Shown here: positions 1 through 64,000 of the stretch, one piece after another
How positions within the stretch are numbered: position 1 is the stretch's first letter
How the letters are laid out: the number at the start of each line of letters is the position of its first letter
From: Lysobacterales bacterium
GTDB lineage: Bacteria > Pseudomonadota > Gammaproteobacteria > Xanthomonadales > SZUA-5
Assembly (NCBI GenBank): GCA_022844135.1
Contig: JALHMG010000006.1
Coordinates: forward strand, 62,001-126,000
DNA: 64,000 bases
Direction of reading: 5' to 3'
Made by a program: the position numbers and the translations under genes
Notes under the pieces: model-generated
Told to the model about the DNA's origin: nothing
What the model saw: only the letters and a program-made list of their open reading frames with translations
Databases searched by the model: none

Positions 1-696
1 GTCTTCGTAACGCAGGCCGTCTTCATTCAGCACACGGTAGTCGTCGAGGACGATGGCGTTGTCCATGGAGCCGCCGAGCACGAGGTTGCGCTCGCGCAGC
101 ATTTCCAGATCGCGCATGAAACCGAAGGTGCGTGCGCGGCTGACCTCTTTGACGAAAGACGTGGTCGAGAAATCGATCTCTGCCGAGCACGCGCGCTGCG
201 CAAAAGCCGGGTGATCGAACTCGATCGAGAAGCCGACTTTGAACCCGTCGAAGGGCTCGAATCGCGCCCACTTGTCGCCATCGCGGACGACGATTTCTTT
301 GCGAATGCGGATGAAGCGCTTATGCGCGTTTTGCTCTTCGATGCCCGCCGATTGCAGCAAGAACACGAACGGGCCAGCGCTGCCGTCCATGATCGGCACT
401 TCCGGCGCCGACAAGTCTACATACGCATTGTCGATGCCGAGTCCCGCAAAAGCGCTCAGCAAGTGTTCGATGGTTTGCACACGCACGCCGTCTTTCACCA
501 GCGCCGTGGATAACGAGGTGTCGCCCACGTTCTCGGCGCGCGCCAACAGGCACACCGGCTCGGCCAGATCGGTACGACGAAATACGATGCCAGTGTCGAC
601 CGCCGCAGGGCGCAGCGTCATGTACACCTTTTGCCCGGAGTGAATGCCAACGCCCGTTGCGCGAATGACGTTCTTCAACGTGCGTTGTCGAATCAT
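1..696 (-). CDS. lpxC: UDP-3-O-acyl-N-acetylglucosamine deacetylase LpxC (3' part beyond window)
   Basis: First 232 residues of LpxC, the zinc deacetylase that commits UDP-3-O-acyl-GlcNAc to lipid A synthesis at the cytoplasmic face of the inner membrane. The protein begins MIRQRTLKN and has the N-terminal family pattern: the TGVGIHSG stretch near residue 14, TIEHLLSA with the first zinc-binding His at 78, and [12 protein letters not shown]. The second-domain zinc residues lie beyond the left edge. The start is ATG at 696-694. It lies downstream of uvrB on the same strand rather than after ftsZ, the usual neighbour in gammaproteobacteria, so it appears uncoupled from the division cluster. Identity is firm; completeness cannot be judged. 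Confidence 0.95.
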
Positions 697-809
697 CGTA
701 GAGGTCTACCTGGGGTGATACGGCGGCAGGAGGCTAACACACGGGTTTGGCGGAGAAAAGACATCAGCTGCGATTGGCGCAACAGAGTGTTGCGCGGATG
801 CTACAAATT

Positions 810-863
810 GGGAGCGCCGACGTCCTCGTCGGCCGTTCGCAGTCGGAGCGTGGCGGCGCTCCC
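810..863. repeat. Inverted repeat with 9-bp arms between uvrB and lpxC
   Basis: The arms GGGAGCGCC (810-818) and GGCGCTCCC (855-863) are perfectly complementary and enclose a GC-rich loop with a further small palindrome around CCGACGAGG. The element starts 3 nt after the uvrB stop. On the transcribed strand no T-run follows the stem, so it is not a textbook intrinsic terminator. It may be a REP-like intergenic palindrome or an mRNA 3' structure. The rest of 697-809 shows no gene. Confidence 0.6.
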
Positions 864-865
864 AG

Positions 866-2914
866 TCAACTCAACAACCCCTGCGCACGAATGCGCTTGA
901 TCTCATCCCGAAGCCTGGCCGCCGCCTCGAATTCGAGGTTCTGCGCGTGTTGAAACATCTGATCCTCGAGCTTCTTCAAGCGCGCACCCAGGGTCTCCGG
1001 GCTCATCGCAGCATAGTCGATGCGCGGCTCGGCGACCGCGGCAGTTCCGATGGTCTGCGGCCCGCGCCTTGCGCGTTTCGATGAGCTGCCGTTGTCGTTA
1101 GCTGGTTCTTCGCGCGCACCCTCCATCACATCCATGATGCGCTTGACGATCGATTTGGGCGTGATGTTGTGCGCCTGGTTGTAAGCCACTTGCCGTTCGC
1201 GACGGCGGTCAGTCTCGTCGAGCGCGCGACGCATCGAGTCGGTGATGCGGTCGGCGTACAGGATTGCTTTGCCGCGCAAGTTGCGGGCGGCGCGACCGAT
1301 GGTCTGGATCAGCGAACCACCGCTGCGCAGAAAACCCTCCTTGTCCGCGTCCAGAATCGCCACCAGAGAAACCTCGGGCATGTCCAGACCCTCGCGCAGC
1401 AGGTTGATCCCCACCAGCACATCGAACCTACCCAGACGCAGGTCGCGGATCATCTCGACACGCTCTACCGTTTCGATATCCGAGTGCAGATAGCGCACTT
1501 TGATCCCTTGTTCGGTCAAATAGTCGGTCAGATTCTCCGCCATGCGTTTGGTCAACGTGGTGACCAAAACCCGATCGCCCCAGCGGTTGCGTTCGCGAAT
1601 CTCCGAGAGCAGATCGTCGACCTGGCTCGCAACCGGGCGAATTTCGGTAATCGGGTCGACCAGACCGGTCGGGCGTACAACTTGTTCGATGACACGATTG
1701 TCGGTCTTGCGCAGCTCGTACGGGCCAGGCGTTGCGGAAACGAAGATCGCGCGCGGCGCGCGGTTCTCCCATTCCTCGAACCGCAGCGGGCGATTGTCGA
1801 GCGCGCTCGGCAGACGGAACCCGTATTCGACGAGGGTCTCTTTGCGCGAGCGATCGCCCTTGTACATCGCACCCAACTGCGGCACGGTGACGTGGCTTTC
1901 GTCGATTACCATCAGCGCGTCCGGCGGCAAATAGTCGAACAACGTGGGCGGCGCTTCGCCCTCGCCGCGACCGGTGAGATGGCGCGAGTAGTTTTCGATG
2001 CCCTGGCAGTAGCCGATCTCGGCCATCATTTCCAGGTCGAAGGTTGTGCGCTGCTTCAGGCGTTGCGCTTCCAGGAGCTTGTTCTGTGCGTACAGCACCT
2101 CCAGGCGTTCGGCGAGCTCGGCTTTGATCGTCTGCATCGCTTCGAGCACCGTGCGACGGCTGGTCACGTAGTGCGACTTGGGGTACACCGTGAAGCGCGG
2201 CACACGCTTCTGGATTTCGCCCGTCAGCGGATCGAAAATCGACAGGTTCTCGATCTCGCCGTCGAACAATTCGATGCGCAGCGCTTCGCGCTCACTTTCG
2301 GCCGGATGCACATCGATGACTTCGCCGCGCACGCGATACGTACCGCGGCGCAGCTCATAGTCGCCGCGTGTGTACTGCAATTCCGTGAGCCGCCGCAGGA
2401 TCTCGCGATCCGGAATGCGATCGCCGCGCACCAGATGCAACACCATGTTGAAGTATTCGTTCGGATCGCCGAGGCCATAAATGGCCGACACCGTTGCGAC
2501 GATCAGCGCGTCGCGCCGCTCGAGCAGCGCTTTGGTGGCGCTGAGGCGCATCTGCTCGATGTGCTCGTTGATGTTGGCGTCCTTTTCGATGTAAGTGTCG
2601 CTGGACGGGACGTACGCTTCGGGTTGGTAGTAGTCGTAATACGAGACGAAGTACTCGACCGCGTTATGCGGGAAGAACTCCTTGAACTCGCCATAGAGCT
2701 GCGCCGCCAACGTCTTGTTCGGCGCCAGGATCAGCGTCGGTTTTTGCACCGCCTGCACCACGTTTGCGATGCTGAAGGTCTTGCCGCTGCCAGTCACGCC
2801 GAGCAAGACCTGATGCGCCAGACCCGCTTCGAATCCGCGAATCAACTCGTCGATGGCCTGTGGCTGATCGCCAGCGGGGGCAAAGTCGGAGACCAGTTGA
2901 AAACGATCGGACAT
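866..2914 (-). CDS. uvrB: Excinuclease ABC subunit B
   Basis: 682-residue UvrB, the damage-verifying helicase-like subunit of nucleotide excision repair that receives DNA from UvrA and recruits UvrC. Walker A GVTGSGKT is at residues 39-46, the DESHV Walker B box is in the middle, the helicase motifs include the [11 protein letters not shown] stretch, and the C-terminal UVR domain (about the last 40 residues) binds UvrC. An in-frame extension upstream to 2977 exists, but the family start MSDRF is at 2914, so that ATG was chosen. Length matches the family (about 670). The upstream region carries a palindrome (2960-2975) that could be an operator. Confidence 0.97.
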
Positions 2915-2959
2915 GGGCGTTGCGCGGCTCTTCAGTAAGAGGATGATGCGGCAATCGCC

Positions 2960-2975
2960 GTCAGAAAATTCTGAC
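2960..2975 (-). promoter_or_regulatory. Palindrome upstream of uvrB, possible operator
   Basis: GTCAGAA-AA-TTCTGAC has perfect 7-bp arms around a 2-bp centre, 46 bp upstream of the uvrB ATG. uvrB is an SOS gene in many proteobacteria, but the sequence matches neither the enterobacterial LexA box (CTGT-N8-ACAG) nor the Xanthomonas one, as far as I recall it. A repressor site is an inference from symmetry and position only. Confidence 0.35.
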
Positions 2976-3055
2976 AAGCGAATGCGCGTTGCGCCGATGG
3001 TGTGCGCCTAAGCGTGCGCCTAGCGTATTCCCCAGATCATTCATGGGGAATCGCC

Positions 3056-3577
3056 ATGCGACAAAACGGATTTACGCTGATCGAATTGATCGTCGCCATC
3101 GCCATCCTGGCGGTGCTGGCTACGATGGCGCTGCCCAGCCTGCGCACGCCGTACCAGAAGAACCAGTTGGCGAGCGCAAAGAATGCGCTTATCGCCTCGC
3201 TGCAACAGGCACGCAGCGAAGCGCTCAGCGGCGCACGACCGGTGGTGGTCTGTCCCACGCGCAACCAGACCAGCTGCGAGCGCCAGGGCGACTGGTCGGC
3301 CGGCTGGCTGAGCTTTTCCGACGACAACCGCAACGGCCGCCTGGACCCGGTCGAACGCGTACTCAGCGTGCATGCGCTGGAGAACTCGAAGTTGCGTGTG
3401 CGCATCAGCGATGGCCGCCGCAAGCTCACCTACCGGCCAATGGGTCGGGCCGATGGTTCGAACGTGCGTTTTGTGTTCTGCATTGAGGGTGATCGCGTCA
3501 ACACCGGGCAAGTGGTGGTTGCCAACACTGGCCGCATCCGCTCCACCGATCGCGCGCCGGCTGGAGCCTGTCGCTGA
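3056..3577 (+). CDS. GspH/FimT-family minor pseudopilin
   Basis: 173-residue type IV pilin-like protein. The N-terminus MRQNG/FTLIELIVAIA is a class III prepilin peptidase site: cleavage after Gly5, Phe6 to be N-methylated, Glu10 at position +5. It is followed by the hydrophobic helix that anchors it in the inner membrane and packs the fibre core. The globular part has the GspH/FimT features (WLSFSDDNRNGRLDP-like loop and paired Cys in the C-terminal half). It could be a type IV pilus FimT/FimU or a type II secretion GspH; no other pilin gene is adjacent. ATG at 3056 was preferred to an upstream in-frame GTG because of the leader. Confidence 0.85.
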   Translation: MRQNGFTLIELIVAIAILAVLATMALPSLRTPYQKNQLASAKNALIASLQQARSEALSGARPVVVCPTRNQTSCERQGDWSAGWLSFSDDNRNGRLDPVERVLSVHALENSKLRVRISDGRRKLTYRPMGRADGSNVRFVFCIEGDRVNTGQVVVANTGRIRSTDRAPAGACR

Positions 3578-3676
3578 CGGAGCCGCCGCCGATGGCGTCC
3601 TGGGTAGCGCACCCGGAGCCCGCCATGCCCACGGCGTTTCGCGCATCATTGCGATATCGACCAGGGGATTCGAATC

Positions 3677-4831
3677 GTGACCATCGCTCGCCGACTTGGC
3701 TTTATCGCGCTCGTACTGCTCGCCAGCGTCGCGTCTGCGCAGCCGCGCTCGCCACTGCCGCAGAGCTATGTTTCCGACCAATACGGGCTGCTCGCCGACG
3801 ACACCAAGCGCGAACTCGATCGGCTCGCCGCTACGCTTGACGACAGGCGCCTGGGCGAGATCGCATTCTTGATTGTGCGCACCACCGGCGGCGTCGATCC
3901 GCGCAGTTATGGCACCCAGGCGTTCAACGCCTGGGGCGTCGGCGATCGGCAACTCAACAACGGTACCCTGTTCCTGTTGGCACTCGACGATCGCGCTACC
4001 GAGATCATCCTCGGCAGCGGCATCGACAACGCCAGTTACACGCGCATGGCAGAAGACGTCATGCACAATGAAATCCTGCCGCGCTTTCGTGCGCGCAATT
4101 TCGATCAAGGCCTCGTAGCGGGCGCGACCACATGGCTGGCACGCGCTTACAATGTCGATCTCGGCCGCCTCGCCGAAGCGCCAACCGAGAGTGCCGATTC
4201 AGCGGCCAGCGCCGTAGCGCGCGACACCGTTGCGCGGCTTACGACGCCGCAACCGCAGCGACCTCCGGCGCCTCAGGTTACTGGCGCAGCCGATCCGAAC
4301 GAAAACATCGCGCTCGCCGTGGGCCTGGCGATCATCGCCGCACTGGTCGGCGGCATCGGTTGGTTGCTCTTCAAGATTCTTTCCGCGCTCTGGTGGTTCA
4401 TCGGCTCGCGTTTCCTGCCACGCAAATGCGCACGCTGCAGCACGCCGATGATTTTGCTCAGCGAGACCGAAGACGACCTCCATCTCACGCCACAACAAAT
4501 CACCGAGGAGCGCGTGCGCAGCGTCGATCATCGCGTCTTCCACTGTCCCGGCTGCGGACATGTCGACAAGCTGGTGCGCGCGGCGTGGTTTTCGCGCTTC
4601 CAGCCCTGCGCCGGCTGCGGCTCGAAAGCGGTATCGAGCGTGTCGCGCACCATCACCAGTGCCACGCGCTTTTCGACCGGGCTGGCAGAAATCACCTCCA
4701 CCTGTCAGCACTGCCATGCCACCAGCACCTCAAGGCACGTGATCGCGCGCGTCACCTCATCCTCCAGCTCCTCCGGCCGCAGCTTCGGCGGCGGATCGAG
4801 CCGCGGCGGCGGTGCCAGCGGGCGGTTCTGA
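3677..4831 (+). CDS. TPM-domain membrane protein (YgcG/Psb32-like) with zinc-ribbon cysteines
   Basis: 384 residues, GTG start with an AGGGGA ribosome site about 8 nt upstream. Order: signal peptide ending ...ASA, TPM domain (about 30-160, with YVSDQYGLL and GIDNASYTRMAED-type motifs), Pro-rich linker, transmembrane stretch (about 210-245), then a cytoplasmic-side region with four CxxC pairs (CARC, CPGC, CAGC, CQHC) that look like two zinc ribbons, and a Ser/Gly tail ending SRGGGASGRF. The Gly-rich tail with FGGGSSRGGGASG is typical of YgcG-type TPM proteins. Function is not established for this family; membrane-protein quality control or cytochrome assembly have been suggested for relatives. 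The zinc-ribbon addition is notable. Confidence 0.8.
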   Translation: MTIARRLGFIALVLLASVASAQPRSPLPQSYVSDQYGLLADDTKRELDRLAATLDDRRLGEIAFLIVRTTGGVDPRSYGTQAFNAWGVGDRQLNNGTLFLLALDDRATEIILGSGIDNASYTRMAEDVMHNEILPRFRARNFDQGLVAGATTWLARAYNVDLGRLAEAPTESADSAASAVARDTVARLTTPQPQRPPAPQVTGAADPNENIALAVGLAIIAALVGGIGWLLFKILSALWWFIGSRFLPRKCARCSTPMILLSETEDDLHLTPQQITEERVRSVDHRVFHCPGCGHVDKLVRAAWFSRFQPCAGCGSKAVSSVSRTITSATRFSTGLAEITSTCQHCHATSTSRHVIARVTSSSSSSGRSFGGGSSRGGGASGRF

Positions 4832-4905
4832 GCAGTCGCCTGGACCGTTGGCTTCGTGTCTTGAGCAGGCCCGTCGCGGGCACCGGCACTCGCGTCCGGA
4901 GCGAT

Positions 4906-5160
4906 TCAATCGACGGTATGAATATCGCTCGGCGGAAACTGCACGTGGTAACCGAGTTTCTCAATATTGGCGATCACGACAGTTGCATCCGCTTGCGCGA
5001 GTTTTCGAGTGGGGGATAGCGCGAAGCGCAGGGTTTCGGTGAGTTGCCCAAGGGCACTCGCGAGTGGTGCGGGAAGTTTAGAGAGCGCGGCTTTATCGCG
5101 AACGTACACGTACGCGCCGAGGCGTTTCTCGCTGCGTAGCACGATGCATTCGAAACTCAT
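4906..5160 (-). CDS. YcgL-domain protein
   Basis: 84-residue protein with the YcgL pattern: an N-terminal I-x-R-S-x-K-R segment, YVYVRDKAALSKLP, and a C-terminal EKLGYHVQFPP motif. YcgL is a small conserved gammaproteobacterial protein; no firm activity can be read from the sequence. Its ATG overlaps the stop of the upstream glycosyltransferase gene (ATGA), so the two are translationally coupled. It is the last gene of a probable four-gene operon starting at 8845. Confidence 0.85.
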   Translation of the reverse strand: MSFECIVLRSEKRLGAYVYVRDKAALSKLPAPLASALGQLTETLRFALSPTRKLAQADATVVIANIEKLGYHVQFPPSDIHTVD

Positions 5161-5876
5161 TCCTCGACTACCTCGGTGATGCGCGAGCGGCGGCGCAGCC
5201 AGGCGACGCCGACAATATCCACCAGTCCGACCCACAATCGATTCCACACGCCGTACTTGCTGGTGCCGCGCACGCGCGGACGATGGCCCACCGGCACGCT
5301 CTGCACCTCGAACCCGGCGCGACGGATCAGCGCGGGCAGGAAGCGATGCATGTGGCTGAAGTACGGCAAGTCGAGGAAGACGGCGCGCTCGAAGAGTTTA
5401 AGGCCACAGCCGGTGTCCGGCGTGGCATCCCCTAGCGCGGCACTGCGCACGGCGTTGGCGATCTTCGACGATAGGCGTTTGATCGCATCATCGCGGCGCT
5501 GCGTGCGCCAACCGGCGAACAAACGAACGTTCGGCGCCGCCGCATGGCGAGCGCGCAGCAGCGTGAGAATGTCTGCCGGGTCGTTTTGTCCATCGCCATC
5601 GAGCGTGGCGATCCACGCGCCGCGGGCGGTTTTGACGCCGGTTCGTACCGCCGTACTTTGCCCCGCCTGGCGTACATGGCGCACCACGCGCAGCCGCGGG
5701 TGATCGCGCTTGAGTGCGCGTAACACCTGCAGCGTGTCGTCGCCGCTGGCGTCGTCGACGAACACCGCCTCGTAATCGAGCGCGGCATCTTTCAACGCCG
5801 CCTCGATCTCAATCAGCAACGGCGCAACGTTGTCGCGCTCGTTGTGCACCGGCACCACAATCGACAAATCCACCAT
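5157..5876 (-). CDS. Family 2 glycosyltransferase (dolichol-phosphate mannosyltransferase-like)
   Basis: 239 residues, a GT-A fold family 2 enzyme. It starts with LSIVVPVHNERDNV, has VFVDDASGDDT and the metal-binding DGDGQNDP box near residue 95, and ends in an Arg-rich hydrophobic segment. This resembles DPM1/ArnC-type enzymes that move a sugar from a nucleotide donor to a polyprenyl phosphate, though it is shorter and has no two-helix membrane anchor. Its ATG shares one base with the preceding POT stop (TAATG). Donor and acceptor cannot be read from the sequence. Residues about 115-160 (RRDDAIKRLSSKIANAVR) match the DPM1-like lipid-interacting region. Confidence 0.85.
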   Translation of the reverse strand: MVDLSIVVPVHNERDNVAPLLIEIEAALKDAALDYEAVFVDDASGDDTLQVLRALKRDHPRLRVVRHVRQAGQSTAVRTGVKTARGAWIATLDGDGQNDPADILTLLRARHAAAPNVRLFAGWRTQRRDDAIKRLSSKIANAVRSAALGDATPDTGCGLKLFERAVFLDLPYFSHMHRFLPALIRRAGFEVQSVPVGHRPRVRGTSKYGVWNRLWVGLVDIVGVAWLRRRSRITEVVEE

Positions 5877-7345
5877 TAGCGCACGCCGTGCATCAGCTTG
5901 TTGATGAAGGGCGCGAAGATCAGGAACGCGGCACCCATGCCGAAGCCCACGTAAGCGACCAGCGTGTACGTGCTGGCGTACTGCGTCATGCCAACGGCGG
6001 CAGTACCGCCCGAAGCGACCGACGCCACTGCTCCGGCGACGAAGTTACCTATAGCGGTACACAAGAACCAGGCGCCCATCGCCAGCCCCACATCCTTCGG
6101 CGCCGCAAGTTTGGACACCATGGAGAGGCCGATCGGCGACAGACACAGCTCGCCCATGGTGTTGATCATGTAGGCCAGCGCCAGCATCTCCCACGGCACT
6201 TTGCCGCTCGGCCCGAAGTGCTTGATCGACCACACCAGCAGCGAGAAGCCGATCGCCACCAGAATTAGGGCGAGCGCAAATTTGCGCGGGATCGAGGGGT
6301 TCATGCCGCGCGCTTCCAGGCGTGGCCAGGCCCACGCGAAGACTGGGCCGAGCAGCAGAATGAAGAGCGGATTGAACGACTGGAAGGCGGTGAAATCGAA
6401 GGGCGCGTCGACGTAATCCTTGGCGAAGAAATTCAGCGACGAGCCGGCTTGTTCGAACATTCCCCAAAACAGAATCTTTGCCAGGAACAGCAGCAGCATG
6501 GCGATGTAACGATCGAGCTGCACGCGATCGGTCATTGCGCCGGAGCGCAAGAAGTAGATCGTGAGCGTGGCGAACATCGCGCCCAGCAGGTAGCCGACGA
6601 GTACCGATTTGCTGAGCAGAAAGAACACCACCGGCACGCACGCCAGACAGCCGGCGAGTACGACGCCGCAGCGCTTGAAGTTCTCCTTGGGGCTCAGCGC
6701 CGCACCGACGGTGCCCAGCCAACCACTCAGCCAATGGAACACGATCAGCCCGCCGATCATGCCCACGCCGGTCGCGAAGAAGCCCCACTTGTAGCCATAC
6801 GCCACGCCGATCCAGGTGCCGCAAATCAGCGGCGCGAAAAACGCGCCGGCGTTGATGCCCATATAGAAGATCGTGAACCCTGAGTCGCGACGCGCATCGC
6901 CCGGCGCATACAACTGGCCCACCATCGCCGAGATGTTCGGCTTGAACAAGCCATTGCCGACGACGATGACTGCGAGCCCAATCAGGAACGTCGTCAGCTC
7001 TGGGACCATCAGCAGAAACAGCCCCACCACCATGAGCGCGCCGCCGAGCAGAATTGCTGGCCGATACCCCAGATAGCGATCGGCAATAGTGCCACCGAAC
7101 AAACCGGTGGCGTAAATCAGCGCCGTGTAGGCGCCGTACGTGAGGCTGGCCTGGGCCTTCGCCTCGCCTTCAGGCAGCAGCGAGAAAAACGTCGTCGCGA
7201 CATACACCGCAAGCAGCGCGCGCATGCCGTAGTAAGAAAAGCGCTCCCAAAACTCGGCGCCGAACAGCATCCACAAACCGCGCGGGTGGCCGATGTACTC
7301 GCCCGGCGGCGGTGGGACGAACGCGTGAGTCGAGGGAGCGCCCAT
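5876..7345 (-). CDS. POT/PTR2 proton-dependent oligopeptide transporter (copy 1)
   Basis: 489 residues with about 14 hydrophobic segments. It imports di/tripeptides with protons across the inner membrane. Visible family signatures are EFWERFSYYGMRALL (the ExxER proton-coupling motif in helix 1) and FTIFYMGINAGAFFAP. It lies 3 nt after the stop of a second, clearly paralogous POT gene, so the two form a tandem pair, and it shares one base with the following glycosyltransferase start. Both proteins begin with a PPPPGE(Y/F)xGHP segment, which argues for a recent common origin. Confidence 0.93.
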   Translation of the reverse strand: MGAPSTHAFVPPPPGEYIGHPRGLWMLFGAEFWERFSYYGMRALLAVYVATTFFSLLPEGEAKAQASLTYGAYTALIYATGLFGGTIADRYLGYRPAILLGGALMVVGLFLLMVPELTTFLIGLAVIVVGNGLFKPNISAMVGQLYAPGDARRDSGFTIFYMGINAGAFFAPLICGTWIGVAYGYKWGFFATGVGMIGGLIVFHWLSGWLGTVGAALSPKENFKRCGVVLAGCLACVPVVFFLLSKSVLVGYLLGAMFATLTIYFLRSGAMTDRVQLDRYIAMLLLFLAKILFWGMFEQAGSSLNFFAKDYVDAPFDFTAFQSFNPLFILLLGPVFAWAWPRLEARGMNPSIPRKFALALILVAIGFSLLVWSIKHFGPSGKVPWEMLALAYMINTMGELCLSPIGLSMVSKLAAPKDVGLAMGAWFLCTAIGNFVAGAVASVASGGTAAVGMTQYASTYTLVAYVGFGMGAAFLIFAPFINKLMHGVR

Positions 7346-7348
7346 GTC

Positions 7349-8845
7349 TTACTTCACCCCGTGCATCAGCTTGTTGAGCAGCGGCGCGGTGAAGAAGTAA
7401 ATCGCGCCGATGATCAAGCCGATCCAGAACAGCTGCATGAACACCGAGCTGTACTGTTCGATACCGCTCAGCTGGCTTTCGCCGCCACCACCGGTGGCGA
7501 AGTAGGAGATCACGCCTGCGGCATAGTTGCCGCCCGCAACCGCCAGGAACCAGCCGCCCATCGCCAGACCGGTCTCTTCCGGTCGCGCCAGCTTGGTGAC
7601 CATGGACAAACCAATCGGCGAGAGGCAAAGCTCGGCGAGCGTATGGATCAGGTAGCACAACGTCAGCATCGTCCAGGAAATTTTGCCGTTCGCCTCCTGC
7701 ATGTTGCCGATGGCGAACACCAGGATGTAGAAGCCGAGCGCAACGCCGATCAGGCCATAAGCGAATTTGCGCGGAATGGATGGATTGATATTGGAGCGAT
7801 CGAGCGCCGGCCACATCATCGCGAATACCGGCGCGAACATGATGATGAAGATCGCGTTGACCGACTGGAAGATCGTGAAGGCTGGTGTCCAGCCGAAGAT
7901 CGTCGGCATGTTGACGTGGTCGCGCGCGAGGAAGTTCAGCGATGAACCGGCTTGCTCAAAAAGCGCCCAAAACAACGAGCAGGCCAGGAACAACGACAGC
8001 ATCGCAATGTAGCGATGGAGCTGCTGCTTGTCGCCGCTCTTGATGCCGCTGTAGATGAAGTAGCCAACCAGTGCAGCCATCATCGCCAGCAACAGTGTTC
8101 CCAGGATCTCGCTTTTATCGAGCAAAAAATAAACCGGCACCACCAGCACCAGCGCTGCGGCCAGCACCTTCATGACCGGACCCCAGCCTTCCTTGCCTTT
8201 CGGCGTGCCGCCGACATGGCCAAGCACCGCACGCCAGAAATGGAACACCATCAGACCGAAGATCATGCCCACACCGGCAGCCAGGAACCCCCAGCGATAG
8301 CCGTACTTTTCGCCAATCAGCCCGGCGCAGATGATCGGCGCGAGCGCCGCACCGGCGTTGATGCCCATGTAGAAGATGGTGAAACCCGAATCGCGGCGCG
8401 CATCGCCCGGCGCGTACAACTTGCCAACCATGGTTGAAATGTTGGGTTTGAACAAACCGTTGCCGACGATCACGAACGCCAGACCAATCAGGAATGTGGT
8501 CAGATCCGGCGCCATCAGCATGAACATGCCGACCGACATCAACGCGCCGCCCAGCATGATCGAGCGCTGATACCCCAAGATCCGGTCGGCGACGAAGCCG
8601 CCCAGAATGCCGGTCATGTAAACCATGGAGGTGAAGCCGCCATAGGTCAGGCTCGCTTGCGCATCGGCCTGGTCGCCCATGTGCGCGAAGAACGCTGCTG
8701 CCACGTGCACCGCGAGCATTGCGCGCATGCCGTAGTACATGAAGCGTTCCCAGAACTCCGAGCCGAAGAGGTTCCAGAGCGCTTTTGGATGCCCCAGAAA
8801 TTCGCCAGGCGGGGGTGGAAGGAACTGGTTCGGCGCGCCGCTCAT
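7349..8845 (-). CDS. POT/PTR2 proton-dependent oligopeptide transporter (copy 2)
   Basis: 498 residues, same architecture as its neighbour: the N-terminal PPPPGEFLGHP cap, EFWERFMYYGMRAML in helix 1, FTIFYMGINAGAALAP in the central region, and about 14 membrane segments. It is the first gene of the minus-strand operon POT-POT-glycosyltransferase-ycgL. The start is ATG at 8845. The 159-bp region to the divergent carbonic anhydrase gene must hold both promoters and contains a small hairpin (8929-8948, AAGGCGC/GCGCCTT). Peptide specificity of the two copies may differ; this cannot be seen directly. Confidence 0.93.
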   Translation of the reverse strand: MSGAPNQFLPPPPGEFLGHPKALWNLFGSEFWERFMYYGMRAMLAVHVAAAFFAHMGDQADAQASLTYGGFTSMVYMTGILGGFVADRILGYQRSIMLGGALMSVGMFMLMAPDLTTFLIGLAFVIVGNGLFKPNISTMVGKLYAPGDARRDSGFTIFYMGINAGAALAPIICAGLIGEKYGYRWGFLAAGVGMIFGLMVFHFWRAVLGHVGGTPKGKEGWGPVMKVLAAALVLVVPVYFLLDKSEILGTLLLAMMAALVGYFIYSGIKSGDKQQLHRYIAMLSLFLACSLFWALFEQAGSSLNFLARDHVNMPTIFGWTPAFTIFQSVNAIFIIMFAPVFAMMWPALDRSNINPSIPRKFAYGLIGVALGFYILVFAIGNMQEANGKISWTMLTLCYLIHTLAELCLSPIGLSMVTKLARPEETGLAMGGWFLAVAGGNYAAGVISYFATGGGGESQLSGIEQYSSVFMQLFWIGLIIGAIYFFTAPLLNKLMHGVK

Positions 8846-9004
8846 ATGTGCATCTCCGGATGGATTGGCGCGACAAACCCGGCGCCGAATCGGGCCGCGC
8901 AGGTCTAGCGGAGTGTGATAAGAACGTCAAGGCGCGCGATTGCGCCTTCACCTCTGCTTGGGTATTGATGGCGGCCTTCCGCCGAATCTCCCGAGGTTGT
9001 GCCG

Positions 9005-9538
9005 ATGTCGCTCCGCCCGTTCAATTCCATCCTGCCCACGCTCGGTCACAGGGTGTTCGTCGACCCCTCGGCGCAGCTCGTGGGCGATATCGTGCTCGAC
9101 GACGACGTGTCGATCTGGCCGCTGGTGGCCGCGCGCGGCGACGTCAATCGCATCCGCATCGGTGCGCGCAGCAATATCCAGGACAACTCGGTGTTGCATG
9201 TCACGCACGATGGCCGCTACACGCCGGGCGGCGCGCCGCTGATCATCGGTACCGATGTCACCGTGGGTCATGGCGTGATCTTGCATGCCTGCACCGTGGA
9301 GGACGCCTGCCTGATCGGCATGGGTTCGGTGGTGCTGGACAAAGCGGTGATCGGCAAACACTCGCTGATCGGCGCCGGCGCCGTGGTCTCGCCGGGCAAA
9401 GTGATCGAGCCGGGATCCTTGTGGCTCGGTAACCCGGCGCGCTTCGTGCGCAAGCTGACGGAGGCCGAGATCGAGTCGCTTTACTACTCGGCGCAAAACT
9501 ACTGCAAGCTCAAGGACGAGTACTTGCGGGTGCAATAG
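9005..9538 (+). CDS. Gamma carbonic anhydrase family protein (YrdA/PaaY-like)
   Basis: 177-residue left-handed beta-helix protein with hexapeptide repeats. The zinc-ligand pattern of gamma carbonic anhydrases is visible: a His in VLHVTHDG and two in VGHGVILHAC. The expected role is reversible CO2 hydration or a thioesterase-like function in a trimer with metal at subunit interfaces. ATG at 9005 has a GAGG 8 nt upstream; an in-frame GTG two codons earlier is less likely. A C-terminal helix (EAEIESLYYSAQNYCKLKDEY) caps the helix as in YrdA. Confidence 0.93.
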   Translation: MSLRPFNSILPTLGHRVFVDPSAQLVGDIVLDDDVSIWPLVAARGDVNRIRIGARSNIQDNSVLHVTHDGRYTPGGAPLIIGTDVTVGHGVILHACTVEDACLIGMGSVVLDKAVIGKHSLIGAGAVVSPGKVIEPGSLWLGNPARFVRKLTEAEIESLYYSAQNYCKLKDEYLRVQ

Positions 9539-9544
9539 GCCGGT

Positions 9545-10006
9545 TCACGCGCGCATGGGCTTGGTGGGCACACGCGGCTCGTCGTCTCTGGGCGGCGCCA
9601 AATCCACGGCGAGGTCGCCGAGCAGCGCGCGGGCCGAAGCGGCCGACATTTTCAGCGGATTGAACGTCTCGCGCTCGCCGTAGCGCAGCAACATCTGCCG
9701 CGAGCTCCACAGCGGCGGCACGTGGTGCATGCCCCAGCCGGCAAACCAGCGTCGATCGATTTCGACGAAGTCGAGAATGGTCAGCTCGCTGTGGCGCGGG
9801 TCTTTGACGATGCGGTTGTAGGTGCTGTTGATCGCTTCGCGCGCGCCCTCCAGGCACTGGAGGAATTCGCGCGAGCCGTACATCAGAGCGCCAGTGACAC
9901 CGACACGCGCATTGTTGGTGCGCGACACGGCCAGGATGGCGTCGATCTCATCGTTGCGCAGAATGTCGTTGGAACGCGAGGCGTAGATCAATCGGCAAAG
10001 CGGCAT
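9545..10006 (-). CDS. BLUF-domain blue-light sensor
   Basis: 153 residues. The N-terminal about 95 residues form a BLUF flavin-binding domain: Tyr8 in LIYASR, Asn31/Asn32 in the TNN segment and Gln50 in FLQCLEG are the Tyr/Asn/Gln set that makes the light-driven hydrogen-bond switch around FAD; the WFAGWGM segment supplies the Trp/Met end. The rest is a short Pro-rich tail, so there is no fused EAL or other output domain and it must act through a partner. ATG at 10006 gives the standard start; a TTG seven codons earlier is possible. The gene is convergent with the carbonic anhydrase gene. No obvious partner gene is adjacent. Confidence 0.92.
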   Translation of the reverse strand: MPLCRLIYASRSNDILRNDEIDAILAVSRTNNARVGVTGALMYGSREFLQCLEGAREAINSTYNRIVKDPRHSELTILDFVEIDRRWFAGWGMHHVPPLWSSRQMLLRYGERETFNPLKMSAASARALLGDLAVDLAPPRDDEPRVPTKPMRA

Positions 10007-10091
10007 GGCAGGTTGCTCGTATGGCAAGCCCGCAACATTAGGTCAACCGCGATGAAGAAACCGCTCGGCCAATGTCAGCGCCGAGTGGTGA

Positions 10092-11003
10092 TCAGCGCGG
10101 TTTCTTAGGTTTGGCGCCAGGCTTCGCTGGCGTCGGGGTTGGCGCTGGAGCGAGCGCTGCGGGTGCGGGCGCAGCCGGCGCGGTGGCTGGTGGCTCAACC
10201 AGCGCAGGAGGCGCCGGAATAAAGCCCATTTCGGCCATCGCGCCGCGCACGATATCGAGCCGCGCCGTGCCGAAATCGGCGATCGCTTTGGCATCGATAT
10301 TCATCGCGTAGTACCAGACCTTCCCCGGTCGCTCTACGTAGCCGACCAGCCAACCGATGTACTTCGTCGCCGTGGCGTCATGCGCGCACGAACCGGCCAT
10401 GCCGTATATCGTGTACTCCGGTGTGCGCTCCAGCACCAGCGCATCCTTCAAGAGTTGCGTGACGCGGGCATTGAAACCCAGCTTGCCGTCGCGAAAGTTG
10501 CGTACGAAATCGACCTGCTCAAGGCTGGTGATCTTCAGCGAACTGGTGTCCCAGAATCTATCGAGCCCGCCGCTGATATCGCCATTGCCATATTTGATGC
10601 GCTTTAAGTTCTGCGTCAGCCGCGCACTGCCCATGCGCGTGGACAGCTCGCTCGCGTACCAAGGCACGGCATCCTTGAGTGCCGAATCGAAGGTCTGGTC
10701 GCGGCGCCAAGGCTCCGGCCAACTTGCGGCGTTCGGGTGTTTGGCCGGATCGAAGGCAATGCGCGAGTCGCTGTCCTTGATCACGCCGGTACCAAGTGCA
10801 ATCGCGGTATGCGGCCAAAGGTAGGTCTGGCACGGCGTCAGCCGCTCGGCGAGGCGAGGTGTGTTGACGCGAAACGACAGCTTGCTCTGCGCATCGTAAA
10901 TCTCCAGCGCACCATAGCGGCCTTTGAACTGGCCCGACAGCATGGCGGCATCGGAAGAGACGGCAACGAGGACAGCGGCGAAAACGATAAGGATGCGGGT
11001 CAT
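10092..11003 (-). CDS. Class D beta-lactamase-like protein lacking the catalytic Ser and Lys
   Basis: 303 residues with a signal peptide (cleavage near SSDAA). Much of the OXA-type sequence is present: AERLTPC...ALGTGVIKD, WPEPWRRDQTFDSALKDAVPWY, KYGNGDISGGLDRFW and GWLVGYVERPGK. The active-site motifs are altered: where OXA enzymes have Ser-Thr-Phe-Lys this has Gln59-Thr60-Tyr61-Leu62, and the Lys-Thr-Gly triad is Met-Ala-Gly. YGN is kept. It should therefore be unable to form the acyl-enzyme and is probably a periplasmic pseudoenzyme, perhaps binding cell-wall peptides or another ligand. A Pro/Ala-rich tail (about 45 residues) ends PKKPR. An in-frame extension to 11624 overlaps the opposite gene and is rejected. 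Confidence 0.8.
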   Translation of the reverse strand: MTRILIVFAAVLVAVSSDAAMLSGQFKGRYGALEIYDAQSKLSFRVNTPRLAERLTPCQTYLWPHTAIALGTGVIKDSDSRIAFDPAKHPNAASWPEPWRRDQTFDSALKDAVPWYASELSTRMGSARLTQNLKRIKYGNGDISGGLDRFWDTSSLKITSLEQVDFVRNFRDGKLGFNARVTQLLKDALVLERTPEYTIYGMAGSCAHDATATKYIGWLVGYVERPGKVWYYAMNIDAKAIADFGTARLDIVRGAMAEMGFIPAPPALVEPPATAPAAPAPAALAPAPTPTPAKPGAKPKKPR

Positions 11004-11007
11004 GCTT

Positions 11008-11097
11008 GGGTTCTTAGTTCCTGGTTCCTGGTTCTCGGTTTTCACTTGAGGCTGGCTGTTGCCGTTTCGACGACCAAGAACCACCAACCAAGAACCG
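11008..11097. repeat. Inverted GGTTCTT heptamer element
   Basis: The left arm at about 11008-11038 has degenerate GGTTCTT/GGTTCCT units. The right arm at about 11068-11096 has the complementary AAGAACC units. The spacer is about 30 bp. It lies between the divergent beta-lactamase-like gene and rep, starting 5 nt from the former's ATG. The same architecture recurs at 32.4, 40.1 and, in part, 54.1 kb. Confidence 0.7.
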
Positions 11098-11172
11098 CGC
11101 GGCGCGGATTCTACCCCGCGCGAGCACCTTAAACGCACTATTCTTCGCCGCCCGTTTGCGACCGCCACATCG

Positions 11173-13143
11173 ATGCTCAATCCGCAACAACAAGCTGCTG
11201 TGCAATATCTCGATGGGCCGCTTCTGGTGTTGGCGGGCGCGGGCTCGGGTAAAACCCGCGTCATCACCGAGAAGATCGCGCGATTGCTGAAGAGCGGCCT
11301 GTATCTGCCCACCGAGGTTGCGGCGATCACCTTCACCAACAAAGCGGCGCGCGAGATGCGCGAGCGCATCGGCAAAGTGGTCGGCGCCGACAGCGTTGAG
11401 GGTTTGACGATCAGCACATTCCATGCGCTCGGCCTGCGCATGCTGGAGCGCGAATGTGCGGCGGTCGGCCTGCGTCGCGGATTTTCGATCCTCGGCGAGG
11501 ACGACGCGCGCACATTGATCAAGGATCTGGCGCCGCCAGAAACCGGGCGCGAGCAACTGGATGCGCTGCGCAACCTGATCAGTCGCGCCAAGAATGCCGG
11601 GCTTGACCCAGGTGCCGCGAGCAAGGCCGCCGGATCGCCGCGCGAGCGCGCTGCGGCCGATCTTTATGCGCAATATCAGCAACGGCTGCTGGCTTTCAAT
11701 GCGGTCGACTTCGACGATCTGATTGCGCTGCCCGTCCGTTTGCTGTCGGAAGACGACGAGCGCCGACTGCGCTGGCAGCAGCGCTGGCGTTATTTGCTGG
11801 TCGACGAGTACCAGGACACCAACGATGCACAGTATCGCTTGTTGAAACTGCTGGTCGGCGAGCGCGGCGCATTCACGGCGGTGGGCGATGACGATCAATC
11901 GATTTACGCCTGGCGCGGCGCCAACCCTGAGAACCTTGCCAATATCGGCAAGGATTTTCCGGCGCTCAAAGTGGTCAAGCTCGAGCAGAACTATCGCTGC
12001 GCCCAGCGCATTTTGCGCCTCGCCAATCGCTTGATCGCCAACAACCCTCATGTGCACGAAAAGAAGCTCTGGAGTGCGCTCCCCGAAGGCGATCCGATTC
12101 GCATCGTCGCGCGCGCCAGCGATACCGACGAAGCGGAGTTCGTCGCCGCCGAGATCAACCATCGGCAGCTCGTCGATCGCAGCACACCGGCGGATTTCGC
12201 GGTGCTGTTTCGCGGCAACCACCAGGCGCGCGCGCTGGAACTGGCGATGCGCGCGCTGAAGATTCCGTACCACTTGTCGGGCGCCACATCATTCTTCGAT
12301 CGGCAGGAAATCAAGGATGTGATGGCGTACTTGCGCCTGCTCGCCAACCCTGAGGACGACGCGGCCTTCGTGCGCGCAGCGACGACGCCCAAGCGCGAGA
12401 TCGGTACGACGTCGCTCGAGAAGCTGGCCGCTGCGGCTCGCCACTCTTCGCAGTCGCTGAGCGCAGCGGCGGGTAACGGCGCCGCACTCAGCGCACTGGC
12501 GCCGCGCGCCGCGCGTGCGTTGTCGAGTTTTCATCAGCAACTCGGCGCATGGCGCGCGGCCGCCAACGCACTCAAGCCGCGCGCGCTGATCGAAAAGATC
12601 ATCGTCGAAGCGCAATTGAAAGCGCATTGGCGGAGCGAGGCCAAAGGTCCAGAGATGGCGCTACGCCGCGAGGCTCAGGTGGATGCCTTCTTGGAGTGGG
12701 TCGGCGAGCGCCGTGAGACGCACCTTAGCGCGCTGCTGACGCAACTGATGCTCGACAGCCAGGACAGCGAACCCGGCAACCGCGTGCGGCTGATGACGCT
12801 GCATAGCGCCAAGGGACTGGAGTTCCGGCACGTGTTTTTGGTCGGCTGCGAAGACGGATTGTTGCCGCACGTGTCTTCGCTCGACGAGGGCCGGGAAGAC
12901 GAAGAGCGACGGTTGTTCTACGTCGGTATCACGCGCGCCAAGGAAACGCTGACCTTGAGCTGGTGCCGCTCTCGCAGCCGCTACGGACGCGAGGAGGCCT
13001 GCGAGCCCTCGCGTTTTTTACAGGAGCTGCCGGCCGACGACGTGCGGCATTCCGGCCAGAGCAAGAACACGCAGTCGGCCGAGGACAAGCAGCGCGCGGC
13101 CCGGCCGCATCTGGATGCGATCAAGGCGCTACTTGGTGCTTGA
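11173..13143 (+). CDS. rep: ATP-dependent DNA helicase Rep
   Basis: 656-residue superfamily 1A 3'-5' helicase that clears protein barriers ahead of replication forks. Walker A AGAGSGKT is at 21-28, then TFTNKAAREM (motif Ia), LLVDEYQDTND (motif II), GDDDQSIYAWRGA (motif III), the QNYRC motif, TLHSAKGLEF (motif V) and FYVGITRAKETL (motif VI). The start MLNPQQQAAV and the length fit Rep (about 670) rather than UvrD (about 720). ATG at 11173 was chosen; reading further upstream would run into the intergenic repeat. Confidence 0.95.
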   Translation: MLNPQQQAAVQYLDGPLLVLAGAGSGKTRVITEKIARLLKSGLYLPTEVAAITFTNKAAREMRERIGKVVGADSVEGLTISTFHALGLRMLERECAAVGLRRGFSILGEDDARTLIKDLAPPETGREQLDALRNLISRAKNAGLDPGAASKAAGSPRERAAADLYAQYQQRLLAFNAVDFDDLIALPVRLLSEDDERRLRWQQRWRYLLVDEYQDTNDAQYRLLKLLVGERGAFTAVGDDDQSIYAWRGANPENLANIGKDFPALKVVKLEQNYRCAQRILRLANRLIANNPHVHEKKLWSALPEGDPIRIVARASDTDEAEFVAAEINHRQLVDRSTPADFAVLFRGNHQARALELAMRALKIPYHLSGATSFFDRQEIKDVMAYLRLLANPEDDAAFVRAATTPKREIGTTSLEKLAAAARHSSQSLSAAAGNGAALSALAPRAARALSSFHQQLGAWRAAANALKPRALIEKIIVEAQLKAHWRSEAKGPEMALRREAQVDAFLEWVGERRETHLSALLTQLMLDSQDSEPGNRVRLMTLHSAKGLEFRHVFLVGCEDGLLPHVSSLDEGREDEERRLFYVGITRAKETLTLSWCRSRSRYGREEACEPSRFLQELPADDVRHSGQSKNTQSAEDKQRAARPHLDAIKALLGA

Positions 13144-13166
13144 GGTTTACCGAAAAAGCTGGAGCG

Positions 13167-13311
13167 AGTTCACACGAAGCCACGAAGTACGGCAGGAGAG
13201 GTCTCGCATCACCAGCGCTTATCTCGCGCCATTCTCAGTGTTGATCAGCAGGCGTCGAAGTCACCAACGAGCGGCCGCTCGCAGCGAAAACTTCGTGTCT
13301 TCGTGTGAACT
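13167..13311. repeat. Inverted pair of CACGAAG/CTTCGTG arms
   Basis: The left arm 13167-13188 and right arm 13290-13311 are 22 bp each and complementary with one mismatch. Both are made of ACACGAAG-type octamers. The 101-bp spacer shows no gene. It sits between the convergent rep and VOC-protein genes. Related elements are at 34.1 and 42.6 kb. Confidence 0.75.
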
Positions 13312-13335
13312 GCGCTTCAAATCTGCGTCGCGTGG

Positions 13336-13716
13336 CTACGACGGTGGCTGCCAAAGCTCGATGCGATTGCCTTCCGGATCCATGACCCAGCCAAACGCGC
13401 CGAACTCGGAACGCTCGGTTTTGTCGTCGACAGTGCAGCCCTCGGCGCGCAGCGCCGCCAGTACTGCGTCGAGGTCGTCGACGCGGTAGTTGATCATGAA
13501 CGGCGCGGTGCTGGGTTCGAAGTAGCGGGTGTCGCCAGCAAAAATGCTCCACACGGTGGTCTGCGGCGAGCTGCCCGATTCGCTGGACGGATGCGTGAAA
13601 CTCAACCCACCCCATTCGGCGATGTCCATTCCGAGGTGCTTGCGATACCAGGCTCGCAATGCCTCCGCGTCGCGCGCCTTGAAAAACACGCCACCAATGC
13701 CGGTGACGCGTTTCAC
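13336..13716 (-). CDS. VOC (glyoxalase/bleomycin-resistance fold) family protein
   Basis: 126 residues with a paired beta-alpha-beta-beta-beta fold. It starts GIGGVFFKARDAEALRAWYRKHLGM and ends FGWVMDPEGNRIELWQPP, whose Glu is the typical C-terminal metal ligand. The N-terminal His/Glu ligand position is not the usual one (GGVFF), so metal dependence is uncertain. Substrate cannot be predicted. It begins 2 nt after the stop of the SRPBCC gene on the same strand, so the two probably share a transcript. Confidence 0.88.
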   Translation of the reverse strand: MKRVTGIGGVFFKARDAEALRAWYRKHLGMDIAEWGGLSFTHPSSESGSSPQTTVWSIFAGDTRYFEPSTAPFMINYRVDDLDAVLAALRAEGCTVDDKTERSEFGAFGWVMDPEGNRIELWQPPS

Positions 13717-13718
13717 GA

Positions 13719-14972
13719 TCAGCCTGCTGGTGTTGCTTCGGCGGGCGCTGGCGCGGCGCTCGGATCGACCGGCGCGGCGTCGGGATCGACAGGCGCATTC
13801 GGATCGACGACCGCCGGCAGGCCCAGCGGCAAATACACACGCGTCACCTGCACCATTTCGGGCTCGGCTTCCTCGGCTGCAGCACCGTCGGTTGCTGCGG
13901 CATCCGCAGGCGCGGCAGCGGCATCGGCAGGCGCCGCGGCGTCCGCAGCTGCCTGATCGGTTCCTTCTTCAGGCACGACGGGCGCCGGACGATCCGGCAA
14001 AAACTCTTCTATCGGCTTCGCTTGTGGATCGAAAGCCAATCCGTAGATGGTTGCATACGCCTGCAGCTTTTCGAAGGTCTGGTTGCTGCGACGACGTTCG
14101 CCCACGTGCTCGGCAACCAGCATGCTGCCCCCAGTTGTTGTGACCGCCTGGATTTCGTCGCGCATCGGCACGTCGTTACGGTCGACCGGCAAGGTCACGT
14201 CGTACGCAAGGCGATAGCGTTCTTTCAGTGTGACCTGCACTTGTGCCGCGCCGGTTGCTGTCAGGTTGTTGCGCTGCATGAAGGCTTCCAGCGTCTTCAT
14301 GGTATCGGCAACGCCAGCATCGAGATCGGGGAATTCAGTGGCGCTGTACACCTCCACCAACCCGCTGAGCTTGAGCGCCGGCTGGGCCAGAACTTCCTGT
14401 TGTGAGATCTCGATATCGCTGTAATCGCGCGCATAAGCGCTCGACTCGATCAAGGCCTTCAGGCGCATCAGGCCGTATTGGAAATCTGCACCGACCGAAG
14501 AATCGAGGTAGCGACCCTTGATGCGCTCGATGGGATTAGCGCCCAGCTCAACGTCATACGCCCAAACCACTTTGACACCCAGGTCAGACGGCTCGATCTT
14601 GTAGGACACCGTACCGGTGCGGCCCTCTTTCACGATCTGCGTCATCTTGATGTAGTTCGTGGGCGTGCTCTCGATGATCTCGAAGCTGCCAGAACCGACC
14701 TTTTCGTTGCCGGACCATTCCATGCGTGCGCCCTGGCCGCGCTCGGGGCCCGAGAACGTGAAACTCGCCGTCGTATCTTTCTTGGCCCACGGCGACCATT
14801 CGTTGAAACGCTTGAAGCTATTCAACATGTCATAGATGTGGCTTGCCGGGCGCTCGATGATGATCGAACGTTCTACGTGCCCGTGGCCGCCGCCCGGCAG
14901 GAACAAGCCGATCAGCAACAAGACGACGATGGTCAAGATAACCGCGAGCACAAACTCAATCAGTGAACGCAT
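13719..14972 (-). CDS. SRPBCC-domain protein with GyrI-like second domain and Ala/Pro tail
   Basis: 417 residues. One N-terminal transmembrane helix (about 5-25), then an SRPBCC/polyketide-cyclase-like domain (about 33-180; ERSIIIERPASHIYDMLNSFKRFNEWSPW pattern), then a region resembling a GyrI/effector-binding domain (about 200-325), and a low-complexity tail rich in Ala, Pro and Asp (about 330-417) with APADAAAAPADAAATDG. It probably binds a hydrophobic ligand at the periplasmic side of the inner membrane. The tail was likely expanded by slippage. Confidence 0.75.
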   Translation of the reverse strand: MRSLIEFVLAVILTIVVLLLIGLFLPGGGHGHVERSIIIERPASHIYDMLNSFKRFNEWSPWAKKDTTASFTFSGPERGQGARMEWSGNEKVGSGSFEIIESTPTNYIKMTQIVKEGRTGTVSYKIEPSDLGVKVVWAYDVELGANPIERIKGRYLDSSVGADFQYGLMRLKALIESSAYARDYSDIEISQQEVLAQPALKLSGLVEVYSATEFPDLDAGVADTMKTLEAFMQRNNLTATGAAQVQVTLKERYRLAYDVTLPVDRNDVPMRDEIQAVTTTGGSMLVAEHVGERRRSNQTFEKLQAYATIYGLAFDPQAKPIEEFLPDRPAPVVPEEGTDQAAADAAAPADAAAAPADAAATDGAAAEEAEPEMVQVTRVYLPLGLPAVVDPNAPVDPDAAPVDPSAAPAPAEATPAG

Positions 14973-15044
14973 CCGACAGCTCCCAAAGGTTCAAGCGCGG
15001 CAGCCGACGACGGCCGCAAGACCGGAAATGCTAATAGTTCTGCA

Positions 15045-15068
15045 GCGTTCGCGCCACGGCGCGAACGC
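15045..15068 (-). terminator. Perfect 10-bp hairpin after gcvH, possible terminator or 3' stabiliser
   Basis: GCGTTCGCGC - CACG - GCGCGAACGC, 3 nt after the gcvH stop. The stem is perfect but no T-run follows on the minus strand, so Rho-independent termination is doubtful. It could also insulate gcvH from the downstream SRPBCC gene. Confidence 0.45.
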
Positions 15069-15071
15069 AAT

Positions 15072-15458
15072 TTATGCTTCCGAAACCTGCCGATAAGCGT
15101 CCGCATCGAGCAATGCCGCAAATTCGGCGGGATTGCTCGGCGTCAACTTGAACAGCCAGCCGCCCTCGTAAGGCGATTGGTTCACCGTCTCCGGCGCATC
15201 GCTCAAAGCCTCGTTCACGCTGGTGACGGTGCCCGACACAGGCGCGTACACATCCGACGCCGCTTTGACGGACTCCACCACTGCACAGGCTTTTCCGGCC
15301 TCAAGCACAGCACCGACCGCCGGAACCTCAACGAACACCAGGTCTCCGAGCAATTCTTGCGCAAGATCGGAAATCCCGACAGTGATCGAGCCATCCGCCT
15401 CCTGGCGCGCCCATTCGTGGGATTTCAGAAAGCGAAGATCGCTGGGGATGGCGCTCAT
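15072..15458 (-). CDS. gcvH: Glycine cleavage system H protein
   Basis: 128-residue lipoyl carrier that shuttles the methylamine group between GcvP and GcvT and dihydrolipoyl groups to Lpd. The lipoylation site is Lys65 in VESVKAASD, inside the conserved hairpin, followed by the VNEAL segment and the C-terminal GWLFKL motif. The start [10 protein letters not shown] at 15458 fits the family; an upstream ATG at 15512 overlaps the next gene. No gcvT or gcvP is adjacent. It lies 44 nt downstream of the TIGR04282 gene, so it may be read from the gspC operon or its own promoter. Confidence 0.95.
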
Positions 15459-15502
15459 CTTTGGTTTCCTGCAATCGGACGGAGACGACGCAGAATAACA
15501 AC

Positions 15503-16270
15503 TTAGACGCACTCATGAGCGGCTTGCGCCAAGCGACGACGCACGGCGCCCGGCACGCGCCGGTCTTCACCGAGCGCAATCAGATCGGCATATGTATCCA
15601 GATCGCGCACCGGCAGCAGTTCGAGCAGTGGCACCTCGGGTGCGATGCGCATCAGGAACTGTGTGGCGGTATCGGGTACACCGTACGGCACCGAGGACCA
15701 GGGCGAATCGGCCAGATCGACATTTGCGCCGAACAGTCCGAAGCCGCCGTCCACGGCGCGCGCAATCACCCGCTGCGGCACGGCGCGCAAAGCGTTCGCA
15801 GCGGTCAAGAGATCGTCCGCTGTGATCGTCGGCACATCGCCGCCCAACAGAAGAACATCGCGATGGCGTTGCCGCAGCGCGCCATACACGAACCGCATCC
15901 GCGCGCCGAGGTCGTCGCCGAACTGCGGAACCGTCGGCCACCCTCGCCAATGGTCGGTGGCACTCGCTTCGGCGACCGCCCAATAAGCCTGCACCTTGCC
16001 GGCGCGCGCAGCGCTGTTGACCGCCCGTCGAACCGCGAGCAGCGACAGCGTGTAACACCGCCGTGCGGCCGCGGCACCAATCTGCAGCGCCAGCCGCGAT
16101 TTGATCGGGCTGAAGCCCGGCGTTTTGACGAACACGGCCACCGCTGCGCTGTCATGGCGCGCGGCGCGCGAACCCGATCGCGTCAAGTCGCCTGCTCGCG
16201 AGGTCGCGTCCAACGGTGTCAGGCCCGGCCCCACGTCAGCCGCAGATGCCGCCATGTCGTTCGCCACCAA
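15503..16270 (-). CDS. TIGR04282-type (DUF2064) glycosyltransferase, arsenosugar-associated family
   Basis: 255 residues of the nucleotide-diphospho-sugar transferase-like DUF2064 family, named transferase 1 of the radical-SAM/selenodomain-associated pair. Seen: [18 protein letters not shown] at about 45-62, [32 protein letters not shown] and [10 protein letters not shown]. The first about 40 residues are low-complexity and the start may be one of the later in-frame codons (next ATG at 16255). It overlaps the TIGR04283 gene by 52 bp. In arsenic-metabolising organisms this pair works with ArsM/ArsS, which are not in the window, so the link to arsenosugars is by family only. Confidence 0.85.
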
Positions 16271-16854
16271 CCGTGCTGAACATACTTGCGTGCGCTGGTC
16301 GAAATCGTCGCCGGCAGCGATTGAAGCGTGATCCCGGCGCGCCGTGCGCGGCGAACCAGCGCCATATCCTCGCCGAATAGCGCTCGCTCATCGAATCTCC
16401 CGAGGCCATCGAACACGCTGCGCGGCAGCACCAGGCCCTGATCGCCGAAGGGCAATCCGAACCAGCGACAGCGCAGCTTCACGCCGACCTCAGTCACGCG
16501 CATCAGCGTCGGCCCATCGCCAAAGCGCAGCGCGAAATAGCCTATCGCGTTAGCCCCACGCCGCACGAAGTCCCGTGCGGCTTCAAGCGCCTTCGCGTCG
16601 ACGCGCGAATCGGCGTGAAGGAACCACAACGACGATCCTGCGGTGGCTCGAGCGCCGAGATTCTGTTGGGCCGCACGACCCGGCCGACCTTCGATCCAGC
16701 GCCGATCCTTGGGCCTGGACTGCACATCGCCGCGCGCAAATACGAGCAGCACATCCAGTTCTGGCGCCAGCGCATCCAAAGCCGCAACGAGCGCCGGCCA
16801 GGCACGATCACCGGGGCCTACGGGAATCACCACCGAGAGATCGGTAGCGCTCAC
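16219..16854 (-). CDS. TIGR04283-type family 2 glycosyltransferase, arsenosugar-associated family
   Basis: 211 residues, GT-A family 2. It begins [11 protein letters not shown], has [26 protein letters not shown] (donor-binding and acidic motif), and [22 protein letters not shown], characteristic of TIGR04283 transferase 2. It is paired with TIGR04282 as in most genomes. The ATG overlaps the metJ stop (ATGA). Likely cytoplasmic; substrate unknown. Confidence 0.88.
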
Positions 16855-17090
16855 TCGGGCCTGGCCAGCTCCTGATCCGTGGGCAGCGGCTGACCTGTAT
16901 AGGCGTGCAAGAAGGCTTCAGTGAGGAGCTCGGATATCGTGCCGTGGCGCAGTTTGTTGACCTGCCGGCGGGTGCGCTCATCGGTCAGGATCTTCAGAAC
17001 GTGCACCGGGATCGTTACAGTGATTTTTTTGGTCGCCTCGGCGCGCATGCCGCGATCGATGTACGGATCGATGTATTTGGTCTTACTCAT
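16851..17090 (-). CDS. metJ: MetJ-type methionine repressor, short form
   Basis: 79-residue ribbon-helix-helix protein that closely follows MetJ: KKITVTIP (DNA-contacting beta strand), [26 protein letters not shown] (helices A/B, including the residues that form the SAM pocket in E. coli MetJ) and [14 protein letters not shown]. It stops about 25 residues before the E. coli protein (105 aa), so the C-terminal helix is missing. The truncation is not a sequencing frameshift as far as can be seen: the stop overlaps the next gene's ATG in the ATGA pattern, and its own ATG overlaps the gspD stop. Expected role: SAM-dependent repression of methionine genes; no clear met-box array was seen nearby. 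Confidence 0.85.
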
Positions 17091-19258
17091 TCCTCAGCCC
17101 CTTTCTTCAGGAAATCCTCGTACTCCGGCAGCAAAGGCGAAGCCGACTCGTCGAGCAGACCATCGCTTTGTTCGCGCGCGCGGATTTGCTCGGAGCGTAT
17201 GAAATTGTACTTCTCGCTAGAGATCGCCGACTCGGTGATGCCATCGCGTGCGATCGTAGGTTTCAAGAACACCAGCAAGTTGCGCCGCTCCTTGGTGGTC
17301 TGGCGGCTCTTGAACAGATTGCCGACCAAAGGGATATCGCCTAAGCCCGGGACCTTCTGCACCGATTCGCGCAGCTCTTCGCTGGTCAGCCCGCCGAGCA
17401 CCAGCATGCCGCGATCCGGCACCAGCACACGGGTCTTCAGCTTGCGCGTATTGGTGATCAAATCCACCGCACCTTGCTGACTGGACGGCGCAAGGCTCGA
17501 TACCTCCAGGTCGAGATCCAGCACCACGGCATCGCCCTGATTGATGTGCGGCGTGACTTTGAGCTTCAGACCCACTTCCTTGCGATCGATGGTCTGGAAA
17601 GGATTCACCACGCCCGCCTGACCGTTGTTGCCGCCCGACACGTTCGAGGCGCCGGTCGATGCATATTGGCCGGTGAGGAACGGTACTTCCTGGCCAACAC
17701 TCAGCTCAGCTTCCTGGTGATCGAGGGTCATGGTGGAGGGCGTCGACAACACGTTCGTCGAGGTATCGCCGGTCAGCGCTTTGGCCAGTGCGCCGATGCG
17801 CACGAACTGATCGTCCGTGCCGGGCAACTGCGCGGTGCCCAGAATGTAGCCGATATTCAGGCCGCCGGAGCCTGCAAGCAGCGCCGGATTCTGCGCGATG
17901 CCGAAAATGCCGCCCGACCCGCTGCTGCCGGGGAAATTGGTGCCGCCAAGAAAACCGCGGTCGGTGAACTCATCGTCTGTGGCTTGCCATTGGATGCCCA
18001 ATTCGCGCGCGGTCTGATCATTGACCTCGGCGACGATCGCCTCGATCAATACCTGCGCGCGGCGGATGTCGAGCTGGCGCACAACGTTTCGCAGTTCTTT
18101 GATGACCTGCGGCGGCGCGGTCAACACCAGCGAGTTGGTTTCCTTGTGGGCGCGAATGAAGCTGGTCGCGGCGCCGCCCTCTTTGCCGGTGGTCGCCATC
18201 TCTTTGTCGAGCAGGCTGGTCAGCGAGACTTCGAGGATCGGCACCAGCTCTTCGGCATCTGCGTATGCCAGATAAATCACTTGTGTCGAATCGCCTGCGC
18301 CGAGCGGCGTGTCGAGATTTGCCACCAGCGCCTTGTAACGTAAGCGCCGACCCTTGTCGCCAGCGATCAAGACCGAGTTGGTACGTTCGTCGGCGGCGAT
18401 CTTGTTGCCGGCCGCATCGTTCGCCGGTTGCAGCATGGTCAATGTGCGAACCACTTCGGCCGCATTCGCGTGCGTCAACGGCACGATCTCGATCTCGCTT
18501 TCGCTCTGTTGGTCGAGCCGGCGAATGATGCTCTCGATGCGCGCCACGTTACCGGCGCGATCGGTGATCACCAGGGTGTTGGAGCTCTGGTGTGGAATCA
18601 GTTGCGCGCCCTGCGGCATCAGCGCGCGCATCGCCGTGGCCATGTCCGCCGGCGTGATGTGCTTAAGCTCGATGATGCGCGTGACCAAGGCGTCGGAGTT
18701 ACCGGCGTCGATCCCGGCATCCGTCCCGGCCTTCGCTTCCGGCACGATTTTGATGATATTGCCAGCGGGGACCGCAGCAAATCCGTTCACCCGAAGCACC
18801 GACAGGAACACGTTGTAGAGCTGGTCCTGATTCATGGGCGACTGCGAAATCACCGTCACCTTGCCCGTCACCTGCGGGTCGACAACAAAGTTCTTGCCGG
18901 TGGCTTCCGACACCAGGCTGATGAAGCTGTTGATCTCCGCGTCCTTCAAGTTCAACACCTGCGTCCCGGGTTGTGCCGGGGCCGGCTCGCCTGCCGTGTA
19001 CAGCGGCGAGGGTTGTGCTGCGGTGGCAACGAGGACGGGCTCGGAGGATTGGGCCAGGGCGGCGGTGCTGATGGAAAGCGCGAGCATGAACGCTGTCCAT
19101 GCCAGCGGGGCACGGGGCACGGGGCACCGGGCACGCTTGCGGTGGAGGGCCACGAATTGGCCGATCAAGTTTCCTGCGGACGACAGTATGCGGAATACGG
19201 GCTCGCACCCGTGCCCCATGCCCCATGCCCCGTGCCTCGAAGTTCCTCTTAACATCAT
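17087..19258 (-). CDS. gspD: Type II secretion system secretin GspD
   Basis: Outer-membrane secretin, 723 residues from the ATG that overlaps the gspC stop (ATGA). N0 domain at [21 protein letters not shown]1-N3 repeats through about residue 420, then the secretin domain with [12 protein letters not shown] and the family signature [14 protein letters not shown] near the end, followed by a short C-terminal S-domain-like tail. The first about 45 residues are encoded by a GGGGCAC-repeat element and are not secretin-like. A GTG at 19120-19118 inside the repeat would give [11 protein letters not shown] followed by a good signal peptide ending ALA, and may be the real start. No gspE-N genes are in the window. 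Confidence 0.92.
19109..19236. repeat. Inverted GGGGCAC heptamer element inside the gspD 5' end
   Basis: The left arm at about 19107-19134 has tandem GGGGCAC units. The right arm at about 19209-19236 has complementary GTGCCCC/ATGCCCC units. The spacer is about 75 bp. It lies within the coding sequence between the coupled ATG and the signal peptide of gspD, so it either extends the N-terminus in frame or forms a 5' UTR if the GTG at 19120 is used. Confidence 0.8.
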
Positions 19259-20160
19259 GGCGACATCCTGATCGCAGGCAGTGTTTTTTCGGTGTTGCCG
19301 CGCCGCACGGTGAGCGTGATGGCGCCGGCAGATTTGAGCGAATCGATGACTTGATAGCCGGCCTCGATACTGGTCAGCGGTCGGCCGTTGACGGCGGTGA
19401 CGATGTCGTCGCCCAGCAGGCCCGCGTCGGCCAGCTGTTGGCCGTATTGATTCGATGTCAGGCGTACGCCGGCAAGTTTGCCATCGATCATCACCGGCGC
19501 GATCGAGAAGGCTTTGGCGAGGCTGCTGGGATCGGCGATCGCTTGCTGGCGGACGGCTTCCCAATCGATCGGCGCGGCAGACACCATCGGATTGACGAAG
19601 GCACCAGGCGCAGGCGCGCTGTCGAGACCAATACGGCCATTGCCCTGCACAGCGATGCCGCCGGGCGTCGATGTGGGCGCGGCCGGCACCGGGCGTGTGC
19701 CATCGGCCGGTTTGAGCCGCAGCACTTCCATCCGGCCTTGTGCGTCCAACACCACGCGATCCGGAAAGATCGCCACGATACGCGCGCCAGAGATGTCGTC
19801 GCCGGTCTTGACGATGCTTTCCTTCAGCGCCGAATCGGCAATCACCGCACGCGCCAGACGTTGATCGTTGTACGAGCTGGTGCCACGTAAGGTCAGTTGC
19901 AGCGAGGTATCGGGCGCGTTCGCATACGGGCCTGTGGCGCTCGTCGCAGCGCTACCGAAGAGGTGGTATTGCGCCAGCGGCGTAGCCGGCGGCGGCGGCG
20001 CTACCAATGCGTTCGGCGCAGACGCTGCGACTTCCGCACTCGGCGTCAGCACGCCCCATACGATGCGTACCAGAGACAAAATGATCCAGGCTACCGCCGT
20101 TGCCACCAACAGCGACGGCAACGCGCGCTCCATCTTGACCGATAGCGCCAGCGTGCTCAT
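19255..20160 (-). CDS. gspC: Type II secretion system inner-membrane protein GspC
   Basis: 301 residues. One N-terminal transmembrane helix (about 15-38), a Pro/Ala linker, the homology region that docks to GspD N0 (LAQYHLFGSA, then LQLTLRGTSSYNDQRLARAVIAD), and a C-terminal PDZ domain (VRLTSNQYGQQLADAGLLGDDIVTAVNGRPL). GspC links the inner-membrane platform to the secretin. Its ATG overlaps the stop of a 42-codon reading frame copied from rhlB (ATGA). It is followed directly by gspD. Confidence 0.92.
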   Translation of the reverse strand: MSTLALSVKMERALPSLLVATAVAWIILSLVRIVWGVLTPSAEVAASAPNALVAPPPPATPLAQYHLFGSAATSATGPYANAPDTSLQLTLRGTSSYNDQRLARAVIADSALKESIVKTGDDISGARIVAIFPDRVVLDAQGRMEVLRLKPADGTRPVPAAPTSTPGGIAVQGNGRIGLDSAPAPGAFVNPMVSAAPIDWEAVRQQAIADPSSLAKAFSIAPVMIDGKLAGVRLTSNQYGQQLADAGLLGDDIVTAVNGRPLTSIEAGYQVIDSLKSAGAITLTVRRGNTEKTLPAIRMSP

Positions 20161-20285
20161 CGCAGCGGCTCCCGCGCCAGCATCAAATCCAGACGCCAAA
20201 AGCCCGCTCGCTGCAGGCCTGAGTTCAACCCCTCGCGCCCGTCAGACACGAGGCGAGAAAAGTCCGTCAAAATCCAGTCGGTCAT
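20157..20285 (-). pseudogene. Duplicated 5' fragment of rhlB, open for 42 codons and coupled to gspC
   Basis: The frame begins MTDWILTD and continues to GLNSGLQRAGFWRL, matching RhlB, which begins MTDRILTD and has [14 protein letters not shown] at the same positions; the match fades after about 35 codons. The DNA upstream of the ATG also matches that of rhlB, including a hairpin and the ATCTGCCCGA segment. The stop overlaps the gspC ATG (ATGA). It is either debris of a duplication or a co-opted leader peptide that couples translation to gspC. Confidence 0.7.
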
Positions 20286-20298
20286 CGAATCCAATCTG

Positions 20299-20314
20299 CC
20301 CGATTGCGCTCGGG
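20299..20314 (-). promoter_or_regulatory. Leader hairpin conserved with rhlB
   Basis: CCCGA-TTGCGC-TCGGG (plus-strand reading), 14 bp upstream of the 42-codon frame. The rhlB leader has the same stem with a different loop (22180-22194, CCCGA-TACGC-TCGGG), at 16 bp from its ATG. Stem conservation with loop change suggests an RNA structure rather than protein constraint. Confidence 0.5.
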
Positions 20315-20838
20315 TCTTGTATGGAATAAATGCCACGCACTCCCGCACGATAGCGGGCGCAAGTGTATCGCATTGCGTGGGCGAAAAGCGGATGAATGGC
20401 CTCGCGCCGCATGCTTGCGCACGCAGTCGGAGGCGTTCTTTTTTCGACATCGACTCCGAACCGACGACCTCACGCGGCGCGGGCCACAAGTGGCGTTCAT
20501 TGATAAGGGGATGCCGCGACCAGATTCGAATATCGTCTCGATCAGCAAAGCTGCGCAGCGGCTCTCTAGCGTAAGGAACAAACCGATGTTGCTGCTTTGC
20601 CCACGCGTGGCACGTGGAGGCCAAGGCCAAGCGGATCGCCCTGGAACGAATTCAGACCGCACCAGACGCTCACTGAGTAAATCTACTCAGTGCGTTTTCA
20701 CATGCTTTTGGTTGCGGCCCTTCCATGCCGCGGAATCAACCATTGGCTTAGCCGATCCCGACCGGCTTCGAATCGCTCAATCGCCGCCAGATCCATGAGC
20801 CTGCGGAGCGAGCACCGCAGCCGCTGGCGAGGCCATCG
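20315..20838. other. Gene-free stretch between gspC leader and rhlB, with one clear inverted repeat
   Basis: No convincing gene in about 520 bp. It contains an inverted repeat at 20671-20692 (CACTGAGTA - AATC - TACTCAGTG, 9-bp perfect stem) followed on the plus strand by GCGTTTTC, a weak terminator-like end but with no plus-strand gene upstream. A GTGTATCGCAT segment near 20353 resembles one upstream of trxA (near 22461). The rest may be decayed duplicated DNA. Confidence 0.5.
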
Positions 20839-22164
20839 TCAACCAGCAGGCTCAGTCGCTTGTGGCGCGGCCACAGCTTCAGCCGCTTCCGGCTTCGGCC
20901 CGCGTCGGCGCTGCCGCGGTTTGCGTTGGCTATCGCGCGGTGGCCCTTTTTTCGAGGACGGCGGGCGGCGATTGAAAGTCAGGGGCGCCACATCCGCGAG
21001 CAGCTCGGACGTGATGGGTTCGACCGGGATACGCTGGCCGATGAACTGCTCGATGTCGGGCAGGCTGATCGCGTAGCGCTCGCAGGCGAAACTGATGGCG
21101 TCGCCGCTGGCGCCGAAGCGGGCCGTACGGCCGATGCGGTGGACGTAGTCTTCGCTGTCTTGCGGCAAGTCGAAGTTGAAGACGTGGCTGACAGCGGGGA
21201 TGTGCAGTCCGCGCGCGGCGACGTCGGTGGCCACCAGGATCGACAGCTCGCCTTCCTGGAAACGCTTCAGCAGCGATTGGCGTTTTTGTTGCGGCACATC
21301 GCCGGACAGAATCGCGCTCGGGAAGCCGTGCTTTTCCAGCCGAGAATGCACTTGCTCGGCGGCGTTTTTGGTGTTGACGAAGACGATCGAACGTTGCGCG
21401 TCCATGCGCGCCATCAAGCCGATCAGCAGCGGCAATTTCTCTTCGCTGGCCGGGAAATAAACGCGCTGCGCGACGCGCGCGCCGGTGACCGAATCGGTCT
21501 CAACTTTGAGCGTCTTCGGGTTGTTCATGTGCTCATACGCCAGCTCCAGCACGCGGTGCGAGAGCGTGGCGCTGAACAGCAAACCCTGGCGCTCGGCCGG
21601 CGGCGGCATCTTCCGCATCAGGTAGCGAATGTCCTTGATGAAACCGAGATCGAACATCCGATCGGCCTCATCGAGCACCACCACGTCGATGGCGCGCAGG
21701 CTGAAGACATGCTGCTTGTAATAATCGATCAGGCGCCCCGGCGTGCCGATCAACACATCGACACCATCGGCAAACTGTGCGCGCTGCTTCTCATAGTCCA
21801 CGCCGCCGTAGACCAACGCAAGGCGCAAGCCCGTGGCGTGGCCCAGTTGCACAGCGTCTTTGTGGATTTGAATCGCCAGCTCGCGCGTTGGCGCGAGAAT
21901 GACGGCGCGCGGGTCTTGCACACGGCGATCGCTGCGCGCTTCGCGTGTCAGAAGGCGCTGCATCAAGGTCACCAGAAACGCGGCGGTCTTACCGGTGCCG
22001 GTTTGCGCTTGCCCGGCGACATCGTTTCCGGCGAGGGTTTCAGGCAGCGTCAGCGCTTGAATGGGTGTGAGACGCGTAAAGCCCGCTTGGTGCAGGCCCT
22101 GGCTTAAGCCTTGGTGTAAGGCAAAGCTATCGAAATCGAGGTCCGTCAGTATCCGGTCAGTCAT
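20839..22164 (-). CDS. rhlB: DEAD-box ATP-dependent RNA helicase RhlB
   Basis: 441 residues. Q motif GFTRLTPIQ (about 28-36), Walker A AQTGTGKT at 53-60, [38 protein letters not shown], then the second RecA domain with [13 protein letters not shown] and [10 protein letters not shown]. The C-terminal about 50 residues are Arg/Lys/Pro-rich, a probable RNA- or RNase E-binding tail. RhlB unwinds RNA for the degradosome. It is divergent from trxA with a 339-bp gap, a familiar gammaproteobacterial arrangement, although rho is not next to trxA here. Confidence 0.95.
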
Positions 22165-22503
22165 CTAAATCCAAATCTGCCCGATACGCTCGGGACTTGT
22201 TGAGTCAGGCCCGAACACATCCATCCTTGAGGTGTCGGTCCGCGTCGAGTTCGTTCCGAACCCGTCTGATGCACGTTGTCGCACACGCGATCAACGTACG
22301 GGCCAGCCATCATGGCGGACCAATCCTCACGGAAGCTTCATGATTCCGTTCCACGCGCGATCATGCTTGTCATCTACAATGACGTCGGTTGAAAAGCGCG
22401 CGCGCTGCCACCAAACTTCGCGGCCACGTCACATACGCCCTCGTTCCCAAAGAGCGGGTATGAGTGTATCGCATCAAGCATCCAATTTGCGGAGGAACGC
22501 ATC
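22165..22503. promoter_or_regulatory. Divergent control region of rhlB and trxA
   Basis: 339 bp without a gene. On the rhlB side lies the leader hairpin CCCGA-TACGC-TCGGG (22180-22194), shared with the copy before gspC. On the trxA side a TACAAT at 22375-22380 could be a -10 box and GCGGAGGAACGC just before the GTG is a strong ribosome site. Promoter positions are inferred, not proven. Confidence 0.45.
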
Positions 22504-22830
22504 GTGAGCGAAACCATCAGTCAGCTCAGCAGCCAGGATTTCGACGCCAACGTCTTGCAGTCGCAGACACCCGTGCTGGTCGATTTCTGGGCCGATTGGT
22601 GCGATCCCTGCAAGCGTATGGAGCCGGTGCTGGAACAACTGGCGACGGAAATGACGGGCAAACTCAAAGTCGTCAAACTGAATGTGCAAAACCATCCGGC
22701 CATCGCGAACCAGTTCAAAGTGCGCGGCCTGCCCACTTTCATGCTGTTCAAGAACGGCCAGGTGCAAGGCACGCAGATCGGCGCCATCAGCAAGACACAG
22801 CTGACGCAGTTTGTGGCGAAGGCGATGTGA
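22504..22830 (+). CDS. trxA: Thioredoxin with a CDPC active site
   Basis: 108-residue thioredoxin fold, the cytoplasmic disulfide reductant. The active site reads WADWCDPCKRM: Cys33-Asp34-Pro35-Cys36, whereas classical thioredoxins have Cys-Gly-Pro-Cys. The cis-Pro loop (RGLPTFMLF) and the rest of the fold are normal. The Gly-to-Asp change should shift the redox potential or the pKa of the attacking Cys. The GTG start has a GGAGG site 9 nt upstream. Identity as a thioredoxin is firm; whether it is the main TrxA of the cell or a specialised one is open. Confidence 0.93.
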   Translation: MSETISQLSSQDFDANVLQSQTPVLVDFWADWCDPCKRMEPVLEQLATEMTGKLKVVKLNVQNHPAIANQFKVRGLPTFMLFKNGQVQGTQIGAISKTQLTQFVAKAM

Positions 22831-22902
22831 GCGATCTGCATGAATCGCTAAGCGGCACGAAATCTTGGCGATCACCCCGAGAATGCGGATTACAATGCTC
22901 CC

Positions 22903-23664
22903 ATGGGACCCAACACACTTCGCTTCTCTCTGAGTGATCGCATCGGCGACGCCGAAGTGGGGCCTTCGCACGTCCCACTTACTCTCCTCGGCAAGTTTGC
23001 CGATGAAGTTGCCGAGTTCTTGAAGGGATCCAATAAAGAGGTCGATCCCAAGCAGCTCATTGCCTCTGTCGAATCGGGATCGTTGGCGGTTGTCGTCGAC
23101 GACCCAGGAGCGCCCGGTCTCTGGCGCGATATCGAACGTCTACGCGAACCAAGCAGCCTTGGCTCCATGGATTCGGGGCGCGCGAAAGTCATAGAAAAGT
23201 GGCAGGCGGCGGCCCGGCAGCACATCCGACGAAGCTATACGCTTTCAACTCCGAAGCTCAATATCCCAATTCGAATCGACAATGAAAGCGACTTTCGTAA
23301 CTCTCAGGCTGAGAACTGGGTGCCGGTTGAGAAGTATCTTGATGGGGTTGTTGTTGACTGGGGTGGTGCGACCTCGCCCAACGTTCATTTGAAGCTTCAA
23401 AACGGTGTGGTCCAAATCGTCTCTGCTAGCCAAAAGCAATTGTTCGAACCTTCTGGAAATGCGTTTGGCAGGCCGGCGACGCTGCGTGTCTCTGCCGAGC
23501 AGAATCTAGCGACTAGAGAGCTGCGCAAACTGGCATTGATCGAGATCATGGAAACACCGAATTGGGTCGAGGCCGAATTCGAACACCAAGTAGCAATGGG
23601 CACTCGCGCCTGGGCGGACGTCCCGGATGATTGGCTGGAGTCGCTTCGGGGCGACCGCGCATGA
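22903..23664 (+). CDS. Unrecognised 253-residue protein, first gene of a PIN-domain pair
   Basis: No family recognised. It begins MGPNTLRFSLSDRIGDAEVGP, is mostly soluble and mixed alpha/beta with no signal peptide, and ends in a Trp-rich acidic segment (MGTRAWADVPDDWLESL). The middle (about 150-195: VDWGGATSPNVHLKLQNGVVQIV) looks like a small beta domain. The stop overlaps the start of a PIN-domain gene (ATGA), which suggests a partner or antitoxin role, though most antitoxins are much shorter. A TACAAT -10-like box sits 7 nt before the ATG, so the mRNA may be leaderless. Lower GC and looser codon use than neighbours suggest horizontal origin. Confidence 0.7.
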   Translation: MGPNTLRFSLSDRIGDAEVGPSHVPLTLLGKFADEVAEFLKGSNKEVDPKQLIASVESGSLAVVVDDPGAPGLWRDIERLREPSSLGSMDSGRAKVIEKWQAAARQHIRRSYTLSTPKLNIPIRIDNESDFRNSQAENWVPVEKYLDGVVVDWGGATSPNVHLKLQNGVVQIVSASQKQLFEPSGNAFGRPATLRVSAEQNLATRELRKLALIEIMETPNWVEAEFEHQVAMGTRAWADVPDDWLESLRGDRA

Positions 23665-24164
23665 GTTCGTCGGTGCTGCTTGACACAAGCTTCCTAGTCA
23701 GTCTCTTCGATAAAGATCGCACCAACCACGGTGTTGCGCAGGAGTACTATCGTTTCATGCTTGCGCATGGCGTTGCGATGTATTTCTCTTCGATAGTGGC
23801 CGCCGAATACGGCATCAAGGCCAACATCGGCGATCTTCCGATTAGGAACTTTCGGCCACTGAACTTTAGCGTTGCGCATGCGCAGGTTGCGGCGAAGCTC
23901 TGGAACGCAATCGAGCGCGAATCGAACGACAAACGAGAAGTCGTTCGCGATGATGTAAAGCTGATTGCCCAGGCCTCTGATGAAGGTATCCATTTTGTCC
24001 TAACCGAAGATGCCAAGACGCTCTACAAGTACTGTGAGCGATTGCGCACCAACGGTCACGTGCAGGTTAGAGCTGTAAAGCTGGTTGATGGATTTGGTCC
24101 CAGCGCATTGCGTGCAGACGGGCAAAGCGATTTGCTCGATGTGATTACGAACCCGGCTATGTAG
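23661..24164 (+). CDS. PIN-domain protein, putative ribonuclease toxin
   Basis: 167 residues. The PIN acidic set is visible: Asp8 in LLDTSFLVSLFDKD, Glu49 in VAAEYGI, Asp97/Asp98 in VRDDVKLIAQA, and Asp117 in LTEDAKTLYKY. These coordinate Mg for single-strand RNA cleavage in VapC-like enzymes. It is coupled by a 4-bp overlap to a 253-residue upstream gene instead of a short DNA-binding antitoxin. An extension to 23631 exists but would run deeper into the upstream gene. Target RNA unknown. Confidence 0.8.
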   Translation: MSSSVLLDTSFLVSLFDKDRTNHGVAQEYYRFMLAHGVAMYFSSIVAAEYGIKANIGDLPIRNFRPLNFSVAHAQVAAKLWNAIERESNDKREVVRDDVKLIAQASDEGIHFVLTEDAKTLYKYCERLRTNGHVQVRAVKLVDGFGPSALRADGQSDLLDVITNPAM

Positions 24165-24200
24165 TGTGAGCGGGGAAGACCTCACCGCCTTCGAACCGAT

Positions 24201-24986
24201 TTACTGGCTAGTTCGCACGTGCCGTCGAAACGCGGCGTCCAAAGCACTGACCTCAATGTCTGCCGTAGATCGGATAGCGCTGATCTTGTCGGTCGCTGTC
24301 GCCAGTTCGATCGCCAACCATCGCCGCACCTCTGGCGTCACCGACTGCGTATCGACTTCGCGCGCGGCCGCTTTGGCAATCAAGAGTGCATCGATCATCG
24401 CGCGCTCGCCTGCCTCCACCCACGGCGCGCTGCAGAGCTCGGAGAATGCCGTCGGCGGTTGCGAATTCGCTGCGGCGATCCAGCGACACGCGAGCAGTGG
24501 GCGCAGCGCGTAGAACACTTTCTTCAAGCGCACTTCCTCGCCTTGCAAATGCTCGGCGATCACGCCGCGCGCCATCGACAGATAGTGATGGTAAGCCGTC
24601 GGTGCGCGAAAGGCGCCAGGCAACAGCGTGCGCAGCTCGTCGGCCAGTCCGTCGCGATCGGCGTAAACAATGGGCGATCCAAGCCACTCGTTGAGCGCTG
24701 CGTTGCCACGCAGAAAGAGTCGCAGGGTCTTGCGCAACTCCCAGCCGGAGAGATCCAGGTCGCCCGGCAGCATCGCCTCAATCACGTCGCGCGGCTCACC
24801 GATGGTCAAATACCAGTCGCGCTTGTGGGCGTAGATAAAGCGCACATCGTAGTCGGAATCGGGCGAGGCAAAACCCCAGGCGCGCGAGCCCGATTCGGCG
24901 GCGAACAGGATCCGCACCTCGTGCTGCGACTCGATGGCAGCGATGGCGTCTTCGATCGCGCGGATCATCGACATGTCGCCTGCCAT
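24201..24986 (-). CDS. RlaP-like nucleotidyltransferase, short paralogue
   Basis: 261 residues. It carries the polymerase-beta superfamily motif ESGSRAWGFASPDSDYDVRFIY at about 31-52, with the paired acidic residues of the second half (SDYD) that bind metal. The remainder is helical, with LRKTLRLFLRGNAALNEWL and LKKVFYALRPLLA, as in the PF10127 (RlaP, RNA-ligase-associated) family. The start overlaps the end of the next nucleotidyltransferase gene by 22 bp, so the pair is co-expressed. The substrate may be an RNA end; no RNA ligase or RtcB gene is adjacent. Confidence 0.8.
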   Translation of the reverse strand: MAGDMSMIRAIEDAIAAIESQHEVRILFAAESGSRAWGFASPDSDYDVRFIYAHKRDWYLTIGEPRDVIEAMLPGDLDLSGWELRKTLRLFLRGNAALNEWLGSPIVYADRDGLADELRTLLPGAFRAPTAYHHYLSMARGVIAEHLQGEEVRLKKVFYALRPLLACRWIAAANSQPPTAFSELCSAPWVEAGERAMIDALLIAKAAAREVDTQSVTPEVRRWLAIELATATDKISAIRSTADIEVSALDAAFRRHVRTSQ

Positions 24987-26110
24987 TGCGCGGTCAAGTC
25001 GCGCAGCAACCGATCAACCTCGCCGCGATCCGCGGCCTCGTGCAGCGGTGCGCGGTTGCGCAGTTCAGCACAACGCGCACGAATGTCGTCGGCGATGGCC
25101 ATCACTTCCGTATAGCTGTAAGCGCCGGCGCGGATGCGCTTCAGTAGCGCCAGGGGCTCGCCGTCGAAGCGGACGATCGGCGCGCCAGAGGTCAGGATCG
25201 ACTCGCCGGATAGCAGCAACCGCACAGTGTGCATCAGGTTCTTGGCGTCGTAATCGAGCGCCCCGGATTCCTGGGCCTGCCAGCGCGCCTCGTTGCGCTC
25301 GCGGCGCCAGGTCCAGTAGTTGTGGTGATCCTCGCAAGCCTGGCGCCATGCCTGTTCGTTGTAGAGCAGCAGCCCGGCGAACCGCGGCCCTTCGTCCTCG
25401 ATAGGGATGGATTCGAGCGCAAGTTGATCGTCGCGAAACACGCCGCGAGCACCTTCGCCATAGCGATACAATCGATACACACCGCTGGCATGCTCCAGAC
25501 GCGCCGCGTGGCAATGCTCAAGCGCTACGTCCCATCGATCGAGCGCAAGCGGCCGACACGGCGCCGAGCCTGTTTCCATCCCGGCACGCGGAATGACGTA
25601 GCAATAGTCTTCCTTGCGCGGCGGCGCCTCCGATTTGGGCTGATTGATCCACTTGTTCTGGCCCTTGGCTTTCTTGATCTGACTGTACGCATAGCCGATA
25701 TGCGTGTCGGCGCATTGCCGCGTGATGAAGATCTCGCGTCGCTCCCGCAGCGCCGCCATCGTGTCGCTGTCGATGCGCACGCAATCGCCGGGCATGTACA
25801 ACAGCTCCAGGATGTTGGGATTGGCGTTGGCCAATAACTCCAGCGTACGTTTGAGCGAGTAGTACACCTCGTTGTGGCGCGCGTCGGCGATCAACTCCGC
25901 TGGCGGCGTCAGCGCCAGGAACTCGGAGGGCGCCTGCGCAAAAACGCCGCGTAAATCGGTATCGCTGGCGTCAGAGTGCGTCCCATACGCGCGCGAGCCG
26001 GAGACGCATTCGAACAGAACTCGGCGAGGCTCGGCTCGAAGCTGGTCCAGGGTTGAGACGGATTTCACGGCCAGGGCTGGGTTGGGCGACGCGCTCAGTA
26101 TGCGTGCCAC
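24965..26110 (-). CDS. RlaP-like nucleotidyltransferase, long paralogue
   Basis: 381 residues from a GTG at 26110 (a GTG at 26065 is also possible). Motif ECVSGSRAYGTHSDASDTDLRGVF near residue 34 holds the GSRAYG and DTD elements of nucleotidyltransferases. A Lys/Asn-rich helical part (SQIKKAKGQNKWIN) and a C-terminal YDAKNLMHTVRLLLSGESIL segment follow, as in phage and bacterial PF10127 proteins. It is upstream of and overlaps the 261-residue paralogue. Two different nucleotidyltransferases in one transcript suggest a two-subunit or two-step nucleic-acid end modification. Confidence 0.8.
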   Translation of the reverse strand: MARILSASPNPALAVKSVSTLDQLRAEPRRVLFECVSGSRAYGTHSDASDTDLRGVFAQAPSEFLALTPPAELIADARHNEVYYSLKRTLELLANANPNILELLYMPGDCVRIDSDTMAALRERREIFITRQCADTHIGYAYSQIKKAKGQNKWINQPKSEAPPRKEDYCYVIPRAGMETGSAPCRPLALDRWDVALEHCHAARLEHASGVYRLYRYGEGARGVFRDDQLALESIPIEDEGPRFAGLLLYNEQAWRQACEDHHNYWTWRRERNEARWQAQESGALDYDAKNLMHTVRLLLSGESILTSGAPIVRFDGEPLALLKRIRAGAYSYTEVMAIADDIRARCAELRNRAPLHEAADRGEVDRLLRDLTAQWQATCR

Positions 26111-26229
26111 GGCCCCGCCAAGACAGATGGCGCCGCGGTATCATCTTCACGTACTCCTGACGATTTCGTTCTTTGGACCAGGATCGCTCGCAGAATAGGG
26201 TGCGTTCCCGCCTCGTGCCGGGATATGCG

Positions 26230-27438
26230 ATGCCGGCCGGAACAGCGCTGGCTCGACACATCGCGATGTGCGAGCGCGTGCAGCGTCTGGGCGAATCGGC
26301 GTTCGCCGAGGAGGGCATCGAGTCGCAATTGCGCCATTGGTTGTTCGGGTTGTGCGATGCGGTCCGTGCGCACGCCGGCATCGTCGCGCTCGGCGCGCGC
26401 GAGTTGCGGATTGTGGCCGGCGTCGGCGGTGCTTTCGAAGTTGGTGCGCTATTGCCGCAGCAGGGCATCGCGGCCAAGGTGCTGTCCGAGCGTGATCTTG
26501 TGCTCGGGGCAGCCATCGAACTCGACCCAACGACGCCGGCGCCATTGCGCGACACGCTGGCCATTGGACTGCCCATTGCGTTTGCAGGGCGCGCGCTGGG
26601 CGTGCTTGCGATTTGGCTGCCGGCGGGCCGCACCTGGCCGGAATCGGAACTGAGCCTGTTGCGTACGGCCATCATCGGCGTCGCCCAACATTTGCACGGC
26701 GCCGAGTTGCTGGCGCGCGAACGTCATCGCAGCGCGCGGTTCGAGCTGATCGCGCAGGTGGCGCGGCTGGTGACCGAGGATGGTGATCGCGACGCCATGT
26801 TGCAGCGTGTGGCCGATGCGATCCACACCACGCTCGGCTATCCAGCCGTTGATATTCCGACGATCGACGACGACGATCGCCAGCACCTGACGATTCGCGT
26901 GCGCGGCGGGCATTACAAACATGCAATCCGCCAAGTCGACAAAGTCCCCTTGAGCCAGGGAATCATGGGTGCCGCGGTGCGCGAGGCGCGTACGCAATGC
27001 GTTAACGATGTCGGCGGCGACGCCCGCTATATCCAGCCGCCCGGTGTCGATCCGCCGCAAGCCGAGCTTGCGGTGCCGATACGCATCGACGGCCGCGTTG
27101 CTGGCGTCATCAACGTCGAAAGCCCGCGCCGCTTCTCGCCGCTGGATGTGACCACGATCGAAACAGTGGCCGAATTTCTCGCCGGGGCACTCAAGAGCAT
27201 GGAGCGTATTGCGCAAACCCGCGTGATCACCGTGGTGCATGAGCGCGAACGCATTGCCAACGATGTCCACAGCAACTTGACGCAGCAGCTTACGCAGATT
27301 CACATGTTGGCCGACACTCTGGAAGCCACCATCGACAGCGATCGGGCGAAGGCGGCACAGCGCTGTCAGCGTCTGCGCGAATTGACGGCCAAGGCGCAAC
27401 GCGACTTGCGCGCGTTGCTGGAGAGATCGCGCCGCTGA
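26230..27438 (+). CDS. Double-GAF protein with histidine-kinase dimerisation helix but no ATPase domain
   Basis: 402 residues. Two GAF-like sensor domains (about 15-165 and 180-345; the second has PLSQGIMGAAVREART and ELAVPIRIDGRVAGVINVES) and then a HisKA_3/NarX-type helical hairpin, ERERIANDVHSNLTQQLTQIHM, with a His in the position that is phosphorylated. It ends after this hairpin, so the HATPase_c domain that would phosphorylate the His is missing. It may dimerise with another kinase, be phosphorylated in trans, or simply sense a ligand. ATG at 26230 was chosen; a TTG at 26173 is in frame. Confidence 0.8.
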   Translation: MPAGTALARHIAMCERVQRLGESAFAEEGIESQLRHWLFGLCDAVRAHAGIVALGARELRIVAGVGGAFEVGALLPQQGIAAKVLSERDLVLGAAIELDPTTPAPLRDTLAIGLPIAFAGRALGVLAIWLPAGRTWPESELSLLRTAIIGVAQHLHGAELLARERHRSARFELIAQVARLVTEDGDRDAMLQRVADAIHTTLGYPAVDIPTIDDDDRQHLTIRVRGGHYKHAIRQVDKVPLSQGIMGAAVREARTQCVNDVGGDARYIQPPGVDPPQAELAVPIRIDGRVAGVINVESPRRFSPLDVTTIETVAEFLAGALKSMERIAQTRVITVVHERERIANDVHSNLTQQLTQIHMLADTLEATIDSDRAKAAQRCQRLRELTAKAQRDLRALLERSRR

Positions 27439-27554
27439 GGTGCGCCGCCGGTCACGAAGTTCGCTTCAGAGACGTCCGACGAGCTGGCACAGGACCGCAT
27501 CGATGGGCGCAGCGAAAACTACGTTTCGCTGCGCCGGCGTGACCTGCTGAACGG

Positions 27555-30500
27555 TTACTGCGGCGGCGTCAGGATCACGATGGGCACGTTGTTGCGCGTC
27601 CACGATCCTGCGTACGAGGCCGGCAAAGTAAAGTTGGTGCTCAACACACCATTGCTGGGCGAAGAGAAAGAGCGCCGCAGTGTGCCGATATTGCGAGCGG
27701 AATCGGCAAAGTCGATCCAGCCACAGCGCGGACAGTGAATGTTGTAGACCACCGTGGGCATATCGCCGGTATCGGTTCCCGAGCCCTCAGTGAGCACCCA
27801 ACGTGGCGTGCCCGTGGCATCGTACAAATAGGTTGCGATGAAATCGCGCGGCGCAGCGCCCGCCAGGAAACTGTCGTAGGTTTGGCCCCAGCCGTCCTCC
27901 TGCGCAAAGAACCAGGTGCCAGTGCGATTCGGCACCGACGGCGCGAGCCCTTGCAAGCTATGGGTGAGCAGCTCGCTGCCACTTTCGCCGGTGTTGTCCA
28001 ACTGGTAGTTGAACAGCACCCGTTCGCTGCCGAGGAAGTGCATGCGCGCCGTGCCAACCGGCGTCAGGTTCACGGTAAACGTCGCGGCATTGACATTGCG
28101 CGTGGCCCGCAACACCGGCGCGACAACCTGATTGTCCTGAACAACGCCAGAGATGATGTACCAGGTCGGTTCGCGTAGCGGCGTGCCCGTGAACCACGCG
28201 GCGAAGAACGTCGGCAGCTCGCCCGGTCTTGGCACCACGTGGGCGACGACGCCATTGCCAGGCCGGCGCGCGTTGAAGAATGCGCCGGGTCTCAGGTTGA
28301 CGGTCGGCAGCAGCGCCGTCGGGCAGTTCTGAATCACCTGACAGTTGCCGTCTGCGCCGATGGTGATGTCTCGGGTTTGACTCAGCACGTTGCCCGAATT
28401 CTCGTCTGCGGTGCCGGCGAAGCCCAAGCGGAAGCGCGAGCCGCATACGGCGGTGGGATCGACTGCAAAAATGGTCGAAGTGCTTTGCGAGGCACCGGAT
28501 GCCACGGCGCCAAGATTGATGACCGGGTTTTCCAATCGGATCTTGGTCAGGTCCGAAGCGGTACCCGGCAGCTTCTGCGGGTGGTAGAAACACACCGAGC
28601 GCTGTGGCGCCAAAGAGGCCTGATTGCAGGAGAAATTCAGCTGCTGTCCGGTCTGGCCGGGATTTAGAATACCCACTGTTGCGCCCGAACCGTTGTTCGG
28701 AATCGCGTTGCGGTACTGGTAAATGATTTGCCAGGTGATCGGATAAACGATGATCTGGAAATCGAAGTTGCCAGCCGGCGGTGTGGTGTTGCTGGTGAAC
28801 GCCCCCATGTTGTTCCACTGGAACACAAGGCATCGCTGATCGACTGGCGCCACTTCGGACGGGCGCGGGCAGCTCGTATACGCGGCAGCACGAAGGCTGC
28901 CGGCGACCAGGTCATCGTGCAGCACCTGCATGCGCCGACCATTGTTGTCGGAATCCGGCGTGATGCCGCAGCCATTGGCCCAGTCACCACCCGTGGTCGC
29001 TTCCGAAGTTCCAAGATAGCCGTTGGTGCTCATCACAACTCTGTCGATGAGCTGTCCGTAGAACTGAAAAGTGTTTTCGCCAGATAGAGGCAGTTGGCCG
29101 GTGCGGCCATCGTCGCTTGCTGCTACCTGGCCCGCTGCAAAAAGCGGTTGTGGATCGGCTTGATTCGTGATGTCGACGAATTGATATCCGCAAACACTAG
29201 ACTGGGCGTTGCTGGTCACGGCATATCCGAACTGATCGCGCGAGGCACCGGCCAGAACGTCCGCCGCCGACTTCGAGTACAGCGATATCGCCTGCGCGGT
29301 GGTGGCGAGCTGGCCATCGTTTACCAGATCGGCCGTCAACCGCCAGCGCTCACCTGGTTCAACTACGGCATCGCCGTCGCCGCAGACTTGCGTCGGCGCA
29401 CTGAACGCCGCCGCTGGCCGAATGCGATGCGAGGTAACGACCATTGCGCGCTGTACAGTGACTTCGCAGCCGGCCCCGTCGCGAACGCGCACGCTGGCAT
29501 TGAACGACTGTTCGCGGTTGTAGCGCGCGATTACCGTGGGCGTGGTTTGGGTCTTGTCGATGTTGCCATCGCCGTCGATATCGAAGGCGTAGGTGTAGCC
29601 GCTGCCGCTGCCGCCGCTGGCGGCGGCGGTGTAGCTCACATCGCTGCCAGCGGCGACGGGCGAGGTCGCTGTCAGCGTCACCGTCGGTGCGCTGCAGGTG
29701 CCGGTGCCGTCGAGGGTTTGCGGCGCGGCGCCGCCCGGATCGAGATGATCGCGCAGGCGTGAATTGGCGGAGCCGTTACCTTCCCATGACACGGCAAGCC
29801 TTCCGTACCAGTCCGGCCGCGTATCGGTGCATGAGGCATAACCACCGTGCAACTGGCCAATGATCCGCCGCTCCGGCGAGAACAAGGCACTGCCCGATGA
29901 TCCCTCTTCCGTGGTGCCAACGTCCCAGCGATTCACACGCCAGTGGCTGGTTGCGCTCGGCCAAGTCGCGTTGGGGCAGCCCTGTCCGGCATCGCAGATC
30001 AAGTAACCGCTGATGCTTAACGGGTTGTTCTCGAACGAGATGCGCTTTTCGTGGCCTTGCGGATGATGAATAGTCGTCGCCGCGATCGGCGCCGTGTCGC
30101 GTCGGTCCCAGCCCGCCCAGTAGGGATTGGCCGCCGCAGGCGGCGCCTGGTTCAAGCGCAGCAGCGTGAAGTCCGAGGTGCTGAACGTCGACAGCAGCGT
30201 CGTGCCCGACTGATTCGGCAAGCTGGCGCTGACCGGCACTTGCACGCCATTCGCTGCGCTGCCCACCGCGCGGCAGGTGCTGCTTTGGTAATTCCAATAG
30301 ACCACCACGGTTGCTGCCGTGGCTTGCGAGACCCCGCAGTGATTAGCAGTCAGAAACAGCGGTTCGCGCGTGCTGCCAACCCGGTTAATCAGCGTGCCCG
30401 TGCAAAGGAAACGCGAGGGCGTGCCGCCGCCCGAGAAGGCATAGGCACCGACCGCGTTGATTTCGTTGCGCCACGGATCGCCCTGCGAGCAGATCGTGTC

Positions 30501-31049
30501 GACATTGCAGGTGCCGGATTTTTCGCCCGCGCCGCGCATCTGCCGATAGCCGTGGCCGACACCATCGAGCTGCAGCTTCAGGTACGGCAACTGCAGCGCA
30601 TCGATGGTCAGCTCCAGCACCGCCTGATCGCCTGGGATGATCGGCAGCCAAAGCCCGCCTTCGCGCGGGTTGTGCGCGTCAGTGTAAGGCCCGTGTGAAA
30701 ACTCACCATCGACGCTGCGGAACTTCAGCTCGGCGCCTTGCGGCAAGAAGAACTCGCGGAAACCGACATCGATGCTGACGGCATCGCTGGCGCTGATCGG
30801 CAGTGTCCAGCGCAGGCGCCCGTCTTGCAGTGTTTGCCACTGCCCGCCGCCGGATTTGTCCGCATTCGCCTGGACGGAACTGGCGTCCTGGATGATCGCG
30901 TAGCGATGCGGCTGAAGGCTTTGCGCGTTCTTGCCATCCTCGGCGGCCAGCGCTGCCGTGTCCAGCGCTCCGAAGTTGAGTGCCCGCGGTGCGGCGGCGT
31001 GGGCACCGTGGGCGACGAGCAATGCAATTGCCAGCGAAAGTGTACGCAT
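27555..31049 (-). CDS. Large secreted trypsin-like (lysyl endopeptidase-like) protease
   Basis: 1164 residues. AAGGAG lies 9 nt upstream of the ATG at 31049. Signal peptide ...AHGAHAA, a pro-region, then a chymotrypsin-fold domain with FLTANHCGVS (His), SDFTLLRLN (Asp) and GTTEEGSSGSALFSPE (Ser), close to Lysobacter/Achromobacter lysyl endopeptidases. The middle has a PKD-like segment (YAFDIDGDGNIDKTQT) and an S-layer-like region with several Cys. The C-terminal about 250 residues have repeated W-Y/F motifs (FFAAWFTG, TWFFAQEDGWGQTYD). Probably exported by the type II system whose gspC/gspD lie upstream in the window. Confidence 0.88.
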   Translation of the reverse strand: MRTLSLAIALLVAHGAHAAAPRALNFGALDTAALAAEDGKNAQSLQPHRYAIIQDASSVQANADKSGGGQWQTLQDGRLRWTLPISASDAVSIDVGFREFFLPQGAELKFRSVDGEFSHGPYTDAHNPREGGLWLPIIPGDQAVLELTIDALQLPYLKLQLDGVGHGYRQMRGAGEKSGTCNVDTICSQGDPWRNEINAVGAYAFSGGGTPSRFLCTGTLINRVGSTREPLFLTANHCGVSQATAATVVVYWNYQSSTCRAVGSAANGVQVPVSASLPNQSGTTLLSTFSTSDFTLLRLNQAPPAAANPYWAGWDRRDTAPIAATTIHHPQGHEKRISFENNPLSISGYLICDAGQGCPNATWPSATSHWRVNRWDVGTTEEGSSGSALFSPERRIIGQLHGGYASCTDTRPDWYGRLAVSWEGNGSANSRLRDHLDPGGAAPQTLDGTGTCSAPTVTLTATSPVAAGSDVSYTAAASGGSGSGYTYAFDIDGDGNIDKTQTTPTVIARYNREQSFNASVRVRDGAGCEVTVQRAMVVTSHRIRPAAAFSAPTQVCGDGDAVVEPGERWRLTADLVNDGQLATTAQAISLYSKSAADVLAGASRDQFGYAVTSNAQSSVCGYQFVDITNQADPQPLFAAGQVAASDDGRTGQLPLSGENTFQFYGQLIDRVVMSTNGYLGTSEATTGGDWANGCGITPDSDNNGRRMQVLHDDLVAGSLRAAAYTSCPRPSEVAPVDQRCLVFQWNNMGAFTSNTTPPAGNFDFQIIVYPITWQIIYQYRNAIPNNGSGATVGILNPGQTGQQLNFSCNQASLAPQRSVCFYHPQKLPGTASDLTKIRLENPVINLGAVASGASQSTSTIFAVDPTAVCGSRFRLGFAGTADENSGNVLSQTRDITIGADGNCQVIQNCPTALLPTVNLRPGAFFNARRPGNGVVAHVVPRPGELPTFFAAWFTGTPLREPTWYIISGVVQDNQVVAPVLRATRNVNAATFTVNLTPVGTARMHFLGSERVLFNYQLDNTGESGSELLTHSLQGLAPSVPNRTGTWFFAQEDGWGQTYDSFLAGAAPRDFIATYLYDATGTPRWVLTEGSGTDTGDMPTVVYNIHCPRCGWIDFADSARNIGTLRRSFSSPSNGVLSTNFTLPASYAGSWTRNNVPIVILTPPQ

Positions 31050-31124
31050 GAGTGGCTCCTTCAAGCTCAATGAGCAGAAGGCTACACTGGCGGTCGATTC
31101 AGTTGTTAAGCCAGGTGCGCGGCT

Positions 31125-31778
31125 TCACACATTGGCGTTCAAGCCTGCGAGACGCTCGGGAGTACCCACGTCCGTCCATGCGCCGCAAAAATGCTCGCCC
31201 GTAACGATGCCGAAGTCCATCGCCTCTTTCAGAATGGGCGCTAGCGGATAGCGGCCGTCGGGGAAATGCGAAATCAACTCGGGCCGGTACACGCCGATGC
31301 CGGCGAAGGTCAGACGCCGACTGCCGCAGACATGCACGCGCTCGCCGTCGAAGGCGAAATCGCCGCGCGGATGGTGCGGCGGGTTGTCGATCAGAACCAG
31401 ATGAGCCAGGCCCACCGGAACACTCAGGCGCGCATAGTCGAAATCGGTGTAGATATCGGCGTTGGTGGCGATGAACGGATCGGCGCCGAGCAAAGCTAAA
31501 GCGCGGCGCATGCCACCGCCGGTTTCCAACGGCTCAGGACCTTCGTGCGAATAGCGGATGTCGACACCGAAGCGCTCGCCTGTACCCAACCGCTGCGGCA
31601 ACTGCTCACCCAACCAACCGGTATTGATCACGATTCGCAGAATGCCGGCGCGCTTTAGCGCCGCGATGTGATACTCGATCAGCGGCTTGCCGCGAACTTC
31701 GAGCAGCGCCTTGGGCGTGCGCTCGGTCAGCGGACGCATCCGCTCGCCTTTGCCCGCAGCGAAAATCAGTGCGTTCAC
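31125..31778 (-). CDS. murU: N-acetylmuramate alpha-1-phosphate uridylyltransferase (MurU-like)
   Basis: 217 residues, a nucleotidyltransferase that makes UDP-MurNAc from MurNAc-1-phosphate in cell-wall recycling. N-terminus [27 protein letters not shown] carries the UTP-binding loop and Lys, [12 protein letters not shown] and [14 protein letters not shown] the sugar-binding and metal Asp, and [14 protein letters not shown] the C-terminal motif. The GTG start overlaps the leuD stop (GTGA). In pseudomonads murU follows amgK; here it follows leuD. MupP is at 51466, so two of the recycling steps are in the window. A related sugar-1-P nucleotidyltransferase is the alternative. Confidence 0.82.
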
Positions 31779-32347
31779 GCAGCGCGCGCCGACTCGAACG
31801 CGGCAATCGCCTCGTCCTGCGCCAGCAAATAACCGAGCTGATCGACACCCATCATCAGACAGCGCCGCGCAAAAGCGTCGAGCGCGAAACGTGTCGACCA
31901 CCCATCGGGACCCAGGATGGTCATCGTCTCCAGATCGATGCGCAACTCGATGCGCGGGTGCGCCAGCAGGAATGCGTGCGCAGCGGGATCGACGACGATC
32001 GCCAACAGGCCGTTCTTGAGCGCATTGCTGCGAAAGATGTCGGCGATCTCGCTTGAAATCACGGCGCGAAAACCGAAGTCCAGCAGCGCCCATGGCGCAT
32101 GCTCGCGCGACGAGCCGCAGCCGAAGTTGTTTCCGGCAACCAGAATCGCGTGACCTGCAGCCTCGGTATTCAATGGGTGCGCGGTCGCCGCGCCGTTGGC
32201 AGCGAACCGCCAGTCGTAGAACGCCGCGCGCCCAAGCCCAGAGCGCTCGGTCGTGGTCAAAAACCGCGCTGGAATAATCTGGTCGGTGTCGATGTTGTCT
32301 TCGCGAAGTACAAAGGTCGTCGCGCGGAGCTGGGTGATGGGTTGCAT
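31775..32347 (-). CDS. leuD: 3-isopropylmalate dehydratase small subunit
   Basis: 190 residues, the swivelling domain of isopropylmalate isomerase that works with LeuC in leucine synthesis. Seen: [13 protein letters not shown], the [17 protein letters not shown] motif and [11 protein letters not shown]. Start ATG 32347. Unlike most leuCD pairs, a 246-bp spacer full of GGTTCTT repeats separates it from leuC; reading it in frame upstream would translate the repeat, so the near ATG is preferred. The stop overlaps the murU GTG. Confidence 0.95.
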
Positions 32348-32350
32348 GCT

Positions 32351-32593
32351 GGTTCTTGGTTCTTGGTTCTTGGTTCTTGGTTCTTGGTTCTTGGTTCTTG
32401 GTTCTTGTTTAGCGGTTAGCGGCTGATGGTTGATGGGCGCAACTCCGTCTCTGTGCGGAAATCGCTTGTCTGGTACGCGGACCCCTGGTCGCATCCAGCA
32501 GACTCGAGGCCCGAGCATGCGGACCATGGGTCCGCGTATCAGCAAGCAGGTCTCGTTCCAAACACCGAGAACCACGAACCGAAGACCAAGAAC
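32351..32593. repeat. GGTTCTT tandem array with inverted right arm between leuC and leuD
   Basis: Eight perfect GGTTCTT copies at 32351-32406, then inner palindromes GCGGACCATGGGTCCGC (32519-32535) with an inverted partner near 32475 (GCGGACCCC), then degenerate AAGAACC-type units at about 32568-32594 ending at the leuC stop. The outer arms could pair. A compound element with the same two motifs appears near 39011-39032. Confidence 0.8.
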
Positions 32594-33979
32594 CTACACG
32601 CCGTTCGGGACCGACAAAGCGCCCGCCACCGCACTCGCCGCCGCCACGGCGGGACTAGCCAGGATCGTGCGCGCGCCCTTGCCCTGTCGACCTTCGAAAT
32701 TTCGATTGCTGGTGCTCACTGCGAGCTGGCCCGGCGCGACGATATCGCCATTCATAGCGATGCACATCGAGCAGCCGGGTTCGCGCCATTCGGCTCCGGC
32801 CGCTAAAAAAACATCGTGCAACCCCTCAGCCTCGGCATCGCGCTTGACTTTATCGGAGCCGGGTACCACCAGCATGCGCACGCGCGGGTGCACGCGCTGG
32901 CCCTTCAGCTCATTGGCGGCGGCGCGCAGATCGCTCAGGCGGCCGTTGGTGCAACTGCCGATAAACACCACATCGATTGGGCGTCCGACCAGCGCCTGTC
33001 CGGCGTCCCAACCCATATAGCGACGGGCCTTGTCGAACTGCGCATCGTCACCGCTGGGAACTGATTCGCTTAAGCTCGCGCCCATGCCCGGATGCGTCCC
33101 CCAGGTCACCGTTGGCGCAATATCCGCAGCCTCGATATGCACCTGCCGATCGAACTTCGCATCGGCGTCGCTGACCAGTGCGCGCCAGCGCGCGACAGCC
33201 GCGTCCCATGCGGCACCCTTTGGCGCGCGGGGGCGATTCTGCAGGTAGGCGAAGGTCACGTCGTCGGGCGCCACCATGCCGCAGCGCGCACCGGCTTCGA
33301 TGGACATATTGCACAAGGTCATGCGCCCATCCATATCGAGACTGCGGATGGCGCTGCCGCGATATTCGATGGCGTAACCGGTGCCGCCTTCGACGCCGAT
33401 AGTGCGAATGATGTGCAGGATCACGTCTTTGGCGCTGATGCCCGGGCGGAGTTGGCCCTCGACATTGATCGCCATGGTTTTCGGCTTGCGCTGCAGCAAA
33501 CACTGGCTCGCGAGCACGTGGCCCACTTCGCTGGTGCCGATGCCAAAAGCGATCGCGCCAAATGCGCCGTGGGTGGAGGTGTGGCTATCGCCGCAAACGA
33601 TGGTCATCCCGGGCTGCGTGGCGCCCTGCTCGGGTCCGACCACGTGCACGATGCCGCGCTGGCCGGAGCCAAAGTCCAACAGTTCCACGCCAAACGTCGC
33701 CGCGTTTTCGCGCAGCGTCGCCACCTGATGTTTCGCCTCGTCGGTCACGTATGGCAATTCGCCGTTGACCGATGGCAAGGTTGGCGTCGAATGATCGAGC
33801 GTTGCCAGCGTGCGATCCGGTCGCCGCAACTTCAATCCTCGCGATGCCAGCTCAGAGAACGCTTGCGGGCTGGTGACCTCATGCACCAGGTGCAAGTCGA
33901 TGTAGAGCACGGCCGGAGCTTCCGGCGTTTCCGGCACCACAACGTGCTGCTGCCAGACTTTGTCGAATAGCGTAGTCAT
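32594..33979 (-). CDS. leuC: 3-isopropylmalate dehydratase large subunit
   Basis: 461 residues, the Fe-S aconitase-type subunit that with LeuD isomerises 2- to 3-isopropylmalate. Seen: [31 protein letters not shown] (cluster Cys), and [13 protein letters not shown] (two cluster Cys). Length is normal. It follows leuA after a 241-bp gap with a palindrome (GTCGCGCC/GGCGCGAC, 33999-34016) and an octamer element. Confidence 0.96.
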
Positions 33980-34066
33980 TCATCGTTCCTACCGTGGGTC
34001 GCGCCATGGCGCGACGCTTTCTCGAGATCCCAACTTGAAGCGGAGTAGACGCGAAAGCGCCTGGTT

Positions 34067-34162
34067 CACACGAAGACACGAAGAAAACCGTCGAATCTGC
34101 TCGCTTCGTACCTTCGCTTTTCCTTCGCGTCTTCGCGTCTTCGGGTCTTCGGGTCTTCGTGC
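34067..34162. repeat. Octamer CTTCG element with inverted arms between leuA and leuC
   Basis: The left arm (about 34067-34085) reads CACACGAAGACACGAAG. The right arm has five 8-bp units at 34123-34162: CTTCGCGT twice, CTTCGGGT twice, then CTTCGTGC. The units are complementary in direction to the left arm. A separate 18-bp palindrome lies at 33999-34016. Confidence 0.75.
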
Positions 34163-34220
34163 GAAATGGCTCTAATTGGCGCGCCAGTAAGTGAAAACTC
34201 GCGGTTGCGCCCCTAAGCGA

Positions 34221-35771
34221 TCAGGCCGCTTCCGCCAGCGCCTCGCGCGCCCGCACCTTGATCAGCCGATTGGCCACGTCCAGATACGCCAGCGCGCTGG
34301 CTTCCAGTATGTCCGTGGACGTACCACGACCGACGTGCTCCTGGCCGTTCCACTCGGCCTCCACGGTCGCCTGGCCTTGCGCATCGCTGCCGAAGGAAAT
34401 ACTGCGAATGTGGAAACTCTTGAGCGTGATCTCGGCGCCGATAGCGCGCGACAGCGCGCGGAACAGCGCATCCACCGGGCCATCGCCAACCGCCGCCTCA
34501 CAAACCTCGCGACCATCGGGTGTGGCCAGGCGCACGCTCGCCGTGGGCATCCGCGTCTCGCCGGTTGCGCTTTGTATCGACAGACTCTTCAGAATGAAGC
34601 TCGATGCCGCGCCGCCGGTAATGCCGAGCACAATCGCCTCAAGATCGGCATCGTAAATCTCTTTCTTCTTGTCGGCGAGCGCCTTGAACGCGGTGAACAC
34701 TTTGTCGGTTTCGGCATCCTCCAAGCGATAGCCCATGCGCGTCAATCGATCCTTCAGCGCATGGCGACCGGAGTGTTTGCCGAGCACCAGCTCACTCTTG
34801 CTCAGTCCCACATCCTCGGGATTCATGATCTCGTAGGTCTGGCGATGTTTGAGCATGCCGTGCTGATGGATACCGGACTCGTGGGCGAAAGCGTTCTCGC
34901 CGACGATCGCCTTGTTGCGCTGCACTTGCTGGCCGGTGATGTTCTGCAGCAAACGGGAGGTCGGATAGATCTTGGTCGTGTCGATGCCGGTGATCAGGCC
35001 GTAGCACTCGTAGCGGGTGCGCAGCACCATCACCAACTCTTCCAGAGCCGCATTGCCGGCGCGTTCGCCGATGCCGTTGACCGTGCACTCCACCTGACGA
35101 GCACCGCCTTCCAGTGCAGCCAGCGAATTCGCCACAGCCAGACCCAGATCGTTGTGGCAATGACAGGAGAAAATCACATTCTCGGCGCCGCGCACTTCGC
35201 GCTTCAAGCGCGCAAACAGTTCGCGAACTTCATCGGGGGTGCTGTATCCCACGGTGTCCGGCACGTTCACGGTACGCGCACCCGCAGCGATCACGGCCGA
35301 GAAGATCTCGACCAGATACTCAGGCTCGGTGCGGATCGCATCCTCGGCTGAAAACTCGACGTCATCGACATAGCGCCGCGCCAGTTCCACGGCGGCCACC
35401 GCGCCGGCGAGCACCTGCTCCTTATCCATATTGAGCTTATGCAAACGATGCAGCGGGCTGGTGGAGATGAATGTATGGATGCGCGGCCTTTCGGCTTTCT
35501 CGACCGCTCGCGCGCAAGCCTCGATATCGCCCTTGGTGGCTCGCGCCAGGCCGGCGATCGATGCACCACGCACTTCTGAGGCGATGCCGAACACCGCCTG
35601 GAAATCATCGGGACTTGCCGATGGGAAACCGGCTTCGATCACATCGACGCCAAGTTCGGCGAGCTGATGCGCCAAACGGCGCTTGCCGCGCGGGTCCATC
35701 GAGAACCCAGGAGCCTGCTCGCCATCGCGCAGGGAAGTGTCGAACACATAGACCCGGTTGTCGCTTGCCAT
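34221..35771 (-). CDS. leuA: 2-isopropylmalate synthase
   Basis: 516 residues, first enzyme of leucine synthesis (2-oxoisovalerate plus acetyl-CoA). N-terminal TIM barrel with VFDTSLRDGEQAPG and the HCHNDLGLAVANS metal-binding stretch, then the C-terminal LeuA allosteric domain that binds leucine. Start ATG 35771; the codons upstream belong to the attenuator region. First gene of leuA-leuC-leuD-murU; leuB is not in the window. Confidence 0.95.
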   Translation of the reverse strand: MASDNRVYVFDTSLRDGEQAPGFSMDPRGKRRLAHQLAELGVDVIEAGFPSASPDDFQAVFGIASEVRGASIAGLARATKGDIEACARAVEKAERPRIHTFISTSPLHRLHKLNMDKEQVLAGAVAAVELARRYVDDVEFSAEDAIRTEPEYLVEIFSAVIAAGARTVNVPDTVGYSTPDEVRELFARLKREVRGAENVIFSCHCHNDLGLAVANSLAALEGGARQVECTVNGIGERAGNAALEELVMVLRTRYECYGLITGIDTTKIYPTSRLLQNITGQQVQRNKAIVGENAFAHESGIHQHGMLKHRQTYEIMNPEDVGLSKSELVLGKHSGRHALKDRLTRMGYRLEDAETDKVFTAFKALADKKKEIYDADLEAIVLGITGGAASSFILKSLSIQSATGETRMPTASVRLATPDGREVCEAAVGDGPVDALFRALSRAIGAEITLKSFHIRSISFGSDAQGQATVEAEWNGQEHVGRGTSTDILEASALAYLDVANRLIKVRAREALAEAA

Positions 35772-35797
35772 AGCATTGTTCCAGTGAGCGCCAAAAG

Positions 35798-35834
35798 AAA
35801 AGCCCCGCCTCGTTGACCGAGATGCGGGGCTTTG
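35798..35834 (-). terminator. Attenuator terminator upstream of leuA
   Basis: On the minus strand AAAGCCCCGC pairs with GCGGGGCTTTT, separated by a loop of about 15 nt, followed by CTTTT. It lies between the leader peptide stop (35863) and the leuA ATG (35771), the position of an amino-acid attenuator. The stem is strong and the T-rich end present. Confidence 0.8.
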
Positions 35835-35862
35835 AGAATCTTGCTTCCTCGTTGCCGTTAAG

Positions 35863-35937
35863 TTAATCCGCCCGGCAGCCACACACCTCGCGCGTTGGCG
35901 ATAGAAGTCGAAGCGCGAGGCCGATCGAGTTCGTCAT
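35863..35937 (-). CDS. leuL: Leucine-rich leader peptide of the leuA attenuator
   Basis: 24 codons starting ATG ACG AAC TCG, then a leucine-dense core GLALRLL encoded CTC-GCG-CTT-CGA-CTT-CTA, ending TAA. Four of six consecutive codons around the middle are leucine (Leu7, 9, 11, 12), the hallmark of translation-coupled attenuation. A promoter-like -35/-10 precedes it and a terminator follows. Too short to be found by length alone; the three-part layout is the evidence. Confidence 0.75.
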   Translation of the reverse strand: MTNSIGLALRLLSPTREVCGCRAD

Positions 35938-35963
35938 GGTGCGGTGCGTCAGAAGGTGTGCGC

Positions 35964-35993
35964 AGTGTCGGCGAGCTTGGTTGGAGTTGTCAA
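35964..35993 (-). promoter_or_regulatory. Promoter for the leu leader
   Basis: Minus strand: TTGACA (consensus -35, 35993-35988), an 18-nt spacer, then GACACT (35969-35964) as a weak -10. Transcription would begin about 20 nt before the leader peptide ATG. Confidence 0.45.
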
Positions 35994-36150
35994 CTGCTGA
36001 AGCCGATGCACATGGATAAGAATTTTTCGTGCATAAGACTGGTTGTTTCTGAGCTTGCGGTAGCGATTGCCGCCCCGCAGCAGCTTGCCGCGCCCCGATT
36101 CCCGCTCAGCGCGCGCAGTGCGATCATTGGCCAGCGCTGGAGGTCGTTCA

Positions 36151-36753
36151 ATGCGGAGAAACGCTACCAAGGTAAGTTGTCTGATCGCGGCGGCGCTGCT
36201 CGCCGGTTGCGGCTACGACGACACGCCAAACTCGCTGAAGAGAATCGATGGCGAATACAGTTGCCAGATTTATGCGCAAACGCTGCTGGACGCGGCTAGA
36301 GCGTCAGCGAACGCGCCGCTGCCGGAGGCGCAGATTGAAGAGATCGAATCCGCTTACGCGGAAAGCCAGGCTGCATACGCGGAAATCCTGCACTGCCAGG
36401 ATGAAGGTGTGTGCCGGATGGCGTCCATGGATTCGGTCTGCGCCGATGTTGCCGCGCTGATCGCCGCGCGTCGCGCGCTCGCGCCGTATTCGGAACTGCT
36501 GTCGATCAGCGAAATGCTGAGTGAGAACCGTGGTCCGATGAATGCTGATCGATTGCGCATCCTTGTGGCCGAAGCCGAGCGCGACGGCGGCATCAGCGAG
36601 TTCGACCGCCAGATCTTGACTCTGGCCGCGGCGGCCGCGGCGGCCCACGGCGTATGGTCGCTGACCCCTGCTGGCGAGAAAGAAAGGCTGGAACGCCGAA
36701 AAACGCATGCTGTCGACGAATTCCAGCAGCGTTGCACCGCTGCCGCGAGCTGA
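36151..36753 (+). CDS. Lipoprotein of unknown function
   Basis: 200 residues. A lipoprotein signal: MRRNATKVSCLIAAALLAGC, with the lipobox LLAGC at about residue 20 and acidic residues (YDD) directly after, which in some systems favours inner-membrane retention. The rest is helical, with several Cys (CQIYAQ, CQDEGVC, CADVAA) and no recognised domain. GGAGG lies 7 nt before the ATG. It is divergent from the leu operon. Confidence 0.8.
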   Translation: MRRNATKVSCLIAAALLAGCGYDDTPNSLKRIDGEYSCQIYAQTLLDAARASANAPLPEAQIEEIESAYAESQAAYAEILHCQDEGVCRMASMDSVCADVAALIAARRALAPYSELLSISEMLSENRGPMNADRLRILVAEAERDGGISEFDRQILTLAAAAAAAHGVWSLTPAGEKERLERRKTHAVDEFQQRCTAAAS

Positions 36754-36857
36754 CCGCGGCACGGTGCGTTGACGTCATTGCAACAACGGATCGCTTGTCG
36801 CCCATTCCACCTCTCGCGGTAGACGTTGCCGCTTGTAGCCAGTTGCTACCCGTCAAC

Positions 36858-38828
36858 TCATCCTTTCAGCGCTGCTGCCAGCGCCGCCTTGATCTCGTCC
36901 TGCGTACCGCGCTTGATTGGCTGACCGCCTTTCATCAACTCGAAGCAAATCAGCTGATCGCTGCCATCGGGGAGCGGTTTCACTATCTTGTTGAGCTGAA
37001 ACGGGCCCTTGCTGCCAAGCGAGATACGCTTGGGTTTGACCTGCTCGACCGGCTTGGGAGGCTCAGGCGGGAGATCGTCGATCAAGTCGTAGGGCAGATT
37101 CTCTCGCTTAGGGACGGCCTCAAAAAGCGGCGCGGCTTCGCGCATCGGCACGGTGTCGAATAGTGGCGCGGCTTCGCGCATCGGCACGGTGTCGAACAGC
37201 GGCGCTGGTGCGCTGGGAGCAGAGGGCTTCGGCGGCGCGGGCGCGGCGACTGGCGGCGCCGCGCGCGCCGTCGGCGCCCACGCATCGTCGACGGCATCGA
37301 ACGGACGCTGTGAATCGGCGGATTTCGGCCGCACGGACGGCGGCTTCAGCGTCATCAAACCCGGCGTCCATTCGAGCGCAGGCAAGTCGCGACTCTCGGG
37401 CTCCTCCTCGGGCGTGAAGTTGGTCGATGTGCCGGCGCGCGCAGCGGAGGTGCGCGCCGGATTGGCCGCGGGCGGTGGCGGTGGTGGTGGCGGCGACACC
37501 GCGTATTGCGCAGGACCGCCAGCCATCGCCGGAACTGGTCCTCCGGGCATTGGCGGCATCGCCATCTTGTCCGCCATGATTTGCTTAGCGCGCGCGGCAG
37601 CGGCCGCGATGACACTCTTGCGCTTTTGCTCGGCTTTCAGTTGTCGGCCGCGACGAATCATGTAAACGATGCCGACTATCATGGCGACCAATAACGTGGC
37701 ACCAATCCATGGGCGCGCGCTCAACCAGCCGATGACGATCGTCACGAGGCCAACCGAGAGACCGAACAAAGCGCCCGCTACCATCGCCGAGAACTGCACA
37801 ATCGGACCGACCACGGGCACGAACGACAGGAAACTGGTCAGCCAGCCGGCCATGCCCGCGGCGCCGATCACGGCGCCGATCAAACCGACAATGCGCAAGA
37901 TGCTGGTAATGCTCTCGCCCGTGGCGAGCGCTTCGCGGATAATGCTGCCGGCACTCATCGCGCCACCGGCGGCAAGCAACACCGTATCGCCGTTGCTCGC
38001 AGTCCACTTGCTGATCTCGTTCCCGTTCTGCTGGCCAATCATCGACATTTGATAATTGCTGGGCAGTACATAGAACGACACGTGCATATCGCCGATTTCG
38101 GCGTTTTCGACGCTCGGATTGCCCTTGTAATAGACGCCCGGCTCAAGCTCGTACCAGCCTTGCGCCTGCATCGCGGGACTCAACGGCGGCAGGCGGTCCA
38201 GGGACTTGGGCCATTTGCCCAGGCTTCCCGGCGCATCCGGGATGTCCATGTCGTACAGCGCCTGGCGCGCGACTTCTACGCTGTTGAACTTGAACGGACC
38301 AAAGGTCGCATTCGGCGCAAAGAAACCGTCGCCGCTGATGGCGAAGCGTGGATTTTCATGGCCGGCAGGCTGTTCGAACTTGCTTGAGTCGTGGTACTCG
38401 GTATCCCAGTCCTGGTAGTAAGTCACCTCGGTGCGTTTGCGTCGGCCGCGCCCGGTGGTCTGGACATCCTCGATCCACTGGTACATCGCCACGTTGCGAT
38501 ACAACGCCACACCATCGGCCTCCACCCCGAACTGCGGATCGCGCACACTGCCGTTACCAGTGACGTTGCCCGAAACGTGGATCAACTTGCCATCGAGTGC
38601 TGGATCGAGCTTGTGCGATGGCGCTTCGACGACCGCCGCTTTGGCCTCGTAGATGGCATCGGCGTGGCGTTTGCTGGAACCTTCGTTCCAGAACAGCAGA
38701 AACAGCGAGGCCAGAAAAATGACGCCCGATCCCAGTTGCCGAAAGCCGCCGCTCCACGACGAGCCAAACCAGCTATCGCCGTCCTCGTCGCTGTCGTCGC
38801 TGCCTTCGATTTCGGTGTCGTCCAACAC
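36858..38828 (-). CDS. TMEM43 (LUMA)-family membrane protein
   Basis: 656 residues from a GTG start. An acidic N-terminus, one transmembrane helix (about 32-50), a large soluble loop, then three to four hydrophobic segments (about 315-400), matching the TMEM43 family. The C-terminal about 220 residues are Pro/Ala-rich with three tandem units of the type AAPLFDTVPMRE (about 570-605), then a conserved-looking end (GSDQLICFELMKGGQPIKRG). Bacterial function unknown; the eukaryotic relative sits in the nuclear envelope and ER. Confidence 0.82.
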   Translation of the reverse strand: MLDDTEIEGSDDSDEDGDSWFGSSWSGGFRQLGSGVIFLASLFLLFWNEGSSKRHADAIYEAKAAVVEAPSHKLDPALDGKLIHVSGNVTGNGSVRDPQFGVEADGVALYRNVAMYQWIEDVQTTGRGRRKRTEVTYYQDWDTEYHDSSKFEQPAGHENPRFAISGDGFFAPNATFGPFKFNSVEVARQALYDMDIPDAPGSLGKWPKSLDRLPPLSPAMQAQGWYELEPGVYYKGNPSVENAEIGDMHVSFYVLPSNYQMSMIGQQNGNEISKWTASNGDTVLLAAGGAMSAGSIIREALATGESITSILRIVGLIGAVIGAAGMAGWLTSFLSFVPVVGPIVQFSAMVAGALFGLSVGLVTIVIGWLSARPWIGATLLVAMIVGIVYMIRRGRQLKAEQKRKSVIAAAAARAKQIMADKMAMPPMPGGPVPAMAGGPAQYAVSPPPPPPPPAANPARTSAARAGTSTNFTPEEEPESRDLPALEWTPGLMTLKPPSVRPKSADSQRPFDAVDDAWAPTARAAPPVAAPAPPKPSAPSAPAPLFDTVPMREAAPLFDTVPMREAAPLFEAVPKRENLPYDLIDDLPPEPPKPVEQVKPKRISLGSKGPFQLNKIVKPLPDGSDQLICFELMKGGQPIKRGTQDEIKAALAAALKG

Positions 38829-39010
38829 AGCCTACCCCCTGTCTACACATGCGTCACGGATGATAACGAAGGTGATTTGAGCCGCGACACTGCTCGTCGC
38901 CGAATCACACACGCGGATCGAGAGGCTAAATGGGCTCACGGGACCCTGTCTGTAGGCGATACGCTGATTCGCGTGTCAGAAAATTCCTACACGGCGGCAA
39001 CGCGTGCCCT

Positions 39011-39032
39011 TGGTTCTCGGACCCATGGTCCG
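39011..39032. repeat. GGTTCT half-unit joined to a CGGACC-CAT-GGTCCG palindrome
   Basis: TTGGTTCT followed by CGGACCCATGGTCCG (39018-39032, 6-bp arms). The same two motifs occur together between leuC and leuD. The 228-bp gap 38829-39056 shows no gene. Confidence 0.6.
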
Positions 39033-39056
39033 CAAATGGGATGTGCGAGACGCGCC

Positions 39057-40100
39057 CTACGCCAACGCCCGCCGATAGCGCTCCTGAAACCAATGCACGC
39101 CTTGCTCGCGCGTCGGGTGCACACGGCCGGTGTTGTACGAGCCACTGGCGAAGGCGCGTTGCACGCGCTCGCAGATGTCGATGTCTTCGCGCTGCGTGAC
39201 CTCCGCCAGATCCTGATCTGCGGCGATCTTCGCGGCATCGCGCGCGACATCGGGCGCGTAGTAGTAGTCGAAATCGATCCGACAACGATCGACCCCAAGC
39301 GGCACAACGCGATTGGTCTGCAGCCGACCGGGCAGAATATTGAGCATGGTGTTCGGCCAGAGCTGGTAGTACAGCGCTTCGCCCAATCCATAAAAGCTTT
39401 CCGACGCATCGAGTGGGCTCGATTGCAGTGCGTAACCCGCCAAGCACTCAGTTCGGTACGCGCGATAGTCGAGCAGACGATTGAGCGCCGGATGGATATG
39501 CGGGACGTGATATCCCTCCAGGTAGTTGTCGATGTATGCCTTCCAGTTGCACTGCGCAACGTAGCTGACCCGACGCTGGAAGCGCACCTCGTGCAGCGCC
39601 GAAGCGACGCGCGCATCGATGCCATCGACGAGCGCGTCGAACAGCGCCTCAGGCTCTATCGAGGCAAAGACCAGTCCCTGCCACTGGACAACCGCGATCG
39701 CCGGCAGCCGCACTTGGGCGCGGTCGAAGTCGACCAGCGCATCGAGTTCGGGGCCGGAACGCAGCACGCCGTCCCAGTCGTAGGTCCATCCGTGGTAGTG
39801 ACAGCGCAACTGCTTCAGGCCCGCGCCGCAGGCGATAGCGAGCGGTCCGCCGCGATGGCGGCAGACGTTGTGGAAGCCGAGCAAGGTGCCATCCGGCGCG
39901 CGTGCAATCAGCACCGGCAAACCTGCGATGTCCTCGACCACATGGTCGCCCGGCTGCGCCAGCTGATCGCTACGCGCGACCAATTGCCAGGTGCGGCGAA
40001 ACATCGAGCGCTCGCGCGCCGCAATGTCGGGATCGGTGTAGACGAAGGCCGGCAGGCCGTGCGCGGTTTGCAGGGTTTGCGGGGCAAGCCAATCGGTCAT
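39057..40100 (-). CDS. Rieske non-heme iron oxygenase, alpha subunit type
   Basis: 347 residues. The Rieske [2Fe-2S] motif is CRHRGGP...LRCHYHGW (Cys-x-His, then Cys-x-x-His about 16 residues later), then the mononuclear-iron domain with NWKAYIDNYLEGYHVPHIHPAL. Most like choline monooxygenase/GbcA-type demethylating enzymes, with an electron-transfer reductase expected elsewhere. The start MTDWLAPQTL (40100) avoids the GGTTCTT repeat upstream. Divergent from the alkane monooxygenase gene. Substrate not predictable. Confidence 0.88.
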   Translation of the reverse strand: MTDWLAPQTLQTAHGLPAFVYTDPDIAARERSMFRRTWQLVARSDQLAQPGDHVVEDIAGLPVLIARAPDGTLLGFHNVCRHRGGPLAIACGAGLKQLRCHYHGWTYDWDGVLRSGPELDALVDFDRAQVRLPAIAVVQWQGLVFASIEPEALFDALVDGIDARVASALHEVRFQRRVSYVAQCNWKAYIDNYLEGYHVPHIHPALNRLLDYRAYRTECLAGYALQSSPLDASESFYGLGEALYYQLWPNTMLNILPGRLQTNRVVPLGVDRCRIDFDYYYAPDVARDAAKIAADQDLAEVTQREDIDICERVQRAFASGSYNTGRVHPTREQGVHWFQERYRRALA

Positions 40101-40103
40101 TTG

Positions 40104-40237
40104 GGTTCTTGGTTCTTGGTTGTGGGGCCGCATCAAGAGCATGCGACTGACGCTTTTGATTTACTATGGTTTCGTGGCTTCGAACACTCGCAGCTGTTTT
40201 CTGCAAGCTGACAACCAAGAACCAACCACCAAGAACC
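40104..40237. repeat. Inverted GGTTCTT heptamer element between divergent oxygenase genes
   Basis: Two GGTTCTT units at 40104-40117 and two AAGAACC units at 40217-40223 and 40231-40237, separated by about 100 bp. It fills the whole space between the two start codons. Confidence 0.75.
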
Positions 40238-40247
40238 CAGAAAAGCC

Positions 40248-41312
40248 ATGTCCGCCAAACGCTACGGCTATCTCACTGTGCTGATCGTACCCGCCCTGAT
40301 GCCCTTTGCAGCATGGCTGGGACAGCAAACCGCGGCGCCAAATTTGAGTGCGTGGTTTCCGCTCTTGTTCCTGTTCGTGATCTTGCCGCTGGCCGACTAT
40401 GCGATCGGTCGCGATCCGGAGAACCCGGATGCCGGGGAAGCTGAGCGCCTCGAACGCGATCCCTGGTACCGAGCGCTGACGCTGGCCTGCTTGCCGATTT
40501 ACCTCTCACTGCTGGTGTGGTCCGGCGCGCATTTCGCGCATGCCGGATTCGAACTTGGCGGCGCGATCGGCTGGCTGCTCTCGCAAGGCGTGATCGGTGG
40601 CATTTTGGCGATCAACGTCGCCCATGAGCTGATCCACAAATCCGGTCGCCTCGAACCCATCGTCGGCGGGTTGCTGCTGTCGAGCGTGGGTTACGGCACG
40701 TTCAAGGTCGAACATCTGCGCGGTCACCATGTGCATGTGTCCACGCCGAGAGATGCGTCCAGTGCGCGCTTCGGGCAAAACGTCTACGCCTTCGTCGCCC
40801 AATCTATTCCGCGCAATATCGCCAACGCGTGGCGTCTGGAAGCCGAGCGCCTGGAACGCAGCGCACTGCCGTGGTGGCGCAACGAGTTGCTGCTGTGGAG
40901 CGCGCTGACGCTGGCGTTGCTCGCCGCCTTTGCCATGACCTTCGGTGCCCTGGGTGCGGTGTTCTTCATCGTCCAATGCGGCGGCGCCATTGTGAGTCTC
41001 GAGATCATCAATTACATCGAACACTATGGCCTGGAGCGCCGCGAGATCGCGCCGGGGCGCTATGAGCGCACCACGCACCTGCACTCGTGGAACAGCAACT
41101 ATCGATTGACCAACTGGATGCTGTTTCAACTACAGCGCCATTCCGATCACCACGAGAACGCGCGGCGGCGCTATCAGGCGCTGATGCACTACGACGAAAG
41201 TCCGCAGCTTCCGGGTGGCTATGCATCGATGTTCTTGCTGGCGCTGATTCCGCCGCTGTGGTTTGCGCTCATCGATCCGCGCGTGCGCGCGTTCAAGGCG
41301 GCCCACGCGTGA
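40248..41312 (+). CDS. Alkane 1-monooxygenase (AlkB hydroxylase family)
   Basis: 354-residue membrane di-iron hydroxylase. Several hydrophobic helices and three His boxes: HELIHK at 126, HLRGHH at 156-161 and HSDHH at 298-302, the eight-His ligand set. It oxidises n-alkanes (or related hydrocarbons/fatty chains) at the terminal carbon with rubredoxin as electron donor; no rubredoxin gene is next to it. The stop overlaps the GTG of a CoA-transferase gene (GTGA), so both are made together. Confidence 0.9.
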   Translation: MSAKRYGYLTVLIVPALMPFAAWLGQQTAAPNLSAWFPLLFLFVILPLADYAIGRDPENPDAGEAERLERDPWYRALTLACLPIYLSLLVWSGAHFAHAGFELGGAIGWLLSQGVIGGILAINVAHELIHKSGRLEPIVGGLLLSSVGYGTFKVEHLRGHHVHVSTPRDASSARFGQNVYAFVAQSIPRNIANAWRLEAERLERSALPWWRNELLLWSALTLALLAAFAMTFGALGAVFFIVQCGGAIVSLEIINYIEHYGLERREIAPGRYERTTHLHSWNSNYRLTNWMLFQLQRHSDHHENARRRYQALMHYDESPQLPGGYASMFLLALIPPLWFALIDPRVRAFKAAHA

Positions 41313-42529
41313 GTGCGTTGTGCGGCATCAAGGTGCTGGATTTGTCGCGCGTACTGGCTGGGCCGTGGGCGGGACAATTGCTCGCCGATTACGGCGCCGA
41401 CGCGATCAAGGTCGAGCAGCCCGGCAAGGGCGACGACACCCGCGCGTGGGGGCCACCGTACTTACGCGACGCCGCCGGGAACGACACCTCAGAGGCGGCG
41501 TACTATCTGTCGGCGAATCGCAACAAGCGCTCGGTGACGATCAATCTGGCCCATGCGGACGGACAACGTCTGGTCCGTGGATTGGCGCTGCAGTCGGATA
41601 TCGTGATCGAGAACTTCAAGGTTGGTGGTTTGAAGAAGTACGGACTGGATGCTGCCTCCTTGCTGGCTCTCAATCCGCGCTTGATTTATTGCTCGATCAC
41701 CGGCTTTGGACAAAGCGGACCGCTGGCAACTGAGCCTGGATACGATGCAATGATCCAGGCGCAGGGCGGCTTGATGAGCGTGACCGGTTTGCCGGACGGC
41801 GTTCCCGGTGGCGGGCCGATGAAAGTCGGCATTGCGGTGGTGGATTTGATGTGCGGCATGTACGCCGTTACGGCCATTCTCGCGGCGCTGCAGCATCGCG
41901 AACGAACGGGCGCCGGCCAGCACATCGATGTGGCGCTGCTCGATACTCAGGTGGCGTGGCTGTCGTACCTCAACATGAACCACCTGACCACCGGGATGGT
42001 GCCGCCGCGTTATGGCACCGCCCATCCGAGCATCGTGCCCTATCAGGCGTTCCAGACGAGCGATGGACACCTGATGCTGACCGTTGGCAACGACGGTCAG
42101 TTCCAACGGTTCTGCGTCTGCGCAGGTGCGCCTGAGCTGGCCTGCGACCCGCGCTTCGCGCACAACGCCGATCGCGTCCGCAATCGCGACGAGTGCATCG
42201 CGACGGTGCAGCAATTGCTGCTTGCGCGCGGAACCGGGGATTGGTTGCGCGCGCTGCGCGAAGCGGACGTGCCGGCCGGCCCGATCAACACCATCGACAA
42301 GGTTTTCGACGACGAGCAAGTGCAAGCGCGGGGTATGCGCATGAGCATGCCGCATCCGCTCGCGGGCGAGGTGCCCTTGCTGGCCAATCCCGTGCGCTTT
42401 TCTGCAAGCCCGATCGAGTACCGACACGCGCCGCCGCTGCTCGGGCAGCACACCGAGGAGGTGTTGCGCGAGCGGTTGGGGCTTTCGCTGGATGAAATCG
42501 CCGCGCTGCGCGTGAGTGGCGTTGTTTAG
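41309..42529 (+). CDS. CaiB/BaiF (family III) CoA-transferase
   Basis: 406 residues. N-terminal LCGIKVLDLSRVLAGPWAGQLLADYGADAIKVEQP and the GYDAMIQAQGG and VDLMCGMYAVTAILAAL stretches are the family III signatures; an Asp in the SLLALNPRLIYC to GFGQSGP region carries the acyl-anhydride chemistry. It transfers CoA between carboxylates. Coupled to alkB, it may activate the acid made after alkane oxidation; this is inference from position. Confidence 0.9.
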   Translation: MSALCGIKVLDLSRVLAGPWAGQLLADYGADAIKVEQPGKGDDTRAWGPPYLRDAAGNDTSEAAYYLSANRNKRSVTINLAHADGQRLVRGLALQSDIVIENFKVGGLKKYGLDAASLLALNPRLIYCSITGFGQSGPLATEPGYDAMIQAQGGLMSVTGLPDGVPGGGPMKVGIAVVDLMCGMYAVTAILAALQHRERTGAGQHIDVALLDTQVAWLSYLNMNHLTTGMVPPRYGTAHPSIVPYQAFQTSDGHLMLTVGNDGQFQRFCVCAGAPELACDPRFAHNADRVRNRDECIATVQQLLLARGTGDWLRALREADVPAGPINTIDKVFDDEQVQARGMRMSMPHPLAGEVPLLANPVRFSASPIEYRHAPPLLGQHTEEVLRERLGLSLDEIAALRVSGVV

Positions 42530-42546
42530 CGAGCCCGAGCCTGAAC

Positions 42547-42617
42547 GCGAAGACAGGAAGTAGTAAGTGATGTGTGTTGTCGCGATTTTGCAGCTTCGTG
42601 CCTTCGTGCCTTCGTGC
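42547..42617. repeat. CTTCGTGC octamer element with a short inverted arm
   Basis: A left GCGAAGACAGGAAG at 42547-42560 and three tandem CTTCGTGC units at 42594-42617. It lies between the CoA-transferase and the repair dioxygenase genes. Confidence 0.7.
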
Positions 42618-42667
42618 GGGATGCTTTTGCCTCGCTCTGTAGTTAGCTCAGGCGGCGCCTGAGGTCT

Positions 42668-43282
42668 ATGCGAAGCCAGGGCGCGACCTACGCAACCTAC
42701 GATCTTGCGCTTGCGAACGCTCGCGTTTCCTATCATCCGGACTGGCTGCGTCGAAGCGACGCCGATGCCGCGCTGACCGCACTGCGCATCGAAGTACCGT
42801 TCGAGCAACACATCGTGAAGATGTTCGGTCGCGAACTCAAAGCACCGCGTCTATCGGCCTGGATCGGCGATCCCGGCGCGGCGTACTGCTACTCGCGAGT
42901 GCGCTACACGCCCAAGCCGTGGACGCCGCTGCTGGCGCAGATTCGCGACCGGCTCAACGCCGAGTTCAACGCCGCATTCAATAGCGTGCTGGTCAACTAC
43001 TACCGCGATGGTCGCGACAGCATGGGCTGGCATAGCGACGATGAGCCCGAACTAGGGCCCGCGCCGCTCATCGGCTCGGTCAGCCTCGGCGCCACACGGC
43101 GCTTCAAGCTCAAAGCCAAACGCGGCGGCGCGCGAGCGCAGATCGATCTCGACCATGGCAGCCTGCTGCTGATGGCGGGCGCCACCCAGGAGAACTATGT
43201 GCACGCGATCGACAAAGTTCAGGCGGCCGGCGAGCGTATCAACCTGACTTATCGTCGCGTTCTGCCGCAAGGCGTTGCATGA
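42668..43282 (+). CDS. AlkB-type 2-oxoglutarate/Fe(II) DNA-alkylation repair dioxygenase
   Basis: 204 residues. The iron triad is WHSDDEP (His-x-Asp) and YVHAIDKV (His), with the 2-oxoglutarate Arg in GERINLTYR. It removes 1-methyladenine/3-methylcytosine lesions. This is the DNA-repair AlkB, unrelated to the alkane hydroxylase gene upstream despite the shared name. The 3' end overlaps the convergent DUF6036 gene by 44 bp. Confidence 0.9.
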   Translation: MRSQGATYATYDLALANARVSYHPDWLRRSDADAALTALRIEVPFEQHIVKMFGRELKAPRLSAWIGDPGAAYCYSRVRYTPKPWTPLLAQIRDRLNAEFNAAFNSVLVNYYRDGRDSMGWHSDDEPELGPAPLIGSVSLGATRRFKLKAKRGGARAQIDLDHGSLLLMAGATQENYVHAIDKVQAAGERINLTYRRVLPQGVA

Positions 43283-43796
43283 TTTCCTCGACGCCGAAGC
43301 GCACTTTGACTGGAATTTGTGCTCGCGCGCAAAACGCTTCGATCAATACCAAGGCTTCATCGACGGTTTGGATACCTGCGATTCCAGCCAGAGCGCTGAT
43401 ATCGGAAACGTCCTGAGTATCGGCGCGCATCGCCATGCACTTCATGGCGAACAGATATCGCGGCGTTGGCAAGTGCACGCGCAAACCAGCCCCAGGCGCG
43501 GCGAATTCCGCCATCAATTGCAGTTGCTCATGTGCTGAGATGAAGCCCTTGACGCCCTCGATGAGCCAGTCATCGGGCCAACCCTCGTCGGCGGCGATTT
43601 GCGCGACCGCCTTTCGAAGAAACTCGCGCCCGCTCTGCACCACTGCATCGACATCGCGCGTGGCCGTTCGCAAGTCGAACGCCAGCGCCAGCGCGGCTCC
43701 ACCGTAGATTGCCAGATCGACGACGATGCCTGCCTGCCTGGCCTGCGCGTCAAGTCGGTGCAAAGCACGTTCGATATCCTCTCGGCGCAGCATCAT
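43239..43796 (-). CDS. DUF6036-type nucleotidyltransferase-fold protein
   Basis: 185 residues. YGGAALALAFDLRTATRDVDAVV is a shortened nucleotidyltransferase motif (GG...RDVD) as in DUF6036 and AbiEii-like proteins. It is the second gene of a pair whose first gene ends in its ATG (overlap ATGA). The pair resembles a toxin-antitoxin module, in which the nucleotidyltransferase-like member could be the toxin. The first of two adjacent ATGs (43796) was used. Confidence 0.8.
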   Translation of the reverse strand: MMLRREDIERALHRLDAQARQAGIVVDLAIYGGAALALAFDLRTATRDVDAVVQSGREFLRKAVAQIAADEGWPDDWLIEGVKGFISAHEQLQLMAEFAAPGAGLRVHLPTPRYLFAMKCMAMRADTQDVSDISALAGIAGIQTVDEALVLIEAFCARAQIPVKVRFGVEEIMQRLAAERDDKSG

Positions 43797-44197
43797 GGGA
43801 CGTAACTCGGTACCAACCGCCGCGGACGGAACAGCGGATCGGCGTCGACGAAAATCAAACGTCGGCGAAATGCGGCGGGGCTTTCTGCGAGACAGGTGGC
43901 TTTCAACGACTCCAGACCGGCAGGAAAGTAAGGCAGCGACAGGAAGCGCTCGGGGGCATGCACCCACGGCGGAATCGGTAACGAGTAACGCAGCGCAAGA
44001 TGCTCGGCCGCAGCAGCGAAGAACGCATTGCGGCGCTCGTCGGGCAACAGCTGCGGCTCGCCGGCCAGCATCGCGCCGCGCGCCGCCGGATCGGCACTGT
44101 AGAACTCGTCGAGAAACTCGCGAAACGCGGCATCGGCATCGCCATGCTGCTGCGCTTGGGCGATGACCTCGGGCAAGGATCGTGGGCGTTGATTCAT
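43793..44197 (-). CDS. Small partner protein of the DUF6036 nucleotidyltransferase
   Basis: 134 residues, no named domain recognised. Helical N-terminus (DADAAFREFLDEFYSADPAARGAMLAGEP), then EHLALRYSLPIPPWVHAPERFLSLPYF and SPAAFRRRLIFVDADPLFRPR. This pattern is often found directly upstream of nucleotidyltransferase-fold genes, and the 4-bp overlap supports a two-gene module. Start ATG 44197. Confidence 0.75.
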   Translation of the reverse strand: MNQRPRSLPEVIAQAQQHGDADAAFREFLDEFYSADPAARGAMLAGEPQLLPDERRNAFFAAAAEHLALRYSLPIPPWVHAPERFLSLPYFPAGLESLKATCLAESPAAFRRRLIFVDADPLFRPRRLVPSYVP

Positions 44198-44287
44198 CCG
44201 AGCTTTTTGCCGAACGACGACATCGGGAGCGCAATTGTGCGGGCAATCGATGGGGAACATCTATATTCGGCGCATCTCAAGCGTTGC

Positions 44288-44701
44288 ATGGCCATGACCG
44301 AACTCCTCGTCCCTGTCTCTTACGGCGAGCTGATCGACAAGATCAGCATTCTCGAAATCAAAGCTGCGCGCATCGGCGATGCAGCAAAGCGTGCGAATGT
44401 CGTCAAAGAACTGGAAGCGCTCACCGCCACCTGGCGCGCGCATCCGGCCTCTGCAGCAGCATCCATCGACGATCTCTGGTCTGGCTTGCGCGATATCAAC
44501 GGCAAGCTCTGGGACATCGAAGACGATATTCGCCTCAAAGAAGCCAAAGGCGAATTCGATCAGGTGTTCATCGAACTGGCACGCGCGGTGTACTTCACCA
44601 ACGATGAGCGCGCGCGTCTGAAACGCGAGTTGAATACGCGCTTGGGCTCGGCGCTGGTGGAGGAAAAATCCTACGCGGACTATCGCAGGCCAGGCGCATG
44701 A
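44288..44701 (+). CDS. DUF6165 family protein
   Basis: 137 residues. LVPVSYGELIDKISILEIKAARI followed by a helical region (LWDIEDDIRLKEAKGEF, FTNDERARLKRELN) is the DUF6165 pattern, a conserved small protein of unknown function, in some genomes near polysaccharide genes. Start ATG 44288. Its stop overlaps proC (ATGA). Confidence 0.82.
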   Translation: MAMTELLVPVSYGELIDKISILEIKAARIGDAAKRANVVKELEALTATWRAHPASAAASIDDLWSGLRDINGKLWDIEDDIRLKEAKGEFDQVFIELARAVYFTNDERARLKRELNTRLGSALVEEKSYADYRRPGA

Positions 44702-45498
44702 GCATCGCGTTCGTCGGCGGCGGGAATATGGCGCGCTGTCTGATCGGCGGGCTGATCGCCAGTGGCACTAACCCGGCATCGATCGCCATCGCAGAGCCCT
44801 TCGAGAGCGCCCGCGAAGCGCTCGCGCGAGATTTTGGCTGCCCGGTGTTCGCCGCTAATCGCGAGGCCGCGGCGACCGCCGCGACCTGGGTTCTGGCCGT
44901 CAAGCCGCAAGTGATGCCCGCGGTGCTGGAGGAGCTTGGTTCCATAGACAACGCGCCATTGGTGATCTCGATTGCCGCCGGCATCACCCGCAGGCAAATC
45001 CAGGCCGCGCTGCCGCGCGCACGCGTGGTTCGCGCGATGCCGAACACGCCTGCATTGATCGGCGCAGGTGTCACCGGCTTGAATGCTGATAACACTGTAG
45101 GCACTGACGATCGCACCGCCGCGACGGCGCTGTTCGCCACTGCCGGCGCGGTCGCCTGGGTCGATGATGAAGCGCTGATGGATGCTGTTACCGCTGTTTC
45201 TGGCTCTGGACCGGCGTACTTCTTTCTGCTGATCGAAGCAATGATCGATGCCGCTCAAGCGCAAGGATTGCCCCCTGAGGTAGCGCGCACTCTGGTGCTT
45301 AACACCGCACTGGGCGCCGCGCGCATGGCACTTGGCAGCGACGTTCCACCCGGCGTCCTGCGCGAGCGCGTGACCTCTCCTGGCGGCACCACCGCCGCTG
45401 CGCTCCATACCTTCGCCGATGGTGGATTCCGCGAGCTGACAGCGCGCGCGATCGACGCAGCAACACGGCGCGGACGGGAGTTGAGCGGGGTTGGTTAG
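44698..45498 (+). CDS. proC: Pyrroline-5-carboxylate reductase
   Basis: 266 residues, last step of proline synthesis, NAD(P)H-dependent. Rossmann GGGNMARCLIGGL at about 6, LAVKPQVMPAVLEEL, RAMPNTPALIGAGVTGL, and AVSGSGPAYFFLLIEAMIDAAQAQGL plus SPGGTTAAALH, the C-terminal proline-binding signature. Coupled to the DUF6165 gene by a 4-bp overlap. Confidence 0.95.
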   Translation: MSIAFVGGGNMARCLIGGLIASGTNPASIAIAEPFESAREALARDFGCPVFAANREAAATAATWVLAVKPQVMPAVLEELGSIDNAPLVISIAAGITRRQIQAALPRARVVRAMPNTPALIGAGVTGLNADNTVGTDDRTAATALFATAGAVAWVDDEALMDAVTAVSGSGPAYFFLLIEAMIDAAQAQGLPPEVARTLVLNTALGAARMALGSDVPPGVLRERVTSPGGTTAAALHTFADGGFRELTARAIDAATRRGRELSGVG

Positions 45499-45743
45499 CG
45501 TGGTGTTGCAAGCCTAAGTCGTGCGCGATTTGGCCTCGATCGTCCTCGGATGGCAGGGCTTCGGCAACGACGAAAAAACGTCTCGGAGCCACAGGCGCGG
45601 AAACAGCTCAGTAAGCGAAAAGCCAACTCGCGACGCCAACCGCAACGCCCGGCAGAATTCCCTTTTGCCGCGCACGACTTTGCTGCGCAACAGTGCCCGC
45701 ATCGCGCCCGGCTTGGCTCGATGGCGGACGGTATGCTCGATCT

Positions 45744-46607
45744 ATGCTCGCCTGGTTCGCATTCATCGCCTGCTCGCTGATTTGGGGCTCCACATGGCTG
45801 GCGCACAAGTGGGCGTTGGTGGACTTTACGCCGATCGGTCTGGGCAGCCTGCGCTTCTTGTGCGCTGGATTGCTGTGCTTGCTGATCGCGCGCCTGACGG
45901 GCGAGTCGTTCGTACGCCGCGAGCATTTGCGGCCACTGCTCATTGCCGGGTTCATCATGGCCGGCCTCGCCAACGTGCTGACCGCCTGGTCGTTGTTGTA
46001 CATCCCCTCTGGCGTTGGCGCGGTGCTGCAGGCGCCGATCCCGGTCTGGCTGGCGTTGATGACGCTCAACAAGGAGCCCTTGAGTCGCGCCGGCTGGATC
46101 GCGGTATTCCTGGGCTTTCTGGGTGTAGCGATGGTCATGTGGCCGTCGGACACCGGGCCGATCGATCCTGTGGCCGCGACCGTGTGCGTGCTCACCGCCG
46201 GGGCGTGGTCCTGGGCATCGCTGTATCAACGCGCGCGGGTACACTCCGGCGGCCTGTTCGCAAATGCCGGCACGCAAATGCTGGTCAGCGGTGTACTCGG
46301 CACAGCGCTGACCCCGTTGTTCGGGGGTTTTACCACGCACGGTAGCGTCGGGGCGCCAGCGTGGGCCGCAGCGCTTTATCTTGTCGTCGGCGGCTCGTGC
46401 ATTGCCTTTGCGTCGTACTTGTACCTGACGCGCGTCTGGCATCCGGCTCGCGCCGGGAGCTTCGCGTATGTCAATCCGATCGTCGCTGTGCTGATTGGCT
46501 GGTGGCTTGCCGATGAAGCACTGACTACCTCGTTGATCGTCGGGATGGCGATCATTTTTGCCGCGGTAGCGGTGCTGCAAGTGGCGGCGAGACCGAAGAG
46601 TGTTTGA
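45744..46607 (+). CDS. EamA-type drug/metabolite transporter
   Basis: 287 residues with about ten hydrophobic helices in two EamA repeats. Seen: IWGSTWLAHKWAL in helix 1 and LVVGGSCIAFASYLYLTRVWHPA in the second repeat. Exports amino acids or other small molecules; substrate not predictable. Start ATG 45744. The 245-bp gap before it holds no recognised feature. Confidence 0.88.
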   Translation: MLAWFAFIACSLIWGSTWLAHKWALVDFTPIGLGSLRFLCAGLLCLLIARLTGESFVRREHLRPLLIAGFIMAGLANVLTAWSLLYIPSGVGAVLQAPIPVWLALMTLNKEPLSRAGWIAVFLGFLGVAMVMWPSDTGPIDPVAATVCVLTAGAWSWASLYQRARVHSGGLFANAGTQMLVSGVLGTALTPLFGGFTTHGSVGAPAWAAALYLVVGGSCIAFASYLYLTRVWHPARAGSFAYVNPIVAVLIGWWLADEALTTSLIVGMAIIFAAVAVLQVAARPKSV

Positions 46608-46639
46608 ATCGCCGCGGATGAAGTGTTTGAATCGACCTC

Positions 46640-47056
46640 ATGTGGCAATCTGCTGAAACATCGTTGACTGGCGTGCCGGCGTTCCTGGCGTACTTTACGC
46701 TGGCGCTGGCGTTGACCTTCTTGTACTTGTACCTGTACACCCTGCTGACGCCGCAGCGCGAGTTCACGCTGATCCGTTTAAACAACAGCGCCGCCGCGAC
46801 GGCGCTCGGTGGCTCACTGCTCGGTTTTGCGCTGCCCTTGCACGGCGCGATCACCAATGCCATCAGCCTGGTCGATTGTGCGCTCTGGGGCCTCATTGCT
46901 CTGGCGATTCAAGTTCTCACTTTCCTTGTTTTGCGACTGGTGTTGAACGGCTTGCCCGACCGCATCGCGCGGGGCGAGCAGGCCGCGGGCACCTTTGTCG
47001 CCGCGGTGTCGATTGCGGTGGGTCTCTTGAACGCAGCATCGATGACGTATTACTGA
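46640..47056 (+). CDS. DUF350 (YjfL-like) membrane protein
   Basis: 138 residues with four transmembrane helices. FLAYFTLALALTFLYLYLYTLLTP, NSAAATALGGSLLGFALPLHGAI and GEQAAGTFVAAVSIAVGLLNAASM are typical of DUF350. Function unknown. Confidence 0.87.
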   Translation: MWQSAETSLTGVPAFLAYFTLALALTFLYLYLYTLLTPQREFTLIRLNNSAAATALGGSLLGFALPLHGAITNAISLVDCALWGLIALAIQVLTFLVLRLVLNGLPDRIARGEQAAGTFVAAVSIAVGLLNAASMTYY

Positions 47057-47237
47057 TGAGGCGTCGCCATGGACCGGCGAGCATGCCAACGCCATTGGTC
47101 GGCAACCAAGGTATCTCTGCAATCCCGGCCGTCTGCGGCCAGCCGGCACTCAAGGATCGCCATAAGTAAACGCCGCATTGTAGAAGCACGAACTCGACCA
47201 GATCATTCGCGCAACAGGACGATGGGAGCATCCGCTG

Positions 47238-49136
47238 ATGCCAGCACCACCAGGAGTTTTCGGCCCACTCGAGGTCCCATTGGCGTTTGGGCTGCTGCGC
47301 TTGTCGACCGAAGGTCGCCCGGCGATGCCGGACGCGATAACAGTGATCCATCGGGCGCTCGATGGTGGCGTGCGTATTCTCGATACGGCGGACTCGTACG
47401 CGTTGTCTGACAACGACCTGCACTACGGCGAGTCGCTGGCGCGCGCGGCCGTCGATCGCTGGCATGGACCCCAGGACGAGGTGCGCATCGTCACCAAGGT
47501 TGGCATGGCCAGGCCCAAAGGCCGCTGGATGCCTAACGCACGCCCGGCGCATCTGCGGAAAATGGTCGACGGCAGTCTGGTGGCGCTTGGCGTCGAGCAG
47601 CTCTTCATGCTGCTGTTGCACGGCAACGATCCAGCCACGCCCTTCGAAGATAGCCTGGGCACGCTTGCTGACTTGCAGCGTGCGGGCAAGGTTGTGCATC
47701 TTGGTTTATGCAATGTCGATGTGGCGGAGATTCGTCAGGCGCAGCGGCATTTCCAGGTCGCGGCGATCCAGAACGAGCTCAGTGTGATCAACCGCAAGAG
47801 CGCGGCCGAAGGCACGCTGGAGCTGGCGCGGCGCGAGCAGATCGCATTTTTCGCGCACCGACCGCTCGGTGGCCACGCGAAGACCGATACGTTGGAAAAG
47901 AATCGCGCGATGAAGCCGATCGCGACCGCGCACAAAATCACGCCGCACCAGGCCGCGCTGGCCTGCCTTCTCGATATCGGCGCGCCGCTGCTGCCGCTGT
48001 TCGGCGCCACCAGCGCGGCGCATGTCGATGCCTCGCTGGCCGCGCGCCAGATTCGGCTGTCGGAGAGCGATCGCAAAGCGCTGGCGGAGAAAATCAGCTT
48101 CGATGCCAATACCGAGGGCTTGGCGTCGCTCGATCCGATCCCAGTGCCAGCAGCGCCGTTGAGCGTCACCGCCGCGCCCGGCCAGTCGCCGGAAGTCGTC
48201 ATCGTGATGGGTATTCAGGGCGCCGGCAAGTCAACGCTGGTGCAGCGTTATGTCGACGCGGGCTATGAGCGACTCAATCGCGATCTGATCGGCGGCACGC
48301 TGGAAGACTTGCTGCCGCTGCTGGAAGCGCACTTGCGCGCGGGGCGCAGGCGCGTCGTGCTCGACAACACCTATGCGACGCGCGCCTCGCGCTGGTGGCT
48401 GACTCGGGTGGCGCATCGGAATGGCGTGCCGGTGCGCTGTCATTATCTGGCGACGCCGCTCAAGGAAGCGCTGATCAACGTCGTGCTGCGCGTGCTCGAT
48501 CGCTATGGCGCCTTGCCCGGCCCCGATGAGCTGAAAGAACTTGGCAAGAGCGATCCGAATCTGCCGCCGCCCGGCGCATTGGCGCGCTTCGCGGCTTGCT
48601 TCGAGCCGCCGCAACCAGACGAAGGTTTTGCGGCGATTGAAGAAACGCCGTTCGTGCGCGTTCCAGGGCCAAGCCTGGGCGGCACGCAGAAAGCGCTGTT
48701 TCTCGATGTCGACGGCACACTCAGAAAAACCCGAAGCGGCGAAATCTATCCGCGCGACCCCGACGATATCGAGGTGCTGCCCGGGCGCGCTGCGGTGTTA
48801 CAGCGCTATGTCGAGGAGGGTTGGAAGCTTTTCTTTGTTTCTAACCAAAGTGGCGTCGCCAGCGGCAATGTCACGCGCGAGGCCGTGCAGGCTGGCTTCG
48901 AACGGACCGCAGAGCAACTGGGTGTGCCGATCGCCGATATCGCGTTCTGCCCACACAGCGCGTTTCCTGCTGGGTGCTTCTGCCGCAAACCGATGCCCGG
49001 TTTAGGCGTCTGGCTCGCGCGCAAGCACGGGTTGTCGTTGCAAGACTCCATTATGGTCGGCGACATGGACAGCGATCGGCAGTTCGCCGAAGCCATTGGT
49101 GCCGACTATCGGGCAGCCGATGCGTTCTTTGCTTAG
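47238..49136 (+). CDS. Aldo/keto reductase - P-loop kinase - HAD phosphatase triple fusion
   Basis: 632 residues in three parts. (1) Aldo/keto reductase barrel, about 1-300: ILDTADSYALSDNDLHYGE (Asp and Tyr), VTKVGMA (Lys) and LLLHGND (His) are the catalytic tetrad. (2) P-loop kinase, about 315-460: Walker A GIQGAGKST at 325-333, then RLNRDLIGG and VVLDNTYATR, like polynucleotide-kinase domains. (3) HAD phosphatase, about 485-632: FLDVDGTLRKT with Asp490 and Asp492, FVSNQSGV, and a GmhB/HisB-like zinc loop (CPHSAFPAGCFCRKP). Kinase then phosphatase is the order in T4-type polynucleotide kinase/phosphatase. The reductase fusion is unusual; a joint nucleic-acid or sugar-phosphate substrate is speculative. 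Confidence 0.9.
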   Translation: MPAPPGVFGPLEVPLAFGLLRLSTEGRPAMPDAITVIHRALDGGVRILDTADSYALSDNDLHYGESLARAAVDRWHGPQDEVRIVTKVGMARPKGRWMPNARPAHLRKMVDGSLVALGVEQLFMLLLHGNDPATPFEDSLGTLADLQRAGKVVHLGLCNVDVAEIRQAQRHFQVAAIQNELSVINRKSAAEGTLELARREQIAFFAHRPLGGHAKTDTLEKNRAMKPIATAHKITPHQAALACLLDIGAPLLPLFGATSAAHVDASLAARQIRLSESDRKALAEKISFDANTEGLASLDPIPVPAAPLSVTAAPGQSPEVVIVMGIQGAGKSTLVQRYVDAGYERLNRDLIGGTLEDLLPLLEAHLRAGRRRVVLDNTYATRASRWWLTRVAHRNGVPVRCHYLATPLKEALINVVLRVLDRYGALPGPDELKELGKSDPNLPPPGALARFAACFEPPQPDEGFAAIEETPFVRVPGPSLGGTQKALFLDVDGTLRKTRSGEIYPRDPDDIEVLPGRAAVLQRYVEEGWKLFFVSNQSGVASGNVTREAVQAGFERTAEQLGVPIADIAFCPHSAFPAGCFCRKPMPGLGVWLARKHGLSLQDSIMVGDMDSDRQFAEAIGADYRAADAFFA

Positions 49137-50484
49137 TGTGCGCTGGTCTGCGACTGTATTGTTCGCGTTGGCTGCGAATGCTGCCGCTGCGCCGCGGCTC
49201 GATTACACCGCAACCATCGATAGCCAGACCGAAACGCTGACGCTGCAGCTCTGTAGTGCGAATGCGACGACGCTCGATCTGCGCGGCGCGGCGCAGTTCG
49301 CCACGCGGATCGAAACGCCGACCGGAGACGTCAGGGTCGAACGACGCGTTCGTGTCGTGCTCCCGGACCATGGCTGCGCGACGATCACCACCGATTTGCG
49401 CGCGGCAGGGCAAGCCGATCGTTATCGTCTGGGCCGCGAGCGCGGCCTCTACTATCGACTCGCCGCCGAACAATGGCTATGGCGACCCGCCCACATCGCC
49501 GCCGACAGCACGCTGCGATTTCGCCTGCCCAAGGCATGGTCCGCATCGGTGCCGTGGGCCGAAAATCGCGGGGTATATCGGCTCGGCGCCACGCCGTCAG
49601 GCTGGCCTGCGCTTACTGTATTCGGGAGATTCGAGGTCGAACGCGTGCCAGTACCTGGCGGAGAGTTGCGCCTGGCAATGCTCCCCCTCAGCGACACCGC
49701 GACGCGTGCCGCCATGCACGAATGGCTGGTCGACAGCGCACGACGCTACTTCGCAGCTGGCGGACTGCCGGTCGCCAACCCGCAAGTCCTGGTGGTGCCG
49801 CTCCCTGGCGTCAAGAGCGCTGTCCCGTGGGGCCAGATCCAACGCGGCGGCGCGCCGGCGGTGCATTTGTACGTGGGCGCGGAGGCGGGCGGCGACGCCT
49901 GGCGCGAGGACTGGACGCTGGCGCATGAGCTGGCGCATCTGCAGCACCCGTACTTGGGCGAACGCGGCCGTTGGCTTGCGGAAGGATTGGCCAGTTATCA
50001 CCAGAACGTGTGGCGCGCGCGCGCCGGCGATCTGACCGCGCAGGCGGCGTGGCGCAGACTGCTCGCCGGCTTTGCGCGCGGCCGCGCGGTGGCCCCCGGC
50101 GAGCAGTTGGCGAGCATCGAGCGCGGCTGGAGCAACACCATGCGCGTGTACTGGAGCGGCGCGGCATACTGGTTCGAGAGCGACTTGGCGATGCGCGCAG
50201 TCGGCTCCAGCCTCGATGAGGTGTTGCAACGTTATCGCCGTGCCGGACTAGCTTTGGAGCGACGTGTCGAACCGGCCGATTTCATTGCCGCGCTGGATGC
50301 CATCGAACCTCGAGGCGGCCTACGCCGCCGATACGATCAGTACCTGGCGCTGTCCAGTTTCCCGCCGCTTCTTGAGGCGCGCGCAGCATTGATACTCGGG
50401 GCACCAGAGTTGTGGCCAGACGAAATGCCCGATCATCCGTGGCTTAAGGCAATTTTTGCGCCGCAGAAGGAGCACGCACTATGA
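49120..50484 (+). CDS. Secreted M61-like HExxH metallopeptidase
   Basis: 454 residues with a signal peptide (MRSLLSVRWSATVLFALAAN...). Zinc motif HELAH at 269-273 and Glu288 in WLAEGLASYHQN, the gluzincin arrangement of M1/M61 peptidases, but the N-terminal two-thirds are not a standard M61 domain. ATG at 49120 overlaps the fusion gene by 17 bp. Followed by a coupled 46-residue membrane protein. Extracellular or periplasmic peptidase; target unknown. Confidence 0.82.
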   Translation: MRSLLSVRWSATVLFALAANAAAAPRLDYTATIDSQTETLTLQLCSANATTLDLRGAAQFATRIETPTGDVRVERRVRVVLPDHGCATITTDLRAAGQADRYRLGRERGLYYRLAAEQWLWRPAHIAADSTLRFRLPKAWSASVPWAENRGVYRLGATPSGWPALTVFGRFEVERVPVPGGELRLAMLPLSDTATRAAMHEWLVDSARRYFAAGGLPVANPQVLVVPLPGVKSAVPWGQIQRGGAPAVHLYVGAEAGGDAWREDWTLAHELAHLQHPYLGERGRWLAEGLASYHQNVWRARAGDLTAQAAWRRLLAGFARGRAVAPGEQLASIERGWSNTMRVYWSGAAYWFESDLAMRAVGSSLDEVLQRYRRAGLALERRVEPADFIAALDAIEPRGGLRRRYDQYLALSSFPPLLEARAALILGAPELWPDEMPDHPWLKAIFAPQKEHAL

Positions 50485-50621
50485 CCGATGATCGCGACCC
50501 GAGGCGCTTTCGGGCCAGCTACGTTCCCGAGCACACGGCGAAGGAACGTTGGGGACTTCTGTGGCCGGCGCTGGTGGTGTTGGCGCTGCTCGTGGGCGGG
50601 ATTGTGTTTTTGTTTCGGTGA
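50481..50621 (+). CDS. 46-residue single-pass membrane protein
   Basis: Begins MTDDRDPRRFRASYVPEH, a charged N-terminus, then one hydrophobic helix (about 25-45: LLWPALVVLALLVGGIVFLF) and ends Arg. Its ATG overlaps the peptidase stop (ATGA). A short coupled membrane peptide; the role may be to anchor or regulate the peptidase. Confidence 0.75.
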   Translation: MTDDRDPRRFRASYVPEHTAKERWGLLWPALVVLALLVGGIVFLFR

Positions 50622-50654
50622 GGGAAACGATCGGCGATCGCGGTGGGTTGTACA

Positions 50655-51392
50655 CTAGCGACTGACCGCGCCAACCGCGCTCCACCAAGCCCGCAACACA
50701 TCCCGTCGACGCAAGCGGATGTTCTCGTCGGCGACGCCTGCTGCGCGTTGGCTCAGATAGCCGCGTTCGAAACTGAGGAGCGCTCGCGTACCGCGCGATG
50801 GCACGCTCGGCGTTGGCCAAGCCGACAACGCATTCGCGAAATCGACCATCGCTTTCTGGCGGCTGCTGGTATCGCCACGCCGCACACCATGGCGCGCGAT
50901 TAAATCGAGCGGCAAAACGTTGAACAACAGCGCCTCGCCGACGGGTTGCCGTAGTGCACCCACGAGCAGCAAATAGCGCCAGGCCACACCACTGGATCGC
51001 GCCAGATCGGCCAGCGCGTTCGCCGCTGGCGCCAGTCGATCGGAAAGCGCCGCCGCATTGGCCGACGACGATCCATCGAGCCAACGCGATACTTCGCCGA
51101 TGAGTACGCCCAGCGTCGGCGCCACTTCGATGGCATCGAACGCTTGCGCCAGTGGATGGCGCGGCGCGCCGGTCGCCCAGCGTTGCGCTTCCTCGTGCCA
51201 CCAACCAAGCTTGGCTTCTGCAACGCGGCCATCGCTGCTACCGATCGCTATCTGCAGCAACTCGCGCATCAGCACCGCGGTGCCGAGAAGCGACGTGCGT
51301 TCGTCGGGCGCGGCGAAACGCATCGCCAACGCCAGAGCGGGCTCGCGCTCGAGCGTATCGGCGGTGTAGGCGTCGAGTGGCGGCAGAGTCAT
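50655..51392 (-). CDS. Squalene/phytoene synthase-family protein
   Basis: 245 residues. AKLGWWHEEAQRWATGAPRHPLAQAF is the family pattern, but the Asp-rich DxxxD motifs of active synthases are not visible, so it is closer to the NDUFAF6/C8orf38-like members that are probably not prenyl synthases. Start ATG 51392. Downstream of mupP on the same strand. Confidence 0.8.
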   Translation of the reverse strand: MTLPPLDAYTADTLEREPALALAMRFAAPDERTSLLGTAVLMRELLQIAIGSSDGRVAEAKLGWWHEEAQRWATGAPRHPLAQAFDAIEVAPTLGVLIGEVSRWLDGSSSANAAALSDRLAPAANALADLARSSGVAWRYLLLVGALRQPVGEALLFNVLPLDLIARHGVRRGDTSSRQKAMVDFANALSAWPTPSVPSRGTRALLSFERGYLSQRAAGVADENIRLRRRDVLRAWWSAVGAVSR

Positions 51393-51465
51393 GAGCGAAC
51401 GATGAGGCGATTCTCTGTGCCCGCGCACGCCGTGCCCCGCGGTTCCTCAAACATCGCGGCGCACT

Positions 51466-52125
51466 TCAGCGACATAGCAACCCCACCAACTCCTCCGGCG
51501 CGCACGCGATCGCGTCGCCGCCCCAAGTGTCCAGCCTCTCGGGCGCTTCGACATAGCCGTACGCGCACGCAATCGTCCACGCGCACCCCGCCGCCTTGCC
51601 GGCCTCGATGTCGCGCGCATCATCGCCGACCATGGCCGCTTGCGCCGGAGCGACGCGCACCAGCTCGCACGCGCGTAGCACGGGCTGCGGGAAGGGCTTG
51701 CGCTGCGCCAGCGTGTCGCCGCCGACGAGTGCGGCAAAACGCCCGGTCCATCCGAGCTTCGCGATCAGGAGACGCGCCAAACCTTCGGGTTTATTGGTCA
51801 CGATCGCACAAGCAGTGCCGCGCTCGTGTAGGTCATCGAGCAATGCTTCGATACCTGGATACGGCTTACTGGCCTGTGCGATGCGCCGCTCGTAAGCTTG
51901 CAAGTAACGCGGCAACCAGGTCTCAGCCGCATCGTTGATCTCGGGCAAGCCGAGCGTCAAGATCCCGCGCCCGCCGCGCGCCGCAATCGCTGCCGGCAGG
52001 GGTGTGACAAGTGGCGCCAACCCCAATTCGGCGCGCACATCGTCGAGCGCACCGAGCAGGTCCGGCGCGGTGTCGACGAGCGTACCGTCGAGATCGAACA
52101 GTACGGCTTTCAGACGCGCCGGCAT
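51466..52125 (-). CDS. mupP: HAD phosphatase, MupP/Gph-type
   Basis: 219 residues. FDLDGTLVDTAPDLLGAL (nucleophile Asp and acid Asp), IVTNKPEGLA, and AAMVGDDARDIEAGKAAG (motif III/IV). Gene order mtaD-ubiG-this gene is the one in which Pseudomonas MupP, the MurNAc-6-phosphate phosphatase, was found; phosphoglycolate phosphatase is the sequence-based alternative. Overlaps ubiG by 16 bp. An in-frame GTG two codons upstream (52131) is possible. Confidence 0.8.
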   Translation of the reverse strand: MPARLKAVLFDLDGTLVDTAPDLLGALDDVRAELGLAPLVTPLPAAIAARGGRGILTLGLPEINDAAETWLPRYLQAYERRIAQASKPYPGIEALLDDLHERGTACAIVTNKPEGLARLLIAKLGWTGRFAALVGGDTLAQRKPFPQPVLRACELVRVAPAQAAMVGDDARDIEAGKAAGCAWTIACAYGYVEAPERLDTWGGDAIACAPEELVGLLCR

Positions 52126-52802
52126 GCGCACAGATAGTTGATCGAAACATCGTCCGACAGACGCGCGCTGCGCGACAACGGATCGTAACTGATCCCTTGA
52201 AACTCGATGGCGTCAGCCCCGGCGCTGCGCAGTCCCCGGCGTAATTCCGATGGCTTGATGAAGCGATCGAAGCGATGCGTGCCGCGCGGCAATAAGCCGA
52301 GCACATATTCGGCGCCGACGATGCCCAGCGCAAAGGCCTTGGCGGTGCGATTGAGCGTCGAGACGAAGAGCCAACCTCCCGGTTTCAACAACTTCACGCA
52401 AGCATTCAACACGCTCTGCGGATCCGGCACATGCTCGATCATTTCCAGGCACGTGACCGCATCGAAACTCTCCGACTGTTCGGCGGCAAGCGCTTCTGCG
52501 GTGATCTCGCGGTAGTTCACCAGAATGTTGCTTTCCAGCGCGTGCAGCTTGGCGACCTCCAGCGCTTCGGGCGCCATGTCGATGCCGGTCACCTGTGCGC
52601 CTTTGCGCGCCATCGCTTCGGACAAGATTCCGCCGCCGCAGCCCACATCGACGATGCGCGCGCCGCGCAGCGACTGGCGTGCTTCGATGAAGCCGAGCCG
52701 CACCGGGTTCAAGTCGTGCAGCGGGCGAAAAGGGCCGCCCTCATCCCACCAGCGCGATGCGACGGCGTCGAAGCGTTTGAGTTCCGCCGCATCGCTATTC
52801 AT
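52110..52802 (-). CDS. ubiG: Bifunctional 3-demethylubiquinone/polyprenol O-methyltransferase UbiG
   Basis: 230-residue SAM-dependent methyltransferase of ubiquinone synthesis. RWWDEGGPFRPLHDLNPVRLGFI near 28, VDVGCGGGILSEAMARKGAQVTGIDMA (SAM loop) and EMIEHVPDP. Start ATG 52802 overlaps the stop of the upstream amidohydrolase gene (ATGA). Confidence 0.95.
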   Translation of the reverse strand: MNSDAAELKRFDAVASRWWDEGGPFRPLHDLNPVRLGFIEARQSLRGARIVDVGCGGGILSEAMARKGAQVTGIDMAPEALEVAKLHALESNILVNYREITAEALAAEQSESFDAVTCLEMIEHVPDPQSVLNACVKLLKPGGWLFVSTLNRTAKAFALGIVGAEYVLGLLPRGTHRFDRFIKPSELRRGLRSAGADAIEFQGISYDPLSRSARLSDDVSINYLCACRRV

Positions 52803-54118
52803 GGCCGTACCGCGCGGGCCTTGAGCGCCCATTCGTTCGCCAGCGCGCGCAAGCGCTCGGGATCAGCGCCAAGCACCACGCCTGCGCGTACGCGCTCGCG
52901 ACCGGCAACCCAGACGTCGCTGATGTCGCGGCGACTCGCCGCATACACGATGTGCGAGATTGGATTGAACACCGGCGCCAGATGCAAACCCGAAAAGTCG
53001 ATGGCACAAACATCCGCCCATTTACCGACTTCCAGACTGCCGATCGTTTCGTCCATGCCGAGTGAGCGAGCGCCGGAGAGCGTCGCAGCTTCCAGCGCCT
53101 CGGCGGCACTCAACGCCGCAGCATCCATCGCCACTGCCTTCGCCAGCAGTGCCGCCGTCTTGGTCTCGCCAAGCAAATCAAGATCGTTATTGCTCGCCGC
53201 GCCATCGGTACCGATGGCGACCTTGGCGCCGGCTTTCAGCAGAGCTGCGACCGGGCAAGAGCCGCTCGCCAGCTTGAGATTGGACTCCGGGCAATGTGCC
53301 ACCACCACGCCGAAGCGAGCCACATCCTCGATTTCTGCTGGCGTCAATTGCGTCATGTGCACCGCAGTCAAATCCGGACCGATCAGCCCGAGTCGCTTTA
53401 GCCGAGAGAACGGGCGCTCGCCGGTCCTGGATCGCGCATCCTCGACCTCGAACGCGGTCTCGTGGATGTGGCATTGAATGCGCACGTTGAGCTGATCGCT
53501 GTACGTGCGGATTTTCTTGAAGCTCTCATCGGAGACCGTGTACGGCGCGTGCGGAGCGAACGACGCCACCAGCAACGAATCGCCCTTGACTTCATCGGCA
53601 AGCGCCAGTCCGCGGCGTAGATAGTCGTCGGCATCGCGCGCGTATGGCGTTGAAAACTCGACAATCGGAATGCCTAAGCTGGCGCGCATACCGGCATCCC
53701 GATAGGCCTTCGCGGAGCTTTCGGGAAAGAAATACTGATCGTTGACTGCGGTGATGCCGCCCGCGAGCATCTCGTAGGCAGCCAGACTGGCACCGTCGTG
53801 CACCATCTGCGCCGATACCAGGGCCCCTTCAACGGGCCAGATGTGGTCGTTGAGCCAGGTCATCAGTGGCAGATCGTCGGCAATACCACGCAGCAAGGTC
53901 ATCGCCGCATGGCAGTGCGCATTGACCAGCCCCGGCACCAGCGCGTGATTCGACAAGCTGCGTCGTTGCGTCGCGTCCACACTTTGGTTGGCCTGCGATG
54001 TCGGCATGACCGCCACAATCCGCCCGCCGCGCACGATCAGCGAGTGATCGTCCAGCACAACGCCCGATGGAACCACCGGGATGATCCAGCGCGCGTCGAT
54101 TTGCAGGTCGGCTTGCAT
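52799..54118 (-). CDS. mtaD: TRZ/ATZ-type amidohydrolase (methylthioadenosine/SAH deaminase-like)
   Basis: 439 residues. NAHCHAAMTLLRG (His-x-His zinc site), the HETAFEVED stretch, VAHCPESNLKLASG and GTDGAASNNDLDLLGE are the MtaD/TRZ signatures. It deaminates methylthioadenosine or S-adenosylhomocysteine. First gene of mtaD-ubiG-mupP. Confidence 0.9.
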   Translation of the reverse strand: MQADLQIDARWIIPVVPSGVVLDDHSLIVRGGRIVAVMPTSQANQSVDATQRRSLSNHALVPGLVNAHCHAAMTLLRGIADDLPLMTWLNDHIWPVEGALVSAQMVHDGASLAAYEMLAGGITAVNDQYFFPESSAKAYRDAGMRASLGIPIVEFSTPYARDADDYLRRGLALADEVKGDSLLVASFAPHAPYTVSDESFKKIRTYSDQLNVRIQCHIHETAFEVEDARSRTGERPFSRLKRLGLIGPDLTAVHMTQLTPAEIEDVARFGVVVAHCPESNLKLASGSCPVAALLKAGAKVAIGTDGAASNNDLDLLGETKTAALLAKAVAMDAAALSAAEALEAATLSGARSLGMDETIGSLEVGKWADVCAIDFSGLHLAPVFNPISHIVYAASRRDISDVWVAGRERVRAGVVLGADPERLRALANEWALKARAVRP

Positions 54119-54392
54119 GGGTTCTTGGTTCTATTTTCTTCTGGTCTTGGTTGACCCAAACGTCACTCGTTATAGCCGCCAAGCGAGGCCTGAAGGGCCG
54201 AAATGAAGTAGCCCAGGGCGCAAGCCCTGGGTGGCTTCGCGTGAGATCGGAGCCCTGAAGGGGCGAAACAAACTGGTATCGCCCTTCTGAGCTCCAGGGC
54301 CATGTTACGCCCAGGCTTGAGCCCGGGGATTGCAGTGGTTAGCCACAACCACCAGCCGACAACGAGCCGCCGACCATCATCAACCAAGCACC
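54119..54392. repeat. GGTTCTT remnant and two copies of a CCTGAAGGG/CCCAGGGC hairpin unit
   Basis: GGTTCTT, then GGTTCT at 54120-54132, directly upstream of mtaD. Then a unit CCTGAAGGG-CCGAAAT ... CCCAGGGC-GCAA-GCCCTGGG (about 54187-54233) and a second, partly diverged copy (GCCCTGAAGGGGCGAAAC at about 54252, CGCCCAGGCTTGAGCCCGGG at about 54309-54328). I recall similar GCCCTGAAGGGGCGAAA intergenic repeats from other environmental bacteria. No gene lies in this 280-bp region. Confidence 0.7.
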
Positions 54393-54398
54393 CAGAGC

Positions 54399-54968
54399 TT
54401 ACTTCGCCGCCCGCCCCACGTACTCGCCACTACGCGTATCCACACGCACCACCTCGCCGTTTTCGACGAATAGCGGCACGCGCACCACTGCGCCGGTCTC
54501 GAGTTTGGCGGGTTTGCCGCCGCCCTGGGCGGTGTCGCCGCGCACACCAGGATCGGTTTCAACGATCTTGAGCTCCACGAAGTTCGGCGGCGTCACGGTC
54601 AGCGGCGCGCCGTTCCAGAGCGTGACCATGCACATATCCTGCTCTCGGAGCCATTGTGCGGCTTCGCCTGCGGCAGCCTTGTCGGCCTGAAACTGCTCGT
54701 AACTTTCCAGATGCATGAAATGCCAGAACTCGCCATCGGTGTACAGATACTGCATGTCGGTATCGACCACATCCGCGCCATCGACCGAGTCGCTGCCCTT
54801 CAAGGTGCGCTCCACAGTGCGGTCGTTCTTCAGATTGCGAATCTTGATGCGGGTGAACGCCTGGCCCTTGCCTGGCTTAACGTACTCAGTGTCGACGATG
54901 GTGTACGGATCGCCGTCGATCAGAATCTTGAGTCCGTTGCGCACATCGTTCATGCCATAGCTGGCCAT
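54399..54968 (-). CDS. efp: Elongation factor P
   Basis: 189 residues, relieves ribosome stalling at polyproline. The tip Lys is Lys34 in VKPGKGQAF, the site beta-lysylated by EpmA/EpmB. The gene is divergent from epmB, 83 bp away, which supports that modification route. Start ATG 54968. Confidence 0.96.
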
Positions 54969-55051
54969 GGAGTTCTCCATCGATTAGGTCGGCGCGGTCG
55001 CGCCGGTATGATTGGCCGCGCGGCAGACGCCGCGAGGCGAGTGAGCGCGGG

Positions 55052-56062
55052 ATGATAACTGCTTTAGCAGCACCGGCGGCACGCCGGAACGATTGGCGAG
55101 TGCAATTGCAAGGCGCCTATCGCGACGCCGGTTCGCTGCTGCGCGCGCTTGATCTTGCGCCGGCGGAGGTGAACTTGAGCGAGGCCGCCGCTGCCGAGTT
55201 TGCTTTGTTGGCGCCTTTGCCTTATGTCTCGCGCATGCGCCGCCGCGATCCACAGGACCCGCTGTTACGTCAGGTTTTGCCCATCGCCGCTGAGGAATCG
55301 CGAACGCCGGTGGACCTATTGGATCCGGTGGGCGATCTGGCCCGCACCCGAGCGCCGGGGCTGATCCACAAGTACGCCGGCCGCGTGTTGCTGATCGCGA
55401 CCGGCAGTTGCGCGGTGCACTGCCGCTACTGCTTCCGTCGTCACTTCCCGTATAGCGAGGAGCTGGCGGCGCGCGACGACTGGCGGGCTGCGTTGACCCT
55501 CATCGCCGCCGATAACAGCATTAACGAGGTGATTTTGAGCGGCGGCGATCCACTGTCGCTGAGTACGGCAAAACTGCGCTCGTTGACCGACCGGCTCGCG
55601 GGCATCAGGCACATTCGGCGCCTGCGCTTGCATACACGCTGGCCGGTAGTGCTTCCTGATCGAGTCGATGCCGAACTGGTTGCCTGGCTCCAGAGCCTGC
55701 CCTGGCCGACCACTGTGGTCATCCACGCCAATCACGGCAACGAGATAGCTGCGGATGTTCGCGATGCCTGCGGGCGTCTGCGCGTAACGGGGGCGACATT
55801 GCTCAACCAGAGCGTGCTGCTCGCCGGCGTCAACGACGACGCGGCACAATTGCAACGATTGAGCGAAGCGCTATTCGCGGCCGGCGTGCTTCCGTATTAC
55901 TTGCATCTGTTGGATCGCGTCGCTGGCGCCGCGCACTTTGCGGTGCCGCGCGAGCGCGCACAGGGGTTGATTGCAGAGCTGCGCGCGCAATTGCCGGGCT
56001 ATCTGGTGCCGCGCCTCGCGCAAGAAATCGCTGGCGAGCCGTCCAAGACGATCATTGCCTGA
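55052..56062 (+). CDS. epmB: EF-P beta-lysylation protein EpmB (radical SAM lysine 2,3-aminomutase)
   Basis: 336 residues. Radical-SAM cluster CAVHCRYC with Cys120, Cys124 and Cys127, then RRHFPYSE and the SGGDPLSL motif. Converts alpha-lysine to beta-lysine for attachment to EF-P Lys34. EpmA is not in the window. The 3' end overlaps a convergent glycosyltransferase by 11 bp. Confidence 0.94.
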   Translation: MITALAAPAARRNDWRVQLQGAYRDAGSLLRALDLAPAEVNLSEAAAAEFALLAPLPYVSRMRRRDPQDPLLRQVLPIAAEESRTPVDLLDPVGDLARTRAPGLIHKYAGRVLLIATGSCAVHCRYCFRRHFPYSEELAARDDWRAALTLIAADNSINEVILSGGDPLSLSTAKLRSLTDRLAGIRHIRRLRLHTRWPVVLPDRVDAELVAWLQSLPWPTTVVIHANHGNEIAADVRDACGRLRVTGATLLNQSVLLAGVNDDAAQLQRLSEALFAAGVLPYYLHLLDRVAGAAHFAVPRERAQGLIAELRAQLPGYLVPRLAQEIAGEPSKTIIA

Positions 56063-56921
56063 CCCGCGGGCGCCTTACGCTTGCCAGTCCCCAGTGCAAC
56101 AGCAAGCGCAGAAAAGCCCCAACCCGGATCAACGCGCGGGTGGGCGGCGCTAAACGCACTGCATCGAATTTGTCGAAGTAGCGCAACAAGCTCGAATACT
56201 TGGCGTATTCGATGCGAAACGGATGGCGCGCGCTGGACACGCCCTTGACGTGCAGCACGCGGACGCCTGGATGCAGCCAGACGCTGAAGTCCTGCTCGCG
56301 CAAACGACGGCAAAGATCGAGATCTTCGCTGTGCATGAAGTAACCTTCGTCGAAACCACGCACGGCGTAAAAGGCCTCTCGGCGCAGCAGCATCAGCGCG
56401 CCGCTGATCGCATCGACCGGCATCGGGGCCGTGCCGACGATTGCTTCGTGCACCCCGCGCGTGGGCAGGAATCGCTCCAGACCTAGCGCGCTGACTACGG
56501 CGCGCAGCGGCGTCGGATCACGGCGAGCGCTGGCGGGATCTACCGTCCCGGAGCGATCCACGAGTACAGCGCCCAAGGCGCCGAGTGCATGGTGTTTCTC
56601 GATTTCAAGCGCCGCAGCGCACAGGTCGTCAAGCGCTGAGGATTCCATCAAGCAGTCTGGATTGCAGAGCAGCAGATGCGGCGCGTGCGTCGCGCGCGCG
56701 CCGCGATTGCACGCGGTTGCGAACCCTGGGTTGTCGAGCAAGTCCAGGCGCAGCATGCGTCGATCTTTGAGCCTTGCGAGCAACGCATCGATCTCGCCTG
56801 GTTTAGATCCGTTATCGACCAACGCCAACTCATGGACCGCCGGATGCGCGAGCAACCGCCGCAAACAATCCTCCAGCAGCGGCCCGGAGTGATAGTTGAC
56901 GACGACCGCAGCGAGGCGCAC
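56052..56921 (-). CDS. Family 2 glycosyltransferase (rhamnosyltransferase-like)
   Basis: 289 residues. LAAVVVNYHSGPLLEDCL, ELALVDNGSKPGEID, LLLCNPDCL (metal motif), and SGALMLLRREAFYAVRGFDEGYFMHSEDLDLCRRL, the WbbL/rhamnosyltransferase pattern. Probably adds a sugar to the exported polysaccharide; donor not certain. Confidence 0.88.
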   Translation of the reverse strand: MRLAAVVVNYHSGPLLEDCLRRLLAHPAVHELALVDNGSKPGEIDALLARLKDRRMLRLDLLDNPGFATACNRGARATHAPHLLLCNPDCLMESSALDDLCAAALEIEKHHALGALGAVLVDRSGTVDPASARRDPTPLRAVVSALGLERFLPTRGVHEAIVGTAPMPVDAISGALMLLRREAFYAVRGFDEGYFMHSEDLDLCRRLREQDFSVWLHPGVRVLHVKGVSSARHPFRIEYAKYSSLLRYFDKFDAVRLAPPTRALIRVGAFLRLLLHWGLASVRRPRVRQ

Positions 56922-56934
56922 GGCGCCGAGGCAA

Positions 56935-58737
56935 CTAACCTACCCAGGCCTGTGCCACGCCCGGCGCAGCTTCGAAGGCAGCGGGCCAGGCGCGCATCGC
57001 AGCTGCGAGCTGTCGGACCTCGCCGCGCACGCGCTCAGCGCATCCCGCGGCATCGAGCGATTCCGGGCAGTCGGCCAGACGCGGCACGCTGGAGCGCACC
57101 AACTCCTTGCCCGTGGCTTGCACGATTTCGCGCAAATCCGCTTCCCAGTAAATCGGCGCCTGCTTTCCGGCCTCATCGATACGACGCTGCAAATCCGCGA
57201 CCAATTCCGACCGCTTGTAGGTCAAATAGGAACCCAGCTCAGCTTGCAGCGCTGAACTTGGCGACGAAGCCAGATCGTCCAGTAACGCTGCCAGCGCGGC
57301 GGCACGTTGCAAGCTGCCAGCTGCGCGCGCTTCGCCGGTGCGCGCCTGGATGTGATCGGACAAGAAATTGGCGATGGCGGGCGTAAACGGCTTACGCGCT
57401 GCATCGGAACGCTTCAACGAGGGCTGCCACTGATGGCCGTTGGCTGTGGTGCTGTGCAATACCGCCGATTCTGGATCGAGAAACTTGGTGAGCACACCGA
57501 AACTCGGTCCGATTCGTGCGCCGGCGCCCGGCAGCACGAACCCGCCGAGCGCTTGCAAGTCGAGTGCGCTTGGTTGGTACACGCCGGCGAGCGTCATTCG
57601 CGCGCGGGCAATTCCGTGGCACACCTGATCGCCCTCGTACCAGCGCAGATAGGTCTCGCGCGCTGCCCAGAAGCGATTGCGCGAAGCATTGTCGAGTTGA
57701 TAGAGCCAGGTGTTGTGTGGCGCTTCTATAGACCCGATCGTGCCTTGAATCAGCGCGGTGACACGCCCGCTCGGCTCGAACTGGCGGATCGATGGCAGCG
57801 ACGCGCCCGCGAGCGAAGCACTCGCCATTTGCAGCCGTCCCGGCAGGCTCACCACGCGGCCGATGCTTTCACCCACATAACGATCGGCTTGCACGCTCAA
57901 ATAGCCATCGTCGGTGCCCACTTCTGGCGCCGGATTGGGTTCGTCGCTGCTGATGAAGTAGGCGCTGCGGGCATGATTGTGCAGCAGATCAATGCCCCCT
58001 TCGGCACCCGGCATCTCACGTTGCGGCAGGAACTGCCGATCGTCGAACACGATGACGCGATGACCCGCACCGAGCAGCAGCATCCAGTTGAAGAGTTGCG
58101 CGCGCGTGGGCGCCTCATCTTCGCCCAAAAGGTACGTCAGCGCGCTCGCGTGCGGCTTGATCTGGCCTTGCAGTCGCGCGATGAATGCAGCGCGCTCCGT
58201 GTTGCCCAGGTACTTGAGGCCCGCATCGCGACGCCGTTCGTCGACGACACGACGGTTCGCCTCGCGGCTCTGCTGACTGCGCGAGCCGTCGAGTACCACA
58301 ATTGGCAATCGATCAAGACCAGTGTCGCCACTCCGGATCATACTATCGAGCGCGCGGGCCAAGCCTTCGGGACGGTCCTCGGCCAGCACAAAAATCGGAC
58401 CCAACCCCACCTTGCGCCGCGCTGGTGCAGCGGCCAGTTCGGCGCTAATCTGATCGGCGCTTTGCAACAAGCCGCGATCGACAAAGCCGCCAAGTACTCG
58501 CTTGGCCGCGTCCTCTTGTCCGCGCAATGCCGGCATCGCATCGAGCACGCCGCGCAGATGCTGATCCATGGTCGCGAAATGCTTGCAGGCATCCAGTGCC
58601 TGAAACACCTCGAAGGTCATCACATGGCGATCTTGTGTGCGTGGGTTCTGCACCAGGCATTCCTGGGCAGAAAGCGGCGCGACGAGTCCTTCGTCGGCGG
58701 CGTAAAGTGCATCGGGGCGCGGCATCACTGCGCTCAT
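56935..58737 (-). CDS. Large GT-A-like protein with a PqqD-like N-terminal domain
   Basis: 600 residues, not firmly assigned. Residues about 1-95 look like a PqqD/winged-helix domain (MTFEVFQALDACKHF ... VLGGFVDRGLLQSA). Residues about 110-330 have a GT-A-like layout (GPIFVLAEDRPEGLARALDSMI, LPIVVLDGS, then VIVFDDRQFLPQR as a possible DxD). The C-terminal half is alpha-helical. Situated among glycosyltransferase and methyltransferase genes, it may take part in decorating the exported glycan; an unrecognised family is possible. Confidence 0.6.
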   Translation of the reverse strand: MSAVMPRPDALYAADEGLVAPLSAQECLVQNPRTQDRHVMTFEVFQALDACKHFATMDQHLRGVLDAMPALRGQEDAAKRVLGGFVDRGLLQSADQISAELAAAPARRKVGLGPIFVLAEDRPEGLARALDSMIRSGDTGLDRLPIVVLDGSRSQQSREANRRVVDERRRDAGLKYLGNTERAAFIARLQGQIKPHASALTYLLGEDEAPTRAQLFNWMLLLGAGHRVIVFDDRQFLPQREMPGAEGGIDLLHNHARSAYFISSDEPNPAPEVGTDDGYLSVQADRYVGESIGRVVSLPGRLQMASASLAGASLPSIRQFEPSGRVTALIQGTIGSIEAPHNTWLYQLDNASRNRFWAARETYLRWYEGDQVCHGIARARMTLAGVYQPSALDLQALGGFVLPGAGARIGPSFGVLTKFLDPESAVLHSTTANGHQWQPSLKRSDAARKPFTPAIANFLSDHIQARTGEARAAGSLQRAAALAALLDDLASSPSSALQAELGSYLTYKRSELVADLQRRIDEAGKQAPIYWEADLREIVQATGKELVRSSVPRLADCPESLDAAGCAERVRGEVRQLAAAMRAWPAAFEAAPGVAQAWVG

Positions 58738-58756
58738 CGTCTCGGGTCCATCCGTA

Positions 58757-59623
58757 TCAGCGTTGTTGAAGCGCAGCGTTCAAGCGCGCGATTTCCGCTT
58801 GCAGCGCAGCGATTTGGTTTTCTTGCGCAACCAGGCGATGCCCGGCCGCAATGTGTTTTCGGATCTCGTCGTTGTAGTGGCGGTACACGCTTTCGGCAGC
58901 ATCGCCAAAAAGATGTACGTGCCCCGGGCTCAGTTCAATGTCGCCAGGGTCCATCGCGCACAACGCGATGTAGTAGAGCGCATCGTAATCGAGCTTGGCA
59001 TCGATCCGATCCGGGTGCATTGTCGCCGCCGTGCTGGAGGTGGGGGCGCAATCGGGATCCCACAAGACCGACTGGAACAGTAGCTTTTGCGCCAGCAACC
59101 GATGTACCGGAAAGTGCGCCTCAACAAGCGCCTCAAACTCGGGGCGATATAATTCGCGCACGTGATGCTCGTTCACGACGCCCGTCAGATCGGTGTAGGT
59201 GCGTTTATCCGGCGTGGATACCAGCAGCAGGCCACCGGGCGCCAGGAGCCGCCGGAAACCCGCCAGCATCTCGCTCTGACGCGCCACATGCTCCAGCGTT
59301 TCGAATGACACGATCAAGTCGAAACTTGCGTTGGCCATCTGATCCAGAGCGGTGACGTCGGCAACGGCATAGTGCAGATTCGGCGCCGCATAGCGCCGTT
59401 TCGCGTGTTCGATGGTGGTCGTCGATACATCCAAACCCACTACGCTGTGCGCATGGCGCGCCAACAGTGCGCTGCCATAGCCTTCGCCGCAAGCGGCATC
59501 GAGCACACGCCTGTCGCGCGCGAAGGTGGTTGCGAACGCATAGCGGTGCCAGTGCTCCAGCCAGATTTCGCGTACGCACTCCGGAGTGAAGCGCTCGCCG
59601 GTGAATTCTAGAAAATCGGTCAT
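58757..59623 (-). CDS. SAM-dependent methyltransferase with C-terminal coiled coil
   Basis: 288 residues. VLDAACGEGYGSALLARHAHSVVGLDVS is the SAM loop, FDLIVSFETLEHV motif follows. The last about 25 residues are a leucine heptad stretch (ENQIAALQAEIARLNAAL). Likely caps or modifies the polysaccharide; substrate unknown. Confidence 0.82.
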   Translation of the reverse strand: MTDFLEFTGERFTPECVREIWLEHWHRYAFATTFARDRRVLDAACGEGYGSALLARHAHSVVGLDVSTTTIEHAKRRYAAPNLHYAVADVTALDQMANASFDLIVSFETLEHVARQSEMLAGFRRLLAPGGLLLVSTPDKRTYTDLTGVVNEHHVRELYRPEFEALVEAHFPVHRLLAQKLLFQSVLWDPDCAPTSSTAATMHPDRIDAKLDYDALYYIALCAMDPGDIELSPGHVHLFGDAAESVYRHYNDEIRKHIAAGHRLVAQENQIAALQAEIARLNAALQQR

Positions 59624-59644
59624 TGGTTCGGTTTGTTAGCGACA

Positions 59645-59812
59645 GTGCTCGTCTAGCACGATGTTGAGAAACGCACTTCCTGTGCGTTTCTCAAGTCGCG
59701 AGTCCGGCGCATGTCCGGACTCGCTCTCCATTGATCAAACACTTACGTGCTTGATCAATGTGCGAACCATCCATGGTTCGCGCTAGCAGGCTGTTTCTCA
59801 ACAGCCTGCTAG
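59645..59812. repeat. Array of consecutive perfect hairpins
   Basis: Five strong stems in about 150 bp, preceded by a weak one (59645-59659): 59664-59694 (13-bp stem TTGAGAAACGCAC, loop TTCCT), 59699-59723 (CGAGTCCGG arms), 59730-59759 (ATTGATCAA arms with an inner CAC/GTG), 59762-59781 (GCGAACCAT arms), 59783-59812 (13-bp stem CTAGCAGGCTGTT, loop TCTC). Stems are separated by only 1 to 6 nt. No reading frame. REP/BIME-like clusters or a structured transcript are both possible. Confidence 0.85.
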
Positions 59813-59970
59813 TGTGGTGTCCCAAAAATAACTGGAATTATGTCCGCGTCTTTCGACCCGAATGCTACGTTGCTCGTCGTCGCCATAGCGCTGCTATGAC
59901 TCCTTCTCGCGCCTTGCCTCGGGCCGAAATCCATCGGACATTTCTTCCAGTTATTTTTGGGACACCACAC
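59812..59970. mobile_element. MITE-like element with perfect 26-bp terminal inverted repeats
   Basis: Left end GTGTGGTGTCCCAAAAATAA... (59812-59837) and right end (59945-59970) are perfect inverted copies over 26 bp, with similarity extending inward (ATGTCCG). Total 159 bp, no transposase, so non-autonomous. No target-site duplication was found. It sits at the end of the hairpin array, next to the glycosyltransferase gene. The 59971-60055 remainder holds nothing recognised. Confidence 0.8.
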
Positions 59971-60055
59971 TGGTGTTGCTTGGCCGTCAACTCGATTGTG
60001 CGCTGCCGCGCACTGCAGGCCGCGGACGATATCAGGACCGGCGGCGGCGATCTTC

Positions 60056-60862
60056 TCACCGCAGCGAATCGCGGACGCGTTCTCGCGTTTCGCGCAATGG
60101 ATCTGCTGAAATGAAATCGGCCACTTCGCGCGCATAGTGCGGATAGCGCGCCAACAAGCGCTGCAGATTTTCGCCGCCCGGACCGAGGCCCAGTGGCCCA
60201 AAAGAGCCGCCGCCTGCGTGCACCACGTAGGCGTCGTCGACCAGTACATTCCTCCAGCCGTGCCCACGCGCGCGACAGCAGAAGTCGTTCTCCTCGCCAT
60301 AGCCACGACCGAAGGTTGCGGCGTCGAAGTCGCCGATGGCATCCAGTGCTGCGCGCGCGATGCCCATGCAGAAGCCCACGGCGGTCGGCAATTCCGGATA
60401 TTGCGGCGCGTGTCGAGCGAAGGCGGCGGCGATCTGGTTCTTGTCGTTCGGGATCTCGTTACGCCGCACGAAAACTGGCCACGAGCAGATTTCGGCGTGA
60501 TTGGAGAATGGCGTGGCGGTGGCCACTCGGTATTGCGCAAGCGCACGCTGTATGCGCTCATACCAACCGGGCGTTGTCTCGGTATCGCTGTTGAGCAACA
60601 CCACATCGCTGGTGCCGGCCTCGCGCATGCCGCGATTGACGGTTGCTACGAAACCGAGGTTTCCGGGATTGCTCAATATCGTTGCCGCCAACGGCGTCGA
60701 ACGTGCCCAGGTCGACAGCATCGGCGCAATTTGTGCGTCGCTCGACGCATCGTCGATCACGAGGATCGGCGCGGCAGGTGGAGTACAGCTGTCGAGCGCC
60801 TGAAGACAACGCGCGAGGAGTTCGGCCGCGTTGTACACCGGAACAATAATCGTCAGTGCCAT
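60056..60862 (-). CDS. Family 2 glycosyltransferase
   Basis: 268 residues. [50 protein letters not shown] (DxD-type), and [20 protein letters not shown]. Belongs to the polysaccharide cluster; its start overlaps the wzt end by 10 bp. Confidence 0.88.
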
Positions 60863-62031
60863 TGGTGAGCCAATCGCACCAGACCAAACTCCCGACTGTC
60901 GCCGCGGACCAGAAGCTCGCGGGTTCGCGTATCGAACACACGCAGTCCTTCGGGATCCATCGCGTGGAAGCGCAGCGTGTATCCGCCGGGCAGCAGCGGC
61001 AAGGCATCGAACCTGAGCGCGTAGCGGACCAGGATGTCCGAAATGCGCGTTGCAGGCGCGCCGTCGATTTCGCTGGACGTTCCATAGATCGCCGTACCGT
61101 CGGCGCGGATCAGGCCGATGGCAATGTGCGGCGTTCGCTGGTCGGGTGTGTAAACCTCAGCCGTAATGTCCAGGACGCGACCTTCTGGCAAAGTCAGCGG
61201 CAAGTCTTCGGTGCGTCCATTCAAAGCGATGGTCTCAACGCGATAGCCTTCTGAACTGGCAACAACGCGCTTCTCCGCTTCGGCTTCTTTGGCTGTCTTG
61301 CGTTCATGATAGGCAAGGTAGTCCTGGGTAACCTCAAACACATCGCCATACGCACGGACGCGGCCTTGATGCATCCAGAGCGCGTGTTTGCAGAGCTTTT
61401 GTACGTGATACATGCTGTGCGACACGAGCAGAAGCGTGCCGCCACCTGAAAGGTATTCCTCGATCCAGCGCACACATTTCTTCTGGAAGCTTTCATCCCC
61501 CACGGCCAGAACTTCATCGGTGATCAGCAATTCCGGCTTTCGTGCAGCCACAATCGCAAACCCCAGGCGTACGACCATGCCGGTGGAGTAGTGTTTGATG
61601 GGTTCATCAATGTAGCGACCAATGTCCGCAAACTCGATGATTTCGTCGATCTTTTGGCTGGTCTCTGCCGCAGTCATGCCCATCAGCGCTGCGGCAGTAG
61701 CTATGTTCTGCCGGCCGGTGTATTCAGGATGAAACCCGGCGCCAAGCTCCAACAGAGCCGCCAGAGAGCCATTGACGGCAACCGTACCGGATGACGGATG
61801 AAGCACACCGGTCAGGACCTTCAGCAAGGTCGATTTCCCCGCACCGTTCTCGCCGATGATTCCCAGCGATTCGCCTCGCGCAATCGACAGCGTAACATCT
61901 TCCAGAACCGTGACGCTCTGCGCGCCATCCAGGCCCAGCAACAAGCGCATGAGCGCCCGCATACGGTCGGCTTTGCGGTGGACCAGCGGGTAGCGCTTGG
62001 CGACACTGCGCATTTCCACAAGCGCGTTCAC
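60853..62031 (-). CDS. wzt: ABC transporter ATP-binding protein for polysaccharide export (Wzt, with carbohydrate-binding C-domain)
   Basis: 392 residues from a GTG overlapping the wzm stop (GTGA); an ATG six codons later (62013) is the alternative. [19 protein letters not shown] (Walker A), [13 protein letters not shown] (ABC signature variant), [19 protein letters not shown] (Walker B and D loop). The last about 140 residues form a Wzt_C-type beta-sandwich expected to bind the terminal sugar or cap, as in export of O antigens made in the cytoplasm. Confidence 0.9.
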
Positions 62032-62789
62032 AAGAAATCCTCGAAGTGTCGTTGCAGTCGGCGGAACGCAAGGCTGCCGATCGCGAATACGGCCAGGGCG
62101 ATGAGCAGCGCATAAGCATCGGCAACTGTCAGCGCCGTCTGCCCCTCCAGCAGCAGTTGACGCAGCCGCTCCGGGTAGTAGGTCAACGGATTCCAAGCCA
62201 TCCAGTTCTGCGCAAAAGTGGGCAGCATTTCACGCGAATAAACGACTGGCGTCAGAAAGAACCAGAACGCGAGAACTTGGGTGATTATTTGTGCGAGGTC
62301 GCGGATAAACACTTGTACCGCGCTCAGGAAGTACGCGAAGCCGAGCGTCAGAAGCATCAGCATCGCCATGACCACCGGCACCAGGAGAGCGCCTTGCCAG
62401 TGCATCGCGGTACCTGACGCGGCCAGAATCAACAACGCAAGTGCATATCCCAGCAGGTGTACGGCGGCCGTGGCACAGACGCTGGCTGTGACCAGCATCT
62501 GCGTTGAGAGCTTGACCTTGCCGATCAGCGCTGCCTGATCGAGTACGGCTGTCGTGGCGCGCGATGAGGCTTCGGCGAACAACACCCAAGCCCAGAATCC
62601 GACGCCAACAAAGGCGACAAAGCCATGCGCTTCGGCGCCGACGACGCGGGCTTTGAAGATGTGCTGGAAGACGGTGGCGTATAGTGCCAGTTGCAAGACC
62701 GGGTGGACGAAGGCCCACAGCAGCCCGGACATGCTTCCCAGGTAGCGCGACCGAAACTCGCGCAGCCAAAGGTGCCAGAACAAGGACAT
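62028..62789 (-). CDS. wzm: ABC-2 transporter permease for polysaccharide export (Wzm)
   Basis: 253 residues with six hydrophobic helices; [31 protein letters not shown] at the N-terminus and [14 protein letters not shown] / [17 protein letters not shown] are the Wzm/TagG pattern. Together with Wzt it flips lipid-linked glycan to the periplasm. Start ATG 62789. Confidence 0.9.
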
Positions 62790-62824
62790 CGATGCGCCTC
62801 GGAGCCGCACCTGTTTCTGGGTCC

Positions 62825-63724
62825 CTAGTCGCGGCTCTCGGCTGCTTTGATGACCTTCTCGAGGTTCTCTGGGAAGGTCTGCAATGAGCCTTTCATGCTG
62901 AGTTCGTTGCGGTATTCGCTGACGACTCGGCGGCGCGCATCGCCACTGACCGTTTCAACGATCTGCGGCTTGACTTCCTCGAAGGTCATCGGGCGGGCTG
63001 GCGCCGACTCAATGAGCTGCATGATGTGGTAGCCAAACTGACTCTTGATGGGGCCTACAACCTGGCCCGGTTTCACCATGGTCAGCGCTGCAGCGGCAAA
63101 CGCTGGATCATAAGTCCCCTCGTTCTCAACCACCGTGTAGACACCCTTGTTGCTGGTCTTTCCCGGGTCGTCGGACAGTTCGGCAATACGCGCTTCGAAG
63201 GTTTTGGCATCGGCATTGCTGAGTTCTTTGAAGACTGCCTCTGCTTTAGCTTGCGCGCCTGGTTTCTCGGCGGCGATGAGCAAGTGCCGGACCGTCGCCG
63301 ATCGGCCCTTCATGTAGGTGTCTTTGTTGATGGCGTAATGCTCGCGCGCGAGCCTGTCGAAGTTCTTCGGCACCCGCGCGGCTCGAATGGCGTTGAGCTC
63401 AACTACAGCCCAGACGTCATCCTGGGAAAGCTGCAATTTTGCTGCGAGCACAGGATCGTCGACGTTGGCGGTTCGCTTACGCGCTTCGTTTGCGAGCTGG
63501 CGTGAAAGCAACATGTTGTCGATCAATTGCTCCAGCTGCTTGGGTTCGCTCAGGATCAACGGGCGGTGTTTCTTCTCGGCGCTGTCCAGTTTGGCCACCA
63601 GATCGGCGACGGTAATTGTCGCGGTTCCGCGCGTGGCGAGTGGGCAGTCCAGGTCTTTGCACTGCTGAGCAAAGCTGATCATGGGCGCTGCAAGCAGGAC
63701 CACGGCGGCAATAAAGCGTTGCAT
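62825..63724 (-). CDS. Secreted parvulin-type peptidyl-prolyl isomerase
   Basis: 299 residues, signal peptide ending ISFAQQ. The helical N-part resembles SurA/PpiD-like chaperone regions; the PpiC/rotamase domain is about 140-250 (RHLLIAAEKPGAQAKAE, VKPGQVVGPIKSQFGYHIMQL). Helps periplasmic protein folding. Begins 35 nt upstream of wzm. Confidence 0.87.
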   Translation of the reverse strand: MQRFIAAVVLLAAPMISFAQQCKDLDCPLATRGTATITVADLVAKLDSAEKKHRPLILSEPKQLEQLIDNMLLSRQLANEARKRTANVDDPVLAAKLQLSQDDVWAVVELNAIRAARVPKNFDRLAREHYAINKDTYMKGRSATVRHLLIAAEKPGAQAKAEAVFKELSNADAKTFEARIAELSDDPGKTSNKGVYTVVENEGTYDPAFAAAALTMVKPGQVVGPIKSQFGYHIMQLIESAPARPMTFEEVKPQIVETVSGDARRRVVSEYRNELSMKGSLQTFPENLEKVIKAAESRD

Positions 63725-63744
63725 GTCTCTTCCTTGAGTGTATG

Positions 63745-63766
63745 GGTCCGACTTCGATGTCGGACC
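63745..63766. repeat. 8-bp hairpin between the PPIase and the next gene
   Basis: GGTCCGAC - TTCGAT - GTCGGACC. It may end the upstream (right-hand) transcript on the minus strand, but no T-run follows there. Confidence 0.4.
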
Positions 63767-63827
63767 TTAGTCTAAGTTCCCACTTGCGCAGAGTGCCCGC
63801 GTTGATCGGCTCTGGGTAACGGGAAGG

Positions 63828-64000
63828 CTACTCGGGCGAACGCTGGTTGAGGCTCGAGATATCGCGACCGCACGCCCCAGTGACGCAGAACGGACCGCTG
63901 CCCGGCCCGTTGGCATTGCCGAACGTCAGGTTCAGGTAATACGTTGATCCTGGCGTCAGTGCGCAAGAGAACTGCGATGACCCAATCGCCCAGCCGACAG
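63828..64000 (-). CDS. C-terminal end of a secreted protein (5' part beyond window)
   Basis: About 57 residues, ending QRSPE and stop. The frame reads GSSQFSCALTPGSTYYLNLTFG and GPFCVTGACGRDISSL; three Cys and a Gly/Asn/Ser-rich beta-type composition suggest an extracellular or surface protein. Family not recognised from this fragment. Confidence 0.7.
   Translation of the reverse strand, partial: VGWAIGSSQFSCALTPGSTYYLNLTFGNANGPGSGPFCVTGACGRDISSLNQRSPE

Follow-up and report, generated by a model that had tools for sequence, protein, structure and literature searches.

A single gene of a Lysobacterales bacterium encodes, in one chain, an aldo/keto reductase (AKR), a P-loop kinase resembling polynucleotide kinases, and a HAD phosphatase domain (Table 1). 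From the kinship of its parts, we think that this fusion probably takes part in the healing of nucleic-acid ends in general. A more precise proposal, that its AKR reduces the 5'-aldehyde of C5'-oxidised breaks before the ends are healed, seems to us possible rather than probable. The gene lies in a stretch of 64,000 nucleotides (the window), which covers positions 62001-126000 of contig C6 in a genome of 5.34 Mb that is 99.83% complete.

Table 1. Features of the fusion gene, in window coordinates.
Feature	Position	Strand	Remarks
Whole fusion gene	47238..49136	+	632 aa: AKR - polynucleotide-kinase-like P-loop kinase - HAD 3'-phosphatase-like domain
AKR domain, residues 1-290	47238..48107	+	Pfam 6.3e-43
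Span of the AKR tetrad D49, Y54, K87, H128	47382..47621	+	Intact in 52/52 AKR-bearing rows
Linker, residues 291-313	48108..48176	+	Mean identity 25.9%, constraint far below that of the domains
Polynucleotide-kinase-like P-loop kinase, residues 314-475	48177..48662	+	TIGR01663 3.5e-32 (sub-cut-off), mammalian PNKP kinase
P-loop GIQGAGKST, residues 325-333	48210..48236	+	Sequence
HAD phosphatase domain, residues 484-632	48687..49133	+	PNK3P 4.6e-10
HAD motif I DVDGT and PNKP-type loop T498-x-S500-G501-x-x-Y504-P505	48705..48752	+	Alignment
Zinc loop C571-x-H573 ... C580-x-C582, GmhB/HisB type	48948..48983	+	Alignment

An earlier note on this DNA had described one chain made of the three parts, and both the coordinates of the ORF and the Pfam matches agree with it. 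Pfam identified Aldo_ket_red (residues 15-285, 6.3e-43), AAA_33 (6.6e-14), and PNK3P (residues 488-632, 4.6e-10, above the Pfam cut-off), and no other domain in the window's chain. The P-loop and the reductase tetrad that the note had read in the sequence were both found, the latter as D49, Y54, K87, and H128, the catalytic residues of the family. Among the NCBIfam models, that of the PNK-3'Pases (TIGR01663) matched at 3.5e-32, under its whole-protein cut-off, and that of the histidinol-phosphatase subfamily (TIGR01656) at 2e-25, with 89.4 bits, just above the cut-off of 84.15; the protein scored under the cut-offs of the models specific to GmhB and HisB. Structure prediction, proposed in the note as a check, resulted in a single well-ordered protein whose three domains are predicted to be held in a fixed arrangement (AlphaFold2 with 29 aligned copies, pLDDT 91.9, pTM 0.89).

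A chance fusion or an assembly joint can be ruled out because the full-length chain recurs across genomes: a sister genome has a copy with 83-84% identity, and for 27 further aligned copies the identity is 38-69%. Restriction to one assembly, which the note had counted against a joint function, is not what we observe: one scan of genome contigs returned 30 loci, of which 26 are full-length fusions, two are truncated copies (L028, L030), and two are single-domain matches (L032, L033), and the carriers of the fusion span, by the titles of their records, at least five phyla. We aligned 59 rows that correspond to 57 distinct genes (L010 and L089 lie on the same contig, as do L020 and L061), having dropped the truncated copies as well as L034, which duplicates L004, and left out the single-domain matches. 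The AKR is present in 52 rows, or 50 distinct genes.

The AKR tetrad is intact in all 52 AKR-bearing rows, as is D376 of the kinase, which is lost in L101, a protein lacking the AKR; the kinase also keeps K331, R348, D349, and R385 in these 52 rows and in all 59 rows overall. Of the 52 AKR-bearing rows, 43 have the full set of HAD residues (D490, D492, T494, K584, and D609) and 50 have the zinc ligands. The four zinc ligands are complete in the nine rows with a dead HAD, which group as a single clade in both the kinase-HAD tree (support 100/99) and the AKR tree (100/98). The contig of L112, one of these nine, ends within the gene; its motif I is gone nonetheless. A tenth dead HAD, that of L100, is separate from this clade and its N-terminus is cut by a contig end. 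Three genomes (G342, G412, G571) each carry a copy with a live HAD and a copy with a dead one; the copies of G342 include the dead L112 and the live L102, which has lost zinc ligands. The note had also held that mutated kinase or HAD sites in relatives would speak against the idea. This applies in part, because the HAD site is dead in nine AKR-bearing rows of one clade, while the kinase residues are kept, apart from D376 in the AKR-less L101.

The closest solved relatives of the kinase-HAD stretch are mammalian PNKPs. They came first when we searched the PDB with phmmer (1.4e-30) and also in a family-profile search (1.6e-39), in which the next kinases, of fungal origin, followed at 4e-8. When the HAD domain was searched alone, two GmhB-type proteins (1.3e-16 and 8.5e-16) came ahead of PNKP (7e-14). 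Structural comparison with VIA-align gave Z scores of 20.8 for GmhB (1.9 Å over 147 residues), 19.3 for the kinase of mammalian PNKP (mPNKP; 2.0 Å over 154 residues), 19.2 for its phosphatase, 19.2 for HisB, and 16.0 for the kinase of C. thermocellum Pnkp. T4 Pnkp (1ltq) aligned across both domains with a Z score of 14.6 (model residues 6-318), at an rmsd of 11.9 Å, which indicates that its domains are arranged differently. One phage copy of the kinase-HAD protein matches the PHROG 'polynucleotide kinase' (4.1e-7).

The note had called the HAD domain GmhB-like, with a zinc loop. The loop is there (C571, H573, C580, and C582 are all found in the window's HAD) and the overall similarity holds, but the loop that follows the nucleophile is of the PNKP type: the HAD domain and mPNKP share an ungapped T-x-S-G-x-x-[FY]-P after DxDGT. 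Among the 49 rows whose HAD is live, 43 have its T, S, and G together (the exceptions are L096, L097, L098, L102, L103, and the phage row L048), and 48 have the aromatic residue and proline that follow. We compared these rows with 29 matches to other HADs, 27 from the search in Planctomycetota and two from the window's own genome, excluding L064, a fragment without the relevant columns. None of the 28 remaining proteins, which have those columns filled, carries TxSG, and 26 carry the zinc loop, which is missing from the pair found in the window's genome. The HAD domain thus mixes features of PNKP with features of GmhB. We rejected its assignment as a true GmhB given the sub-cut-off scores of the specific models and the presence of DVDGT and TxSG, even if the domain alone scores best against GmhB.

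The AKR domain has the TIM-barrel fold and the D-Y-K-H tetrad of its superfamily (Pfam, Foldseek, and all 52 rows) and is, from these features, a putative NAD(P)H-dependent carbonyl reductase. By sequence, its closest solved relatives are AKR13B2 (8hnq) and the pyridoxal reductase PdxI (8te8), and the nearest solved AKRs also include perakine reductase. The fused AKR domains group apart from 11 stand-alone AKRs with high support (100/99). A twelfth, L032, is placed inside the fused group; it is a short Bifidobacterium fragment on a long branch, with 35% of the columns filled. Among the PHROGs, the window's protein has a sole match, to a family of unknown function in the AKR region.

Kinase-HAD proteins without the AKR are encoded in two huge phages (LR756511.1 and LR756500.1), in two IMG/VR contigs (L132 and L133), and, within the Sorangium-centred phylum sample, in two genomes (L094 and L101); L097, L099, and L100 lack the AKR because their contigs end there. 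The viral label of L132 rests on the collection it comes from, since the ORFs upstream of its gene are transporter-like by eye. Scans of viral sequences with the kinase-HAD query returned HAD-only relatives, and those with the AKR and with the phage L048 protein as queries returned no relatives. In a tree of 58 rows, from which two repeats were removed and to which L132 and L133 were added, a single branch (84/89) separates the six AKR-less rows from the others, so that one gain or loss of the AKR is enough to explain the tree, with moderate branch support. If the root is on the viral side, this suggests a gain.

Going by record titles, the fusion was found in Lysobacterales, Sorangium, Nannocystis, Polyangia, Pirellula, other Planctomycetota, Verrucomicrobiales, Lentisphaeria, and unplaced bins. 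To assess its frequency, we searched phylum samples with the kinase-HAD part as query; their centre genomes were picked for having the gene and are included in the counts. The stretch is present in 21 of the 235 genomes of the Sorangium-centred sample. In the Pirellula-centred sample, it is present as a whole in three of 294 genomes and as one fragment at a contig edge, the remaining matches at the same threshold being HAD or nearly so. It is present only in the centre genome of the Verrucomicrobiales sample (1/194) and only in the window's genome in the sample of its own phylum (1/398). With the whole protein as query, the fusion was found in five of the nine genomes of the window's family; the window's genome and 40 relatives gave five positives out of 41, all within the family. 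This patchy distribution suggests horizontal transfer between lineages. Among plasmids, 1308 records match the query and none covers 80% of it.

How might the three domains work together? The fusion could be a stand-alone end-healing enzyme of nucleic acids with three activities. Its kinase would phosphorylate 5'-OH ends and its HAD domain would strip 3'-phosphates, as PNKP and T4 Pnkp do; these activities on DNA or RNA ends are predicted from homology and from the intact sites. The AKR, presumably dependent on NADPH, would ready the ends that are unfit for the other two domains, by reducing a carbonyl left by the oxidation of the sugar. The most economical substrate would be a strand break caused by C5' oxidation, of which one end is a nucleoside 5'-aldehyde and the opposite end a 3'-phosphate. 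It fits best because the first of these ends calls for exactly reduction and phosphorylation, and the second for dephosphorylation: the AKR would convert the 5'-aldehyde to a 5'-OH, the kinase the 5'-OH to a 5'-phosphate, and the HAD the 3'-phosphate to a 3'-OH. An ordinary DNA ligase could then seal the healed ends, with no nucleotide lost. The rows in which the HAD is dead and the AKR and kinase are intact agree with serial action of these two domains at one end, the HAD acting at the opposite one, without proving it. We infer here every catalytic step, as well as DNA rather than RNA as the substrate. No AKR is known to act on the end of a polymer.

Breaks of this kind are documented. According to one study, the lesions caused by neocarzinostatin are mostly single-strand breaks with a 3'-phosphate and a 5'-aldehyde, and borohydride was used to reduce the latter to a 5'-hydroxyl before the addition of PNKP and other enzymes (PMC3950721). 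A review of 2012 described the resolution of 5'-aldehyde ends as essentially unknown (PMC3825254). Long-patch repair can process 5'-aldehydes in vitro, as stated in a further review (PMC12564780), and a dedicated enzyme is thus not required. A broader scenario, in which the fusion is a one-protein device for the direct reversal of oxidised breaks that arose through one acquisition of a reductase by a PNK-HAD of the phage type, probably in Myxococcota, and then spread to other phyla, is somewhat doubtful.

Clustering of neighbouring genes revealed no family common to more than five of 31 loci, nor to more than four in a set of 34 loci (17 of which are also in the first set), and the neighbours, which the earlier note had proposed to search, thus lend no support to a joint function. 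Pfam annotation of neighbours covered the window only, and a repair gene beside a single other copy could escape the clustering. A search for LexA boxes of the E. coli type (seven of eight bases) in 29 upstream regions gave no match, where shuffling predicted 2.4, the start sites being approximate; a promoter scan found none against 0.5 expected. The models of defence systems matched neither the fusion nor two neighbours.

The lack of a commonly shared neighbour would also be expected of a small-molecule enzyme, in which the three domains would successively reduce, phosphorylate, and dephosphorylate a free sugar, a nucleoside, or an aldehyde resembling vitamin B6, in a route of salvage or detoxification. 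The proximity of the AKR to PdxI and AKR13 is in line with this explanation, and so is the HAD alone, for which GmhB is a slightly closer relative than PNKP. We consider it unlikely, because polynucleotide kinases are the closest relatives of the kinase, the PNKP loop is typical of the live HADs and absent from all other HADs compared, and the AKR-less relatives occur in phages, one of them near an RNA ligase. This was the choice that the note had left between a damaged end and a sugar: the order of kinase and HAD, which is that of T4 Pnkp as it had pointed out, the PNKP-type kinase, the phage relatives, and the RNA ligase near one of these favour a nucleic-acid end, while the substrate of the reductase is something we can only infer.

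The RNA ligase just mentioned (PF09414, 3.1e-14) is encoded 1.4 kb downstream of the kinase-HAD gene in the viral contig L133, which has a calcineurin-type phosphoesterase directly upstream of the gene. Both huge phages encode an RNA ligase elsewhere; in the surroundings of their kinase-HAD genes (about 49 kb each; 69 of 97 picked ORFs analysed with Pfam), there was none among the 25 of 93 families listed. Together with the T4-type order of kinase and phosphatase, these genomes raise the question of RNA repair, in which the fusion would heal the ends of tRNA or other RNAs after cleavage by toxins or oxidation, its AKR treating oxidised ribose ends, and an ATP-grasp RNA ligase would seal them. 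A review of jumbo phages ties PNK-HAD proteins to RNA ligases (PMC7824862), and PF09414 is found in 14 of the 29 fusion-bearing bacterial genomes tested. Yet the other 15 have neither PF09414 nor PF09511, and they include all five carriers tested in the window's family, whose genomes are 80 to 99.8% complete, which points to DNA in that family. The census is only suggestive, since some assemblies are incomplete, RtcB was outside the search, and PF09414 also matches six of 14 control genomes, including E. coli. We regard RNA repair as quite unlikely.

The fusion might also heal ends of which the AKR targets another carbonyl: an open abasic site, a 3'-unsaturated aldehyde, or a 3'-phosphoglycolaldehyde. 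Such ends are known to form when sugars are oxidised or abasic sites cleaved (PMC3825254, PMC12564780). This seems rather improbable to us, as their reduction would presumably yield no substrate for the kinase or the phosphatase, unlike that of the 5'-aldehyde, and as the rows with a dead HAD retain both the AKR and the kinase.

The selection pressures differ between domains and linker. The comparison of the window's gene with its closest relative (L004) gave a dN of 0.064 in the kinase domain, 0.103 in the HAD domain, and 0.152 in the AKR domain; dS lay between 0.92 and 3.2, near or past saturation. Purifying selection acts on all three domains. The linker has a dN of 0.77 in this comparison, with dS beyond measure, and dN values of 0.67 and 0.74 (dS of 1.4 and 2.4) relative to two other relatives, and is thus much less constrained rather than free. 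Mean identity to the window's protein over 29 rows is 57.9% for the AKR, 63.3% for the kinase, 60.2% for the HAD, and 25.9% for the linker. This variable linker, and the indirect nature of the evidence for a shared substrate, would suit a mere tether between the kinase-HAD part and a general detoxifier of aldehydes, which is nevertheless very improbable given the co-inheritance of both halves over several phyla, the conservation of the AKR and kinase sites, and the high pTM of the three-domain model (0.89).

The AKR-PNK fusion is named in no title or abstract start listed by our literature searches, most of which covered the 20 top-ranked matches out of as many as 345, nor in passages of two papers (PMC10809525, PMC7159879), and may be mentioned beyond the literature searched; that literature holds no assay, expression, or knockout data for it. 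The single chain of the fusion holds candidates for the three steps that were carried out in the test tube with borohydride and then PNKP, and a single recombinant protein would therefore be enough to address how 5'-aldehyde ends are resolved. Even with another substrate, the fusion is still a conserved pairing of redox chemistry with end healing that is described in no paper we found.

Several known systems resemble parts of the fusion. DRB0098 of Deinococcus is also a bacterial PNK with an unusual partner and is encoded in a radiation-induced operon, but an HD phosphatase, not a HAD, precedes its kinase and no reductase is named in the passages on it (PMC1997131, PMC1274311). PdxI and the AKR13 family have the same fold as the fused AKR, with 30-33% identity, but are free-standing; AKR13B2 has the aligned tetrad residues, whereas PdxI lacks the histidine at the aligned place. 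The HADs of GmhB and HisB have the same C-x-H ... C-x-C zinc loop (Z scores of 19-21), and the other HADs that we examined (28, of which 26 with the zinc loop) have a DRDG motif and no TxSG, where the fusion has DVDGT and TxSG. T4 Pnkp and the jumbo-phage PNK-HAD proteins share the order of kinase and HAD with the fusion and lack the AKR; the sequence match of T4 Pnkp is weak (E-value of 0.0056) and its domain arrangement different, while four viral relatives of the fusion have the zinc loop (4/4) and, in two of the four cases, TxSG (by eye). Animal PNKP has an FHA domain, and we rejected the fusion as its orthologue given the kinase-then-HAD order, the zinc loop, and the absence of any further Pfam domain. 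Mammalian PNKP (1yj5, 3zvl, 3u7e-h) has no AKR and no zinc loop, and its HAD stretch is ahead of the kinase in 1yj5, the reverse of the fusion. It has nonetheless a homologous kinase and HAD, shares with the fusion the TxSG..[FY]P loop and the FEPP..EGF motif at the C-terminus of the kinase, and is the best solved relative of the kinase-HAD stretch.

The HAD domain varies among homologues of the fusion, the chain that joins an aldo/keto reductase (AKR), a P-loop kinase and a HAD phosphatase. The HAD active site is dead in one clade of fusion paralogues (L031, L104-L108 and L111-L113), which come from the phylum sample centred on Sorangium and from one Polyangia bin. In the alignment, this clade has lost neither the kinase nor the AKR tetrad, and each of the four zinc ligands is still present. 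In three genomes a copy with a live HAD is present besides the dead-HAD paralogue. The fusions of L102 and L103 have lost HAD zinc ligands and retain the HAD catalytic residues, again according to the alignment. In L101, a kinase-HAD copy lacking the AKR, both D376 and T378 are replaced in the alignment, and its kinase is thus perhaps dead or altered.

One further fusion, L010 (CAMAXZ010000020.1), lies in a bin titled Klebsiella pneumoniae. This title looks wrong because neither the kinase-HAD region nor the AKR region of the fusion differs from its counterpart in G480, a genome of the Sorangium-centred sample, and both fusions sit on contigs of 78,849 bases.

In the window, the fusion gene is flanked by a DUF350 gene and by an ORF that overlaps its 3' end (see table). 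The latter has a Pfam match to M61 peptidases below the cut-off, and its N-terminus resembles a signal peptide by eye. The gene arrangement would make its translational coupling with the fusion possible.

Window neighbours of the fusion gene and viral loci
Feature	Position	Strand	Match or content
DUF350 protein, directly upstream of fusion	window 46640-47056	+	1.1e-36 (Pfam)
Next ORF, overlapping fusion 3' end	window 49096-50484	+	ATG near 49120
L133 viral gene cluster	5301-9273		calcineurin-type phosphoesterase, kinase-HAD, weak DHH match, RNA ligase
L050 viral HAD without kinase	703-1245		PNK3P 1.5e-22
L051 viral HAD without kinase	5998-6516		PNK3P 3.3e-19

Among the viral loci, the DHH match of L133 falls below the cut-off. 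The full zinc loop is absent from the kinase-less HADs of L050 and L051, and the ORFs adjoining the former resemble DnaB and SbcCD by eye.
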